Below, piece by piece: positions 1 through 55,855 of a stretch of DNA of 55,855 nucleotides. The notes beneath the pieces are model-generated. The model ran no database searches, was not told the origin of the DNA, and saw only the letters and a program-made list of their open reading frames with translations. Origin of the DNA: Candidatus Gastranaerophilales bacterium (GTDB lineage: Bacteria; Cyanobacteriota; Vampirovibrionia; Gastranaerophilales; Gastranaerophilaceae); the NCBI GenBank assembly GCA_947589425.1, contig CANQAV010000014.1:1-55855 (forward strand), read 5' to 3'. Every line of letters begins with the position of its first letter. Position 1 is the stretch's first letter. Made by a program: the position numbers and the translations under genes.

Positions 1-252
1 AACCCGATTTAAATATGTTGAAAAAAATTTGCTTTCTTTTTGGAGTCAACATGGACGATTTTGCGAAGGAGGTAATACTGACATTTAGTTTTAAAAATTT
101 TTCCTTAAATTAAATGCAAATTTGAAATTTTTAATTTTAAGTGTCAGACATTTTAATTTTAAGTGTCTAGTTATACTCGCTGCTGTTGGAGTTGAAACAA
201 GAGGCTATTGTTTGAGAGGCAATGTTGTTTTAAGGGTTTAACCATGAAAAAT
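1..252. other. intergenic segment with repeated motif, possible IS remnant
   Basis: No gene can be supported here. A 17-bp motif ending in AAGTGTC occurs twice as a direct repeat (129-145 and 151-167, 22-bp offset). A related, imperfect, inverted version lies at about 79-95 (GACATTTAGTTTTAAAA). Clusters of GTGTCAGACA-type motifs are common at the ends of some insertion sequences. A short open frame (50-112) preceded by GGAG would encode only about 20 residues and could be the tail of something truncated by the window edge. The IS interpretation is inference; no transposase is visible. Confidence 0.3.
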
Positions 253-324
<72 letters not shown>

Positions 325-491
325 ATAGCATTAAAAATTATTAAATTTATTTTTGGATTTGCGTCTTTAAAATAAGACCTGTTCAACAAATCACCAAATT
401 ATTATAACAAAGAAAATTTTTTTGGCAAGCATTAAATACAATTTCGAGCTTATTAAACTTTACGGGGCTTTAAAACTGAAATAAAAAATGC

Positions 492-497
492 TATAAT
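492..497 (+). promoter_or_regulatory. -10 box of the ytxH operon
   Basis: TATAAT preceded by a TG at an extended -10 position, 27 nt before the first ytxH-like start codon. No good -35 is visible. Confidence 0.5.
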
Positions 498-524
498 TAC
501 TTAAAAATAAAAAAGGAGAAAACA

Positions 525-836
525 ATGTGTAAAAAAGACGACGGTTCATTCTGTTTTGCAATGGGCATCTTAGCCGGTATCGCAGGCGGTATTGTTGCAG
601 GTGTTTTATTAGCGCCAAAATCAGGTGAAGAATCAAGACAAGATATAAAAGATGCGCTTGACAATTTGAGGGATAAATACTCTCCCGAAGTTCGCCGTGC
701 AAAAGAACAGGCACTTTGCGCCATAAGGAATTCAAAAGACAAAATAGAAGATGCTTATAAAAAATTTAACGATTATTTAAAAGCAAAACAGCTTGCAAAA
801 GCAAAAAATAACGAAACAAATGTATATGAAATGTAG
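525..836 (+). CDS. YtxH-like small membrane-anchored protein
   Basis: A 103-residue protein. Residues about 10-30 form a glycine/alanine-rich hydrophobic segment followed by LLAPKSGEE, the signature of the YtxH family, and then a charged helical tail that probably forms a coiled coil. In other bacteria YtxH proteins are stress- or envelope-associated, but their biochemical role is poorly defined. An AAGGAG site sits 7 nt before the ATG. It is the first gene of a three-gene operon (ytxH, DUF948-like, ytxH), an arrangement that suggests a hetero-assembly at the inner membrane. Family assignment is from motif and length; the function is unknown. Confidence 0.75.
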   Translation: MCKKDDGSFCFAMGILAGIAGGIVAGVLLAPKSGEESRQDIKDALDNLRDKYSPEVRRAKEQALCAIRNSKDKIEDAYKKFNDYLKAKQLAKAKNNETNVYEM

Positions 837-842
837 GTAAAA

Positions 843-1199
843 ATGTTAGGTAATGCAAGTGTAAGTTTTTCAATATTAATGTTAACTACAAGTTTTTGCT
901 TGATAGTACTACTGGTATTCGTTTGCAAATTAATCATCAGTCTGATTAAATTAACGGACAATGCGAATATAATAGCATCAAGTGTACAAAAAGAAATTGA
1001 GCCGACTCTAAAAGAACTGAAAGAAGCCGCAAAATCAATTAATTCTATCGCAGGCAGTGCGGATGAGAAATTCCAAAAAACGGGTTCAAACGTTGCAACC
1101 CTTGTGGGTGCGGGTGCGTGTCTCGGCGGGAAACTTAAAAGCTTCGCTCAGGGAATATTAAAAGGCATATCTTTTGGTTTAGGTTTGTTCAAAAAATAA
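843..1199 (+). CDS. DUF948-like membrane protein
   Basis: A 118-residue protein with one strong N-terminal transmembrane helix (about residues 8-38), a charged amphipathic helix (about 45-85) and a glycine-rich C-terminal segment. This fits the DUF948 group of single-pass proteins that often sit next to ytxH genes. It starts 6 nt after the first ytxH-like gene and lies 21 nt before the second, so the three are almost certainly co-transcribed. The general-stress membrane role suggested for such pairs in Gram-positives is not proven for this one. The family call rests on architecture and context rather than a strong motif. Confidence 0.6.
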   Translation: MLGNASVSFSILMLTTSFCLIVLLVFVCKLIISLIKLTDNANIIASSVQKEIEPTLKELKEAAKSINSIAGSADEKFQKTGSNVATLVGAGACLGGKLKSFAQGILKGISFGLGLFKK

Positions 1200-1220
1200 C
1201 AAGGAAAGGAAAAAATAATT

Positions 1221-1487
1221 ATGTCAGCAGGTAAATTTATTGCAGGTTTTGTTGTAGGCGGTATTGTAGGTGCTGTTGCAGGTGTATTGTTAGCACCTCA
1301 ATCAGGCGAAAAAACCCGTGAAATGATAAAAGAATCTTCTCAAAAAGCTTATGACAAAGCTCAAAGCGCAGTTAAAGAAATCCAAGAAAAAGCCGAATCA
1401 ATCAGCAACGACATGGCAAAAAAAGGTGAAGAACTCGTTGCTAAAATTCAAGGTATGATTGATAAAAACAAAAATCAAGAAGCATAA
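1221..1487 (+). CDS. YtxH domain protein
   Basis: An 88-residue protein. Residues 5-28 form a Gly/Ala/Val-rich hydrophobic helix ending in LLAPQSGEKTRE, the canonical YtxH motif. An amphipathic helix rich in Lys, Glu and Ala follows and looks like a coiled coil. It is a clear paralogue of the first gene of this operon (the hydrophobic segment and APxSGE match are shared) but has a shorter tail. A purine-rich AAGGAAAGG site precedes the ATG. It is the last gene of the operon, followed at once by a rho-independent terminator. Molecular role unknown. Confidence 0.8.
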   Translation: MSAGKFIAGFVVGGIVGAVAGVLLAPQSGEKTREMIKESSQKAYDKAQSAVKEIQEKAESISNDMAKKGEELVAKIQGMIDKNKNQEA

Positions 1488-1508
1488 ACAAAATGTTAAT
1501 ACATTCTT

Positions 1509-1536
1509 AAAGAGCCTTTTTGAGGCTCTTTTTTAT
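1509..1536 (+). terminator. rho-independent terminator of the ytxH operon
   Basis: A 9-bp stem (AAAGAGCCT / AGGCTCTTT) with a 5-nt loop, followed by a T-run. It sits between convergent operons and may also serve recO, whose stop codon is at its right edge. Confidence 0.85.
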
Positions 1537-2327
1537 TATACAGCCATAGTATGTTCCAAAACTTCAAAAATTTTAGTTTTTTTATTTGTCAAATTATCAA
1601 TATATTTTTTCATAAATAAAAAGCATTTATTCAAAACAACCATATTTAAAACATCATCATAGCGTGTTTTTTGATTAAACGGTGTTTTTTCAAGCTCAAT
1701 CAAAAAAAGTCTTATTTTATTGTGAATTTTAATTGAATTACTATTGTTATTTATTTTGCACTCGTCACATAAAAAACCGTTAGCGGAATATGAAAACAGT
1801 GTGCTTTCTTTAATATCGCAGCTTAACTTTTTCTGGCATGAACAGCAATATTCAAAATCAATCCCCCAGCCCAAATAATGCATTATTTTAATTTGAAATT
1901 TCAACACGCTCAAAAGTACTTCTTCTTTTTTTTGTGCGTTTGCTATATCGTCATAAGAAGCAAAAATCAAGTCATAAATTTCTTTATAATTTTCATCATA
2001 GTTATATTGCTTAGAACAAAAAGCATTAACAACTTCCGAAATATACATTGAATAAGTAAGTTTATCAAGGTCATTTCTTATCTTGGAAAAAGTGTTAATG
2101 CTTTGTGCTTGAGCAATTGTATCCAAATTTTTCCCTTCAAAAAGCATTAATTTGTTTGCAATAAACATCTGCACTCTTGCGCCGAGTTTTGACTTAGGAC
2201 GTTTAACACCTTTTGCTATTGCCCGAATTAAACCGTGCGTTTTTGAAAACATAACAACAATGCTGTCGTTGTCGTTTAAAGGATAGTTTTTAAGGTTTAT
2301 TGCTTCCGTTGTAAAACTTTTCTTCAC
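1536..2327 (-). CDS. recO: DNA repair protein RecO
   Basis: A 263-residue RecO. In the RecFOR pathway RecO anneals ssDNA and, with RecR, loads RecA onto SSB-coated gaps. The N-terminal OB-fold is recognisable (TEAINLKNYPLNDND, then FSKTHGL and AKGVKRPKSKLG). The C-terminal half carries the zinc-binding cysteines (CCSCQKK at about 162-168, CDEC at about 188-191). It is the last gene of the pilT / zinc-ribbon / recO run and its start abuts the preceding stop, so translation may be coupled. No special oddity; length is normal for the family. Confidence 0.9.
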   Translation of the reverse strand: MKKSFTTEAINLKNYPLNDNDSIVVMFSKTHGLIRAIAKGVKRPKSKLGARVQMFIANKLMLFEGKNLDTIAQAQSINTFSKIRNDLDKLTYSMYISEVVNAFCSKQYNYDENYKEIYDLIFASYDDIANAQKKEEVLLSVLKFQIKIMHYLGWGIDFEYCCSCQKKLSCDIKESTLFSYSANGFLCDECKINNNSNSIKIHNKIRLFLIELEKTPFNQKTRYDDVLNMVVLNKCFLFMKKYIDNLTNKKTKIFEVLEHTMAV

Positions 2328-3724
2328 TATTTCACCAGATTAAAAAAGTCCTCTAAGGCATTCATTTGTGTATTAATTTTAATATTTTCATTAATATTTA
2401 AGAATGCCTTTTTATAGGTTTCACGAACATTTATATCTTTATCAAGAATATAAATTTCTTTTACCTGATTGCTGATTTTAAGGGCGCTTCTTAACATATT
2501 AAACGTAATTTTCTCATCAAGAGAAGGATGAATTAATAACCAGATTTTTGAGTTTGCCATAGCAATTGCACATGAGTTGTAATAGTTAATATTTATCGTG
2601 CAATCGCCTTTTTTTGCTCCGTATACATTCATAGTCATTATATCTTTGCATTTTGGACATTGAAGTATTATGGGGATATTGTTTTTATCTTCCCATTGCA
2701 ATTCGTGCGAGCAGTTATGGCATTTAAATCTGTTTGTTAAGCCAAACAGGGGAAGAAAATTGATATCATTTTCGTTTTGCGGATTGAAAATTCCGTATTT
2801 AATATTGTTTGAGTTAAACAAGTCAATAAATTCGGCGCTTTGCGAATTCGTAACAAGATTTATATTATGCCCCAGAGATTTTAACTGTTCTAAAATAACC
2901 TGAAGCTCAACAACGTTTGTATTTGCCTGAGTGTTGATTTCTTTTATCAAATCCGCCATTTCGCCAACCGGGCTTTGTCTTAGGTTAGAGAACATTGCTT
3001 TTAATCTGGAAATATTTTTGATTTTTTCATCAGAATTGTTTTGTGAAAAGAAAATTGCAATTGATTTTGTTTCTTCCCGAACTTTATTATCTGTTTCTTT
3101 TTGTATTGTATTTTCGATTTTTTGTCCGTTTTCTTCAATATTCTCCTTGATATTTTCTTGAGGCTGTTCTATGGTTTTTTCCGCCTCTTCTTTATATTCA
3201 ATCGTTTGGTTTGATGTATCAAAAAGTCCTTGTTGAGTTTCTTCTTTTAATGACATTCGTGTTTGATAATCCTGATTGTCGTAAAATTCTTTAAACGGCT
3301 CTTTGACAAAAGGGCTTTGGGTATATATTTTATTTGGAGAATTTTGCTGTTCTTTAATTTCTGTTTGAAGTTTTTCTTCCTGTTTAATACTTGAATTATA
3401 GCTTAATGAGGTCAGACTTGACACTTTGTTTTGAGTATATGAAGTTTTATAATCCGAATTTTCTTCGGTTTGCGGAATTTGTTCGGACAGAATATCTTCA
3501 ATTGTGGGTACTAAAATATCTTTAATGTCTGAGGGTATGGACATATTGTTTGAAATATCAACATAGAGTTCTTTTAATAAATCTATATATTCAAACCTGT
3601 GTCCGCTGTGATATTTTTCATGGAGTTTATAGGCTCCGTCTTTAAGAAGTTTGAAATCCATTTTTCTTAAAGCAACTTCAAGCCTTTTAATTGTCATAAT
3701 TTCTGTTTCCGGGAATGGCGCCAT
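2327..3724 (-). CDS. unknown zinc-ribbon protein, sirtuin-like C-terminal layout
   Basis: About 465 residues, starting at the ATG at 3724, which has a perfect AAGGAG 7 nt upstream; an earlier in-frame ATG (3757) would overlap pilT by 20 nt. There are three regions. The N-terminal 90 residues form a helical domain. A low-complexity Gln/Glu/Asn-rich linker follows (about 90-230). The C-terminal domain (about 240-465) contains a CHNC...CPKC zinc ribbon followed by an alpha/beta segment (IWLLIHPSLDE). The zinc module followed by an xxGTSL-like strand recalls the second half of sirtuins, but I see no GAGxS motif or catalytic His for NAD chemistry. It lies directly downstream of pilT. The function is unknown; a regulatory or pilus-related role is only a guess. 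Confidence 0.7.
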   Translation of the reverse strand: MAPFPETEIMTIKRLEVALRKMDFKLLKDGAYKLHEKYHSGHRFEYIDLLKELYVDISNNMSIPSDIKDILVPTIEDILSEQIPQTEENSDYKTSYTQNKVSSLTSLSYNSSIKQEEKLQTEIKEQQNSPNKIYTQSPFVKEPFKEFYDNQDYQTRMSLKEETQQGLFDTSNQTIEYKEEAEKTIEQPQENIKENIEENGQKIENTIQKETDNKVREETKSIAIFFSQNNSDEKIKNISRLKAMFSNLRQSPVGEMADLIKEINTQANTNVVELQVILEQLKSLGHNINLVTNSQSAEFIDLFNSNNIKYGIFNPQNENDINFLPLFGLTNRFKCHNCSHELQWEDKNNIPIILQCPKCKDIMTMNVYGAKKGDCTININYYNSCAIAMANSKIWLLIHPSLDEKITFNMLRSALKISNQVKEIYILDKDINVRETYKKAFLNINENIKINTQMNALEDFFNLVK

Positions 3725-3737
3725 ATTTTTCTCCTTA

Positions 3738-4835
3738 CTATAAAAGTAATTCTTCAACTATTATATCTTTGGTTATACCTCTTAACATTTGATCCATTTC
3801 AACCTTTTCAAGGCTGAATTCCATTGCTGTTTCTTTTGTGATTAATCCTTGTTCATATAAATTAAATAAAGATGTGTTCATGGTTGATATGTTGGGCTGT
3901 CTGCTTCTTTTCATAAGCTGTTCAAGTTCTTCAAATTTTCCGTTTTTAACATAATCCACAACGGTTGATGTGAATGTAAGAATTTCAACGGCGGGTGTTA
4001 AAAGTCCGTTATTTGTTGTCGGAACTAACTGTTGGTGAACTATGCCTCTTATACAGCTTGAAAGTCTTTTCATGAAAGCTTCCTGACCTGCTTCTTCAAT
4101 AAAACCTTTAAGTCTGTGTATTGAAGCAATTGTGCCGTTTGTGTGAAGAGTCGAGAACACAAGGTGACCTGTTTCTGATGCTTCAATTGCACTCAAAAGT
4201 GTTTCTTTATCTCTTATTTCGCCGACAAGTATAACGTCGGGGTCTTGTCTTAGTGCATATTTAATACCCGAATGGAAGTCATCAACGTCGATATCAAGGC
4301 TTCTTTGGGTTATGATTGCTTTTTTATCTTCATAAACAAATTCAACAGGGTCTTCAATTGTTACAATGTGAGCTTTTCTGTTTTGGTTAATTATTTCAAT
4401 AAGACTTGCTAATGTCGTTGATTTACCTGAGCCGGTTGCACCTGTTACAAAAACAATTCCGTTGTTGAAATTTGTATATTCTTTAAAATATTCCGGAAGT
4501 TTAAGCTCACTTAAAGTTTTTATGTAATAAGGGATTGTACGGAAAGTTAATTTTCCGTGGTAAATATCTTTACAATAGTTAACCCTGAATCTTGAAAGTC
4601 CTTTAATTTCATAGATATAGTCTACATCCTTTATGATTGAGAACATTTTTTTATATTCTTCGGGCAGTGTCTGTTCCAATATTGATTGGACATCATCATA
4701 AGTAATATGATCTGTCTGTACTTTAAATATTTCTCCGTTTATTCTCAAGGAAGGAACTTTATCACAGTTAAAGTGCACGTCTGATGCTTTTGCTTTTAGC
4801 GCTTTTTTTAAAAATCCGTTAATATCAAATACCAT
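3738..4835 (-). CDS. pilT: type IV pilus twitching-motility ATPase PilT
   Basis: A 365-residue hexameric secretion-type ATPase that powers pilus retraction at the inner membrane. It has an N-terminal PAS-like domain, Walker A GATGSGKST (132-140), an Asp box (VTIEDPVEF, 158-166), Walker B DVILVGEIRD (200-209) and a His box (FSTLHTN, 227-233). The length and the lack of an N-terminal PilB/GspE extension favour PilT over PilB. The classical AIRNLIRE retraction motif is not clearly present; the corresponding stretch is VDYVKNGKFEELEQLM. The ATG has an AAGGAG site 9 nt upstream. It leads the minus-strand operon with the zinc-ribbon gene and recO. No other pilus assembly gene is nearby. Confidence 0.88.
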   Translation of the reverse strand: MVFDINGFLKKALKAKASDVHFNCDKVPSLRINGEIFKVQTDHITYDDVQSILEQTLPEEYKKMFSIIKDVDYIYEIKGLSRFRVNYCKDIYHGKLTFRTIPYYIKTLSELKLPEYFKEYTNFNNGIVFVTGATGSGKSTTLASLIEIINQNRKAHIVTIEDPVEFVYEDKKAIITQRSLDIDVDDFHSGIKYALRQDPDVILVGEIRDKETLLSAIEASETGHLVFSTLHTNGTIASIHRLKGFIEEAGQEAFMKRLSSCIRGIVHQQLVPTTNNGLLTPAVEILTFTSTVVDYVKNGKFEELEQLMKRSRQPNISTMNTSLFNLYEQGLITKETAMEFSLEKVEMDQMLRGITKDIIVEELLL

Positions 4836-4924
4836 TGGCTGTAACTCCTTTAATATATTCTATATTTTATTGCTTTTTAGCGTAATTTGCAAATAATATT
4901 TAATGTTTGGGTTATTATAATGAT

Positions 4925-6055
4925 ATGCAAAAATATTCGGACGACTTAAAAATTCTTAAACAAAACTCAATTTTCAGGTCGATTAAAAACATAAAAGAAA
5001 AAACTTCAAAATATATTCTTGTTGATGAAAAGAAAATGCTTAATCTTTCATCTAACGATTATTTAAATATTGCATCAAACAAAGATTTGATTTCGGAATT
5101 TCTTGAAAAATATTCTTCATCGGCTGATTTTTTATTTTCTTCTGCAAGCGCAAGGCTTTTAACGGGAAATTTACCTTGCTATAACAAGCTTGAAGAAAAT
5201 TTTTCAAAACTTTATGAAAAATCTTCGCTTCTGTTTAACACAGGCTACCAGTGCAATCAGGGAATTGTCAGTACTTTGTTTTCAAAAGGGGATGTAATTT
5301 TTTGCGACAAATTAAATCACGCAAGCATAATTTCGGGTCTGAAATTATCTCAAGCAGAGCATTTTCGCTATCGGCACAATGATTATGACTGCCTTGAAAA
5401 GATGCTGAAAGAAAAAAGAAATTTCTATAAAAACGCTGTAATTATTACAGAATCAGTCTTTTCAATGGATGGTGATATTTCAAATTTAAAAAGATTAACC
5501 GAACTAAAGAAAAAATATGACTGCCTTTTAATGGTTGATGAAGCACATGCCTTCGGGGTTTTTGGGGATGGTCTTTTGGGGGTATCTCAAAAAGAGGGGC
5601 TTATAAAAGATATTGATATAATAACCGTAACACTCGGAAAGGCACTTGGCTCTTCGGGGGCTGTTTGTTTATCAAATAAAACAATAATTGAATATTTAAT
5701 AAACCATGCTTCAAGCTTTATTTTTTCAACGGCAATACCTTCGGTTAATGTTATGTGGAGCAATTTTCTTCTTGAAGAAAAGTTTGATTTTCTTTTACAT
5801 CAAAAAGAAAAATTAAATTCTCTTTTCAATTATGTTCATAAAATTTACCCTTCAATAAGTTCATCTCAAATTATTCCCGTAATCACGGGGGATGAAAAAG
5901 AAACCGCAAAAAAAGCAAAAATATTGCGGGAAAAAGGTTTTTACGTACTTCCGATAAACCCTCCCACCGTGCCTAAAGGAACTTCAAGATTAAGAGTTTC
6001 TTTGACTGCGGATATTGAAAAAGGCGAAATTGAAAAGTTTTTTGAGGTGTTATAA
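4925..6055 (+). CDS. bioF: 8-amino-7-oxononanoate synthase (BioF)
   Basis: A PLP-dependent alpha-oxoamine synthase that condenses pimeloyl-ACP with alanine in the first step of biotin ring assembly. From the ATG at 4925 it has 376 residues. The stacking His lies in LNHAS (about 132), DEAH at about 205-208 and the Schiff-base Lys in TLGKALGSSG (about 239). A TTG at 4907 would add six residues; neither start has a Shine-Dalgarno site. A TATTAT hexamer ends 6 nt before the ATG, consistent with leaderless expression. bioG follows after 2 nt and bioC overlaps bioG, so the three form a tight operon and the biotin role is well supported by context. A distant paralogue lies at 12292-13560. Confidence 0.9.
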   Translation: MQKYSDDLKILKQNSIFRSIKNIKEKTSKYILVDEKKMLNLSSNDYLNIASNKDLISEFLEKYSSSADFLFSSASARLLTGNLPCYNKLEENFSKLYEKSSLLFNTGYQCNQGIVSTLFSKGDVIFCDKLNHASIISGLKLSQAEHFRYRHNDYDCLEKMLKEKRNFYKNAVIITESVFSMDGDISNLKRLTELKKKYDCLLMVDEAHAFGVFGDGLLGVSQKEGLIKDIDIITVTLGKALGSSGAVCLSNKTIIEYLINHASSFIFSTAIPSVNVMWSNFLLEEKFDFLLHQKEKLNSLFNYVHKIYPSISSSQIIPVITGDEKETAKKAKILREKGFYVLPINPPTVPKGTSRLRVSLTADIEKGEIEKFFEVL

Positions 6056-6057
6056 CA

Positions 6058-6705
6058 ATGGAATATTTATGGATTAATAAAAATAATAATAAAAATTTGA
6101 TTTTAATTTTTAACGGCTGGGCGATGAACGAAACTCCCTTCAAACATCTTAAAAGCTCGAATTTTGACGTTCTTACGGTATATGATTACAGAAGTCTTGA
6201 TTTTGATTTTTCAAAGTTCGGCTTTGAAAAATATGAGAAAAAATATCTGATTTGCTGGTCTATGGGGGTATTTTGCGCAAATAAATTTAAAAATATTCTT
6301 GATTTATTTGATAAAAAAATTGCAATAAACGGCACTTTTCAAATAGTAAGCGATGATTTCGGAATACCGAAGAAGATTTATCACATAACGGCAAAATTAT
6401 TGAACGAAAATTCAAGAGATAAATTTATAAAAAATATGTTCAAAAACGGCACAATAAATCCGAATATTACAATTACAAGAGAAATTAAAGAGCTTCAAGA
6501 GGAGCTTTTCAAAATTGCGGAGCTTGAATTAAAGGATGAAACGGATTATGACAAAATAATTATTTCTTCGGATGACAGAATTATCCCCTCAAAAAATCAA
6601 ATAAATTTTTGGAAAGCAAAAGGCAAAGAAAACAAAATTCAAATAATAAATTCAACGCACTGCCCTTTTGAAATGTATTCTTCTTTTGAGGAAATAATAT
6701 GCTGA
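6058..6705 (+). CDS. bioG: pimeloyl-ACP methyl ester esterase, BioG type
   Basis: A 215-residue alpha/beta hydrolase of the BioG (DUF452) type. It releases pimeloyl-ACP from its methyl ester and so ends the BioC-initiated elongation. The nucleophile lies in CWSMG (Ser68), the catalytic His in THCPF (His201), and an acidic residue in SSDDRIIP (about 171). FNGWAMNE near residue 18 forms the oxyanion region typical of BioG. GAGGTG 8 nt before the ATG, within the end of bioF, serves as ribosome site. It sits between bioF and bioC, exactly where a gatekeeper esterase is expected, and replaces BioH. Confidence 0.88.
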   Translation: MEYLWINKNNNKNLILIFNGWAMNETPFKHLKSSNFDVLTVYDYRSLDFDFSKFGFEKYEKKYLICWSMGVFCANKFKNILDLFDKKIAINGTFQIVSDDFGIPKKIYHITAKLLNENSRDKFIKNMFKNGTINPNITITREIKELQEELFKIAELELKDETDYDKIIISSDDRIIPSKNQINFWKAKGKENKIQIINSTHCPFEMYSSFEEIIC

Positions 6706-7409
6706 ATAAAACCCTTATTAAAAAGAATTTTGAAAAAAATATATCAAAATATGATGATAATGCTTTTGTTCAAAAGAAAATGGCGCAAAGGCTCTGTGAA
6801 TTAATTAAAGGAAAAAATTATGCTAAAATTCTTGAAATAGGCTCATATTCAGGTGTCTTGACCAAAAAAATTAATGAGGTTATTAATTTTGAAAGATATT
6901 TAGCCCTTGATATCATAGATTGTTCTTCTTATATCAAAAAAATTAACCCCGAAATCGAATTTAAAAATATTGATATAGATGATTTTAAAACAGATGAAAA
7001 ATTTGACCTTATTATATCAAATGCCGCTTTACAGTGGAGCGGGGATTTTAAAAAAACGGTTAAAAAATTAAAATCATATCTTAAAAAAGAAGGAACAATT
7101 GCTCTTTCCTTTTTTTCTAATAAAAATTTATATCAAATAAAAGATATTTTTAATACCGGGCTTGAATATCTTTCGGATGAAGAAATAAAAGGGCTTTTTT
7201 CAGCCGATGCTTATTTTGAAAAGAAAGAGGAAAACCTTGTTTTTCAAAACGGGCTTGAAATTTTAAAACATCTTAAATATACGGGAGTAAATTCAATTAA
7301 AGAAAACACTCTGAGCTATCTTGAAATCAAGAAAAAATTGGAGTTGTTTAAAAAGAAATATAATAATACTCTGACATACAGCTCAATTTATGTTATTGAG
7401 CGCAATTAA
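6699..7409 (+). CDS. bioC: malonyl-ACP O-methyltransferase BioC
   Basis: A 236-residue SAM-dependent methyltransferase that methylates malonyl-ACP to disguise it as a fatty-acid primer for pimelate synthesis. The N-terminus (KKNFEKNISKYDDNAFVQKKMA) matches the BioC lead-in. The SAM-binding motif I is ILEIGSYSGVLT (44-55), motif II-like ALDIID, and FDLIISNAALQW is the post-II segment typical of BioC. It overlaps the end of bioG by 7 nt. It is the last gene of bioF-bioG-bioC and is convergent with the next gene, with only 2 nt between the stops. Confidence 0.88.
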   Translation: MLNKTLIKKNFEKNISKYDDNAFVQKKMAQRLCELIKGKNYAKILEIGSYSGVLTKKINEVINFERYLALDIIDCSSYIKKINPEIEFKNIDIDDFKTDEKFDLIISNAALQWSGDFKKTVKKLKSYLKKEGTIALSFFSNKNLYQIKDIFNTGLEYLSDEEIKGLFSADAYFEKKEENLVFQNGLEILKHLKYTGVNSIKENTLSYLEIKKKLELFKKKYNNTLTYSSIYVIERN

Positions 7410-7411
7410 TT

Positions 7412-8326
7412 TTATTTTGCATTTGTTGAAAACAATACAACCGATGACAAAATATCCTGAAAATCTCTTGCCAATATTTCACTGAAATCCCTTGGGTCTA
7501 TTTGAGTGAGGACAATTTGAGTTAAATCAACGGGCAATTCCTGTATCATCGGAATTAAAAATTCGCTGTCGAGTCCGCTCATAAGTTTTACTTTATCAGG
7601 CTTCATGAGCATATTCATCGGCGCAAGAAGATCATCATTTTCAAACAGAAGCAGAAGGTCTTCGTTTTGGTCAACCATTGAATTTATTAATTTCATTTTG
7701 TTTTCTTTTTCCATTGAAAGCAAAAATCTTTTATAGTGCTTATCATCAAGTCCTTCAATGTGCTCTAAATATTCTTTTCTGTGTTTGCCCTTTTGCTCTT
7801 CTCCGAAGGAATACATCATTATCTGTTCAAGTTCGTTTGTTTCAAGGCTTTCAAAGAATTTTTGAGAATATTTCCTGTCGCAATCCGGCTGAGATATTAT
7901 TTTATCAAGCCCGTCCACATCCATAAGAGCCAAAACATCATACAGGCAAAATTTTTCAAAAACCATGCCTATAATTTCTTCTTTTGGAAGGTCAAGGCAC
8001 ATTGTCATCAGTTTTTCTTCCGTAAAGAAATTAAGCCCGAGTGCAAGTTGTTCTTGTTGAAGATAAGGCAAAAGGTCGTCAAGGTCTTGTTCTGACAAAT
8101 TTTGCAGAATGATAAGTTTGTTTTCGACATTTGAAAGCTTAAATATCTCAAGGAGCTTATCAGGATCGGAGAGGATTTTTTTGTAATCTTGTGCTTTTTT
8201 GTTGCCCTGAGCTGCTTCAAGCTCCATAATTTCCTCAATATCCTTGTTGGCATATTGAGCTATTTTGGCAGTCGGAATGCCAAAGAATTTATTCAGTAAG
8301 CTAAAATCTACTTGGAGTTGTATCAA
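7412..8326 (-). CDS. unknown acidic helical protein
   Basis: A 304-residue acidic protein with no membrane segments or signal peptide. It is almost entirely predicted helix and has repeating LxxLxxDDLxxLLPYL-like units (about 85-105, 205-235, 245-300). The pattern recalls the superhelical N-domains of MgtE or FliG, but I cannot claim homology. The start is a TTG at 8326, supported by AAGGA 8 nt upstream; no ATG lies before conserved-looking sequence. It stands alone, convergent with bioC and upstream of the XRE regulator on the same strand. Function unknown; a scaffold or adaptor role would fit the fold pattern. Confidence 0.6.
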   Translation of the reverse strand: MIQLQVDFSLLNKFFGIPTAKIAQYANKDIEEIMELEAAQGNKKAQDYKKILSDPDKLLEIFKLSNVENKLIILQNLSEQDLDDLLPYLQQEQLALGLNFFTEEKLMTMCLDLPKEEIIGMVFEKFCLYDVLALMDVDGLDKIISQPDCDRKYSQKFFESLETNELEQIMMYSFGEEQKGKHRKEYLEHIEGLDDKHYKRFLLSMEKENKMKLINSMVDQNEDLLLLFENDDLLAPMNMLMKPDKVKLMSGLDSEFLIPMIQELPVDLTQIVLTQIDPRDFSEILARDFQDILSSVVLFSTNAK

Positions 8327-8448
8327 TTCTTTTGTCCTTAGTATATAAGAATTATATATATTAAAAGTGATTTTGCGTTTTAAAATTTACCTGAAAAATA
8401 AAATTGTAATATATGTTAATATCTTATGCTTTTGTTAATAAATATATG

Positions 8449-8661
8449 TTATTCAAAATCAAATAAATCTTTGACTTTAACGCCTAAATTGTCGGCAATA
8501 ATTTTCAATTTTGTGACGGTAACATCCGTTCTTGCCAATTCAAGCAAACTTACCATTGAACGGGAAATTCCGCCCTGCGCAATGTCGTCTTGAGTATAGG
8601 ATTTCTTCTTTCTTAACTCTTTTATTTGTTTTGATAATTTTTGTAAATATTCCTTGTTCAC
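8449..8661 (-). CDS. XRE-family helix-turn-helix regulator
   Basis: A 70-residue single-domain repressor of the Cro/C1 (HTH_3) type. The helix-turn-helix is clear: YTQDDIAQGGISRSMVSLLE at about 22-41, then KLKIIADNLGVKVKDLFDF, the usual fourth and fifth helices. The start appears to be GTG at 8661 with no good ribosome site. It is divergent from the secreted nuclease gene. The 65-bp gap contains a 10-bp direct repeat (ACTAGCAATA) and a GCTA-TAC-TAGC palindrome that could be its operator. Target genes are inferred only from position. Confidence 0.85.
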   Translation of the reverse strand: MNKEYLQKLSKQIKELRKKKSYTQDDIAQGGISRSMVSLLELARTDVTVTKLKIIADNLGVKVKDLFDFE

Positions 8662-8675
8662 ATCATAATTGTTAG

Positions 8676-8714
8676 CTATACTAGCAATATCTACAACTAG
8701 TCACACTAGCAATA
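8676..8714. promoter_or_regulatory. putative operator between XRE regulator and nuclease
   Basis: ACTAGCAATA occurs at 8680-8689 and 8705-8714 (25-bp offset). The first copy is part of GCTATACTAGC, an inverted repeat. The same TATACTAGC string recurs at 38859-38867, in another intergenic region. Binding by the XRE protein is inference. Confidence 0.45.
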
Positions 8715-8726
8715 CCGAAGGTGAAA

Positions 8727-9155
8727 ATGTTCAAATTCTTTGCAATTTTGGCTTTATTGTTTCTTTTATCCTGCAGTGCGGATAATCTTGTATCTGTAGA
8801 TGTTGTTGAAATATATGACGGAGATACAATCGGGGCAAAAATAGACAATAATATTTTTTCAATCCGTCTTATCGGAATTGACTGCTATGAAACAACAAAA
8901 AACAACCGTTCATATAAACAAGCTTATCTTGATAATTTAAATATTGATGATGTCATACAAAAAGGAAAATATTCAAAAAATTATCTTAAAAAACTCTATA
9001 AAAAGAATAATTCCGATATTTATTTCGGCTTTATGGGGATAGATAAATATTCCCGTGCTTTAGGGATATTGTATTTTAACGGTTTAAACGTAAATGAAAA
9101 AATGAAAACACAAGGCGGATGTAAAAGTTATATTTACTCTAATCAGGGCTCATAA
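8727..9155 (+). CDS. secreted thermonuclease-like (SNase) lipoprotein
   Basis: A 142-residue protein beginning at the ATG at 8727; the GTG at 8721 is inside the GAAGGTG ribosome site. The N-terminus is a lipoprotein signal (hydrophobic stretch ending LLSCSA, a lipobox-like cysteine). The mature part has staphylococcal-nuclease hallmarks: EIYDGDT with the Asp pair, RLIGIDCYET, and a C-terminal KYSRALGILYFNGLNVNEKM. In the family the catalytic Arg/Glu pair and Ca2+-binding Asps act on DNA and RNA outside the cytoplasm. The likely job is extracytoplasmic nucleic-acid degradation, perhaps feeding ComEC uptake, which is inference. It overlaps the convergent U32 gene by 17 nt. Confidence 0.82.
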   Translation: MFKFFAILALLFLLSCSADNLVSVDVVEIYDGDTIGAKIDNNIFSIRLIGIDCYETTKNNRSYKQAYLDNLNIDDVIQKGKYSKNYLKKLYKKNNSDIYFGFMGIDKYSRALGILYFNGLNVNEKMKTQGGCKSYIYSNQGS

Positions 9156-10923
9156 CAACCATTTCGCAATTTTTGCAATCAAATATCAGGGGATATTTCT
9201 GCCCCCTGTCATCTGCCAGAAAAAGTTCATCTTCTCCCCGGCAGCCTAAAAAAGCTCTTTTTAAACAGTGCTTTGTTCTCATTAATTCGATTTTTTTTGT
9301 GTTATTTGTGCTCTCAAGGCTCATTTGCGAAATTTTTACACCTGCGGTTTCATAAAATTCTTTTGCCTTGCTGTTGTGAACGTTTAATTTATAATCACCT
9401 TCATCAAGGGGAAATTTTGCTATATTTAGAGGTTTTTGTTTTTTTACTTTATATCTTGAGATGATTTTTTGTGAAAGCTCTTCTAAAATTTTTCTTCTGA
9501 TTTCATTTAGAGTGCTTAAGGGAATAAAGCGCAAAGCCTCGGATTTAAATTCGATATTTTTTACAAGATAAGGAGTATCAGAAGTTTTAAATAATGATTT
9601 TTTATAATTTTCTTTCATTTTTTCCTGATTTTGGGCAATTTCAAAATCTTGGAGAGGATAGTTAATTTTAATATTATTTTCGTCAAAAACCGAAACAGAG
9701 TCTTTATCAATTATAAAATTGATTTCAAGTTTTCTTTGAGTTTTTGAATTTTCAAGGGTTTTGTTAAATTTTTGGTCAATATTTCTATAAATTTTAACCC
9801 CTTTTTTGATGTTTATTTTTTTGTTGGGAAAAACTTTATATCCGTTTTTGATTTTTTGAACGCTGTTAATCAAACATCCTTCTAAATCATTGTTTTCAAT
9901 AAAACATAAACCGTCTTGGGGATTTAATTCTAAATTTGTTTTAACGCTGAAAAAATTATCGCCAACGCCGTTTACTTCTCCTATTAATTCGCCCGTTGAT
10001 TTTGGAGTATGGAAGTTATAAATGTTATCTTTTTTATTAAATAAATAATCGTCGCAAAAACCTCTGTTAAAAGATTTATATGGGTTTGGCGTAAAATCTG
10101 ATATAATTTTTCCGCGGCTTTTTCTCGGGATGTCTTTAAGAAGGTTATGATAATATAAAACAACATTTTTAACGTAATTTTTATCTTTCAACCTTCCTTC
10201 GATTTTAAAGCTTTCAATTCCTGCTTCATAAAGTTTATTGAGGTGTTTTGAGAGATTGTTGTCTTTCAGGGATAAAAGATATCTGTTTTTCGCCAAAAAT
10301 TCACCCTTTTTATTTATAAGGGAATATTTTTTTCTGCAAGCCTGTGCGCAATCTCCTCTGTTTGCGCTTCTTTTGCCGATAAATTGGGACATATAACAAC
10401 ACCCCGAATAAGATACGCAGAGTGCGCCGTGTACAAAGTGTTCAAGCTCTATGTTTGTATTTTTTTTGATTTTTTTAATCTGCTCAAGAGTTAATTCTCT
10501 TGCTAAAATAACTCTTTTAATACCGATATTTTCAAAAAATTTAATTTTTTCAACCGTTCGATTGTCGCACTGTGTGCTCATATGAAGCACAATCGGGGGA
10601 ATTTTATCATCAAGGGCAAGATTTAAAATTCCAAAATCGGTAATTATAATCGCATCGGTTTTAATTTCATAAAGCTTTTGAATAAGCTTTTGGCACTCAA
10701 TCAGCTCATTATCATCTAAAATTGTGTTAACGGTTACATAAACCTTAACGTTAAACAGATGTGCATAAGATATTATTTTTTCAATATCCTCAAGGGAATT
10801 TCCCGCATTTTTCCTTGCTCCGTATGCATTTGTGCCGATATAAACAGCATCGGCGCCCGAATTAATTGCGCTTATAGCGCATTCATAATTTTGTGCGGGA
10901 GCTAAGAGCTCTATTTTTTGCAT
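9139..10923 (-). CDS. peptidase U32-family protein, RlhA-like
   Basis: A 594-residue U32-family protein. The N-terminal TIM-barrel starts ELLAPAQNYECAISAINSGADAVY. The family signature ExFxHGALCxxxSGxC is present at about residues 165-180, followed by RGDCAQACRKKY, the cysteine cluster of the iron-sulfur-containing members. The long C-terminal part (about 300-594) matches the extended layout of E. coli RlhA, which hydroxylates C2501 of 23S rRNA, rather than the shorter TrhP/TrhO tRNA enzymes. It overlaps waaA by 13 nt and is probably co-transcribed with it. The annotation collagenase-like protease is historical; RNA modification is more likely. Confidence 0.82.
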   Translation of the reverse strand: MQKIELLAPAQNYECAISAINSGADAVYIGTNAYGARKNAGNSLEDIEKIISYAHLFNVKVYVTVNTILDDNELIECQKLIQKLYEIKTDAIIITDFGILNLALDDKIPPIVLHMSTQCDNRTVEKIKFFENIGIKRVILARELTLEQIKKIKKNTNIELEHFVHGALCVSYSGCCYMSQFIGKRSANRGDCAQACRKKYSLINKKGEFLAKNRYLLSLKDNNLSKHLNKLYEAGIESFKIEGRLKDKNYVKNVVLYYHNLLKDIPRKSRGKIISDFTPNPYKSFNRGFCDDYLFNKKDNIYNFHTPKSTGELIGEVNGVGDNFFSVKTNLELNPQDGLCFIENNDLEGCLINSVQKIKNGYKVFPNKKINIKKGVKIYRNIDQKFNKTLENSKTQRKLEINFIIDKDSVSVFDENNIKINYPLQDFEIAQNQEKMKENYKKSLFKTSDTPYLVKNIEFKSEALRFIPLSTLNEIRRKILEELSQKIISRYKVKKQKPLNIAKFPLDEGDYKLNVHNSKAKEFYETAGVKISQMSLESTNNTKKIELMRTKHCLKRAFLGCRGEDELFLADDRGQKYPLIFDCKNCEMVVMSPD

Positions 10924-12182
10924 AAAACACCCTTTAATTTTTCGGTTATGAAATCAAGTGCGCCTTGTTGACTGTTAAAACAGCTTTCGCAGTTTTGGGC
11001 GGTTTCTTTATAAAATTCATCATCCTGAAGCAGTTTGCGTGCTATTTTATAAAATTCATCTTTATTTTTAACTACAAATGCACTTTTTTCACGTTCTAAG
11101 ATTGAATAGATATCTCTGAAATTTTTGATTGAAGGCCCTGAAATTACGGGCTTTTTATATATCAAAGCTTCAAGCGGGTTGTGCCCTCCCGTTTTATTGA
11201 AACTGCCTCCGATAAAGGCAAGATTTACTATTGAATATATTTTTGAAAGTTCTCCCAAAGTATCAAGCACAATAATATCGTTGTTTGCAAATGTGTCGTT
11301 TTTTGTTCTTAAACCATATTTAAAATTGTGCTTTTCAATCAGTTTAACTACTTCATCAACTCTTGTTAAGTGCCTCGGGGCGATAATCATTTTTAGATTT
11401 TTGTCTTCTTCTTTTAGTTTTTTATATACTTCAATAACGATTTCGTCCTCGCCTTTATGGGTTGAGCCTGCTATAAAAATTTTTTCGTTTGTTTTAAGGT
11501 CGATATTGCAATCTTTCTTTTCGATTTCAAATTTTAAATTTTTTGATATTTCGCACGTATTAGGATTTGCTCCGAGGGCAATAAATCGGTTTTTATCTAT
11601 TTCGCTTTGAACAAATATTCCTTCAAAACAATCAAGTACAAGTCCTAAAAACCCTTTGATTTTAAGATATTCAGGATAAGATTTATCGGAAATCCTGCCG
11701 TTAATAATATACAAAGGGATATTCATTTTTTTGGCGCAATATGAAAAGTTGGGCCAAAGTTCAGTTTCGGCAATTAAAATCACCGAAGGACTAACCGCCT
11801 TTAAGAATTTTTCAACCGTTTTATAGGCATCAAGAGGAAAATAAGTTATAAAATCAGCTAATTCGCCGTATTTTTTCTTTGCAAGCTCTTGCCCCGTAAA
11901 TGTTCCTGTTGTAACAACAAGCTGATAGTCTTTAAAATCGGATTTTATTTTCTTAATCAAATTTTCCAAAGACATCACTTCTCCGACAGATACGCCATGA
12001 AGCATTATTACCTTATCGGAAAATTGAGGATAGTCTATTTTTGCAAGCTTTTCTTTTTTCGGTATGGGAGGTTTTGAATTGAGTTTTCTTGAAAAATCAA
12101 TTAAGGGAATTAAAATTTCCAAAAAAACGGGGTCGATTGAGCGGTATATTTTAAAGCAAAGTTTTTCAAAGTTATTTTTCAT
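10911..12182 (-). CDS. waaA: Kdo transferase WaaA
   Basis: A 423-residue GT30 glycosyltransferase that adds 3-deoxy-D-manno-octulosonate to lipid A precursor at the inner membrane. Diagnostic motifs are HGVSVGEV (about 62-69), where the Glu is catalytic, ETELWPN (about 139-145), INGRISDKSY, FVQSEIDKNRF and the C-terminal GGSFNKTGGHNPLE. An AGGAG ribosome site lies 6 nt before the ATG and a TATAAT is upstream. It is the clearest sign that the cell makes LPS. It is divergent from the alpha-oxoamine synthase gene. Confidence 0.95.
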   Translation of the reverse strand: MKNNFEKLCFKIYRSIDPVFLEILIPLIDFSRKLNSKPPIPKKEKLAKIDYPQFSDKVIMLHGVSVGEVMSLENLIKKIKSDFKDYQLVVTTGTFTGQELAKKKYGELADFITYFPLDAYKTVEKFLKAVSPSVILIAETELWPNFSYCAKKMNIPLYIINGRISDKSYPEYLKIKGFLGLVLDCFEGIFVQSEIDKNRFIALGANPNTCEISKNLKFEIEKKDCNIDLKTNEKIFIAGSTHKGEDEIVIEVYKKLKEEDKNLKMIIAPRHLTRVDEVVKLIEKHNFKYGLRTKNDTFANNDIIVLDTLGELSKIYSIVNLAFIGGSFNKTGGHNPLEALIYKKPVISGPSIKNFRDIYSILEREKSAFVVKNKDEFYKIARKLLQDDEFYKETAQNCESCFNSQQGALDFITEKLKGVLCKK

Positions 12183-12291
12183 TTTTACTCCTAAAACAAT
12201 TATACTACCACGATATTATCTTATTGTCGAATTGGCTTGAGATAAATTTTTTTAAATAATTTAACTGCTTATATTTTTTTGCGAGGTAATT

Positions 12292-13560
12292 TTGTATACA
12301 CAGGATGAGAAAGTATTAAACATTAAATTTGAAAATTTTGTTCAAACACAAAAAGGAGAAGACCTTTTTGATAAAACTTTAAGAGTGGATGATGTGCTAA
12401 AAAGCGGAATTTTAACAGGAAATGAGGCTTTGGGAATGGTGTGCCTCGAGCGGTTAAATTCCGTTGTTAAATTAAAAGAAAAAGACGGTTTCTGCCATGA
12501 CGTTATTATGCTCGGGACAAATTCATATTTAAATATTGCAAACAATAAAAATGTTGTTAAAAAAGGGATTAGCGCCCTGAAAAAGTTCGGGATAGGTATG
12601 GGCGCCGTTTCAAATTATGCGGGTGTGTGCAATTTACATCGTGAGCTTGAAGAAAAAATTGCAAATTTTTACGGGTGTGAAGATGCAATTGTTTTTCCTT
12701 CGGGCTATGGGACAAATGTCGGTGTAATATCCGCTCTTTGCTCCTGTGAAGATATTATTATAAATGACAGCGCAAACCATGCTTCAATTTATGACGGATG
12801 CCAGCTTTCGGGCGCAAAAATTAAGGTTTATCCTCATCAGAATATGAAATATTTAGAGCGTATTTTGGATAGAATTCCGGATGATATAACAGGCAGGCTT
12901 ATTATAACCGACGGAGTGTTTTCAATGGACGGAGATATTGCCCGTCTTGATAAAATAGTTGAATTAGCGCAGAAATATAAATGCAGAATTATGGTTGATG
13001 ATGCCCACGGAATTGGAGTTGTCGGAAAAACGGGAAGGGGAAGCGCCGAATTTTATAATGTCGGGGATAAAATTGACCTCAATGTCGGCATGTTATCTAA
13101 AGGCCCCGGCGGATTGGGCGGTTATTGCGCTGCAAAAAGAGAAATTATTCAATATTTAAGACTTTATGCAAGAACATATTTTTTCTCGACTGCTCTTCCT
13201 GCTCCGATTGCGGGAGGATTGATTGAGGTATTTAATCTTTTGGAACACGACAGGGCAGGAAGAAGCGAATTAATGAAAAAAACAAAATTTATGAAAGAAA
13301 AGCTTCAAAATGCAGGTTTTACCCTCGGCAATACTCAAAGCGCAATTATTCCGGTTATGATATATGACGAAAGAAAATTGTTCAGATTATACCAGGAGTT
13401 GAGGATGCAGGGGGTTTATGTGAATATTGTCACTTATCCTGCCGTAAGAAGGAAAGAGTGTCGTTTGAGGCTTTGTATTATGAAAGATTTAAGCTACAGA
13501 CAGCTTGATTGGGCAGGGGATATAATAATTCAAAAAGGCAGAGAATACGGCATAATATAA
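12292..13560 (+). CDS. alpha-oxoamine synthase (SPT/KBL/BioF family)
   Basis: A 422-residue PLP enzyme of the family that joins an acyl-CoA or acyl-ACP to an amino acid. The PLP-stacking His is in ANHAS (163), the Asp/His pair in VDDAHG (236/239) and the Schiff-base Lys in MLSKGPGGLGG (270). It has about 45 extra N-terminal residues compared with the bioF product at 4925. The start must be the TTG at 12292 (GAGGT 4 nt upstream), as no ATG precedes the fold. The gene is monocistronic and divergent from waaA. Serine palmitoyltransferase, 2-amino-3-ketobutyrate ligase and a second BioF are all possible. The envelope neighbour and extension make a lipid role attractive but unproven. Confidence 0.8.
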   Translation: MYTQDEKVLNIKFENFVQTQKGEDLFDKTLRVDDVLKSGILTGNEALGMVCLERLNSVVKLKEKDGFCHDVIMLGTNSYLNIANNKNVVKKGISALKKFGIGMGAVSNYAGVCNLHRELEEKIANFYGCEDAIVFPSGYGTNVGVISALCSCEDIIINDSANHASIYDGCQLSGAKIKVYPHQNMKYLERILDRIPDDITGRLIITDGVFSMDGDIARLDKIVELAQKYKCRIMVDDAHGIGVVGKTGRGSAEFYNVGDKIDLNVGMLSKGPGGLGGYCAAKREIIQYLRLYARTYFFSTALPAPIAGGLIEVFNLLEHDRAGRSELMKKTKFMKEKLQNAGFTLGNTQSAIIPVMIYDERKLFRLYQELRMQGVYVNIVTYPAVRRKECRLRLCIMKDLSYRQLDWAGDIIIQKGREYGII

Positions 13561-13564
13561 ACAA

Positions 13565-13592
13565 AAGGCGCAATTAAATTGCGCCTTATTTA
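13565..13592 (+). terminator. hairpin after the alpha-oxoamine synthase gene
   Basis: A 9-bp stem AAGGCGCAA / TTGCGCCTT with a 5-nt loop. The following T-run is weak (ATTTATA), so termination may be inefficient. It lies between two convergent genes. Confidence 0.65.
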
Positions 13593-13635
13593 TAACTCTC
13601 TGTTATTCAATTTCCGTAATACTTTTTACCACCGC

Positions 13636-14130
13636 TTATGCTTTTGTCCACATTGCATCTGATGATAGTTTTGAGTTCACAATTTCTTGTGAGATGCTTA
13701 TATTTGATGGAGTAAAGATGAATACGCTGTCGCCGATTTTTCTTTGAGAACCGTCTAAAGCGTGAGTACATCCGCACAAGAAGTCAACTATACGTTGAGA
13801 TTGTTCTCTGTCAAGCAATTGAAGGTTTAAAATAACCGTTTTTCTTTCTTTTAAAGCTTCAACAATTGAAATTGATTCATTATATGCCTTAGGCTCAATA
13901 ACAACAACTTCGTATGCGCCTTCTCTGGCTTGAGATAATACTCTTAAATTTGATTTTTTTCTTAATGGATTTGTTTCAGTAAAACTCGGCTGAAGAGCTG
14001 CATTTCTTTCGGTAGGATAATCTGTTTCGTATCCGTTTTCTCCTTCTTCTTCAAAGGGACCGTCGCCCACAGGAATAAAAGAGTCTGTTAATGCTCCTAT
14101 AATTTCCTTAATTTTTTCTGAAAGTGCCAT
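13636..14130 (-). CDS. sepF: cell division protein SepF
   Basis: A 164-residue SepF, an FtsZ-ring membrane anchor. An N-terminal amphipathic helix (MALSEKIKEIIGAL) suits membrane binding, an acidic linker follows, and the C-terminal beta-sandwich domain begins near residue 70 (VVVIEPKAYNESISIVEAL, then ERKTVILNLQLLD and HALDGSQRKIGDSVFIFTP). SepF is typical of Gram-positives and Cyanobacteria, so together with LPS genes it is a useful lineage marker. It follows yggS by 11 nt, the same yggS-sepF order as in Firmicutes and cyanobacteria. An AAAAGGAG site precedes the ATG. Confidence 0.92.
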   Translation of the reverse strand: MALSEKIKEIIGALTDSFIPVGDGPFEEEGENGYETDYPTERNAALQPSFTETNPLRKKSNLRVLSQAREGAYEVVVIEPKAYNESISIVEALKERKTVILNLQLLDREQSQRIVDFLCGCTHALDGSQRKIGDSVFIFTPSNISISQEIVNSKLSSDAMWTKA

Positions 14131-14141
14131 CTTTTCTCCTT

Positions 14142-14789
14142 TTAATTATTTTCTTCAAATAAAATTTTACCTAGTCTTATCATTGTTGCACCGCATTCAA
14201 CGGCGATTTTATAATCGTGGCTCATTCCCATGGATAATTCCTCAAGTTTGAATTTTTCCTTAAGTTTATACATATCGGAAAAAAGCCTTTGAAGCTCGTT
14301 TTTATCCTCGGTAAAAGGAGCAATATTCATTAATCCTTTTAACTGTACCGATTTTAAAAGCGAAATTTCTTCGATTAAATTTTCAATTTGCTCAGGATGA
14401 ATTCCGAACTTTTGTTTTTCTTGTGCATTGTTTACCTGAAGCAGTATTTTTTGTTTAATGCCTTTTGTATTTGCTTCAGAATTAATACATTGTGCGACTT
14501 TTAAGCTGTCAACAGAGTGAATATACTCAAAATTCCCTACAACATATTTGACTTTATTCGTCTGTAAATGTCCAATAAAATGATATACCGATTGAGTTCT
14601 TGTTGTATCATCCATTTTGTTGATTTTTTCGAGTGCTTCTTTGGCTTTGCTCTCGCCAAAATCTCTTAAACCTGCCTCAAACGCTTCCATCATTTTGGTT
14701 TCATCGTAGTATTTGGTTACTGCAATGATTTTCGGATTGTAATTTTTAATATCTTTTAAAATTTTGTTGAGATTTTCTTTTACACTCAT
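14142..14789 (-). CDS. yggS: PLP homeostasis protein, YggS/PLPBP family
   Basis: A 215-residue TIM-barrel PLP-binding protein of the YggS (PLPBP, COG0325) family. These proteins maintain free pyridoxal phosphate and amino-acid balance and have no known catalysis. The PLP Lys is in KIIAVTKYY (about 24); FIGHLQTNKVK, IHSVDS and the C-terminal MGMSHDYKIAVECGATMIRLG are family signatures. The N-terminus is a little short but complete. AAGG lies about 9 nt before the ATG. It is first in a two-gene operon with sepF, a widely conserved pairing. Confidence 0.92.
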   Translation of the reverse strand: MSVKENLNKILKDIKNYNPKIIAVTKYYDETKMMEAFEAGLRDFGESKAKEALEKINKMDDTTRTQSVYHFIGHLQTNKVKYVVGNFEYIHSVDSLKVAQCINSEANTKGIKQKILLQVNNAQEKQKFGIHPEQIENLIEEISLLKSVQLKGLMNIAPFTEDKNELQRLFSDMYKLKEKFKLEELSMGMSHDYKIAVECGATMIRLGKILFEENN

Positions 14790-14904
14790 TTAAAAGCCTT
14801 AAAAAATACTTTCCGTTTTTTGGTTGAATTCATCTTCCTTATTAATTATAGTTTATTGTCATGAGCTTGCAAAAAAATATTTTTGGGCATTTTTGCGCTT
14901 TTTT

Positions 14905-14945
14905 AAAACATGCTCAAATCATGTCGGGGTGCATGTTTTGACATG
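14905..14945. promoter_or_regulatory. CATG array with interleaved inverted repeats
   Basis: Four CATG tetramers begin at 14909, 14920, 14932 and 14942, spaced 10-12 bp, close to one helical turn. AAAACATGC (14905-14913) is inverted as GCATGTTTT (14931-14939), and CATGTC (14920-14925) as GACATG (14940-14945). A further AGGCATGCCT palindrome lies at 14995-15004, beside the putative promoter of the dCMP deaminase gene. An operator array is an inference. Confidence 0.4.
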
Positions 14946-15041
14946 AAGTAGTTTTCGTAATATTTCTTCATAAATTCAATTTTTCTTTTTCTTGAGGCAT
15001 GCCTTTTTGATGTTATACTTATGTTGAAAAGGATTTAAAAA

Positions 15042-15509
15042 ATGAACAATACACCTATTGATTGGAATGATTATTTTTTGGAAATTGCACGCACTGTTTC
15101 AATGCGTTCAAATTGTCTGAGAGCACATGTGGGAGCTGTTATTGTCGGAAAAGATAAAAAAATCAAAGCTACGGGCTATAACGGAGTACCTTCAAAAGTC
15201 TTATCCTGTATGGAGCTTGGAGAATGCTACAGAATTAAAAACAATATTCAATCGGGTACAAGATATGAAACCTGCAGAAGTATTCACGCGGAACAAAATG
15301 CGATAATTCAAGCGGGGCAGGACAGATGCATGGGCTCTTCTCTGTATGTTTTCGGGCACAACATTATCTGCATTTTGTGCAAACGTTTTATTGTTCAAGC
15401 GGGAATTGAAACAATTTATCTTAAAAAAGATGAAAATACACCCGTTATTGTTGTAAGTGCTCAAGAATTAAGAGATGAACTTTCATCGAGCGCAGCGGTA
15501 CCTGTTTAA
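15042..15509 (+). CDS. deoxycytidylate (dCMP) deaminase, ComEB family
   Basis: A 155-residue zinc cytidine/deoxycytidylate deaminase. dCMP deaminase converts dCMP to dUMP for thymidylate synthesis. The catalytic HAE lies in SIHAEQNAI (about residue 87) and the second zinc pair in CILCKRF (about 110-116), where the usual PCxxC proline is replaced by Ile. The N-terminus DWNDYFLEIARTVSMRSNC and GYNGVPS are typical of the ComEB/dCMP deaminase group. AAAAGG lies before the ATG and a TATACT -10 at about 15014. The VWA gene follows after 51 nt, apparently with its own promoter. Confidence 0.88.
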   Translation: MNNTPIDWNDYFLEIARTVSMRSNCLRAHVGAVIVGKDKKIKATGYNGVPSKVLSCMELGECYRIKNNIQSGTRYETCRSIHAEQNAIIQAGQDRCMGSSLYVFGHNIICILCKRFIVQAGIETIYLKKDENTPVIVVSAQELRDELSSSAAVPV

Positions 15510-15547
15510 TAATACTTTTATCTATTAAAATTTAAAGGTTTTGTATA

Positions 15548-15553
15548 TATAAT
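15548..15553 (+). promoter_or_regulatory. -10 box 7 nt before the VWA gene start
   Basis: TATAAT ends 7 nt before the ATG at 15561, with no Shine-Dalgarno site. This is one of the leaderless-type starts of the window. Confidence 0.5.
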
Positions 15554-15560
15554 GAAATTT

Positions 15561-16325
15561 ATGAAAATTAAAATTTTAACAGTTTTTTTTATAATTTTTC
15601 TATTTATATTTTTATGCTCCAATCAAGCTAAAACTGAGCCTAATTACAGCTATAAAGTTTATACTCCCGATAATTTTTCTCAGGTTGCAAAAAATGTTTC
15701 TCAATCCCAAAAAAATTCTCAAATTATTTTTATAGTTGATTTTTCAAATTCAATGAACGATACGATTGAAGGGCATCCTAAGGTTGATATGGCAAGAGCA
15801 ACTTTAGCTGAAATTTTACCTAAAATTCCGCCTGATGTTAAAGTAGGTTTAAGGGTTTACGGTCATAAGGCAGGTTTTACTTATCTTCAGGGATGTCAGG
15901 CTTCAAGTTTAACCGTTCCTCTTAAAGCTTCCAATTCGGGAGCAATTTTAAACAGCCTGTACAGCACACGTGCCGTTGGCTGGACTCCCATAACATATTC
16001 TCTTAAACAATCAATTAATAATGATTTTATTGGTACAACAGGTAAAAAACATATAATTCTTCTGACGGACGGGGGAGAAAATTGTGATGAAAGCCCTTGT
16101 ACATACGTGATTAATCTTATGAAAACAAGAGATGATGTTACAATTGATGTTATTGCTTTTGATATAAGTGATATTGAAGCGAACAATCAATTGAGATGTA
16201 CGGCGCTTATGACAAGAGGCAAGTTTTTGCCCGCAAATTCTCAGGAAGATTTGACCCGTTCATTATTTGAAACGGTCGGAATTTCAAAAGACGTAAAAGG
16301 CAGTATAAAAATTCCTTCCAATTAA
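15561..16325 (+). CDS. secreted von Willebrand factor A domain protein
   Basis: A 254-residue extracytoplasmic protein. A hydrophobic N-terminus (residues about 3-20, ending LCSNQA) acts as a signal or lipoprotein-type anchor. The VWA domain follows: the MIDAS motif DFSNSMND, RVYGHK, the MIDAS threonine region WTPITYSL and LLTDGGENCDE. Such metal-dependent domains mediate protein contacts at the cell surface or periplasm; the partner is unknown. An upstream ATG at 15552 overlaps the TATAAT box, so the ATG at 15561 is preferred. Its stop overlaps the convergent LptF/G gene by 4 nt. Confidence 0.8.
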   Translation: MKIKILTVFFIIFLFIFLCSNQAKTEPNYSYKVYTPDNFSQVAKNVSQSQKNSQIIFIVDFSNSMNDTIEGHPKVDMARATLAEILPKIPPDVKVGLRVYGHKAGFTYLQGCQASSLTVPLKASNSGAILNSLYSTRAVGWTPITYSLKQSINNDFIGTTGKKHIILLTDGGENCDESPCTYVINLMKTRDDVTIDVIAFDISDIEANNQLRCTALMTRGKFLPANSQEDLTRSLFETVGISKDVKGSIKIPSN

Positions 16326-17488
16326 ATTTTGTATGCTTTTCGATAGAATAAATAGCCGCCTATTGTGCTTATTATAATAACGGGAAGCCACGCTGCCAAA
16401 AGCGGGTGTATTTTTCCTCCCGCTCCCAAGTTTAAAGAAAGCGCTCTTATAACATAGTAAACAAAAATAATTAATATACTGAATAAAAATCCTCTGTTAT
16501 ATCTTACTCTCGGAGGAGTTATTGCCAGGGGGACTCCTATTATTGCAAGAGCAAATGTTGTAATCGGAAGCGCTAATTTATCGAAAAGATTTATTTTATA
16601 TTCAAGGAGAATATCTTTATCAAGCTTGGATTTTTGTTTTTTAATGTGTTTTAAAAGCTTAAAGAAATTATATTCGTTTGTTGTTTCTTTAACCATTTCG
16701 TTAACATCACCAATTCCGAAAGTTATGTTGGATTCTTCGGCTAAGCTTGTGTTAAAAATTTTGCCGTCTTTTGATATGGTATATACGACTAAGTCGTTAA
16801 ATTTCCAGCCATAGTCCGAGGTTGTACCTTTTTGAGCCTGTAAAACCTGTATGTTTTTGGGGTTTGAAAGGTCGATAACGGTAACGTTGTTAAGGGTTTT
16901 ATCTTTGCACCATTGGGCATAGAAGAGCCTTTTTAAGTTGCCGTCTTTATCAATATCTTTTAGGGTGAAATTCATTTTGTTTTCGGGGATGTGTTTTTGT
17001 TCAAGCGAATATATTGCCAATGATTTTGATTGTGTTGAGGTAGCAGGCACGATAAATTCGTTTATGAAAAAGCTGACTAATGTCATAACAAGAGCAAAGC
17101 AAAAAATCGGGCGGGCGATACGTTCAATACTTATTCCGCAGGCTTTAAATATTGTGATTTCGGATTTTAAACTTAAATCATTAACTGTCATAACCGTTGC
17201 AAAAAGGGTTGAGATAGGAATTGTTAAAACGAAAACCTGAGGCAGGTTTAAAACTATCATCATAATTGCAATATGAAAAGGAATGCCGTATTGCGAAATT
17301 TGTTTAATTAATTGGGTAAATGTTTCCGAAGCAAAAATAATTGATGTAAAAATAATTACGCCTAAAATAAATACATCCGTAAGCTGTTTTAGGATGTATC
17401 TGTCTAAAATGCTTAATTTATTATATTCTTGTTTAATTTTAGCTTTTAGAGTTTTATATTTAGAGTATATTTTTTCCGTCGTTATCAT
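16322..17488 (-). CDS. LptF/LptG family LPS export permease
   Basis: A 388-residue YjgP/YjgQ-family inner-membrane permease. It is part of the Lpt ABC exporter that extracts LPS from the inner membrane. It has the expected three N-terminal helices (about 35-135), a periplasmic beta-jellyroll (about 140-290) and three C-terminal helices. YILKQLTDVFILG at the start and KLALPITTFALAIIGVPLAITPPR near the fourth helix are typical. It overlaps the tyrA end by 29 nt, so translation is probably coupled; no Shine-Dalgarno site is seen. The second permease is at 40118-41245 next to lptB. I cannot tell which is F and which is G. Confidence 0.87.
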   Translation of the reverse strand: MITTEKIYSKYKTLKAKIKQEYNKLSILDRYILKQLTDVFILGVIIFTSIIFASETFTQLIKQISQYGIPFHIAIMMIVLNLPQVFVLTIPISTLFATVMTVNDLSLKSEITIFKACGISIERIARPIFCFALVMTLVSFFINEFIVPATSTQSKSLAIYSLEQKHIPENKMNFTLKDIDKDGNLKRLFYAQWCKDKTLNNVTVIDLSNPKNIQVLQAQKGTTSDYGWKFNDLVVYTISKDGKIFNTSLAEESNITFGIGDVNEMVKETTNEYNFFKLLKHIKKQKSKLDKDILLEYKINLFDKLALPITTFALAIIGVPLAITPPRVRYNRGFLFSILIIFVYYVIRALSLNLGAGGKIHPLLAAWLPVIIISTIGGYLFYRKAYKI

Positions 17489-18251
17489 ACATTAATTTTC
17501 TTTGTTTTGATATTTCATCAAATAATTTAATTTTCTCAAAATCACTTAAATTTTTCAAGTAATCAAGCTTTTTTTGAAGCAATTCAAAAGTGTTCAAAAT
17601 ATTTTTTTCGTTATTTTTAAACATACCTAAAGCTAAGTCGCTGTTTGTCATCGCAAGGCGGGTCATATCCCGAAAACCGCTTGAGGCGATGCGTTTTGCT
17701 TCATCCTGTGCGCAATCAAAAAGAAGAAAAGCTAAAATAGCGGGAAGATGAGATACCTGTGCGCAGAGGGCATCATGGTTTTTCATATCAATTAAAACAG
17801 GCTTTGCGCCAAGAGCCTTAATTATATCTTCAAGAATTTTATTTTCTTTACCTATTAGCCACCTTGCTCCTTGAAAAAGCTCTTTATCGCCGGCATGAAA
17901 ACCTGTTTTTGTGCTTCCCGCCATGGGGTGGGATAAAATAAAATTAAAATTATATTCCCTGTTTGCCAAATCACCTTTTATTGAGGCGCAATCGCATACA
18001 ATTGTTTTTTTATTCAAAAATGAATTGAGTTTTAAAAGCACTTCCTCGGTTTTTGAGTAGTATGAGCAAACAAAGACTATATCGCTTTCTTTAAGGATTT
18101 TTATATCATCAGAAGCATATTCGCTGTATTTTAGAGCTTCCTTATAACAGGATTTTGAAAAACAGCGGATTTTATAATTTTTGTTGTTTGAAAGTCCTTT
18201 TAAAATTGAAGCTCCGATTAGTCCGAGCCCTGCTATTCCTACGTTTATCAT
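17460..18251 (-). CDS. tyrA: prephenate dehydrogenase TyrA
   Basis: A 263-residue NAD(P)-dependent dehydrogenase of the prephenate/arogenate group in tyrosine synthesis. The Rossmann motif is GIAGLGLIGAS (4-14). The catalytic His lies in LSHPMAGSTKTGF (about 110), and VSHLPAILAF and SSGFRDMTRLA form the substrate side. No ACT domain is present, so it is the short, probably unregulated form. The ATG has no ribosome site; TATAAT ends 6 nt upstream, suggesting a leaderless mRNA. It leads a two-gene operon with the LptF/G permease, a metabolic mismatch that is probably only positional. Confidence 0.88.
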   Translation of the reverse strand: MINVGIAGLGLIGASILKGLSNNKNYKIRCFSKSCYKEALKYSEYASDDIKILKESDIVFVCSYYSKTEEVLLKLNSFLNKKTIVCDCASIKGDLANREYNFNFILSHPMAGSTKTGFHAGDKELFQGARWLIGKENKILEDIIKALGAKPVLIDMKNHDALCAQVSHLPAILAFLLFDCAQDEAKRIASSGFRDMTRLAMTNSDLALGMFKNNEKNILNTFELLQKKLDYLKNLSDFEKIKLFDEISKQRKLMYDNDGKNIL

Positions 18252-18257
18252 AGAGTT

Positions 18258-18263
18258 ATTATA
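18258..18263 (-). promoter_or_regulatory. -10 box 6 nt before tyrA
   Basis: TATAAT on the minus strand, 6 nt from the tyrA ATG and with no Shine-Dalgarno site between them. No convincing -35. Confidence 0.5.
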
Positions 18264-18333
18264 TAATAAATTTTACAAATTTTGTTATAAATTTTTTTAG
18301 TATATAATTTATTTAACAGTTTTGGAGTTGAAA

Positions 18334-18846
18334 ATGACGCAGGAATATATAAAAAAAGGACGTGCTTTTAAATTCGGAGACAATATTTCAACAGACCATA
18401 TCGCTCCCGGACGTTTATTTCATTTGAGAAATAATCTTGAAGAGTTTGCTTTGCATGTATTGGAAGATGCAGATAAAGATTTCGCATCCAAAGTACAAAA
18501 AGGCGATTTTATTGTTGCGGGAAATAATTTCGGTCTGGGTTCATCCCGAGAACATGCTCCACAGATAATTAAAATTACTGGAGTAGGTGCCGTGATTGCA
18601 AAATCATTTGCAAGAATATTTTATCGAAACGCAATAAATATCGGGCTTTTAGCTGTCGAATGTGATACGGATAAAATTGATGCGGGCGACAACCTTGAAC
18701 TTGATATTAAAAACGGGATTTTAAAAGACCTTACAAAAAATATTGAGCTTGAGATTACCCCGCTTCCGGATGTTATGATTAAGCTTCTTCAAGACGGCGG
18801 ATTGGTTGAACATTTAAATAAGAACGGGGATTTTAAACTTGTATAA
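18334..18846 (+). CDS. aconitase/isopropylmalate isomerase-type small subunit
   Basis: A 170-residue swivel-domain protein of the LeuD / homoaconitase small-subunit type. FGDNISTDHIAPGR (near 11-24) and GNNFGLGSSREHAP (about 58-71) are the substrate-binding motifs. The ATG at 18334 has GGAG 7 nt upstream; an earlier TTG is part of that site. The next gene encodes an isocitrate-type dehydrogenase and overlaps by 8 nt. The pair therefore probably acts on citrate/isocitrate (or homocitrate) rather than isopropylmalate. The large [4Fe-4S] subunit needed for activity is not in the window. Confidence 0.82.
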   Translation: MTQEYIKKGRAFKFGDNISTDHIAPGRLFHLRNNLEEFALHVLEDADKDFASKVQKGDFIVAGNNFGLGSSREHAPQIIKITGVGAVIAKSFARIFYRNAINIGLLAVECDTDKIDAGDNLELDIKNGILKDLTKNIELEITPLPDVMIKLLQDGGLVEHLNKNGDFKLV

Positions 18847-19840
18847 TATAACTTTAATCGAAGGGGACGGAATTGGGCCTGAAATTGTTTCAAGTACGGT
18901 TAAAATTCTTGAAGCTTCCGGTGTAAAAATTAACTGGGAAAGATGTTTGGCGGGTGTTAAAGCACGGGAAAAAACGGGAAAACTCCTGCCTGATGAAACC
19001 CTGAATTCAATCAAAAAAAATAAAGTTGCTCTTAAAGCTCCTCTCTTAACTCCCGTTGGAGAAGGGTTTAAGTCAATAAATGTTACTTTAAGACAATATT
19101 TCAATTTATATGCAAATGTTCGTCCGTCAAAAAATCTTCCTTCAATTAATACTCCGTTTAAAAATGTTGATTTGGTTGTTATAAGAGAAAATACCGAAGA
19201 TATCTATGCGGGGCTTGAAAAAGAGATTGATAAAGATACAATCCACGGAATTAAGCTCATAACCCGCAGGGCATCTGAAAATATTTGTAATTACGCTTTT
19301 AATTACGCACTAAAAAATAAAAGACAAGAGGTTGCGGTTGTCACAAAAGCAAACATATCAAAGCTTGCGGACGGCATGTTTTTAAATTGTTTCAGAGAAG
19401 TACAAAAAAAATACCCTGAAATTAAGACAAGAGAAATTCTTGTCGATAATTTGTGCATGCAGCTGGTCACAAATCCTTCACAGTTTGATGTTTTGGTTAT
19501 GCCGAATTTATACGGCGATATCGTATCAGATCTTTGTGCGGGATTAATCGGCGGTTTGGGCGTTGCAAAAAGTGCCAACATGGGAGATGATTGTGCAATT
19601 TTTGAAGCTGTGCACGGTTGTGCGCCCGATATTGCGGGAAAAAATATTGCAAATCCAATGGGGCTTTTAGGAAGCGCCGTTATGATGTTAAAATATTTGG
19701 GCGAAGAAGATTGTGCTCAAAAAATAGAAAATGCGCTTGAAAAAACTCTTGACCATGGCGGAATACTTCCTTATGATTTAGGGGGAAAAGCCACATTAGA
19801 CGAATTTACGGATAAAATCATCGAAAATATGACAGTATAG
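18839..19840 (+). CDS. NAD-dependent isocitrate dehydrogenase-type enzyme
   Basis: A 333-residue beta-decarboxylating dehydrogenase. The N-terminus [23 protein letters not shown] (about 118-128) and [11 protein letters not shown] (about 222-232) define the family. The phosphate-loop residues SINVTLR (about 81-87) have the Ser and Asn used by isocitrate dehydrogenases; isopropylmalate dehydrogenases carry a different leucine-rich loop there. The closest type is NAD-IDH, with homoisocitrate dehydrogenase as an alternative. The start is TTG at 18839 with GGGGA 8 nt upstream, the only start before the motif. It is translationally coupled to the LeuD-like gene, giving a short citrate-to-2-oxoglutarate operon. 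Confidence 0.85.
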
Positions 19841-19857
19841 AAAAGGAGAAAAGAAAA

Positions 19858-20391
19858 ATGGCAAAATGGGTATGTTCAGTATGCGGTTACACGGTTGAAG
19901 GCGCTAATCCTCCCGAAAAATGCCCCCAGTGCGGTGCTTTAAAATTTAACGAAGCAAAAGCAAGCGCAGGCTGGGCTTGTGAACATAAAGTAGGCGAAGG
20001 AAAAGACGTTGACCCCGTTGTACTTCAAGGATTAAAAGACCACTTTGCAGGTGAATGTACTGAAGTAGGTATGTATTTAGCTATGTCAAGAGTTGCGGAC
20101 AGAGAAGGCTATCCCGAAGCTGCCGAAGCTTATAAAAGAATAGCTTACGAAGAAGCGGAACACGCTGCAAAATTCGCTGAATTATTGGGCGAAGTTGTAA
20201 CTCCTTCAACTAAAGAAAATCTTACTTTAAGGGCTGAAGCCGAAGGCGGTGCCTGCCTTGCAAAACTTGAAATCGCATCCCGTGCAAAACAATTAGGATA
20301 TGATGCAATTCACGACACCGTTCATGAAATGGCAAAAGATGAAGCACGCCACGGTGCGGCATTTAAAGGATTGCTTGAAAGATTATTCTAA
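19858..20391 (+). CDS. reverse-type rubrerythrin
   Basis: A 177-residue peroxide-reducing protein with the domains in reversed order. An N-terminal rubredoxin-like iron site (WVCSVCGY and CPQCG, residues 5-26) precedes the diiron four-helix bundle (about 55-177) with its carboxylate motifs ([41 protein letters not shown]). In anaerobes these proteins reduce hydrogen peroxide in the cytoplasm using rubredoxin or NADH oxidoreductases. An AAAAGGAG site and a strong terminator suggest high expression. It follows the dehydrogenase gene by 17 nt. Its presence implies an anaerobic or microaerobic lifestyle. Confidence 0.9.
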
Positions 20392-20410
20392 AAATAATTT
20401 TTTATTATTC

Positions 20411-20438
20411 AAAAAGCAGGGCAGCCTGCTTTTTTTTA
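20411..20438 (+). terminator. rho-independent terminator after rubrerythrin
   Basis: A perfect 10-bp stem AAAAAGCAGG / CCTGCTTTTT with a 4-nt loop and a run of eight T. Confidence 0.9.
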
Positions 20439-20467
20439 TGTTAAAATATGAAAAAAGAAAGGAATTT

Positions 20468-21103
20468 ATGGGGCTTATTAATTGGATTAATACAATCAAA
20501 GAAGATATTAACGTAATTGTTGAAAAAGATGCCGCAGCAAAAAGCATTTTTGAAGTTATGTTTCTGTATCAGGGTTTTCATGTCATTTTAGCCCACAGAA
20601 TTGCGCACAAACTTTTAATGTGGAAAATTCCTTTTATTCCGAGGTTAATTTCTCAAATTGCAAGATTTTTAACGGGAATTGAAATTCATCCCGGTGCGCA
20701 GATAGGAAAAAGATTTTTTATAGACCACGGAATGGGTGTTGTAATAGGTGAAACAACGATTATAAAAGATGATGTTTTAATATATCAAGGTGTTACCTTG
20801 GGGGGAACGGGAAAAGAAAAAGGAAAGCGCCACCCCACAATCGGAAACTTTGTAACAATAGGCGCCGGAGCTAAAGTTTTGGGAAATATTGAAATAGGCG
20901 ACTACAGCTCAATCGGCGCCGGCTCGGTTGTAATTGATAATGTGGGAGAACACTGCACGGTTGTCGGCGTTCCGGGGCGGATTGTAAAACAGAAAAGATA
21001 TGTCGAAGGACAGCTTGAACACAACAGAATTCCGGACCCTGTTACGTGCGAGCTCAACAGATTAAAATATGAGCTTTTGGAATTAAAAGAAAAATTAAAG
21101 TGA
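20468..21103 (+). CDS. cysE: serine O-acetyltransferase CysE
   Basis: A 211-residue hexapeptide-repeat enzyme that makes O-acetylserine from serine and acetyl-CoA for cysteine synthesis. After a helical N-terminal part come left-handed beta-helix repeats ([24 protein letters not shown], about 68-91) with the catalytic His in [14 protein letters not shown], and the C-terminal VVGVPGR. The ATG at 20468 has AAGGA 5 nt upstream. It stands alone just after the rubrerythrin terminator and is convergent with bioB, overlapping its end by 9 nt. The N-terminus is shorter than in E. coli CysE, as is usual outside Proteobacteria. Confidence 0.92.
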
Positions 21104-22012
21104 TTTTATTTTTTTCCCTGCGGAAATAACTTTTTTTGCATCTTCTTGTGCGCTAAAACCTGTTGTTGTAAGGTAATTTCCGACAATTGCACTATCCAGA
21201 GCATATTTCATTAAACGAAGTATATTTTCTTCGCTCAACCTTGCTTTTTTACCTCCCGCAAGGCGGATTGAGGATTTGGGGTTGGAAATTTTAAAGATTG
21301 CAACAGTTCTTAAAATATTTTCTTCATCAATTTTATCAAAGTAATTTTCAAAAGGAGTGCCCTTAATCGGGGTTAAAATATTAACGGGGATGCTTTCGGG
21401 TTCAATTTGAGCAAGTTCAAGCGCCATTTCAATTCTTTGCTCTTTGGTTTCTCCCATTCCGATAATTACCCCGCAGCAAAGTTCAATTCCCGCTTCTTTG
21501 ACATATTTGCAGGTATTTATCCTGTCATGCCAAGAGTGGGTTGAACAGATTTCATTGTGATAACTCTCTGAAGTATTTATGTTGTGGTGATATCTTGTAA
21601 GCCCCGCCTCTTTTAATTGTTTAGCCTGTTTTGGTGTTAAGATGCCTAAACTGGCACAGCTTTTAAGGTTTAGGGAGTTAATTTCTTTAATCATTTTTAA
21701 AAGTTCATCAAAATCTTTTGCTTCATCCGGAGTTTTGCCCGATGTCACGATTGCAAAATTTATTGCGCCGTTTCTTTTTGATTCAAGCGCAGTTTTTTTA
21801 ACTTCTTCAATTGAAACAAGAGGATGAGTATAAATATCTGTATTATAGCGGGTTGACTGAGCGCAGTATTTGCAATCCTGAGAACATTTCCCCGTTCTTG
21901 CCGAAATAAGAGAGCAGAATTCAAACTCTTTAAAGGTATATTTTTGTGCTTCTTTTAAAAGCTCATCAAGTTCAAGATTATATAATTTTAAAAGTTCTTC
22001 TTTAGTTTTCAT
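21095..22012 (-). CDS. bioB: biotin synthase BioB
   Basis: A 305-residue radical-SAM enzyme inserting sulfur into dethiobiotin. The [4Fe-4S] motif [11 protein letters not shown] (C43, C47, C50) is followed by the biotin-synthase residues [18 protein letters not shown] and the C-terminal [10 protein letters not shown] with the conserved Arg. An upstream ATG (22021) would add three residues; neither has a ribosome site. TATAAT ends 7 nt before the ATG at 22012. It is divergent from bioD with only 14-23 bp between the starts, so the promoters overlap. It belongs to the second biotin locus of the window. Confidence 0.95.
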
Positions 22013-22019
22013 AACTTTC

Positions 22020-22027
22020 ATTATACT
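22020..22027. promoter_or_regulatory. overlapping divergent -10 elements of bioB and bioD
   Basis: TATACT (22022-22027, plus) ends 8 nt before the bioD ATG. On the minus strand TATAAT (22025 to 22020) ends 7 nt before the bioB ATG at 22012. The two hexamers overlap, and neither gene has a Shine-Dalgarno site, so both mRNAs may be leaderless. RNA polymerase could not occupy both at once. I saw no clear BirA-type palindrome. Confidence 0.5.
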
Positions 22028-22035
22028 ATAAAAAT

Positions 22036-22698
22036 ATGAAAAGCATTTTTATAACGGGAGTTGATACGGATATCGGAAAGACCTTTGTTTCTTTGGGGCT
22101 TTGTCTTAAACTATCCGAAGAAGGTAAAAAAACGGGTTATTTTAAGCCTTTTCAGAGCGGAGCAATAAAAAAAGATGGAAAATTATATGCTCCCGATATT
22201 GAAGAAATTAAAAAATATTCTTCTCGGGTAAGCTGTTCTTATTCATATCTTTTAGAAGGAGAAGTTTCCCCTTTTCTTGCATCATTACTTAATAATGTGA
22301 GGTTTGATTTTAAAAAAGTTAAGCAGGACTTATATAATTTTTCAAAAAACCTTGATTATGTAATTATCGAAGGAGCAGGGGGCTTATATTGCCCGATTTC
22401 TAAGGGTGTACTTTTTTGCGATTTGATAAAAGAATTAAATCAAGAAATTATAATTGTTACAACTCCTCATTTAGGAAGGCTTAACCATACTTTGATGACT
22501 GTTGAGTGTGCGAAATTAAATAATATTAAAATAAAAGGAATAATTATAAATAAAATTGAAAAAAATATGACACAATCCGAAACTAATTTTATAAAAGAAC
22601 TAAAAACTTTTTATAAAGGCGAGATTTTGGCTCAAATTCCATGCTTTAAAAATCCTTCAAAACAAGAAATCATAAAGTGTTTTAAAAATATAGTCTAA
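22036..22698 (+). CDS. bioD: dethiobiotin synthetase BioD
   Basis: A 220-residue P-loop enzyme closing the ureido ring of dethiobiotin using CO2 and ATP. The modified Walker A is GVDTDIGKTF (8-17). FKPFQSG (about 37-43) binds diaminononanoate, and VIIEGAGGLYCPIS (about 111-124) contains the second nucleotide motif. Length is normal. It starts 24 bp from the bioB start on the opposite strand. The next gene follows after 33 bp on the same strand. bioA, the preceding enzyme, is not in the window. Confidence 0.93.
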   Translation: MKSIFITGVDTDIGKTFVSLGLCLKLSEEGKKTGYFKPFQSGAIKKDGKLYAPDIEEIKKYSSRVSCSYSYLLEGEVSPFLASLLNNVRFDFKKVKQDLYNFSKNLDYVIIEGAGGLYCPISKGVLFCDLIKELNQEIIIVTTPHLGRLNHTLMTVECAKLNNIKIKGIIINKIEKNMTQSETNFIKELKTFYKGEILAQIPCFKNPSKQEIIKCFKNIV

Positions 22699-22731
22699 GG
22701 AAAATTATTTTTTCAGGGGTTTTATATCTGT

Positions 22732-23886
22732 ATGAAAATTACTTCAATAAAACCTCAAACTTTCTTTAAAGGGTATGATGCAAGACCCTTAAAAGGATTT
22801 ATTATGGGTACTTCCATAGGCGGTATTAAAAGCGAAATGAGAAGAATTCTTTCGGATGCGGGAAGAAAAACAAATGAACAATATGATGTTTTCTGCCTTG
22901 AAGAACAAGGAGTCTGCCAACAGGATATTGATTTTTTTTCAAAAGTGCCCTGGGTGCAGGATTTTGCTACCCTCAAAAACGGGCAGCTATACACGCTTTT
23001 TTTTGATGATGCTCTGGAGTGCATAAAAAGCGGGCTGGGCGTTAAAGAAAATGAAATGCAGAAAGCCAAAAAAATGCAAAATCCTTTTGCGTTTAATAAA
23101 ATTCATATTAAAGGCGGAAATATGTTTATCGTTAAAAACCCTCAAGGCAATGACGATATTTTTGTCGGAGAAAATGAATTTGAGAATTTTTCGCAGGATG
23201 AAATTAAAAAAATGTATAACGTTGATAATGTTATAAAAATACCGCAGGCTGATTTCCATCTTGACCTTTTTATGCGCCCGCTTGATAACCATAGAGTGCT
23301 TTTGGCGGATGATAACATGGCGCAGAATGTCTTGGTAAGTATTTTATCCGATTTAGTCGGATATATGAGAAAACCGGATTTTACTAACAGGGCTCAAGAA
23401 GAACAACTACAGTGTTATATGGCTTTAAAAAGTCTTGATAAAGCAATTCAGCTTTTTAATACAGGCAGAACATTTAACGCATATAAAAGCACGTCTGAAG
23501 TTGAAAAAGTTTTAAACGATAACGGTTATGAAGTTATAAAAACTCCTTCCCGTGTTTATTGTGCAGAAGAATGCCCCAAAGGGGAAAAACAGCTTTTTGT
23601 ATATCTTGCAAACTTTATGAATGCAAATGCGTTTCAAAATAAAAACGGCGATATAATTTTGATGACAAATCATTGTCTTTTGGATGATTTTCTAAATATT
23701 CCGCCTCAGATTAAAAAAGAAATAAAAGGAAGCCTTGAAAGCAGGTTTGTTGATTCCATTAAACAATATGTAAAAGAAGAAAACATATATTTTATAAAAG
23801 GCAAAAATAATGCAATAGCAGATAATATGCTTGCTCAAAATCAAGGGGGGATACACTGCTTCTGTGCGGAAATTCCAAAAGAATAA
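22732..23886 (+). CDS. PAD/agmatine-deiminase-like enzyme (GME superfamily)
   Basis: A 384-residue protein with the layout of guanidino-group-modifying enzymes. WVQD (74-77) stands where agmatine deiminase has WMRD, then comes GGN (128-130), a catalytic-type HLD (176-178) followed by DNHRVLLAD, and near the C-terminus GGIHC (372-376) with the nucleophilic Cys. All catalytic elements are in the right order, so deiminase or amidinotransferase chemistry on a guanidino substrate is plausible. The N-terminus IKPQTFFKGYDARPLKGF is not part of any agmatine deiminase I know. The substrate is unknown. It follows bioD by 33 nt and ends in a terminator. Confidence 0.65.
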   Translation: MKITSIKPQTFFKGYDARPLKGFIMGTSIGGIKSEMRRILSDAGRKTNEQYDVFCLEEQGVCQQDIDFFSKVPWVQDFATLKNGQLYTLFFDDALECIKSGLGVKENEMQKAKKMQNPFAFNKIHIKGGNMFIVKNPQGNDDIFVGENEFENFSQDEIKKMYNVDNVIKIPQADFHLDLFMRPLDNHRVLLADDNMAQNVLVSILSDLVGYMRKPDFTNRAQEEQLQCYMALKSLDKAIQLFNTGRTFNAYKSTSEVEKVLNDNGYEVIKTPSRVYCAEECPKGEKQLFVYLANFMNANAFQNKNGDIILMTNHCLLDDFLNIPPQIKKEIKGSLESRFVDSIKQYVKEENIYFIKGKNNAIADNMLAQNQGGIHCFCAEIPKE

Positions 23887-23912
23887 AAAAGCCTTATAAA
23901 AAGGCTTTTTTA
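23886..23912 (+). terminator. rho-independent terminator after the PAD-like gene
   Basis: A 10-bp stem AAAAAGCCTT / AAGGCTTTTT with a 5-nt loop, ending in T-runs in both directions. It may also terminate tRNA-Gly on the minus strand. Confidence 0.85.
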
Positions 23913-23914
23913 TT

Positions 23915-23987
23915 AGCGGAAGACGGGGTTCGAACCCGCAACATCCTGCTTGGAAGGCAGGTACTCTACCAATTGAGTTACTTCCGC
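23915..23987 (-). tRNA. tRNA-Gly (TCC)
   Basis: On the minus strand the acceptor GCGGAAG pairs with CTTCCGC and the discriminator is T. The anticodon arm is CCTGC-CTTCCAA-GCAGG, giving TCC. The T-loop is GGTTCGAACCC. CCA is not encoded. It lies downstream of dapL on the same strand. Confidence 0.95.
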
Positions 23988-24041
23988 AAAAGTAACAACA
24001 TTATTTAATTATAAACATAAAATATTTGCAAGATATTTTAA

Positions 24042-25244
24042 TTATACTCCGACTGTCTTTAAAATATCCGAGAGCAATTTATCAACTCTTTCCATTGCCT
24101 CATAAGTATTTTCATAAGTTCCGAAGGAAGTAAGTCTGAAATATCCTTCGCCGTTTTTACCAAAGCCTGCTCCGGGTGTACCCACAACGGCAGAGTTTTC
24201 CAAAAGAAAATCAAAAAATTCCCAGCTTGTCATTTTATTCGGACATTCAAGCCATATATAAGGGGAATGTAATCCGCCCGTGAAGAAAATATTGTGTTTT
24301 TTCAAGGTGTTTGCGATTAATTTTGCATTTTCCTTGTAATAGTTGATATTTTCCATTATTTCTTTTTGACCTTCCGGTGTAAATACTGCTTGTGCGCCCC
24401 TTTGAATAATGTATGGAACACCGTTAAATTTTGTTGTTTGGCGTCTAAGCCACATTTTATTAAGGGACATTCCTTCATTTACAAGGTTTTTGGGTACTAT
24501 TGTATAACCTAGCCTTGTGCCTGTAAAACCTGCGGTTTTAGAAAGGGAACAAAATTCAATTGCGCAATCTTTTGCTCCTTTTATTTCATATATGCTTCTT
24601 GGAAGATTAGTGTCGGAAATGAAGCATTCATAAGCCGAATCAAATAAAATTATTGCATTATTTTCTTTTGCCCACTCAACCCACGTTTCAAGCTGTTTTC
24701 TGTTATATACCGCACCTGTCGGGTTATTGGGCGAGCAAAGATATACAATATCGGCATGGCTATTTTCGGGCATGGGAAGAAAATTGTTTTCTTTATCTGC
24801 TTTTAAAAATTCAATTTCTCTTCCATGCATTGTGTTTGTATCAACATAAACGGGATAAACGGGGTCGGGAATAAGGACTTTATTATCTTTTGAGAAAATA
24901 TCCAAAATATTTCCCAAATCCGATTTTGCGCCGTCTGAGATGAATATTTCGTCAATATCGAGTTCGACATTTCTTTTTTGATAATATTTTTGGATTTCTT
25001 CTTTTAAAAAATCATAACCCTGTTCGGGGCCGTAACCTCTGAAACCTTCTTTTGTGCCCATTTCGTTTGATGCTTTGATTAAGGCTTCAACAACGCTTTT
25101 GCATAAAGGCCTTGTAACATCCCCTATTCCTAAGCGTATTATTTTTTTATCGGGATGTTGTGCGCTATATTCGTTTACTTTCTTTGCAATGGTTGAAAAC
25201 AGATAGCTTTCTTCAAGCTTTTTATAATTTTCGTTGATTTTCAT
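24042..25244 (-). CDS. dapL: LL-diaminopimelate aminotransferase DapL
   Basis: A 400-residue class I/II aminotransferase making LL-diaminopimelate directly from tetrahydrodipicolinate, the short lysine/peptidoglycan route of Cyanobacteria, Chlamydiae and plants. Typical are IRLGIGDVTRPL near the N-terminus, GYGPEQGYDFL, CSPNNPTGAVY, the Schiff-base Lys in CSLSKTAGFTGTRLGY and the C-terminal GFGKNGEGYFRLTSF. The ATG at 25244 has AGAGGA 6 nt upstream; a longer reading from 25283 lacks a site. It ends 42 nt from the DUF1822-like gene and is probably co-transcribed with it. DapL suggests that dapC/dapE-type succinylase steps are absent. Confidence 0.95.
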   Translation of the reverse strand: MKINENYKKLEESYLFSTIAKKVNEYSAQHPDKKIIRLGIGDVTRPLCKSVVEALIKASNEMGTKEGFRGYGPEQGYDFLKEEIQKYYQKRNVELDIDEIFISDGAKSDLGNILDIFSKDNKVLIPDPVYPVYVDTNTMHGREIEFLKADKENNFLPMPENSHADIVYLCSPNNPTGAVYNRKQLETWVEWAKENNAIILFDSAYECFISDTNLPRSIYEIKGAKDCAIEFCSLSKTAGFTGTRLGYTIVPKNLVNEGMSLNKMWLRRQTTKFNGVPYIIQRGAQAVFTPEGQKEIMENINYYKENAKLIANTLKKHNIFFTGGLHSPYIWLECPNKMTSWEFFDFLLENSAVVGTPGAGFGKNGEGYFRLTSFGTYENTYEAMERVDKLLSDILKTVGV

Positions 25245-25286
25245 TAAGTCCTCTTTTCGTTTTTCAAGAGGATTATATTTCAAAAA

Positions 25287-26867
25287 TTAATTAAGCTCAA
25301 GTATTAAAGTGATTTTAGCTGACCTTGAAAGAAGTCCGTGGCTTGGCGGTTTCATATATTTAAAGGTATCGTTTATAACTTTTTTTACGGAATTATCTAT
25401 AGCCGGAGAGCCTGAAGATGCGGTAACGTTTATCGTTTCAACTTCTCCGCCCGAGGATATTTTAATATCCGCTTTTACAAGTCTGCTCATGGGAACATCA
25501 TTTACAAGCAAAAGGTCATTTTGCAGGTTAAGTTTAATATTTTTTCCTATAAGCTGTAAAAATTTGGTGTAGTCATCTTTTTTAACAAGACTTTCCGGTG
25601 CTTCCCAAGATATTTTTGAAATCGTCGGACTGTATGCCGGTTGTGAAATTTCGGGCTGTCTTATAAAAAATTCGTCCATTGTTTTTTCTCTGGGTATGAG
25701 CTGTGCAACTCCGGGGGTATAGTCGTAATTTTCGCCCGGATAGCTTTCGGAATATTCTTCAAAATCGGCGATTTTTTCGTCTGATGTTTTATTGCCATGA
25801 TTGTTGTTCAAGGCTATTATTGCAAAGCTGAACAGGAAAAAGAATGAAATAAACAGTACGATAAGAGCATGTTTATTTTTTGCACTGATTACCGATTTTA
25901 ACTGAGGCAGTTCAAATTTTGGTATTTCATTGAAAATTGCATCAATAACATTCTTTTTTGCCTGATCATTATCGTCTTTGTCTGCTTCCTTCAAAAGAGA
26001 TGATATATTATTTTTGGAAGAAGTGTCGTTTTCGACAAAATTATCAAGCTCCAGAATATCTTTTGAATCGCCTTCTTTAATTCTTATATTGTCAATGCTT
26101 TCTTCCAAAGATAAAAGAGAAGAATTTTTATCGGCAGAATATGAAGTATTTTCCTCTGCGGCATTTAAATCGTATCTCATTGCCAAATCGGGGTAAAGTC
26201 TTATATTATCAGCCAATTTTTCAAATTCAATTGTATCTATAAATCTTGCCCTGCAAGAGTCGCAGTTCATTAAGTGCTGTATTAACTGCCTTTTATATAC
26301 GGATGAAAGGTCGTTATCAATAAATTTTAAAAATAAACCTATGCAATCAATATGTTTTCCGTCGGGTGTTTTTAATTGTGCGGGATTTTTTGTACAGCTT
26401 AAGAATTTTTTTTCATCAAAGATTAAATCCAAGGTGGGATAATAATATTTTGTATCGTGAGAACATTTTGCAACATCTTTTGAATTAATAAAGCCAATCA
26501 TTTTTGCTTCTTTAATCTTTGCGCCTATTTGGACAATAAAATAAAAATGAGGCATAATATCCATATCAAAATGTATTTTTGGTATTTTGACGGTTTTTTC
26601 TTTATACAATGAAATTACATCAATTCTGTAACTGCCGTAATATATATCGGTTATTTTGAATTCTTCAAACAAAAGAGGTACTCTGTATACGCTTTTTGCG
26701 GTGCTTGTTTTAATCTTTTTGCTATTCAGGTAATTGATGGCACATGCTATTCCGAGCATGTCAATCATGCCCCTTTTTCTTAATTGGGCAGTACTTAAAT
26801 TACTGGCCAGCAGCTTTGAGGCGTAAGCCTGTTCATCATTTATGTCGACAATATCAGCATTTAACAT
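25287..26867 (-). CDS. DUF1822-like / zinc-finger / TonB-C-terminal membrane protein
   Basis: About 526 residues in four parts. The N-terminal 200 residues resemble the cyanobacterial DUF1822 family. A zf-HC2-like site follows (HLMNCDSC, about 218-225), then an acidic linker, a single transmembrane helix (about 335-355) and a C-terminal TonB-C-like domain (DIKISSGGEVETINVTASSG, then VKKVINDTFKYMKPPS). The zinc finger and helix suggest an anti-sigma-type or envelope sensor that bridges cytoplasm and periplasm; this is inference. I prefer the ATG at 26867 because a TATAAT on the minus strand (26901-26896) leaves the upstream ATG before the transcript start. It lies upstream of dapL. Confidence 0.6.
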   Translation of the reverse strand: MLNADIVDINDEQAYASKLLASNLSTAQLRKRGMIDMLGIACAINYLNSKKIKTSTAKSVYRVPLLFEEFKITDIYYGSYRIDVISLYKEKTVKIPKIHFDMDIMPHFYFIVQIGAKIKEAKMIGFINSKDVAKCSHDTKYYYPTLDLIFDEKKFLSCTKNPAQLKTPDGKHIDCIGLFLKFIDNDLSSVYKRQLIQHLMNCDSCRARFIDTIEFEKLADNIRLYPDLAMRYDLNAAEENTSYSADKNSSLLSLEESIDNIRIKEGDSKDILELDNFVENDTSSKNNISSLLKEADKDDNDQAKKNVIDAIFNEIPKFELPQLKSVISAKNKHALIVLFISFFFLFSFAIIALNNNHGNKTSDEKIADFEEYSESYPGENYDYTPGVAQLIPREKTMDEFFIRQPEISQPAYSPTISKISWEAPESLVKKDDYTKFLQLIGKNIKLNLQNDLLLVNDVPMSRLVKADIKISSGGEVETINVTASSGSPAIDNSVKKVINDTFKYMKPPSHGLLSRSAKITLILELN

Positions 26868-26895
26868 AAAATTATTTAACCAATAAAACCTCTTT

Positions 26896-26901
26896 ATTAT
26901 A
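26896..26901 (-). promoter_or_regulatory. -10 box of the DUF1822-like gene
   Basis: TATAAT on the minus strand, 28 nt before the ATG at 26867. It supports this shorter start over 26912. Confidence 0.4.
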
Positions 26902-26984
26902 ATTTGACACATAAAAGATTATTTTTCAAAAAATTTATATGTTTTGTTGCATTTTCTTAATAAAATTTTTGTTTTGATTTTTTT

Positions 26985-26990
26985 TATAAT
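26985..26990 (+). promoter_or_regulatory. -10 box of glyS
   Basis: TATAAT 13 nt before the glyS ATG, giving a leader of about 7 nt or less. No Shine-Dalgarno site follows. Confidence 0.45.
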
Positions 26991-27003
26991 ACAATTTGAA
27001 ATT

Positions 27004-29061
27004 ATGAAGAAAGATTTTTTATTGGAAATATTAGTGCAGGAGCTTCCCTATAAGTTTATTCCGAGCGCACAAAAACAACTGGATGAATTATTCAAAAAAC
27101 TGTTTGAACAAAACGGTCTTGAATATGATAAAATTGACGTTTTTGCAACCCCAAGACGTCTTGCTGTTTTGGTTTTTGACCTTGCAATGTCGCAAAAAAC
27201 CGTTCAAAAGGATGTAAGAGGCCCGATTTTAAATATTGCAAAAGATGAAAAAGGAGAATATACTCCCGCAGCATTGGGTTTTGCAAAGAAAAATAACGTT
27301 GATTTATCGGCTCTTTATGAAAAGGATAACTATATTTGGGCAAAAGTTGAAATAAAAGGAAATTCAACATCTCAAATTTTAAAAGATAACATTGAAGCTT
27401 TAATTTTAAAACTTCAAGGTCCTCATTTTATGCGCTGGGGCACAAACAGCGAAAAATTCTCCCGCCCGATTGAAAACGTCGTTGCGCTTTTGGGGGATGA
27501 AGTTGTTGATTTAACAATTTTGGGCAAAAAAGCTCTCAATAAAACATTGGGACACAGATATTCAAAAAATAAAGAAGTTATAATTGATGAGCCTAAAAAT
27601 TATGTTGAACTTTTAAGGAAGGCTAATGTTATAGTTTCCCCCGATGAAAGAAGAGAATTAATCGTTAAATCGGCTCAAAAGTGCGCAAATGAAAATAATC
27701 TTATGATTAACTTCGATAATATGGAAGACTTATTGGAAGAAGTAACATATATTACGGAATGGCCCGTTCCCGTTTTGTGCGAATTTGACAAAAAATATCT
27801 TGAAATTCCTTCAATTGTTACAACAACGGTTATGGCGGTGCATCAAAGATATTTCCCTCTTTGGGTTGAGGAAGGAAAATTATCCAACCATTTTATTACT
27901 ATGGCAAATTTTGTCGGGGATGAATTTTCAAATATTAAAGCCGGAAATCAAAGAGTTGTAACGGCAAGGCTTGAGGACGGCATATTTTTCTATCGTGAAG
28001 ATACAAAAACAAAATTAATTGATAAATTTGATAATTTAAAAGGCATGACGTTCCAAAAGGGGCTTGGAAGTTTAGAGGATAAAACCCAAAGATTGATTAA
28101 AATTTCCGAAAAACTTTGCGATAGCCTTAATATTCAAAACAAAGAAGATGTTTTAAGATGTGCAAAATTATCGAAATGCGACTTATCTACAAGACTTGTA
28201 TTTGAATTTACCGAACTGCAAGGCTATATCGGTCAAAAATATGCACAGCTCGACCTTGAAAAACCTTGTGTCTCAAAGGGTATTTGCGAACACTATTTCC
28301 CTCTCGGCGCAAACGGTGAACTGCCTTCCGAAATAACCGGTCAAATCGTATCAATTGCAGATAAGATTGATACAATATGCGCTCTTTTTATTTCAACTCA
28401 AAAAGACAAAAAGAAAAAACGCCCGACAGGCTCTAATGACCCTTTGGGAGCAAGAAGAAATGCAATCGGTATTTTAAGAATTATTATTGAAAATAATTTA
28501 AACATAGATTTGGAAGAATTAATGCAATACAGCCTTAATCTTCTTTCGAAAGAATTTAATATTGAGCTTGAAGAAACAATTTTAGACGAACTTGTGGAAT
28601 TTTTCGTTTCAAGATTGTTTGTAATGTATGAAAAAGAATTTTCATATAACATAATCAATTCAATATCAAAATATCATCCGATGAAAAATCTGGCATTCTT
28701 TATAAAGAGGGCTCAAACCTTAACAAAATATTATCAGGATGATGAATTTAAAGCTCTTCAGGAAAATGCTCTCAGAATTTTAAGGATATTAAAAGATTTT
28801 GAAGGGGTTGATATTAAGCCCGAACTTTTTGCGTTTGATGAAGAAAAAAATCTCTATAACGCAATAAAATCACATAACAATGACCCGCTGGAGCTTGTCG
28901 GATATATTAAATCTCTTTATCCTTTAACTAATAAAATAAGTGCATTTTTTGAGAAAGTTCTTGTTATGGATAAAGATGAGAAAATCAAAAACAACAGATT
29001 GTCTTTATTGAATTTGGCAAAAGAAAAATTCAACAAGATTTGCGATTTTGAAAAGCTCTAG
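27004..29061 (+). CDS. glyS: glycyl-tRNA synthetase beta subunit
   Basis: A 685-residue beta subunit of the bacterial alpha2beta2 GlyRS, which binds tRNA-Gly. It opens with the typical LLEILVQELPYKFIPSA. It contains FATPRRLAVLV, GPHFMRWG, RPIENVVALL and a middle HD-like portion (GYIGQKYA, GICEHYFPLGANGELP). DPLGARRNAIGILRIII and the KVLVMDKDEKIKNNRLSLL close are also family signatures. The ATG at 27004 replaces an AT-rich upstream extension (26944). No Shine-Dalgarno site; TATAAT is just upstream. The alpha subunit gene glyQ is not adjacent, which is unusual because glyQS normally form an operon. nusB follows after 66 nt, with its own ribosome site. Confidence 0.93.
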   Translation: MKKDFLLEILVQELPYKFIPSAQKQLDELFKKLFEQNGLEYDKIDVFATPRRLAVLVFDLAMSQKTVQKDVRGPILNIAKDEKGEYTPAALGFAKKNNVDLSALYEKDNYIWAKVEIKGNSTSQILKDNIEALILKLQGPHFMRWGTNSEKFSRPIENVVALLGDEVVDLTILGKKALNKTLGHRYSKNKEVIIDEPKNYVELLRKANVIVSPDERRELIVKSAQKCANENNLMINFDNMEDLLEEVTYITEWPVPVLCEFDKKYLEIPSIVTTTVMAVHQRYFPLWVEEGKLSNHFITMANFVGDEFSNIKAGNQRVVTARLEDGIFFYREDTKTKLIDKFDNLKGMTFQKGLGSLEDKTQRLIKISEKLCDSLNIQNKEDVLRCAKLSKCDLSTRLVFEFTELQGYIGQKYAQLDLEKPCVSKGICEHYFPLGANGELPSEITGQIVSIADKIDTICALFISTQKDKKKKRPTGSNDPLGARRNAIGILRIIIENNLNIDLEELMQYSLNLLSKEFNIELEETILDELVEFFVSRLFVMYEKEFSYNIINSISKYHPMKNLAFFIKRAQTLTKYYQDDEFKALQENALRILRILKDFEGVDIKPELFAFDEEKNLYNAIKSHNNDPLELVGYIKSLYPLTNKISAFFEKVLVMDKDEKIKNNRLSLLNLAKEKFNKICDFEKL

Positions 29062-29127
29062 ATTTCATTATTGATATCGGAAATTTTTAAAATATAATTA
29101 TATATACAACAAAATAAGGAAATTAAA

Positions 29128-29781
29128 ATGCAGGCAAGACGTGCAAGCAGAGAACTCGCTTTAATATTATTTTCTCAACTGGATAAAAAAATTGATAAAT
29201 ATAAAAATGAAGATTTTTTTTCAATCGTTCTGAAATCTCAAAGAACATTAATTTCATCTTCTTATGAAGAATTAACCCTTTGTGTGAGCGAATTAAATAA
29301 TCTGAAAAATCAAATTATCGAATTCGAAAATAACCACGAAGATAATTTAAATCGCCCCATAGACAGCGAAAATATTCCCGTTAAACTTCCTTTAACTTCG
29401 GAATTCGGCGAAAAATTAGATACAATGATACAAGCTTCGGAAAAAGCCCTAAATGCGCTTGATGTTGCGGAATTATGCACTCTTGCAAATCAAGAGGAAG
29501 TAAGAGAATATATCGATAAAATCTGTATTCAGTTTAAGAAAAATAAAACCGAAGTTGATAAAATAATAGGCGAATTTGCACTCGGCTGGGATATAGACAG
29601 GATTTTTAAAATTGATAAAGATATCCTTCGCATTGCAATAGTTGAAATTGTTTATGTTAAAGATGCTCCTCATAAGGTTGTAATTGATGAAGCGCTTGAA
29701 CTTGCAAAGAAATATTCCACCGATGATTCCCCCTCTTTTATAAACGGCATTTTAGCAAGAGTTGTTGAAAAATATGTTTAA
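29128..29781 (+). CDS. nusB: transcription antitermination factor NusB, long form
   Basis: A 217-residue NusB, which with NusE (S10) binds boxA RNA in rRNA antitermination. The RNA-binding N-terminus MQARRASRELALILFSQL and the C-terminal core (FALGWDIDRIFKIDKDILRIAIVEIVY, then KVVIDEALELAKKYS and FINGILARV) are clear. About 70 extra residues (roughly 30-100) separate them compared with the 140-residue E. coli protein. Cyanobacterial NusB proteins are similarly long, which supports the lineage guess. AAGGAA lies 7 nt before the ATG. ftsY overlaps the 3' end by 8 nt. Confidence 0.9.
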   Translation: MQARRASRELALILFSQLDKKIDKYKNEDFFSIVLKSQRTLISSSYEELTLCVSELNNLKNQIIEFENNHEDNLNRPIDSENIPVKLPLTSEFGEKLDTMIQASEKALNALDVAELCTLANQEEVREYIDKICIQFKKNKTEVDKIIGEFALGWDIDRIFKIDKDILRIAIVEIVYVKDAPHKVVIDEALELAKKYSTDDSPSFINGILARVVEKYV

Positions 29782-30703
29782 TTTTTTTAAAAAGAAAGAC
29801 AGCGAAAAAACCGACAATTCGTTTTCCTTGAAGAGCGTTTTATCTAAAACAATAGGCTCTTTGGTGGATGGAGTTTTAGATTGCACTGCGGGTAATTATC
29901 CTGATGAATATGAGCTTGACGATATTGAATCTACTTTAATTAAGGCTGATTTAGGGGTTGATTTGGCGGTTGAATTGGTTGATAAAATAAGAAAACAAAA
30001 AATAAAATCTTCAGAGCTAAAACCCTTTTTAAAACAGGAATTCAGTCAAATTTTAAATATCAATCAAACTTCAAATTTAAAATATGACAGGGATAAAATT
30101 AATATATATCTTGTTGTCGGGGTAAACGGCGCAGGAAAAACAACTCTTATAGGTAAACTTGCAAATAAATTTAAAGAAGAAAACAATAAAGTTCTTCTTG
30201 TGGCGGGAGATACCTTTAGAGCGGCGGCGGAAGAACAGCTTGATGTCTGGTCTAAAAGAGCAAATGTAGATATTTTAAGAGAAGATAAGGCGGACTCGGC
30301 TTCGCTTGCATATCGGGCAATAGATACGGCAAAAAAAGAGGGCTATAATGTTGTAATTATAGATAGTGCGGGCAGGCTTCAAAATAAATTTAATCTTGTT
30401 GAAGAATTGAAGAAAATAAAAAACGTAATTTTAAAAAAAGTTGAAGATAATAACTTTGAAACAATACTTGTGCTTGACGGAACACAGGGGCAAAACGGTC
30501 TTGAGCAGGCAAAGGTATTTTACGGCGCAATTGATGTTAATTCTATTGCAATTACAAAATTGGACAGCTCATCTAAAGGCGGAATAATTTTTTCAATAGC
30601 AAAAAATCTTAAATTGCCGACAAAAATAATCGGCATTGGCGAAGGAATAAGAGATATTAAAAATTTTAACAAAGAAGAATTTATTGAAGCTCTGTTTGAT
30701 TAG
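29774..30703 (+). CDS. ftsY: signal recognition particle receptor FtsY
   Basis: A 309-residue SRP GTPase that docks ribosome-SRP complexes at the membrane. A short charged N-terminus (MFNFFKKKD) replaces the long acidic A domain of E. coli. The NG domain contains G1 GVNGAGKTT (116-124), DTFRAAAEEQL, DSAGRLQNK and TKLDSSSKGG. The ATG at 29774 is the more likely start; a TTG at 29762 adds four residues. No strong ribosome site, so translation may be coupled to nusB. comEC starts 2 nt after the stop. Confidence 0.93.
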   Translation: MFNFFKKKDSEKTDNSFSLKSVLSKTIGSLVDGVLDCTAGNYPDEYELDDIESTLIKADLGVDLAVELVDKIRKQKIKSSELKPFLKQEFSQILNINQTSNLKYDRDKINIYLVVGVNGAGKTTLIGKLANKFKEENNKVLLVAGDTFRAAAEEQLDVWSKRANVDILREDKADSASLAYRAIDTAKKEGYNVVIIDSAGRLQNKFNLVEELKKIKNVILKKVEDNNFETILVLDGTQGQNGLEQAKVFYGAIDVNSIAITKLDSSSKGGIIFSIAKNLKLPTKIIGIGEGIRDIKNFNKEEFIEALFD

Positions 30704-30705
30704 AT

Positions 30706-33255
30706 ATGGAAAATCTGTCCAAAACGAAAAATTTTGCAATTTTTATTTCAATATTTTACATATTCGGAATTTTAAGTGCATTTTATCATATTGAAATTCC
30801 GGTTGGTTTTATTGCTTTTATTCTTCTTTTAGTTCTTATTTTTGTATTTAATTTCGGATTTAAAAAATCAATTTTGCTTTATCTGATATTTTTCTCGGGT
30901 GTCATAAGAGTTAATATGACAACAAAATTTGATTGTACTCTTGATAATTTAAACACATCCGATGCAAAAGTATACGGTCAGGTTGTTTCTTCAAAAGATG
31001 TATCCTTAAGAAATAAAAGAGTTAAATTTTATTTAAGAGCAGAGAAAGTAAATGTATTCAACAAAGAAATCGACGGTTTAAATACAAAAATGCTTGTCAA
31101 TACGGATATAAAAGATGATATTGATAAGAAAATTAAAATCGGGGATTATATTGAACTTGAAGGTAAATTAAGAACTCCTAAACCTTCTTCAAATCCGTAT
31201 CAATTTGATTATCAAAATTATCTTTTAAGAAACGGAGTGAAAAATATTTTATATGCAGACCCTTCAAGTTTTAAAAAATTAAAAGAAGCGCAATTTGTAA
31301 AAAATAAAAAAGAGAGCTGGTATTGGCTGCTTGCGAAATTTGAAACAACAAGAAACAAGATACTTGAGAAGCACTCGAAGAATATAAAATCTCCCCGTCT
31401 TGAAGTATTGGGAGGGATAGTTTTCGGCAATGAAACAATTAATCCCGACGAAAAAATTAAAGAAAATTTTAAAAATTCGGGACTTTTACATCTTCTGGCG
31501 GCAAGCGGATTGAATGTCGCTTTAATATTCGGAATTTGGTGGCGGATAGCAACTTTGATTCGTTTCCCCTATAACGCATCAATACTTATGGGAGCTTTGT
31601 TCGTTATGCTTTATACTTTTATGACGGGCTTCCCGCCTTCAATTTTAAGGGCTTCAATTATGCTGTTATTTGTTCTTTTCGGCAAAATAATAGACAGGGA
31701 AGTTAACTCAATTTCTTTGATATTTTTCGTTGCTTTTTTAATTTTGTTTTTCAATCCCGCAATGTTTTTTGATGTCGGTTTTGAGCTTTCTTTTGTCGTG
31801 ACCTTCGGGCTTGTTGCCTTTTGCCCCGTTGTGGTTGAGAAGTTTAAAAAGATTGATGAAAAATATGTATCCCGTTATAAAAAAGAAAACACTCTTAAAA
31901 GACATTTTTATATGCTTTTTACTCCCGTAAATCTGATATCAATTGTGCTTGTTCCTCTGGTTGCGCAAATATTTGTAATTCCGCTTCAAATGTATTATTT
32001 TAATAATTTTGCGCCTTTCAGCATTCTTGCAAACATTGCGGTTGTGCCCTTTATCGGAATATTGAGCTTTGTCGGTTTTGTAAGTTCATTTTTTGCTCTT
32101 ATACCCCGCCTTAGTGATTTTATGGTTAAAATATTTGATTTCATTGCAAATCCGCTATTGGGGCTTTTGATTAAAATAAGCGAATTTTTCTCTTCCTTTA
32201 AAATATCCCTTATTTCCACAATGGGGCTCAATTTGTTTCAAATGTTCGGCTTTTGGGGTTTAATTCTTCTTTTTCTTTATAACATTAAATGTGATTTTAA
32301 AAATAAGAAATTGCTTTTGACATTTTTGGTCTGCACTTTGATTTTTCTTTTGAGTTTTATAAATTTCGATAAATTTTCTTCAAGGCTTGAAATAATTATG
32401 TTTGATGTTGATAATGCGGACAGCTTTTTAATTAAAACACCGAAGAATAAATACATAATGATTGATACGGGCAGACTTCCCTATAAAGGTTTATCAAGTG
32501 CTCAAAACATTTTGAACAAATATTTCAAAAACAAAAGAATTTCATCTCTTGAACTTTTAATTATAACTCATTTTGATTCCGACCACTCGGGCGGAGCGAT
32601 TGATGTTATGGATAACATTAAAATAAAAGAAGTTATAATTCAAAAGGAAGATACAAAAACTAAGCTTGCAAACGACATAATTAAATATTTAAAAAAGAAT
32701 AAATTAAATTATAAAATCGCATCAAACAACGAAGTTGTATATGAAGAGCAAAATTTAACCCTAAGCACCTTTCATGCAGATATAGACAATTCGGACAACG
32801 AATCATCAATTGCTTCTTTGCTTAAATATAAAGATAAAAATATTTTATTTATGGCAGATATAGGAACTGTCGGATTTTCGCAATTTGAAAAATATATTCC
32901 GAATAATATAGATATTTTAAAAGTAGGTCACCACGGCGCAAAAGGTGTATTAAATCAAAAAATGATTGATAAATTACATCCAAAATATGCTCTTATTTCG
33001 GCGGGAACTCTCGGCAGGTTTGTTCATCCTCATTATTCCACTATCGTGCTTTTGAATGAAAATTCAATTAAAACAATATCAACTAAAAACTATGGTTTTG
33101 TTAAAATTTTACCCGATAAAAACGATAAAGAATTTCAATTTTATCACTATGACAGAGAGAAGAAGAATTTGAGCGAAGTTTTATTTGATAAAAAAGATGA
33201 ACTTCCTTTTCATAAGTCAAAATATGTTTATGATTTTATTAAAAGCAATCATTAG
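30706..33255 (+). CDS. comEC: DNA uptake channel ComEC/Rec2
   Basis: An 849-residue inner-membrane protein that transports single-stranded DNA during natural transformation. N-terminal membrane helices and an OB-like region (KVYGQVVSS, about 85-150) precede the Competence domain with several helices (LLAASGLNVALIFG near 262, FMTGFPPSILRASIMLL). A C-terminal metallo-beta-lactamase-like domain (ITHFDSDHSGG, LFMADIG, KVGHHGAKG) probably degrades the non-transported strand. All domains are intact. It is the last gene of nusB-ftsY-comEC. With pilT elsewhere in the window it suggests competence, although other com/pil genes are not seen. Confidence 0.92.
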   Translation: MENLSKTKNFAIFISIFYIFGILSAFYHIEIPVGFIAFILLLVLIFVFNFGFKKSILLYLIFFSGVIRVNMTTKFDCTLDNLNTSDAKVYGQVVSSKDVSLRNKRVKFYLRAEKVNVFNKEIDGLNTKMLVNTDIKDDIDKKIKIGDYIELEGKLRTPKPSSNPYQFDYQNYLLRNGVKNILYADPSSFKKLKEAQFVKNKKESWYWLLAKFETTRNKILEKHSKNIKSPRLEVLGGIVFGNETINPDEKIKENFKNSGLLHLLAASGLNVALIFGIWWRIATLIRFPYNASILMGALFVMLYTFMTGFPPSILRASIMLLFVLFGKIIDREVNSISLIFFVAFLILFFNPAMFFDVGFELSFVVTFGLVAFCPVVVEKFKKIDEKYVSRYKKENTLKRHFYMLFTPVNLISIVLVPLVAQIFVIPLQMYYFNNFAPFSILANIAVVPFIGILSFVGFVSSFFALIPRLSDFMVKIFDFIANPLLGLLIKISEFFSSFKISLISTMGLNLFQMFGFWGLILLFLYNIKCDFKNKKLLLTFLVCTLIFLLSFINFDKFSSRLEIIMFDVDNADSFLIKTPKNKYIMIDTGRLPYKGLSSAQNILNKYFKNKRISSLELLIITHFDSDHSGGAIDVMDNIKIKEVIIQKEDTKTKLANDIIKYLKKNKLNYKIASNNEVVYEEQNLTLSTFHADIDNSDNESSIASLLKYKDKNILFMADIGTVGFSQFEKYIPNNIDILKVGHHGAKGVLNQKMIDKLHPKYALISAGTLGRFVHPHYSTIVLLNENSIKTISTKNYGFVKILPDKNDKEFQFYHYDREKKNLSEVLFDKKDELPFHKSKYVYDFIKSNH

Positions 33256-33289
33256 TTAATATTAAGAATATATAAAACCGCCCTCATTT

Positions 33290-33316
33290 TTGTCATGTTT
33301 CGGGCTCGTTTATAAT
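33290..33316 (+). promoter_or_regulatory. promoter of the DAACS transporter gene
   Basis: TTGTCA (33290-33295) and TATAAT (33311-33316) separated by 15 bp. A second overlapping TATAAT ends at 33321 (20-bp spacing). The transporter's TTG start is 30 nt further on, with a GGAG site. Confidence 0.5.
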
Positions 33317-33346
33317 ATAATATTTTTATAAAGTTGGAGTGAGTAT

Positions 33347-34597
33347 TTGAAAAGTTCCAAAAGATTAACATTATATATTTTTATTGCACTTGTGGCAGGT
33401 ATTTTATTCGGCTGGCTGTGTCCTAATTTTGCCGTTAAAATGCAGCCGTTGGGCGATATGTTTTTAAGAATGGTGAAAATGATTATCGCTCCTTTGATTT
33501 TTGCTACTCTAACAGTCGGTATTGCAGGGCATGGTGATGTTAAAAATCTCGGTAAAATCGGTCTTAAGACAATAATTTATTTTGAGATAGTAACAACGTT
33601 TGCGCTTATTATCGGGCTTGTTATGGCAAACGTTCTGGGGCCGGGTGTAGGGTTTAATATTGATTTAAATTCCATATCCATGTCAGAAGTTGAAAAACTT
33701 CAAACCCTTAATCAATCTCATTCATTAATTCACATGCTTGTGGATTGCGTTCCGACAAGCATTATAAAATCAATGGCTGAAGGAGATTTGCTCCAGATAG
33801 TCGTTTTTGCAATATTTTTCTCTTTGGCCGTTTGTGCGGTCGGCCCGAAAGCACGCCCCGTTCTTGATATTTTGCAGAGCACTTGTGATATAATGTTTAA
33901 ATTTACCGAATATGTTATGAAATTTGCTCCTCTGGGGGTGTTCGGAGCAATAAGCGCAACTGTCGGCAGAAACGGCATAGAAATACTTTCAGGATATATG
34001 AAGCTAATCGGAATTACATATTTAGCGCTTGTTTTATTTGTTGTGCTTGTTTTGGCTCTTGCATGCAGAATTGTAAAAATTCCTTTTATCGGAATTTTAA
34101 AAGCAATTAAAGACCCTGCTTTACTTGCTTTTACAACCGCTTCATCAGAGGCTGCCCTGCCCAAGGCAATGAATCAAATGGAAAAATTCGGAGTGCCAAA
34201 AAGCATTGTAAGTTTTGTAATGCCCATGGGCTACACCTTTAATTTAGACGGCTCTACTTTATATTTAACTCTTGCAACGCTTTTTTGCGCTCAAATCTCG
34301 GGGATTGATTTATCTTTGGAACAACAGTTGATGATTATGCTTACTTTGATGCTGACTTCAAAAGGTATAGCAGGAGTTCCGAGAGTTGCCCTTGTAATTT
34401 TAACGGGAACTTTAACAAGCTTTGGTCTGCCGACTGTCGGAGTTGCAATTCTTTTGGGAATTGATCAAATTCTTGATATGGGAAGGACTACGGTTAATTT
34501 AATAGGAAATTGCGTTGCGACAACAATTGTTGCAAGATGGGAAAATGAATTTGACAGAAAAAAAATGGAGCAATTTCTTCTTTCCTCAAAAGATTAA
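33347..34597 (+). CDS. dicarboxylate/amino acid:cation symporter (DAACS family)
   Basis: A 416-residue secondary transporter of the GltP/DctA type that imports dicarboxylates or acidic amino acids with Na+ or H+. The family fold shows in MVKMIIAPLIFATLTVGIA, the serine-rich hairpin FTTASSEAALPKAM (about 262-275), YTFNLDGSTLYL (about 292-303) and TSKGIAGVPR. Two motifs near the C-terminus (GIDQILDMGRTTVNLIGN) line the binding site. The TTG start at 33347 has GGAG 8 nt upstream. It is monocistronic. The exact substrate cannot be read from the sequence. Confidence 0.9.
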   Translation: MKSSKRLTLYIFIALVAGILFGWLCPNFAVKMQPLGDMFLRMVKMIIAPLIFATLTVGIAGHGDVKNLGKIGLKTIIYFEIVTTFALIIGLVMANVLGPGVGFNIDLNSISMSEVEKLQTLNQSHSLIHMLVDCVPTSIIKSMAEGDLLQIVVFAIFFSLAVCAVGPKARPVLDILQSTCDIMFKFTEYVMKFAPLGVFGAISATVGRNGIEILSGYMKLIGITYLALVLFVVLVLALACRIVKIPFIGILKAIKDPALLAFTTASSEAALPKAMNQMEKFGVPKSIVSFVMPMGYTFNLDGSTLYLTLATLFCAQISGIDLSLEQQLMIMLTLMLTSKGIAGVPRVALVILTGTLTSFGLPTVGVAILLGIDQILDMGRTTVNLIGNCVATTIVARWENEFDRKKMEQFLLSSKD

Positions 34598-34645
34598 TCT
34601 TATCTATAGCCTTAGGGCATAATTCATAAAATCAAGATTAGATAA

Positions 34646-34651
34646 TATATT
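34646..34651 (+). promoter_or_regulatory. -10 box 6 nt before the hydroxyacid dehydrogenase start
   Basis: TATATT ends 6 nt before the ATG at 34658; no Shine-Dalgarno site is present. Confidence 0.4.
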
Positions 34652-34657
34652 TTCATT

Positions 34658-35662
34658 ATGAAAATATTGTTTTATGATATAAAAGATTTTGAATTTGATT
34701 ATCTCCTCGATAAAATTCCTTCCTCAATCGAGCCGTATTTTTTAAAAGTCAGATTGGATGAAAATACCTATATTGATGAAAAACACATAGATTGCGAAGG
34801 TTTGAGCGTTTTTGTTTCGTCCGAATTAAACAGTTCAACTTTGGAAAAATTTAAGAATTTGAAGTTTATATTTCTGCGCTGTGTCGGCTATAACAATGTT
34901 GATTTGGATTATTGCAAGAAAAATAATATCTGTGTTTTTAATACACCGAACTATGGCAATTCAACAGTTGCGGAATATACGTTTGCTCTTCTTTTAAGCC
35001 TGTCAAAAAAAATATCTCTTGCTTCAAACAGATTAAAAGAAGGCGAAGTTGACCCGAGCGAAATAACAGGGGTTGAATTATACTCTAAAACTCTGGGGGT
35101 AATCGGAGCGGGAGCTATCGGCAGAAAAATTATAAATATGGGTTTGGCTTTTGGCATGGATGTTATTGTATATGATGTTGAGCCAAAAGGAGCATATAAT
35201 TTTGTTGAATTGGATGAGATATATCAAAAATCGGATTTCATTTCAATCAATTGCCCCTTAAACGATAAAACAAGAGGGATGATTAACCGCACTACCTTAT
35301 CAAGAATGAAAAAAGATGTAATTATTGTCAACACCGCACGGGGCGAAATTATTGAAACAAGAGATTTATATGATGCCCTTGCAAATAAAAAAATAAAAGG
35401 TGCTGCTCTTGATGTTATTGAATGCGAGGAGTTTTTGTGCCAATTATATGAAAAATGCAGAATGAATGATTTATTGGAAGAGAATTGTGTTAAGAAGTTT
35501 TTGTTTATCAGAAAAATGATGGATATGCCTCAGGTTATTATTACTCCTCATAATGCATATAACACTAAAGAGGCGCAGCAGCGAATTTTAAAAATGACCC
35601 TTGAAAATATCAGCGCATCTTTTAATATTAATACTGGTGTTAAAAATTTGGTTTTGATATAA
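34658..35662 (+). CDS. D-isomer-specific 2-hydroxyacid dehydrogenase
   Basis: A 334-residue NAD-dependent enzyme, nearest in layout to D-lactate dehydrogenases (LdhA type). The Rossmann motif GVIGAGAIGRK lies at about 146-156. The catalytic Arg is in NTARGEIIE (about 228-236), the Glu in the IECEE region (about 258) and the His in TPHNAYNT (about 297). An insertion with CQLYEKCRMNDLLEE (about 264-278) between the Glu and His is typical of LdhA-like members. The likely role is fermentative D-lactate formation, which would suit an anaerobe. The substrate is inferred. The stop codon overlaps the -10 of deoC. Confidence 0.83.
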   Translation: MKILFYDIKDFEFDYLLDKIPSSIEPYFLKVRLDENTYIDEKHIDCEGLSVFVSSELNSSTLEKFKNLKFIFLRCVGYNNVDLDYCKKNNICVFNTPNYGNSTVAEYTFALLLSLSKKISLASNRLKEGEVDPSEITGVELYSKTLGVIGAGAIGRKIINMGLAFGMDVIVYDVEPKGAYNFVELDEIYQKSDFISINCPLNDKTRGMINRTTLSRMKKDVIIVNTARGEIIETRDLYDALANKKIKGAALDVIECEEFLCQLYEKCRMNDLLEENCVKKFLFIRKMMDMPQVIITPHNAYNTKEAQQRILKMTLENISASFNINTGVKNLVLI

Positions 35663-35663
35663 T
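35658..35663 (+). promoter_or_regulatory. -10 box of deoC overlapping the upstream stop codon
   Basis: TATAAT ends 7 nt before the deoC ATG and contains the TAA stop of the dehydrogenase gene. There is no Shine-Dalgarno site, so deoC may start a leaderless transcript. Confidence 0.45.
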
Positions 35664-35670
35664 TTTTGTT

Positions 35671-36339
35671 ATGAAAAGCATAAATAATTATATTGAACAT
35701 ACCGCTCTAAAGCCCGATTGTACTTTAGAAGATATAAAAAAATTGGCGCAGGATGCCCTGAAATATAATTTTTTCGGTGTTTGTGCAAATCCTTGTTATA
35801 TCAGGGATTTAAGAGAAATAATACAAAATTCGCATCCTAAAATTGTATGTGTTGTAAATTTCCCCCTTGCAAACCAATTGATTGAAACAACGCTTCAGCA
35901 GACGGAGCTTGCACTAAAACAAGGGGCGGATGAAATTGATACCGTGTTAAATATTTCGGCTTTAAAAAACAAAGACTATAAAAAAGTTTCTTTTGATATC
36001 AAACAAACAAAAGAAATTGCAAAAGACCATAACCTTAAAGTAATTTTGGAAACGGACTTATTAACAAAAGATGAAATCAAAACAGCTTCCCTGCTGGCTG
36101 TTGAAGGAGGCGCAGATTTCGTTAAAACTTCAACCGGTTTTGTAAAACAAGGTGTTGGCGCAACGGTTGAAAACGTTAAATTAATGTATGATACTGTAAA
36201 TCCTCACGGACTTAAAGTTAAAGCAAGCGGAGGAATTAAAAACTATTCTCAAGCCCTTGCTTTAATTGAAGCCGGAGCGCAAAGACTCGGGACTTCAAGC
36301 GGTGTGGATATTATTTTAGGAGAAAAACAAAATGTCTAA
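35671..36339 (+). CDS. deoC: deoxyribose-phosphate aldolase DeoC
   Basis: A 222-residue class I aldolase that cleaves deoxyribose 5-phosphate to glyceraldehyde 3-phosphate and acetaldehyde. HTALKPDCT at the N-terminus, GADEIDTVLN, KVILETDLL, the Schiff-base Lys in FVKTSTGF (about 151) and the second Lys in LKVKASGGI (about 182) are all present. No ribosome site. The next small gene overlaps the end by 8 nt, so deoC, the 65-residue gene, the ACT gene and the DUF711 gene form a continuous run. Deoxynucleoside catabolism links loosely with the secreted nuclease and ComEC. Confidence 0.93.
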   Translation: MKSINNYIEHTALKPDCTLEDIKKLAQDALKYNFFGVCANPCYIRDLREIIQNSHPKIVCVVNFPLANQLIETTLQQTELALKQGADEIDTVLNISALKNKDYKKVSFDIKQTKEIAKDHNLKVILETDLLTKDEIKTASLLAVEGGADFVKTSTGFVKQGVGATVENVKLMYDTVNPHGLKVKASGGIKNYSQALALIEAGAQRLGTSSGVDIILGEKQNV

Positions 36340-36529
36340 AGAAGAAAACAAAATCACAATCCGTTCGGATAGAGATACCGACTATACTTTTATGTATAAA
36401 GGTGAAGAAGTGGTTTTGAAAGCGGGAAGCGTTGTTTCGGTTGCAGACGGGCTTAAAAATGTCGTATTCCCGACTGTTGCAATGAAAATCATGAATAATT
36501 TAATAGTAATTAAAGGCGATGTTAAATAA
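36332..36529 (+). CDS. unknown small protein in the deoC-ACT-DUF711 operon
   Basis: A 65-residue protein with no recognised domain. It is predicted to be a small beta-rich fold (ITIRSDRDTDYTFMYKGEEVVLKAGSV is read as two strands and a turn) with a C-terminal helix and strand. There is no signal peptide, membrane segment or cysteine. A GGAG site lies 9 nt before the ATG, and it overlaps deoC by 8 nt and the ACT gene by 1 nt, so it is a real, translated gene. Function unknown. Confidence 0.6.
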   Translation: MSKEENKITIRSDRDTDYTFMYKGEEVVLKAGSVVSVADGLKNVVFPTVAMKIMNNLIVIKGDVK

Positions 36530-36816
36530 TGGATTTAAATAAAGAAAATCAAGTTATAATAACCGTAACGGGAAAAGACAAAGTCGGAATTGTTGCAAGC
36601 GTTTCTAATGCACTTGCGCAATCGGGCGTTAATATTGAAGATATTAAACAAACAATCATGCAAGACAGTTTTGTTATGATAATGCTTTGCGATATCAAAG
36701 GAATGGGTATAACATTTAAAGAATTTAAAGAAAAAATGCTTTTGCTCTCCGAAGAAATAGGTATGGAAATCTGGGTGCAAAAGAAAGATATTTTCGACAA
36801 GATGCACACAATATAG
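36529..36816 (+). CDS. ACT domain protein (UPF0237 type)
   Basis: A 95-residue single ACT-domain protein of the UPF0237 type. ITVTGKDKVGIVASVSNALAQ and the VNIEDIKQTIM strand give the typical beta-alpha-beta fold, usually an amino-acid sensor. It starts on the last base of the small gene's stop codon and is followed after 6 nt by the DUF711 gene, with which it is very commonly paired in bacteria. It is likely the regulatory partner of that enzyme; the effector is unknown. Confidence 0.85.
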   Translation: MDLNKENQVIITVTGKDKVGIVASVSNALAQSGVNIEDIKQTIMQDSFVMIMLCDIKGMGITFKEFKEKMLLLSEEIGMEIWVQKKDIFDKMHTI

Positions 36817-36822
36817 GTAATT

Positions 36823-38190
36823 ATGCAAAATTTTAATCAATCACAAATTATTGAAACAATAGAGATGATAAAAATACATCATCTTGATATCAGGACAACA
36901 ACTCTTTCTTTAAGTTTAAGAGATTGCTGTTCAAGTGATGTTAAAAAAACGGCATCTAAAATATATGATAAAATTTTAAAATATGCTTCAAATTTTAGAA
37001 TGCTGGCGGATGAAATCGAAAATGAATATTCAATACCTATAGTAAACAAAAGAATTGCTTTGACCCCTATTTCTTTAATCGGTGAGAGCTGTGATAATCC
37101 TGATTATGTATATCTTGCAAAAACAATAGATAAAGCAGGTGATGAAGTAGGAGTTGATTTTATCGGGGGTTTTTCCGCACTTGTTGATAAAGGGTTTACA
37201 AAAGGCGACCTTAAATTTTTTGAACAAATACCCGAAGCCCTCAGCCTGACAAACAAATTATGTTCTTCCGTGAATTTAGGCACTTCAAAAGCGGGAGTTA
37301 ACATGGATGCTGTTTTAAAAACGGCTGATGTTATAAAACAAACCGCAATTTTAACAAAAGATAAAGACAGCATAGGTGCGGCAAAATTTGTATGTTTCTG
37401 CAATGCCGTAACGGATAACCCTTTTATGGCGGGTGCTTTTTGCGGGGTGAATGAAGCAGAGTGTGCGCTTAATGTCGGCGTGTCGGGTCCGGGGGTTGTA
37501 TCGAGCGCAATAGAAGGGCTTGATAAATCTGCGGATTTTAAAGAAGTATCAAATTTAATTAAAAAAATGGCATTTAAAATAACCGTTGCGGGTGAATTAA
37601 TCGGAAAAAGACTTGCGGATAAATTAAATATACCTTTCGGTGTGGTTGATTTGTCTTTAGCGCCGACTCCCAACAGAGGGGACAGTGTTGCGGAAATATT
37701 TAAAGCAATGGGGCTTGAAATGGCGGGAGCACACGGAACAACCATGGCGCTTGCGATGCTTAATGATGCGGTTAAAAAGGGCGGAATTATGGCTTCAAGC
37801 TATGTCGGCGGGCTTTCGGGCGCATTTATTCCCGTATCGGAAGATTTGGGCATGATTGAAGCAAGCAAAGCAGGCTCTTTGACCATAGATAAACTTGAGG
37901 CAATGACGAGTGTTTGCTCTGTCGGACTTGATATGATTGCTATTCCGGGAGATACTCCAAATTCAACAATAGCGGGCATGATTGCGGATGAAATGGCAAT
38001 CGGTATGATAAATAAAAAAACAACGGCAGTAAGAGTTATACCCGTAATAGGAAAAACTTCGGGACAGAGTGCTAATTTTGGCGGCTTATTGGGTGTTGCT
38101 CCCATAATGAAAGTTAATCCTTATTCATCCGAAATTTTCGTTAAAAGAGGAGGCAGAGTTCCTGCCCCCTTGCATAGTTTAAATAATTAA
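36823..38190 (+). CDS. DUF711 / UPF0210 family protein
   Basis: A 455-residue cytosolic protein of the DUF711 (UPF0210) family, distantly related to pyruvate formate-lyase-like folds by structure. Glycine-rich segments are diagnostic: [56 protein letters not shown], and [20 protein letters not shown] near the end. Its activity is not established. The adjacent ACT gene is its usual neighbour. It ends the operon, convergent with the small membrane protein gene 6 nt away. Confidence 0.88.
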
Positions 38191-38196
38191 CTTTGA

Positions 38197-38670
38197 TTAT
38201 CCTAAATATGTGTATTTTATTATATTTATTACATTAATAAAGCAGGTAAATACATAAACCAAGCCGATACCAAGACTTAAATATTTTTGGAAATCGCCGA
38301 ATACAATTAATTTTTTCTTGTTTTTCATTTGGGTATATTCGCTGAATTCTTTCTGATACGGTTTTTCAGGCAATTTGTCTTCCATGTATTCAAGAACTTT
38401 CGCATATTTTACTTTTATTAACAGCTGGTATGAGTCAACATTTACCCACCACATAATTGAAACAAGAATGCCTATAATATTAAGAACTATAATAGCTTTT
38501 TCGCTGTTTGGTACCAAAGTTATTATAAAATATATTATCGCCAATACTACAATGTTTAAAACTAAATAAAATCTGTTTGATGCAAACTGTCTTTCAATAA
38601 ATTTTTCTTTTGCATCTGAATAAATTCTGTATTGTTCTAAAATTAGAAATTGATCATTTTGCTCGCTCAT
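38197..38670 (-). CDS. small membrane protein, possibly RipA family
   Basis: A 157-residue protein. An N-terminal cytoplasmic helix (LEQYRIYSDAKEKFIERQ) precedes two close transmembrane helices (about 31-75) with the motif WWVNVDSYQLLIK. A third membrane helix lies near the C-terminus (about 130-152). The pattern resembles the RipA-type octameric membrane proteins but I hold this loosely. The ATG at 38670 has AGGGGG 6 nt upstream; the ATG at 38688 would make that site part of the coding sequence. Its own promoter region contains a GCTAGTAT repeat. No other genes share the transcript. Confidence 0.6.
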   Translation of the reverse strand: MSEQNDQFLILEQYRIYSDAKEKFIERQFASNRFYLVLNIVVLAIIYFIITLVPNSEKAIIVLNIIGILVSIMWWVNVDSYQLLIKVKYAKVLEYMEDKLPEKPYQKEFSEYTQMKNKKKLIVFGDFQKYLSLGIGLVYVFTCFINVINIIKYTYLG

Positions 38671-38742
38671 ATAACCCCCTTTTTTCATAATGATTGTATC
38701 ATGAATTTTACTTTATAATTTAATTTAATTATATGATTTTCG

Positions 38743-38770
38743 GGAAAAAAAATGGGGTGAATACCCCAAT
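38743..38770 (-). terminator. terminator on the minus strand
   Basis: Read on the minus strand: stem GGGGT / ACCCC (flanked by T and A), loop ATTC, then a run of eight T. It is about 120 nt beyond the stop of the pilin-like gene, so it ends the lptB operon or a separate short RNA. Confidence 0.75.
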
Positions 38771-38888
38771 TCGCATACTAGCCGAAGCATTAACAACACT
38801 TTAATAATACATTCAATATTATAAAAAATAAAGTAATTGTTAAGAAATGTAATATAAATATACTAGCTAAGTAGAAGAAAAGTTGTTT
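38771..38888 (-). other. untranslated stretch with GCTAGTAT repeat, possible small RNA
   Basis: No open frame of note. On the minus strand GCTAGTAT occurs twice (38867-38860 and 38782-38775), 85 bp apart. The minus strand also shows TATAAT near 38817, which together with the terminator at 38743-38770 could define a transcript of about 70 nt. This is suggestive only; the stretch may simply be the 3' untranslated end of the lptB operon. Confidence 0.3.
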
Positions 38889-39311
38889 TTATTTATTGTA
38901 TGTCACAAAAGACGGGGGTTTGATTACGGTTCTTGCCGTTAAGTTGCCGTTTTTGTCATAGACCGTGAGTATAATCATGGTTAAATTATCATCATATTCA
39001 ACGCTTCTGCATCCCTTGCATTCTTTTTCAAAAGTATATGCAGGTGCTTTTTTATTATACGGGTTAACAGTTGTTTCGTTGAGCTCGTTTGTTATTTTTT
39101 GTGCAATTTCAGAGGGCAGCGCTTTTTCGTTCTTTTTGAATTCCTCAAGAGCTTTTGTCGTAAAAGCCGAATCGTCTGCCATAATTTTTGCCGCTAAGCC
39201 GGCATCTTTATTTTTCAGATATTTCGGTGTTAAATATGCTCCAAGCGCACAAATAACAACTAAAACCGCAAGAATTTCAATAAATATAGGATTTTTTAAT
39301 TTTTTCAGCAT
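38889..39311 (-). CDS. pilin-like protein lacking the cleavage glycine
   Basis: A 140-residue protein. The N-terminal helix FIEILAVLVVICALGAYLTP, followed by KY, parallels the type IV pilin helix (FTLIELLVVIAIIGILAAIAIPKY) with the Glu at the equivalent of +5. The usual prepilin-peptidase glycine before the helix is replaced by Asn-Pro. The remainder is a soluble domain with a CKGC pair (about 99-102) that could form a disulfide. It is the last gene of the lptB-lptF/G-glycosidase run, starting 7 nt after the glycosidase. A pseudopilin or a plain membrane-anchored periplasmic protein are both possible. Confidence 0.55.
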   Translation of the reverse strand: MLKKLKNPIFIEILAVLVVICALGAYLTPKYLKNKDAGLAAKIMADDSAFTTKALEEFKKNEKALPSEIAQKITNELNETTVNPYNKKAPAYTFEKECKGCRSVEYDDNLTMIILTVYDKNGNLTARTVIKPPSFVTYNK

Positions 39312-39317
39312 ATTAAT

Positions 39318-40121
39318 CTACCTTTCAATAACAAGAAATGATTTAACCCGTCTTTGACGTTTACCCAAAGAGCCGATTGAAATATCTTTATAGTTAAGCG
39401 AAGTTGAAAGTCCGCCGTCAAGCGCTAAGATTTTTTTAACTTTAAGGTTGTTTATCATATAATCTCTCAATTCGTTAACATCAAGTTTATGTTCTTTGGA
39501 AAATATTACAATATAAAGATATTTTCCCTTAAGCCCGACGGCTGTTCTTTCACGTCTTTTTAAGATATCCGCATATTGAGCTTTAACCATACCGTCTTCA
39601 TATACCACAAATCCTTCCCCGTTTAAATCCATTTCAGGATATAATATGGGGCCCGCTTGAAGAGAATGTTTTATTTTCCACCCCTTTTTAACGGGGGCAT
39701 TATGGCGGGCAATATCAAATTTTAGCTTATGCCTTTTGTTTTCAAGAATTCTAAGCTCTCCTCTTGATAAAACTTTTTCATATCTTTGTTCGTTTTTTAA
39801 GTTTTGAATGAATTTTTCATAATTTTCAATATCATAAACCAAATTGTTGTCTATTGTAACGTATGAAACGCTTTTTCCGTTTTTAACATCAAAAAATCCC
39901 CCGTTTACAACAAGATCAAAACAATTATCATCATATACTTTCCGAGTTGTTCTGGTGGAAGATGCAACATAGGGTTTTATTTTAGTTCCGTATTTTTTGG
40001 TATTTATTTTAAAAACGTAAATTCCCGGGGTATCGTTTGTATATTGAATTTTTTCCTTAGCAAAAACCGGAGTGTAAAACAGTATCAATGATAATATTAA
40101 AAGAATTGTTTTTTTCATCAT
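39318..40121 (-). CDS. secreted phosphodiester glycosidase (NAGPA family)
   Basis: A 267-residue exported protein. A Sec signal peptide (residues 1-21, ending VFAKE) precedes a phosphodiester glycosidase domain. The markers are VNGGFFD (about 72-78), RTAVGLKG (about 190-197) and LALDGGLSTSL (about 232-242), which carry the catalytic and metal-binding residues. The family cleaves glycan-phosphodiester bonds, as in the human uncovering enzyme. A likely substrate is a phospho-linked envelope glycan, though that is inference from its place after lptB and lptF/G, with a 4-nt ATGA-type overlap. Confidence 0.83.
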   Translation of the reverse strand: MMKKTILLILSLILFYTPVFAKEKIQYTNDTPGIYVFKINTKKYGTKIKPYVASSTRTTRKVYDDNCFDLVVNGGFFDVKNGKSVSYVTIDNNLVYDIENYEKFIQNLKNEQRYEKVLSRGELRILENKRHKLKFDIARHNAPVKKGWKIKHSLQAGPILYPEMDLNGEGFVVYEDGMVKAQYADILKRRERTAVGLKGKYLYIVIFSKEHKLDVNELRDYMINNLKVKKILALDGGLSTSLNYKDISIGSLGKRQRRVKSFLVIER

Positions 40122-41245
40122 AAATCCTTAACTTTCTTAATGATAAATATTGATATTATAAATAATATCATAGGTAAAGATGCCGAAACAAAGGGTGCCA
40201 AAACGCCTTTTTGAGCAAGTAAATCAAAAAAAGGAAGCGTTATATAATATCCAAACACCATGCCGACCGCAACGGTAAAACCTACAAGTCTTTGAGAACG
40301 AGGGGGAGAAAAGCCGAGCATGCATCCTATTATTGCAAATAAAATGCAGGTTAGAGGGTGAAGATATCTTTGATATAGTTTTGTTTTAAAATATCTGTAT
40401 TCATCCGAAAAATTAGCCTTTTTTAAGAGCTTTGCATATTTTGATATTTGATGATTGGTAAATACTCTTTCTTTTCTTGTTGCATTAAGCATTAAATCAT
40501 AAACTTCCTGAGATTGAATTTTGTCTTCTAAAATCGAATATTTATCAAAGTGTGAAACTTTTTTATAGACCCCGTTTTCATCTATTTCATACATAAGAAC
40601 GTCATATAATTCCCAATTGTTTTCGAGTTTTTTTGCTTTTGGCGCAAAAGTTATGCTTTTAAATGTTGTAACATCACTGTAGTTTTCATTTGCAAAATTC
40701 ATTACGGTAATGCCGTACATTTCTTTTGAGTTGAAGTTTGAAACGATAATGCTTTGTTTTGGTGTTTTATCGGGGTTTTCAACGATATATACAAAGTGGC
40801 TTCCGCCCCCTTTTGATTCTCCCAGTTTGTTGCTTGCGATGGGTACGAGTTTATCGTTTACAATATAGCAAAATACGCTCAAAACTATTCCGAAACAAAT
40901 AACGGGAAGCATAATGCGGTTGAATGAAAGTCCTATTCCTCTTAATATCGAAAGCTCCGAGTTTTTTGATAATCTGTCAAAAGTAAATATAGAGCCCAAT
41001 AAAATACCGACAGGTATTGCCTTTGCAAGCACTTTCGGTATTTCAAGCATTAGAAGCTTAAGTGCCGTATAAATACTTATATGGTCATTTAATACTTTTT
41101 TAATTACTTTAAATAATGTTTCGGGGGCAATCCAGACTATGATAAATAAAATAAGGCATACCAAAGTTGCTCCTAATACTTGTGAGAGAATGAATTTATC
41201 AAGGAGAGCAAGTTTGAAATTTTTTATTTTATTTATCATCTCCAT
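40118..41245 (-). CDS. LptF/LptG family LPS export permease
   Basis: A 375-residue YjgP/YjgQ permease, with three N-terminal helices (about 18-125), a periplasmic jellyroll (about 130-285) and three C-terminal helices. LALLDKFILSQVLGATLVCLI, SELSILRGIGLSFNRIMLP (a coupling-helix region) and LYQRYLHPLTCILFAIIGCMLGFSPPR are typical. It begins 2 nt after the lptB stop and overlaps the glycosidase start. With the paralogue at 16322-17488 it would give the LptF-LptG pair that works with the LptB dimer. Neither LptA nor LptC is seen in the window. Confidence 0.87.
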   Translation of the reverse strand: MEMINKIKNFKLALLDKFILSQVLGATLVCLILFIIVWIAPETLFKVIKKVLNDHISIYTALKLLMLEIPKVLAKAIPVGILLGSIFTFDRLSKNSELSILRGIGLSFNRIMLPVICFGIVLSVFCYIVNDKLVPIASNKLGESKGGGSHFVYIVENPDKTPKQSIIVSNFNSKEMYGITVMNFANENYSDVTTFKSITFAPKAKKLENNWELYDVLMYEIDENGVYKKVSHFDKYSILEDKIQSQEVYDLMLNATRKERVFTNHQISKYAKLLKKANFSDEYRYFKTKLYQRYLHPLTCILFAIIGCMLGFSPPRSQRLVGFTVAVGMVFGYYITLPFFDLLAQKGVLAPFVSASLPMILFIISIFIIKKVKDL

Positions 41246-41247
41246 AG

Positions 41248-41988
41248 TTATAGAACGAAATCTTCTCCTAAATAATATTTTTTTGCAACAGGGTCTTTTG
41301 CAACATCTTTACTTTTGCCTGAAATTTTAATTTTGCCGTCAAATATAACATTTGCCCTGTCGGTAATTGAAAGAGTGGCTTTCGGGTTGTGGTCGGTGAT
41401 TAAGATACCTATTCCTTTTTCTTTTGCTAATTTATAGATGTTTTCTTTAATTTCACCTATTGCAATAGGGTCAATCCCCGTGAAAGGCTCGTCCAAAAGT
41501 ATAAAAGAAGGCGTTGCGGCAAGTGCTCTTGCAATTTCCACTCTTCTTCTTTCACCGCCCGAAAGCGCTACTGCGGGAGCTTCTCTCAGTTTTTCAACTC
41601 CGAATTCATTTAAGAGGTTTTCTAAAAGTTCGTCTTTTTGCTCTTGGTTTAATTTGTCATTCATTTCAAGAACGAGCTTAAGATTATCTTCGACATTTAA
41701 TTTTCTAAATATTGAAGTTTCCTGAGGAAGATAACCGATTCCCAATTTTGCTCTTTCGTTCATGGGAAGATTTGTTATATCAATTGTATTTTTATTGTCG
41801 TCCTCAATTAAAACTCTTCCCTTGTTTGCTCTGACAAGCCCCACTACCATATAAAAAGTAGTGGTTTTACCCGCTCCGTTAGGTCCTAAAAGTCCTACAA
41901 CTTCTCCTTTGTTAACATCAAAAGTAACATCATTAACAACAGAGCGGTCGCCGTATATTTTAGAAAGGTTTTGTGCAATTATTTTCAT
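41248..41988 (-). CDS. lptB: LPS export ABC ATPase LptB
   Basis: A 246-residue ABC ATPase that energises LPS extraction with LptF/G. Walker A GPNGAGKTT (35-43), the LptB Q-loop region GYLPQETSIFRKL, signature LSGGERRR and Walker B FILLDEPFTGIDP are present. The phrase EDNLKLVLE and C-terminal TDHNPKATLSITDRANVI are typical of LptB rather than LivF-type ATPases. It leads the operon lptB, lptF/G, glycosidase, pilin-like. A weak AAAGA site precedes the ATG. Confidence 0.94.
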   Translation of the reverse strand: MKIIAQNLSKIYGDRSVVNDVTFDVNKGEVVGLLGPNGAGKTTTFYMVVGLVRANKGRVLIEDDNKNTIDITNLPMNERAKLGIGYLPQETSIFRKLNVEDNLKLVLEMNDKLNQEQKDELLENLLNEFGVEKLREAPAVALSGGERRRVEIARALAATPSFILLDEPFTGIDPIAIGEIKENIYKLAKEKGIGILITDHNPKATLSITDRANVIFDGKIKISGKSKDVAKDPVAKKYYLGEDFVL

Positions 41989-42043
41989 ATCTGTCTTTCT
42001 TAATTTCTCTATAAAATTATATTATAAAAACCTTTAAAATTTT

Positions 42044-42913
42044 CTATTTGTAGATTTTTATTAAAAAATCGCTTCCTTTTAAAACAAAAAATTTTTTATT
42101 ATTTTGTATTATTTCATAGGTTTTTTTGTCTTTTGTTTTTTCGTCAATTTCCAAGAACTCATATTTCGGTATTTTAATATAACTTCGATACAATTTGACA
42201 TAAGGCACGCTCCACGGGGTTAGTGCTCTTATGTGTCTTGAAACTTCTTCTTTTTTTCTGTTTAGGTCAACTATAATTTCTTTGTTTGTTAATTGATGCT
42301 CATAGCTTGAGAGCGCTTCATTTTGCTTTATGGGCTGAAGCTGTTTTTTATCAAATAAATCAAGTAAATTACCGACCATTGTCCTTGCAAGTTTTGTGGT
42401 TTTTTCTTTTAAGCTTGCTCCTGTTTCATTTTCATCTATTGTTATTGCTTCCTGAAGGAGAATGTCGCCCGTATCAAAATTTTTATCCATGTAATGAGCT
42501 GTGAGCCCAGTTATTGTTTGGTTAAGATAAATTGTCCAAAAATACGGGTTTGCACCTCTGTTTTTAGGTAAAAGCGCAGGGTGAAAATTAATGCAGGGCT
42601 TCAATTTGAGTATATCTTCTTTGAATTTTTCCGCCCAGGAGCCTACTATAATAAGGTCGGGATTTAATCTTTTTATCTCATTTCTAAAAGATTCATCATT
42701 AACGCTTTTTGCTTTGATATCATACAGTTTGTTTGATTTAATTATTGTATAGTCATAAGAGGGGTTAAAAATATCTTTTAAAAAAAGCTCGAAAGGACTG
42801 TATTTAATTCTGTCCGTTCTAAAAACGCCCGCAATTATGTGATTTTTTGCTTTTATTCCTTCTATTAAAGAATAAAGCATCTGTCCGTAACCTACTAAAA
42901 CAACTTTTGCCAT
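42044..42913 (-). CDS. formyltransferase (Fmt-like family)
   Basis: A 289-residue formyltransferase-fold protein. The core NFHPALLPKNRGANPYFW with the Asn-His pair, and GLTAHYMDKNFDTGDIL with the catalytic Asp, match the 10-formyl-THF formyltransferase family. A C-terminal domain (about 205-289) resembles the OB-like Fmt tail. Several N-terminal features differ from a canonical methionyl-tRNA formyltransferase, and the partner gene is an E1-like enzyme, so a special amine or sugar formylation is a real alternative. The ATG at 42913 is preferred; 42943 would overlap the E1-like gene by 28 nt. No ribosome site, so translation is coupled to that gene. Confidence 0.75.
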   Translation of the reverse strand: MAKVVLVGYGQMLYSLIEGIKAKNHIIAGVFRTDRIKYSPFELFLKDIFNPSYDYTIIKSNKLYDIKAKSVNDESFRNEIKRLNPDLIIVGSWAEKFKEDILKLKPCINFHPALLPKNRGANPYFWTIYLNQTITGLTAHYMDKNFDTGDILLQEAITIDENETGASLKEKTTKLARTMVGNLLDLFDKKQLQPIKQNEALSSYEHQLTNKEIIVDLNRKKEEVSRHIRALTPWSVPYVKLYRSYIKIPKYEFLEIDEKTKDKKTYEIIQNNKKFFVLKGSDFLIKIYK

Positions 42914-42915
42914 AT

Positions 42916-43647
42916 TTAAAATTCTTTTGAGCAGGTCTCGCACGCCGCATTTTTTGAAAACGTAAGTGTTTTAAAACTGCTTTTTAACCCGTCAAATACA
43001 AGTAATTTGTTTAATAAAATTTCACCGTTTCCGGTTATTATTTTAAAAGCTTCGTGCGCTTGAAGCGCAGAGATTGTATTCACAACAGTTGAAAATGTTG
43101 CAAATGTTTCTTTGTTGAACGTTTTTGGCTTTTGCATAACACAGGATAAACAGCCTGTTTTTTTGGGCACAATTGTTGTTACTTGTCCCCAAAATCCTTG
43201 TGCTCCGCCATGTATCAAGATTTTATTGTGTCTTATTGCAATTTCATTCAGAAGATATTTTTGTTCGTAGTTATCAAAACAATCTATAATAATGTCATAA
43301 CCTTGAATAATGTTGAAATAGTTAAATTCATTCAGCTTTATTTTATCCATTTCAACCTTAATGTCCGGATTGTATTCGCTAATCCAATCTTTTGCGGAAA
43401 TCACCTTTGCTCTGCCTAAATTTTTATATTTGTGTATGAGTTGTCTGTTAAAATTACTTTCTTCAATTATGCCGTCATCAATTACTTTAATTTGACCCAC
43501 ACCCAATGCCGCTAAATTCATAATAACACCGGAGCCCAAACCGCCCGCACCCATAACAAGAACCTTAGCCTTTAACAGTTTTTGCTGTGATTCAAGGGAA
43601 ATACCTTCATATTCCATGTTTCTTTTGTATCTTTCAAGTTTTAACAT
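42916..43647 (-). CDS. E1-like adenylyltransferase (ThiF/MoeB/HesA family)
   Basis: A 243-residue ubiquitin-activating E1-like enzyme. LERYKRNM near the start, the nucleotide motif VMGAGGLGSG, the Arg finger in SNFNRQLI, DCFDNYEQKYLLN, and zinc pairs GCLSC (about 163-167) and CETC (near 238) are all present. Such enzymes adenylate the C-terminal glycine of small sulfur carriers (ThiS, MoaD) or modify peptides. I see no ThiS/MoaD gene nearby. The ATG at 43647 gives a family-typical N-terminus; a TTG at 43662 sits too close to a GGAGG. It is followed 2 nt later by the formyltransferase. Confidence 0.85.
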   Translation of the reverse strand: MLKLERYKRNMEYEGISLESQQKLLKAKVLVMGAGGLGSGVIMNLAALGVGQIKVIDDGIIEESNFNRQLIHKYKNLGRAKVISAKDWISEYNPDIKVEMDKIKLNEFNYFNIIQGYDIIIDCFDNYEQKYLLNEIAIRHNKILIHGGAQGFWGQVTTIVPKKTGCLSCVMQKPKTFNKETFATFSTVVNTISALQAHEAFKIITGNGEILLNKLLVFDGLKSSFKTLTFSKNAACETCSKEF

Positions 43648-43739
43648 TTTGGTGTTGACCAAACCTCCAACAGTCCTAATAAGCCCCCTAAATTAATAAT
43701 TTTACCATATATTAAAAACATATCAAATTGTTACAATTT

Positions 43740-46106
43740 TTAAAGGGATATTTTTTCTCTTATAAGGTTTTCAATATCTTTTATTTCGCAGTTTAATAAA
43801 CTTTTTTTAAATTCAATAATATTGTTAAATTCTTCTTTTAAAATTTCCCAAAGAGAGTTTTCCCTGAATTTATTTCTGTCTATTGGGCTGAGATATTGAA
43901 TTTTATCTTTATCAATGATTTTTATGCTTTGAATATCTTCCATAATTTCAAGTGAAATTTGAACAAAATTAACGCTCAATCCGAGGCTTCCTGCAATGCG
44001 TTCTATATCAATTTTACCTTCCATTTTATTTGATGCATATTTTAACATTCCGCTCAGAAGTTTAATATAATCTTCAAGGTTTTCGTTGATTTTATGGTTC
44101 ATAAAATGAATTTTTTGAGGTTTGATTTTTGATATTATTTCAAGAAATTCTTCATAAGAAGAAGGATAATCAAAAAACATAAGTCCTCTGTGATGTTTAA
44201 TTTCATCAATAAAATTTGCTTCAATATCTTTATAGGAAGATAATTCTTCTTTTGTTTTGGGGTTTTTTGCCCAAATTCCGACATCGGGATTATCGTGTTT
44301 TAAATATTGCGCAATCTGTCCCAATATTCCCGTTTTTTTCCTGTGGTCATATACTTTAAAATCGGATTTTTGAAATTTTAATTCGGGCGAATAGATATCA
44401 ACTATTTCAAGCTGAACATTTTCAACTCCGTTAAAAACATTTAATTTGGGATGAAAAGCAATATCGACTTTTGTTTTTGGCGCAATTTCAATTGAAGAAT
44501 GGCGCCAGATAATTCCCTGAAACTTTTTATCATCTTTTATAAGAGAAAGCCTTAAGTGATTTTTATCTTTTCCCATTGGTATAATTTCATCTAAAACCAC
44601 ATCAAACATGGCGCAAAGCGGCGTTTCGTTATTTTGTCCGAAGGGCTCCAATTTGTCTATGGTTTGAATTAAATCGGAATTGATATCATCACCCTTAAGC
44701 TCAATATCACAATATAGAACATCTTTTTTTTCTTCATCTTCGAGATTGTTTTTGATTGATTCCAAAAGTGCGTTTTTTACTTTTTCAAAAGGGGTATCAT
44801 TAAGGGAAAAAGAGCATCCCCCTGCAAGTTTATGCCCGCCGAAACCCAAAAAGAGGTTTTCATTTTCTTTTAAGATTTGATATACATTAATTTTGTCGTT
44901 GCTTCTAATGGAGCATCTTGCATTGTTGTCTTCGTCAACCGTCATCAAAAAACAGGGTTTATCATATTCTTCGACAATTTTTGATGCCGCAATGCCTATA
45001 ACTCCGATATGCCAATCGGGATTTAGAAGAATTATTGCGGGATTTTGCGTTTCTTCTTTGTTCTTATTAAGATAATCTCCGATACTTTCATATATTTCAG
45101 TGCATTTTGACTGTCTTATTTTGTTGTAGTTATCAAGTTCTTCAATTAAAACATCAAGGCGGGTTTCATTATTGCTTGTTAAAAATTCAAAAGATATTTC
45201 GGCATCTTTCAATCTTCCTGCGGCATTAATCCTCGGAGCCAAAATAAAAGCAGCATCCTCGCTTGTTATTTCTTTGTTTTCGATATTTTTATAAAAAAGT
45301 TTATAAATCCCTTTGTGGGCTTTTTCTTTTTTTGCGTTTAAAATTTTAAGCCCTTCTTTAACTATTGCTCTGTTTTCTCCCAAAAGGGGTACAACGTCGG
45401 CAATCGCCCCCATTGAGGCAATAAGAAGGAGTTCATCTTTTAAATTTACGTCGTCTTTTTCTTCCAATAGCGCCATGGCAAGTTTATAGGCAACAATTGA
45501 GCCGGAATTATATGAAAGAGATTTTATCTCTTTCATATTTAAATTGTCTTTAAGAGCGTTGTTCACCTGCGGATTAATGATTGCAAAGCTTTTCGGGAGT
45601 TCGCTATCCGTTGAGTGATGGTCTGTAATAATTACATCAACATTGAAATTTTTTAATAAATTTACTTCGCTTACGTTTGAAATTCCGCAATCTACCGTTA
45701 TTACAAGTTTAACCTTTTCTTTTGAAATAAATTTTAAAAGTTCTCCGGAATTAAGCCCGTGACCGTGAAGCATTCTGTTAGGTATAAATTTAATTACCTT
45801 AGCATTAAGCGCAAGAAGTGCTTTATATAAAATTGAAGTTGACGTTACCCCGTCACAGTCAAAATCTCCCCAGATGAGAATTGTTTCTTTTTTTTCAATT
45901 GATGTGAAAATTCTCTTTTTTGCTTTCTCCATATCTGAAAAAGCATACCAAGATATAAAATCACTCTTTTTCGGATTTAAAAATTCGGCTATTTCATCTT
46001 CTTCAACTAAATTTCTTAAAACCAAAAGCTCATCCAAAATTTTATTTTTGGTTGAGCTTTTAATTATGTTTTCCTTTTTTTTGAGGGCAATTTTTTGATA
46101 TTTCAT
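43740..46106 (-). CDS. recJ: single-stranded-DNA exonuclease RecJ
   Basis: A 788-residue 5'-3' exonuclease of the RecFOR and mismatch-repair pathways. The DHH domain contains WGDFDCDGVTSTSIL (about 80-94), KFIPNR, the metal site VITVDCGIS and IITDHHSTDSELP. The DHHA1 domain has INAAGRLKDAE and FGGHKLAGGCSF, followed by an OB fold. A further C-terminal region of about 220 residues (after 570) is longer than in E. coli RecJ. It starts 1 nt after the Bax-inhibitor gene stop with no ribosome site, implying coupling. Confidence 0.93.
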   Translation of the reverse strand: MKYQKIALKKKENIIKSSTKNKILDELLVLRNLVEEDEIAEFLNPKKSDFISWYAFSDMEKAKKRIFTSIEKKETILIWGDFDCDGVTSTSILYKALLALNAKVIKFIPNRMLHGHGLNSGELLKFISKEKVKLVITVDCGISNVSEVNLLKNFNVDVIITDHHSTDSELPKSFAIINPQVNNALKDNLNMKEIKSLSYNSGSIVAYKLAMALLEEKDDVNLKDELLLIASMGAIADVVPLLGENRAIVKEGLKILNAKKEKAHKGIYKLFYKNIENKEITSEDAAFILAPRINAAGRLKDAEISFEFLTSNNETRLDVLIEELDNYNKIRQSKCTEIYESIGDYLNKNKEETQNPAIILLNPDWHIGVIGIAASKIVEEYDKPCFLMTVDEDNNARCSIRSNDKINVYQILKENENLFLGFGGHKLAGGCSFSLNDTPFEKVKNALLESIKNNLEDEEKKDVLYCDIELKGDDINSDLIQTIDKLEPFGQNNETPLCAMFDVVLDEIIPMGKDKNHLRLSLIKDDKKFQGIIWRHSSIEIAPKTKVDIAFHPKLNVFNGVENVQLEIVDIYSPELKFQKSDFKVYDHRKKTGILGQIAQYLKHDNPDVGIWAKNPKTKEELSSYKDIEANFIDEIKHHRGLMFFDYPSSYEEFLEIISKIKPQKIHFMNHKINENLEDYIKLLSGMLKYASNKMEGKIDIERIAGSLGLSVNFVQISLEIMEDIQSIKIIDKDKIQYLSPIDRNKFRENSLWEILKEEFNNIIEFKKSLLNCEIKDIENLIREKISL

Positions 46107-46107
46107 T

Positions 46108-46836
46108 TTAGTTGCGTTTACTTAATTGTGCTAAAAGTTTTAAGATTTCCAAATATAACCAAACGATTGTTATCATAAGAGATAATGCGCCATACCATTC
46201 ATAATATTTAGGAAGCGAATATTCCTCTCCTTGATCCATAAAATCAAAATCAAGTATAAAATTAAGCGCTGCAATAATACAAATTATGACACTTAAAGCT
46301 ATACCCAAAGGAGAGCCGTTAAATACGTTTATGGGATGTCCAAAAAGCATTGCAATAAATAATACAAGATAAAATATTGCAACTCCGAAGGTTGCCGTAA
46401 AAACAACGGCTCTGAATTTTTCGGTTGCCTGAATTGCTTTTATTTTATATAAGAAAAGCATTCCAAACAATGTTGCTAACGTTATTCCAAAGGCGTTTAA
46501 TACAATGCCGTCATACCAGCTGTTATAAATATAGCTTAATGAACCAAGTGCAAGACCTTCAAATAAAGCATAAAACGGAGCGGTAACGGGAGAGCAGGTC
46601 GGTTTGAAGAATGTTAGCATTGCTAAAATAAATGCAAAAAAGATGCTCAAAAAAGAAATTAAATCGGCTTTATCCGTAAAACCCGCAGCATATAAATACC
46701 AGCTGCCCGAAGCGCCAAATAACAAAATAAGAGATAAAATTAATGTTTTTGTTACAGCCCCTTGAGCAGTCATAGGGTGTTCATCAGGTATTACATTTTC
46801 AATTATTTTTGATTTTATCATGGGATTTGATGACAT
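46108..46836 (-). CDS. Bax inhibitor-1 / YccA family membrane protein
   Basis: A 242-residue protein with seven predicted membrane helices. The motifs AQGAVTKT near the start, PVTAPFYALFEGLALGSLSYIY, and LNFILDFDFMD with the conserved acidic pair near the sixth helix are typical of the bacterial YccA/BI-1-like family. Some members are pH-sensitive Ca2+ leak channels; in bacteria the role is uncertain. A GAGGAA ribosome site precedes the ATG, with a TG-extended TATAAT about 27 nt further upstream. It leads an operon with recJ. Confidence 0.88.
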   Translation of the reverse strand: MSSNPMIKSKIIENVIPDEHPMTAQGAVTKTLILSLILLFGASGSWYLYAAGFTDKADLISFLSIFFAFILAMLTFFKPTCSPVTAPFYALFEGLALGSLSYIYNSWYDGIVLNAFGITLATLFGMLFLYKIKAIQATEKFRAVVFTATFGVAIFYLVLFIAMLFGHPINVFNGSPLGIALSVIICIIAALNFILDFDFMDQGEEYSLPKYYEWYGALSLMITIVWLYLEILKLLAQLSKRN

Positions 46837-46861
46837 AATTTTTTTCCTCTTAAACTATCAA

Positions 46862-46891
46862 TTGAATTATACAACATTTTTAAGTTAAAAT
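46862..46891 (+). promoter_or_regulatory. promoter of coaE
   Basis: TTGAAT (46862-46867) and TAAAAT (46886-46891) with an 18-bp spacer. The -10 ends 6 nt before the coaE ATG and no Shine-Dalgarno site exists. It overlaps the divergent promoter of the Bax-inhibitor operon. Confidence 0.5.
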
Positions 46892-46897
46892 AAAGAT

Positions 46898-47470
46898 ATG
46901 ATAAAGATAGGATTAACGGGTAACATTGCTTCGGGTAAAAGTGAAGTTGAAAAAATAATTTCACATCTGGGGTATTTATGTGTTGATTTAGATATTGTTT
47001 CTCATGATATCCTTCAAAACAATGAAGAAGCAAAAGCAAAAATTTTAAAAGAATTTTTCACTCTTGATAGAAAACAGCTTGCTCAAATTGTTTTTTATGA
47101 CGATAAAAGAAGACAGAGCCTGCAAAACATTATATATCCTTATCTTAAGGAATTTATTTTAAAAAAATTTATTGAAAACAATGACAAAGATTTGATATTT
47201 ATTTCGGGCGCACTTATATATGAAGCGGGTTTTGATTATTTATTCGATAAAATCATTTTTGTAGACTGTGATAAAAATTTAAGACTTAAACGTCTTATGA
47301 AAAGAAATAATATGGAAGAAAATGAAGCGAAAAACCTCATTAACATTCAAAATGATTTAAATAAAACAAAAGCGGACTATATAATTAAAAATGACGGAGA
47401 TTTGGATAGTCTTCGGGAAAAAATTCAAAAAATTATAAATGAAATTCCATATTCTCAAAATATTCAATAA
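46898..47470 (+). CDS. coaE: dephospho-CoA kinase CoaE
   Basis: A 190-residue P-loop kinase for the last step of coenzyme A synthesis. It shows IGLTGNIASGKSEV (4-17), the substrate Asp in VDLDIVSHD (about 30-38), FISGALIYEAGFD and the LID-type RLKRLMKRNN with conserved Arg residues. No ribosome site. It is convergent with the lipoate ligase-like gene and overlaps its end by 38 nt, an unusually long antisense overlap for this window. Confidence 0.92.
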   Translation: MIKIGLTGNIASGKSEVEKIISHLGYLCVDLDIVSHDILQNNEEAKAKILKEFFTLDRKQLAQIVFYDDKRRQSLQNIIYPYLKEFILKKFIENNDKDLIFISGALIYEAGFDYLFDKIIFVDCDKNLRLKRLMKRNNMEENEAKNLINIQNDLNKTKADYIIKNDGDLDSLREKIQKIINEIPYSQNIQ

Positions 47471-48095
47471 ACCCTTCCTTTAAGGCTTCAATTATCTGTC
47501 TTGTGGATAGCGTTGAATTGATTTCATTTAGGGTTATTATGCCCTCTTTTGAAGGCTTTGTTTTAAAAATTTTTTCCAATAATTCCCAATCGAGGCTGTA
47601 GGGAATTGAGCCGTGCTGGAGAAGATATCCTTTTTTTCTAAATTGAGCAGAGCCGATGAATTTTTTTCCGTGGTATGAAATATCGGCTTTTGATGAAACA
47701 TTCATGCAGTATTGTTCGTTTTTAGACTCGTTTTTTGATAAAACAAGTTCTATATCCAGCTTTTTAAAACCTAAAATCAGGGCATTTGATATTTCTTTAT
47801 AGCTTGAAATAACGCTTTGGTTAAATATCGGAGATACAAAGCAATATGTAAGCTCTCTGTCATGTAAAAGCGCTCTTCCTCCGCTCGGGCGCCTTACCGT
47901 ATCAATGTTTTCGTATGAAAAATATTTTTGATTTCTTCCCAGAGAAATGCATTTGGGATACCATTGATAAAATCTTACAAGGCAAAAGTCAATTTTGTTA
48001 TCTATTGCCCAATCAAGCATTTTAAGGTCAAGCTCCATATTTAATTTGCCCGAATTTACAATGTTACAATTATTTTCAATAAAATTGACTTTCAT
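47433..48095 (-). CDS. lipoate-protein ligase A family protein
   Basis: A 220-residue protein of the BPL/LplA/LipB fold. It contains CLVRFYQWYPKCISLGRNQ and the RRPSGGRALLHDRELTY motif typical of LplA (about 75-95), and SSKADISYHGKKFIGSAQFRKKGYLLQHGSIPY, where the Lys binds the acyl adenylate. The family moves lipoate or octanoate to acceptor domains. It lacks the small C-terminal LplA domain, so it may be an octanoyl- or amidotransferase. A longer start at 48134 is unlikely because a TATGAT -10 ends 7 nt before the ATG at 48095. It is divergent from the small LSm-like gene. Confidence 0.83.
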   Translation of the reverse strand: MKVNFIENNCNIVNSGKLNMELDLKMLDWAIDNKIDFCLVRFYQWYPKCISLGRNQKYFSYENIDTVRRPSGGRALLHDRELTYCFVSPIFNQSVISSYKEISNALILGFKKLDIELVLSKNESKNEQYCMNVSSKADISYHGKKFIGSAQFRKKGYLLQHGSIPYSLDWELLEKIFKTKPSKEGIITLNEINSTLSTRQIIEALKEGFIEYFENMEFHL

Positions 48096-48102
48096 AAAAT
48101 AA

Positions 48103-48108
48103 ATCATA
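48103..48108 (-). promoter_or_regulatory. -10 box of the lipoate ligase-like gene
   Basis: TATGAT on the minus strand, 7 nt from the ATG at 48095. No Shine-Dalgarno site follows. Confidence 0.45.
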
Positions 48109-48113
48109 TCATA

Positions 48114-48119
48114 TATAAT
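48114..48119 (+). promoter_or_regulatory. -10 box 6 nt before the small LSm-like gene
   Basis: TATAAT is followed by ATGAGG and the ATG at 48126. The start at 48120 would lie directly against the -10, so 48126 is preferred. It is divergent from the lplA -10, 5 bp away. Confidence 0.45.
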
Positions 48120-48125
48120 ATGAGG

Positions 48126-48380
48126 ATGATACAAAAACTAAAATTATTTGAACAAACCGTTGTATTTATGAGATGGGCTACGGATGCTCAATTCGGCAAA
48201 ATTACATACGTTGGGGATGATTTTGTTGAATTTCTCGTGCTTGATGCGGATAGTATGGAATACGGCGATAAAATATTAATAAATTCTCAGCTTATTTTGG
48301 AAGTTATGGTTTCGGGATATGAAATTTCAAGATTGATAGCTGAAATTTCCGCCCGTGTTAACACAGGGGGAAATGACTAG
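48126..48380 (+). CDS. unknown small protein, possibly LSm/SH3-like
   Basis: An 84-residue protein with no cysteine, signal or membrane segment. GKITYVGDDFVEFLV and KILINSQLILEV form two strand-rich blocks that resemble an Hfq/LSm- or SH3-type barrel, with a C-terminal helix (ISRLIAEISARV). The resemblance is by pattern only. Its start is leaderless in type, and it is convergent with the histidine kinase-like gene, overlapping by 4 nt. The function is unknown. Confidence 0.55.
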   Translation: MIQKLKLFEQTVVFMRWATDAQFGKITYVGDDFVEFLVLDADSMEYGDKILINSQLILEVMVSGYEISRLIAEISARVNTGGND

Positions 48381-49000
48381 TCAAGAGAAGGAATTTTTAA
48401 GTTTACACAAACACTGGTTTTTGTTTTTGTAAATTTTAATTCTGCTTTTGTAGCTTGTGCAAGTTTTCTGCAAAAATCAAGCCCGAGAGTGAAATTATCG
48501 GTTTTGGAGTTGTAATTGTTTTTAAAATCAACAATTACACAGTTATTTTTTCTTCTGATTTCAATTTCGCAATCTTCGTTTTTGCTTCCGTGAAGCGCTA
48601 TATTTGAAATGATATTTCCTATTATGCTTGATAAAAAGATATTTATTGAATTTAAAACGTAATTATTTTCATCAAGAATCATATTCACGTGTATATTTTT
48701 ATTAATAAAAATATACTTATAATTTTCAAGCTTTTTATCAATAATTTTTTTAATATCGCATGGGGTAATTTTGTTTTCAAACTTGCCCGATTTAAAGCTG
48801 TAATCCACGAGGAAATTTTCGATATATTCAATTATATCGACCGTGGTTTCAAAAATATCTCTGTTAAGTTCGCACTCAAGCTGAGATTGAAGAGCGATTT
48901 TAATGCTGTATAGAGGGCTTTTTATATCATGAAGAATGTTTGCAATTACTTTCTCGTTTTCATTTATCAAAGAAAGCGTTTTTTCCAATGTTTTTTCCAT
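48377..49000 (-). CDS. sensorless histidine kinase-like protein
   Basis: A 207-residue cytoplasmic protein made up of a HisKA-like dimerisation domain and an HATPase domain only. The H-box is ANILHDIKSPLYSIK (His about 24). The ATPase part has an N-box-like SIIGNIISNIALHGS (about 125-140) and a G2-like FTLGLDFCRKLA (about 170-181), but a clear DxGxG G1 box is missing; the equivalent region reads DFKNNYNSKTDN. No sensor or membrane segment, and no response regulator gene nearby. It may accept signals from a partner, or act as a phosphotransfer or scaffold protein. Confidence 0.7.
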   Translation of the reverse strand: MEKTLEKTLSLINENEKVIANILHDIKSPLYSIKIALQSQLECELNRDIFETTVDIIEYIENFLVDYSFKSGKFENKITPCDIKKIIDKKLENYKYIFINKNIHVNMILDENNYVLNSINIFLSSIIGNIISNIALHGSKNEDCEIEIRRKNNCVIVDFKNNYNSKTDNFTLGLDFCRKLAQATKAELKFTKTKTSVCVNLKIPSLD

Positions 49001-49053
49001 AACATAAAACTAACCCTTTATTTTGGAAAAATAAATTACCTGATAAGATAATT

Positions 49054-50346
<1,293 letters not shown>

Positions 50347-50385
50347 CTAATCCCCTTTAAAGAATAAAATTATTCAACCTAATTA

Positions 50386-50413
50386 TTTTACTATAAATAA
50401 TTTTATAGTAAAA
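50386..50413. promoter_or_regulatory. 28-bp palindrome between purA and cysS
   Basis: A perfect 12-bp inverted repeat, TTTTACTATAAA / TTTATAGTAAAA, with a 4-bp centre (TAAT). Each arm contains a TATAGT- or TAAAAT-type -10, so the site could be a divergent promoter or an operator. The TAAAAT at 50409-50414 ends 6 nt before the cysS ATG. Confidence 0.55.
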
Positions 50414-50420
50414 TCTAACT

Positions 50421-51818
50421 ATGTTAAAAATACATAATACTTTATCAAACAGAATTGAAGAATTTATACCGCTTGAAAAAAACAAAGTAAAGATGTATGT
50501 TTGCGGACCTACGGTGTATGATAATGCGCATTTGGGGCATGCAAGATGCTATATTACGTGGGATATTTTATACAGATATCTTAAATTTTCAGGCTATGAG
50601 GTAACATATTGCAGAAATGTTACCGATGTTGACGATAAAATTTTGAAAAAGGCAGATGAACAGGGAGTTTCACCTGAAGTTATAACGGATAAATATTATA
50701 AGTCATTTATTAATTCGATGAACAATTTAAATGTCTTAAGACCTGATATAGAGCCTCGTGCAACAAAAACGCTGGGCGAGATGATTGCCATGATAAAAAA
50801 ACTGGAGCAGGATGGCTTTGCTTATTGTGTTGATAATGATGTATATTTCAGGGTTGAAAAATATAAAAAATACGGTCAATTGTCCTCTCAACCAATTAAA
50901 GACCTGCTAAACGGCGCCCGTGTTGAAGCAAACGACAAAAAAGAAAGCCCGCTTGATTTTGCTCTTTGGAAAAAAGATGAAATTCACGGTTATAATTCCC
51001 CCTGGGGCAAGGGCAGACCGGGCTGGCACATTGAATGTTCCGCAATGAATAAAAAACATCTCGGTTTAACGATTGATATTCACGCAGGCGGTGCAGACCT
51101 TGCTTTTCCGCATCATGAAAACGAAAGAGCGCAATCGGAATGCGCAAACGGGTGTGAATTTGCAAAATATTGGATGCACAACGGTTTTGTTACAATTAAT
51201 AAAGAAAAAATGTCAAAATCGCTGAACAATTTTTTAACAATAGATGATGTGTTAAAAAATTATGATTTAAATGCAATAAGGCTTTTTATTCTGACAAATC
51301 ACTACAGAATGCCTGTTGAATTTAATGATGAAGCTTTAACCTCGGCAAAAAACGGCGCAAAAAGGCTTGTAAATTCAATAAGCGGTATGGAATTTGATGA
51401 AGAATATGATTTGGAAGCAATCAACAGTTTTAAAAAAGCCATGGATGACGATTTAAATACTTCTGTTGCGCTTGCCGTTTTGTTTTCTCTTGTTGATAAG
51501 GTTAAAAAAGGTGAAAATAAACAAATAAGCGCAAATACTCTTCATTATCTCGGGAATGTTTTGGGTTTTGATTTTTCTTTGGCGCAAAAAGAATTGACGG
51601 ATGAAGAACTGAATGAACTTGTAAAACCTTTGTATGACGAATTTTCGATATCGAAAGAAATTGATTGCAGAAAGGTTATTGACGAAATAATAAAAATCAG
51701 AAAAACTGCAAGAGATAACAAAGATTGGAAAAAATCCGACGAAATAAGAGATAAGCTTTTGAGTTATAAAATTCAACTTAAAGATTCAAAAGAAGGTACT
51801 GTTTGGCAAATTCTGTAG
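50421..51818 (+). CDS. cysS: cysteinyl-tRNA synthetase CysS
   Basis: A 465-residue class I synthetase. The zinc and active-site motif is MYVCGPTVYDNAHLGHAR (HIGH variant, about 25-42). GRPGWHIECSAM (about 200-211), DLAFPHHENERAQSE and KMSKSLNNF (about 261-269) complete the catalytic core, followed by the DALR-type anticodon helix bundle. No Shine-Dalgarno site. rsmI overlaps its 3' end by 16 nt. Confidence 0.96.
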   Translation: MLKIHNTLSNRIEEFIPLEKNKVKMYVCGPTVYDNAHLGHARCYITWDILYRYLKFSGYEVTYCRNVTDVDDKILKKADEQGVSPEVITDKYYKSFINSMNNLNVLRPDIEPRATKTLGEMIAMIKKLEQDGFAYCVDNDVYFRVEKYKKYGQLSSQPIKDLLNGARVEANDKKESPLDFALWKKDEIHGYNSPWGKGRPGWHIECSAMNKKHLGLTIDIHAGGADLAFPHHENERAQSECANGCEFAKYWMHNGFVTINKEKMSKSLNNFLTIDDVLKNYDLNAIRLFILTNHYRMPVEFNDEALTSAKNGAKRLVNSISGMEFDEEYDLEAINSFKKAMDDDLNTSVALAVLFSLVDKVKKGENKQISANTLHYLGNVLGFDFSLAQKELTDEELNELVKPLYDEFSISKEIDCRKVIDEIIKIRKTARDNKDWKKSDEIRDKLLSYKIQLKDSKEGTVWQIL

Positions 51819-52618
51819 AAAAAGCGCTTTATATAGTTGCAACACCGATAGGAAACCTTGAAGACATTACTTTAAGGGCGGTTGATGTCTTAAAAAATGT
51901 TGATATTATTGCTTGTGAAGATACAAGAAATACCAAAATACTTTTGGATAAATATTCAATCAATACAAAGCTTGTAAGTTATCATAAATTTAATGAGTTA
52001 AAAAAGAGTGAGTTTTTTATTAACTGTCTTAAGGAAGGCAGGTCAATCGCTCTTGTATCGGATGCGGGAACTCCTTTGGTGTCTGACCCGGGGGCAATTT
52101 TAGTAAAAGAAGTAAGAAAAGAAAATTTTAAAATTATTCCCGTAGCAGGAGCATGTGCAATTGCTGTTTTTTTAAGTTCAATCTATAGAGAAGGAGAGGA
52201 TTTTAAATTTGCCGGCTTTTTACCAAGAGTTGAAAATCAAATAACGGAAATATTAAAAGAAAATAAATATGAAAATCTTATTTTTTACGAAAGTCCAAAC
52301 AGAATTATAAAGACATTTGAAATAATAGAAAAAATATATCCCGATAAAGTTGTCAGTTTCGCAAGAGAACTGACTAAAAAATTTGAAGAAATTAAAACCG
52401 ACACAATAAAAAATCTTTTAAATCATTTCAAAAACAATTCTCCCAAAGGTGAATTTGTTATCATGCTGCATAAAAGTCCGAAGAAGAGTGAAATTGATAT
52501 TGATGAGAAAATTGAAAAATTGAAAAATTTGAAATTAAAAGATAAAGAAATAGCAAATATTATATCTTCTCTATACGGCGTCAACAGAAATACGGTTTAT
52601 AAAAAGTGTATTGAATAA
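51803..52618 (+). CDS. rsmI: 16S rRNA 2'-O-methyltransferase RsmI
   Basis: A 271-residue tetrapyrrole-methylase-fold enzyme that 2'-O-methylates C1402 of 16S rRNA. LYIVATPIGNLEDITLRAV (9-27), ACEDTRNTKILL, SYHKFNE, ALVSDAGTPLVSDPG and FYESPNRI (about 155-162) are hallmarks. The C-terminal part (RsmI HTH-like) ends INRNTVYKK-like. The start is TTG at 51803 with AAGG 8 nt upstream, and it lies inside the end of cysS. The next gene starts within its stop codon (TAATG). Confidence 0.94.
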   Translation: MANSVEKALYIVATPIGNLEDITLRAVDVLKNVDIIACEDTRNTKILLDKYSINTKLVSYHKFNELKKSEFFINCLKEGRSIALVSDAGTPLVSDPGAILVKEVRKENFKIIPVAGACAIAVFLSSIYREGEDFKFAGFLPRVENQITEILKENKYENLIFYESPNRIIKTFEIIEKIYPDKVVSFARELTKKFEEIKTDTIKNLLNHFKNNSPKGEFVIMLHKSPKKSEIDIDEKIEKLKNLKLKDKEIANIISSLYGVNRNTVYKKCIE

Positions 52619-53664
52619 TGCTTGATGAAAACATAAAACAAAATATAAAAAAATGTACAAGATGCGCAATCTGCACCCAAAATTGCCCCATATACGAAAT
52701 TAAAAAAGATGAGAATAATTGCGCAAGAGGTTTAATTTGCAAATTAAACGGATATGAACAAGGAATGTTATCGGAAGATGAGATAAAAAAAGATTTTAAA
52801 ATCTGTCTTATGTGCTCAAAATGTGAGAATAACTGTCCTTCAAAGATTAAAACCACAAAAATTTTCGGCTATAAAAATGCGAAATTTTATCCTTCAAAAA
52901 TTAACCAGAAGCTATTTCTATGGCTTAAACTGCTTCCTTTAAAGATTGTTTATTTTCTAAATCTTTTTAAAATTTCAAAGAAAACGAAACAAAATCAAAA
53001 CAGTATTTTTTATTTTAAAGGATGCGTTAATAAAGCACAGCATAAAACAACGTTTTTGGATAAGATGTTTTATAATCCGGATTTTTCATGCTGTGCCCTG
53101 CCTTATCTTGCGGGCGGGGATATTGAAAGCTATGAAAAAGCCCGGACAAGAAATGTTGAATTGATAAAATCATCTTCCCTTACCGTTTTTGATTGTGCAA
53201 GCTGTTTTAATACCGTAAAAGAATATGAAGAGCTTGATGAAATAAATAAGAAAAAGCTTGTTTTTTTCTATGATTTGCTTTCGGATAAAAAATTTAAACT
53301 GAAAGAAAAATCAAAATATAAGAATAAGACGGTTGTTTTTCATAAACCTTGCCATATAACTTTGGAAGAATATCGGCAAATAAAAGAATTTTTAAAAAAA
53401 ATTGAAGGGATAAATTTTAAAGAACTTGAAAACCCTGATACATGCTGTGGTTTCGGGGGAAGCTATTTTGTTTTTCATCCTTTAATATCAACTAAAATTG
53501 CTCTTAAAAAAGCAAAAACAATTAAAGATGCAAAAGCTGATTTGATTTTGACTCTTTGTCCTTCCTGCACTCTTGGTTTAAGGTATAATCAGATTGTATC
53601 TTTAAATTTTAAAAAGACGCTTGAATTAAGAGATTTTATAGAACAGGAATTGATTGAAACATAA
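52618..53664 (+). CDS. Fe-S/CCG-domain oxidoreductase subunit (GlcF/LutA-like)
   Basis: A 348-residue cytoplasmic iron-sulfur protein. Two [4Fe-4S] motifs, CTRCAICTQNCP (about 13-24) and CLMCSKCENNCP (about 62-73), are followed by two CCG-type cysteine-rich domains (CALPYLAGGDIES with a preceding CC, and CHITLEEYRQ...CCGFGGSYFVFHP, near 245-285). The layout matches GlcF, LutA and heterodisulfide-reductase-type subunits that pass electrons from a flavin dehydrogenase. No FAD-dependent partner gene is next to it; the partner is unknown. It is translationally coupled to rsmI and ends before a strong terminator. Confidence 0.82.
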   Translation: MLDENIKQNIKKCTRCAICTQNCPIYEIKKDENNCARGLICKLNGYEQGMLSEDEIKKDFKICLMCSKCENNCPSKIKTTKIFGYKNAKFYPSKINQKLFLWLKLLPLKIVYFLNLFKISKKTKQNQNSIFYFKGCVNKAQHKTTFLDKMFYNPDFSCCALPYLAGGDIESYEKARTRNVELIKSSSLTVFDCASCFNTVKEYEELDEINKKKLVFFYDLLSDKKFKLKEKSKYKNKTVVFHKPCHITLEEYRQIKEFLKKIEGINFKELENPDTCCGFGGSYFVFHPLISTKIALKKAKTIKDAKADLILTLCPSCTLGLRYNQIVSLNFKKTLELRDFIEQELIET

Positions 53665-53697
53665 AAACCCGAGGAATTATTCCTCGGGTTTTTATTT
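53663..53697. terminator. bidirectional rho-independent terminator
   Basis: A 14-bp stem AAAAACCCGAGGAA / TTCCTCGGGTTTTT with a 3-nt loop and T-runs in both directions. It lies between the Fe-S gene and tuf, which are convergent. Confidence 0.95.
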
Positions 53698-53712
53698 ATA
53701 TTGTAAATTAAA

Positions 53713-54921
53713 TTATTCGATAATTTTATCTACAACGCCGGCACCAACTGTTCTTCCGCCTTCACGGATAGCGAATTTCATACCTTGTTCAATAGCAACA
53801 GGAGTAATTAATTCAACTTCCATTACAACGTTATCGCCGGGCATTACCATCTCGCCGTCGAATTTGATTGAGCCGGTTACGTCAGTTGTTCTGATATAAA
53901 ACTGAGGTCTGTATCCGGGGAAGAAAGGAGTATGACGTCCGCCTTCTTCTTTTTTCAATACATAAACGTTAGCCGTGAATTTTTTGTGAGGTGTGATTGT
54001 TCCGGGTTTAGCCAAAACTTGACCGCGTTGGATTTCAGTTTTATCAATACCACGTAATAATGCACCGATGTTGTCGCCTGCTTGACCTTGGTCAAGAGAT
54101 TTTCTAAACATTTCAACACCTGTTACGGTAGTTTTCTTAGTTTCGCCTAAGCCAACGAGTTCAACTTCGTCGCCTACTTTAACAACACCACGTTCTACAC
54201 GGCCTGTAGCAACAGTACCACGACCCGTGATAGAGAATACGTCTTCAACAGGCATTAAGAACGGTTTGTCTAAATCACGAACAGGTTCGGGGAAGTATGA
54301 ATCGATTGCATCCATAAGTTCCCAAATTTTATCAACCCATTCATCTTCGCCTCTTGCAACTTTAGGATTAGCTTGAACAGCTTCTAAAGCTTTAAGAGCT
54401 GAGCCTCTGATGAAAGGAATGTTGTCGCCGTCAAATTCGTATGAAGTTAACAATTCTCTAACTTCCATTTCAACAAGGTCTAATAATTCAGGGTCATCAA
54501 CCATGTCGCATTTGTTTAAGAATACAACGATATTAGGAACACCAACCTGACGAGCAAGCAAAATGTGTTCTTTAGTCTGAGGCATAGCACCATCTGTTGC
54601 TGCAACTACAAGAATTGCACCATCCATTTGAGCGGCACCGGTAATCATGTTTTTAACGTAGTCAGCGTGTCCGGGGCAGTCAACGTGTGCATAGTGGCGA
54701 GTTGCCGTTTCATATTCAACGTGAGCTGTAGAAATCGTGATACCACGTGCCTTTTCTTCAGGAGCAGCATCGATTTCATCAAATTTTTTAGCTTCAGCTT
54801 GACCTGCTGCAGCCATACAACCTGTGATAGCGGCAGTTAATGTTGTTTTACCGTGGTCTACGTGACCGATAGTACCAACGTTAACATGCGGCTTGGTTCT
54901 TTCGTATTTTTCTCTAGCCAT
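53713..54921 (-). CDS. tuf: elongation factor Tu
   Basis: A 402-residue EF-Tu that delivers aminoacyl-tRNA to the ribosome. [21 protein letters not shown]1 GHVDHGKT (about 19-26), EKARGITI (switch I), DCPGHADY (G3), NKCD (G4), and C-terminal [19 protein letters not shown] and [10 protein letters not shown] are near-universal. An AAGGAG ribosome site is perfect. Codon use is visibly more G/C-rich than neighbouring genes, as expected for high expression. Upstream on the same strand are a repeat-rich spacer and tRNA-Tyr, -Thr and -Thr, the order seen in E. coli-type tRNA-tufB operons. Confidence 0.99.
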
Positions 54922-55023
54922 AGGTTAAATCTCCTTCTTTCTTATTTTATATTTTGTAATTTTCGTGATTGATTTTTGTTTTTATTTTTAGATTTTACGT
55001 GTCTGCCCTTGGGTTAGCGCATT

Positions 55024-55064
55024 TTGCTCCTGTGGAGTTTGCTTTCACAAACTCTTACGTCGCC
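55024..55064. repeat. degenerate partial copy of the 144-bp repeat
   Basis: TTGCTCCTGTGG (55024-55035) and TACGTCGCC (55056-55064) are shared in order with the full repeat copies, but the intervening bases differ. Confidence 0.5.
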
Positions 55065-55150
55065 TTGGTAAGGTTTCCGCACAAGCCCGCCAAGCTTCTC
55101 GCTTGTCGTGCGTGTGCTTCACACACCTTTGCCCACATCTTCGTTCAGCA

Positions 55151-55167
55151 AGAGCGTCCAACGCTCT
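55151..55167. repeat. hairpin upstream of the direct repeats
   Basis: AGAGCGT (55151-55157) and ACGCTCT (55161-55167), a perfect 7-bp stem with a 3-nt loop. Confidence 0.6.
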
Positions 55168-55184
55168 AGCTTCACTCGATTTGG

Positions 55185-55328
55185 GATTGCTCCTGTGGGT
55201 ATCTCGTTAAAACTCGCTTCGCATACGCTGTCACTCGTTTAACTCGATTATCCTACGTCGCCATAGAACGGACTTCGCAACAGCCCATCGATGCCCAACG
55301 CATCGCTGTGCAGTTGCTTCGCACACTT
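55185..55328. repeat. 144-bp direct repeat, copy 1
   Basis: Identical base for base to 55385-55528. It is markedly richer in G and C than the rest of the window and contains a CGATGC/GCATCG hairpin (55289-55305). No convincing reading frame. It lies between tRNA-Tyr and tuf. Confidence 0.95.
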
Positions 55329-55349
55329 AGCTTTTATCTTCGCTTGTTA

Positions 55350-55367
55350 AGTGCGCACAAGCGCACT
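55350..55367. repeat. hairpin in the unique segment between the repeats
   Basis: AGTGCGC (55350-55356) and GCGCACT (55361-55367), 4-nt loop. It is in the 56-bp segment that separates the two 144-bp copies. Confidence 0.65.
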
Positions 55368-55384
55368 AAACTTGCTCGATAAAA

Positions 55385-55528
55385 GATTGCTCCTGTGGGT
55401 ATCTCGTTAAAACTCGCTTCGCATACGCTGTCACTCGTTTAACTCGATTATCCTACGTCGCCATAGAACGGACTTCGCAACAGCCCATCGATGCCCAACG
55501 CATCGCTGTGCAGTTGCTTCGCACACTT
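55385..55528. repeat. 144-bp direct repeat, copy 2
   Basis: An exact copy of 55185-55328 at a distance of exactly 200 bp. Its right edge is 11 bp from the 3' end of tRNA-Tyr. Confidence 0.95.
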
Positions 55529-55538
55529 TATAAAGATT

Positions 55539-55621
55539 TGGGCAGAGGTGGATTCGAACCACCGTAGTCGATTGACGGCAGATTTACAGTCTGCTCCCTT
55601 TAGCCACTCGGGCATCTACCC
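55539..55621 (-). tRNA. tRNA-Tyr (GTA)
   Basis: A long-variable-arm tRNA on the minus strand. The acceptor GGGTAGA pairs with TCTGCCC (one A-G-type mismatch in the stem), the discriminator is A, and the anticodon loop CTGTAAA gives GTA. The T-arm is GGTGGTTCGAATCCACC. It is the last tRNA before tuf. Confidence 0.94.
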
Positions 55622-55668
55622 AAAGAATTTTGTATATTTATTCAATTTTCAAATTACGATTTTTAAAT

Positions 55669-55740
55669 TGCCCTTGATGAGATTTGAACTCACGGCCTCT
55701 CCCTTACCAAGGGAGTGCGCTACCCCTGCGCCACAAGGGC
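55669..55740 (-). tRNA. tRNA-Thr (GGT)
   Basis: On the minus strand the acceptor GCCCTTG pairs with CAAGGGC, the discriminator is A and the anticodon arm CTCCC-TTGGTAA-GGGAG gives GGT. The T-arm has GTTCAAATC. Confidence 0.95.
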
Positions 55741-55778
55741 AGATTACTATAAACTTTACAAGGTACAATTTTAAAAAA

Positions 55779-55850
55779 AGCCGATGATGGGACTCGAACC
55801 CGCAACCTACGGTTTACAAAACCGTTGCTCTACCATTGAGCTACATCGGC
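55779..55850 (-). tRNA. tRNA-Thr (TGT)
   Basis: On the minus strand the acceptor GCCGATG pairs with CATCGGC, the discriminator is T and the anticodon arm ACGGT-TTTGTAA-ACCGT gives TGT. The T-loop is GGTTCGAGTCC. It is the first gene of the tRNA-tuf run visible before the window ends. Confidence 0.94.
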
Positions 55851-55855
55851 ATTTT

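What the first reader, a model, noticed from the sequence alone, without database searches (positions are those of the whole stretch)
55024..55528. Exact 144-bp direct repeat with 200-bp period and hairpins between tRNA-Tyr and tuf
Two identical 144-bp copies (55185-55328, 55385-55528), a degenerate partial copy (55024-55064) and several short hairpins lie in an otherwise AT-rich genome. The 56-bp segment between the copies differs from the sequence before copy 1. The block lies inside what should be the leader of the most expressed gene. It could be a transcribed structured RNA, a processing site, an expanding repeat family or a recent duplication.
Basis: seen in the sequence. Interest (0 to 1): 0.65.

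Follow-up and report, generated by a model that had tools for sequence, protein, structure and literature searches.

The report
Dispersed modular structured repeat beside tuf
The duplicated block between a tRNA gene and the elongation-factor gene tuf is one copy of a previously undescribed family of modular, hairpin-rich repeats scattered through the genomes of an order of gut bacteria (Gastranaerophilales), usually dropped in right behind the ends of genes; it is not a dedicated control region of tuf.

Summary
The repeat is real: two identical 144-bp copies plus a diverged third unit. It is not specific to tuf. It is an array of one member of a dispersed family of structured, mosaic elements in Candidatus Gastranaerophilales: 35 core hairpins in this genome, present in all 28 genomes of the genus, and in 97 of 386 genomes sampled across the phylum, all 97 in this order. 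Most relatives have an empty 60-92 nt tRNA-Tyr/tuf gap, so this is a polymorphic insertion that was tandemly duplicated in place. Read on the tuf strand, each unit is two or three hairpins. The conserved foot GCGACG/CAGGAGC carries a tandem G·A/A·G pair (81 of 95 sequences) that switches as a unit to G-C/C-G (12 of 95). Mismatches are strand-asymmetric (GU 11, AC 1), so the fold is selected on one strand, RNA-like. Elements sit 3' of genes, tRNAs, tmRNA or terminators, often touching or supplying the stop codon; in several prophages their AGGAG lies at Shine-Dalgarno distance from the next gene. No Rfam family matches. This genome has no Y1 transposase, reverse transcriptase or large serine recombinase, so the mobilising enzyme is unknown. 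Closest kinds: REP/BIME and pneumococcal BOX repeats.

The parts
55538..55622 (-). tRNA-Tyr(GTA), upstream transcription unit; the array starts about 8 nt after its 3' end
   Evidence: ARAGORN, Rfam RF00005
55385..55528 (-). exact 144-nt repeat, copy nearest tRNA-Tyr (modules P1+P2)
55468..55526 (-). P1 hairpin of unit A (GUGUGCGAAGC ... GCGAAGUCCGU)
55387..55462 (-). P2 hairpin of unit A, foot GCGACG/CAGGAGC with tandem G.A pairs
   Evidence: R1 match 83.1 bits at 55381-55476
55329..55384 (-). P3b hairpin between the exact copies; its 5' arm starts with AUCUUUUAU, a near copy of the tRNA-Tyr 3' flank AUCUUUAU
55185..55328 (-). exact 144-nt repeat, second copy (modules P1+P2)
55268..55326 (-). 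P1 hairpin of unit B
55187..55262 (-). P2 hairpin of unit B
   Evidence: R1 match 83.8 bits at 55181-55276
55130..55184 (-). P3a hairpin with two tandem G.A motifs
55070..55129 (-). P1 hairpin of diverged unit C
55023..55066 (-).
   Evidence: R1 match 47.7 bits at 55018-55078
54922..55022 (-). remaining tuf leader with RBS (AAGAAAGAAGGAG at 54931-54943); the RBS-proximal part is shared with empty-site relatives
53713..54921 (-). tuf (EF-Tu), downstream gene

Best explanation
The block is a tandemly amplified copy of a dispersed, non-coding, modular element of the small interspersed repeat kind (REP/BIME- or BOX-like), specific to the Gastranaerophilales as far as sampled. Shown: it is multi-copy, mosaic, polymorphic between relatives, and conserves a fold on one strand only. 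It sits behind genes on the same strand more often than not, commonly at the stop codon or after a tRNA, tmRNA or terminator. Inferred: it is transcribed as part of the host transcript, folds as RNA without stopping transcription, and is tolerated because its 5' end carries stop codons and its 3' end an AGGAG ribosome-binding motif, so it can lie inside operons such as rplF-rplR. Inferred: it spreads as a non-autonomous element whose folded strand (RNA or single-stranded DNA) is recognised by an unidentified enzyme, and arrays then grow in place by unequal recombination or slippage between direct repeats. At tuf it most likely has no dedicated role beyond altering the leader.
For: 35 core hairpins in this genome; pattern GCGACGT-N6-35-CAGGAGC 18 times against 0 in the reversed control; all 28 genomes of the genus; 64/146 of the order; 97/386 of the phylum, all 97 within this order. 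Empty orthologous tRNA-Tyr/tuf gaps in most relatives, a different element variant with two exact units in L106. About 20 of 76 relatives carry an element within a few nt of the rplF stop, the rest are empty or hold other sequence. Mosaicism: one P1 type joined to four P2 types, one P2 type joined to five P1 types. Tandem G.A/A.G in 81/95 replaced together by G-C/C-G in 12/95, and a GC/CG swap 83/11; covariation score 0.202 against 0.077 in shuffles and at most 0.053 in slid controls. Hairpin mismatches GU 11 v AC 1, GA/AG 40 v CU/UC 3, GG 11 v CC 0. Upstream ORF same strand 37 v opposite 16. 53/136 P2 modules are followed by a direct repeat of upstream sequence, starting 0-3 nt after CAGGAGC in 34. 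No sense-strand promoter or terminator found in the array.
Against: No mobility enzyme was identified: Y1 transposase in 1/28 genomes of the genus, reverse transcriptase in 12/28, large serine recombinase in 11/28, none of them in this genome. No clean target-site duplication was defined. No transcript data. Placement behind genes could reflect selection against other sites rather than targeting. Single-unit folding energy is unremarkable for the window copy, though a mean z of -2.85 was seen over 32 picked regions, a few of which are spurious.
Confidence: 0.75

Rival explanations
1. A cis-regulatory leader of tuf: the hairpins regulate or process the tRNA-tuf transcript.
For: Lies between tRNA-Tyr and tuf on the sense strand; strongly folded; a few other relatives also have hairpins in this gap (L106, L114, L123).
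Against: Most relatives of the genus have a 60-92 nt gap without it; the same family lies behind many unrelated genes; no Rfam leader or riboswitch family matches.
Confidence: 0.06
2. Host-beneficial structured RNA modules (3' UTR stabilisers, antiterminators or ribosome-loading cassettes) spread by selection and recombination rather than selfish mobility.
For: Strand-specific structure; sense orientation behind genes; AGGAG at Shine-Dalgarno distance of prophage transposase, recombinase and structural genes.
Against: Patchy presence between close relatives and copy number from 2 to 43 within one genus; no conserved association with one host gene class.
Confidence: 0.15
3. The exact second copy is an assembly artefact.
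For: Draft genome in 32 contigs; other array copies lie at contig ends (C15, C2, C3).
Against: The copies are separated by different hairpins (P3b, P3a) and have different flanks; exact tandem units recur at this and other loci in other assemblies. Collapse, not duplication, is the usual short-read error (general knowledge).
Confidence: 0.04

Closest known systems
REP/BIME repeats (GTAG- and CGTC-tagged palindromes, PMC3733652)
   Same: Dispersed palindromic repeats, mostly within 20 bp of the 3' end of genes, sometimes supplying the stop codon; clusters reiterated together with flanking DNA; mosaic in BIMEs; G-T pairs taken as a sign of RNA function; CGTC types lack a known transposase.
   Different: Here units are 100-200 nt with two or three long hairpins, repeated head-to-tail in direct orientation, with a conserved tandem G.A foot and no inverted dimers; no Y1 (RAYT-type) transposase in this genome. 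GACG beside the P2 hairpin is CGTC on the other strand, but here it is part of a paired foot; treated as a lead only.
BOX elements of Streptococcus pneumoniae (PMC3049150)
   Same: Modular non-coding repeats with tandemly variable modules, extensive predicted RNA structure, co-transcribed with host genes, judged parasitic by the authors.
   Different: No boxA/boxC-like fixed end modules seen; different phylum; modules here recombine freely. Sequence homology to BOX was not tested directly.
Rfam cis-regulatory RNAs and structured ncRNAs
   Same: Covarying structure with non-canonical pairs.
   Different: No family other than tRNA matched at gathering threshold in the window, and none matched the elements at E<=5 in 12 element loci.

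Membership tests
REP/BIME mobilised by RAYT | 20-40 nt palindrome with unpaired GTAG or CGTC tag | tested here: not met
   Units are 100-200 nt; foot GCGACG/CAGGAGC is paired through a tandem G.A motif; short P2 types lack GTAG
REP/BIME mobilised by RAYT | Y1 (HUH) transposase in the genome | tested here: not met
   PF01797 in 1 of 28 genomes of the genus, not in this one
REP/BIME mobilised by RAYT | Extragenic, close to 3' ends of genes | tested here: met
   described for REPs in PMC3733652
BOX elements | Mosaic of modules with variable copy number | tested here: met
BOX elements | boxA and boxC end modules | not tested
   BOX sequences were not retrieved; different phylum
MITE | Terminal inverted repeats | tested here: not met
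   Ends read UGCGUAAGCC... and ...CAGGAGC, not inverted copies (by eye)
MITE | Target-site duplication | tested here: inconclusive
   Host flank of about 4-13 nt is repeated after CAGGAGC, but as part of a longer tandem repeat
Group II intron or retroelement remnant | Intron RNA match or reverse transcriptase in the genome | tested here: not met
   No Rfam match; no RVT_1 in this genome
tuf leader RNA | Conserved at the orthologous tuf site | tested here: not met
   Gap empty in most relatives

The most novel reading that the evidence does not exclude
A mobile element selected to move as a folded single strand (RNA or single-stranded DNA), served by an unknown enzyme, and built to slip between cistrons: stop codons at its 5' end and a paired Shine-Dalgarno motif at its 3' end let it enter essential operons, and in prophages it has become the translated leader of transposase and recombinase genes.
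Probability: 0.2. Interest if true: 0.75.

Novelty: new variant of a known kind. Interest (0 to 1): 0.5.

Why it matters
It adds an order-wide family of small interspersed repeats, not matched in Rfam, whose structure is conserved on one strand and which enters essential operons such as rplF-rplR and tRNA-tuf. Because no Y1 transposase, reverse transcriptase or large serine recombinase accompanies it in this genome, it makes the open question of how such repeats spread directly testable. It also warns against reading these arrays as gene-specific leaders.

Tried and rejected
Rfam at gathering (window) and relaxed threshold (12 loci): nothing relevant. Y1 transposase, reverse transcriptase and large serine recombinase as partners in trans: absent from this genome. 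Phage and plasmid collections: no match; three IMG/VR contigs only. Literature on repeats in Gastranaerophilales or Melainabacteria: nothing relevant found. A short reading frame at ATGCGTAAGCC was considered and dropped because the ATG is not conserved.

Full report
What is there. On the minus strand the order is tRNA-Thr, tRNA-Thr, tRNA-Tyr, then 616 nt, then tuf. The 616 nt hold two identical 144-nt stretches (55385-55528 and 55185-55328) and a diverged third unit (55023-55129). Each unit has a long hairpin P1 and a second hairpin P2; between units lie P3 hairpins that differ in sequence but have the same type of fold.

A dispersed family. The unit hits ten places in its own genome by DNA similarity, and a simple core pattern hits 18 with none in the reversed control. 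A covariance model of P2 (R1) finds 35 cores in the genome at E <= 0.01, and at least two in each of the 28 genomes of the genus. In the order 64 of 146 genomes match. A broader model (R2) finds 97 of 386 genomes of the phylum, and all 97 belong to this order, mostly its main family plus single genomes of two other families. The relatives named by an RplF search are Candidatus Gastranaerophilales and related gut MAGs.

Not a tuf feature. In the orthologous gap of the genus most relatives have only 60-92 nt between tRNA-Tyr and tuf. L106 has another variant with two exact units and a partial one; L114 and L123 have single units. The array is therefore a lineage-specific insertion. No sense-strand promoter or terminator was detected in it.

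Where elements sit. In this genome they follow tRNA-Tyr, tRNA-Arg and tRNA-Phe, terminator T-runs, and the stop codons of genes that read as ssb and rplF; at a clpB-like gene and another they supply the last codons. In L099 the element follows tmRNA. In mechanical ORF calls over fetched loci the upstream ORF is on the same strand in 37 cases and opposite in 16 (about p = 0.005 by a sign test, my arithmetic; loci are not all independent). By my reading of that listing, in about 21 of the 37 the stop codon lies within roughly 10 nt of the element or inside its first bases. At rplF-rplR about 20 of 76 complete gaps hold an element starting within a few nt of the stop. A conserved segment before rplR limits where insertions are tolerated, so targeting is not proven. 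In prophages the element can fill the whole space between a stop codon and the next start, with AGGAG 4-10 nt before the start of a MuA-like transposase (L080, L083, L084, L243, L249), a serine recombinase (L240, L097) or a phage structural gene (L230, L247) (gene names are my reading of the translations, not profile searches).

Structure is selected on one strand. Over 95 distinct P2 sequences the foot GCGACG/CAGGAGC keeps a tandem G.A/A.G in 81 and has G-C/C-G at both positions in 12; the neighbouring pair is G-C in 83 and C-G in 11. The pair count exceeds shuffles and slid controls; the alignment was fitted to the model, which inflates pairing somewhat. In 121 distinct hairpins found with Watson-Crick pairs only, isolated mismatches on the sense strand are GU-type 11 against AC-type 1, GA/AG 40 against CU/UC 3, GG 11 against CC 0. 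A duplex-level process would be symmetric; a folded sense strand, RNA or single-stranded DNA, explains the bias. Folding energies are lower than shuffles on average, but not for the single window unit.

Mosaic and tandem growth. In this genome one P1 type is joined to four P2 types and one P2 type to five P1 types. In 53 of 136 P2 modules the upstream sequence, often including the last host nucleotides before the element, is repeated after CAGGAGC, starting 0-3 nt after it in 34 (examples). At tuf the tRNA-Tyr flank AUCUUUAU reappears as AUCUUUUAU after the first CAGGAGC. Arrays thus grew in place. The same reiteration with flanking DNA is described for REP clusters (PMC3733652).

Mechanism. 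Shown: multi-copy, mosaic, polymorphic, strand-specific structure, gene-3' placement. Inferred: transcription, mobility, and recognition of the folded strand by an enzyme. Three obvious enzyme classes are missing from this genome. I therefore file it as REP- or BOX-like in behaviour, not as a member of either family.

Limits. Genomes are draft MAGs and mostly one per species; gene calls are mechanical; elements were ascertained through P2, so solo P1 or P3 modules are undercounted; no expression data; the exact duplication was not checked against reads.

Noticed in passing
L010 1780-1905, L014 1500-1800, L006 1770-1830, L007 1220-1420: A second dispersed repeat family (CATGTCATGCTGAAC..TTCAGCATCTTACC and CCTGAA..TTCAGGGTGACA types) often borders the elements.
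   Followed up: no
L158, L160, L165, L170, L172, L179, L183, L190, L192, L200: just after the rplF stop: Several other repeat-like sequences occupy the same spot after rplF in other species, suggesting that it is a general landing site.
   Followed up: partly
L080, L083, L084, L243, L249: A minimal single-copy element lies 4-7 nt upstream of a MuA-like transposase gene in Mu-like prophages of several genera; its AGGAG could be the gene's ribosome-binding site.
   Followed up: partly
L230 and L231 (G106, family f1; G040, family f7): The same prophage element with matching flanking genes occurs in two different families, pointing to recent horizontal transfer.
   Followed up: no
L107 1-520: The tuf leader of G024 holds a different, long repeat-rich sequence with two near-identical blocks.
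   Followed up: no
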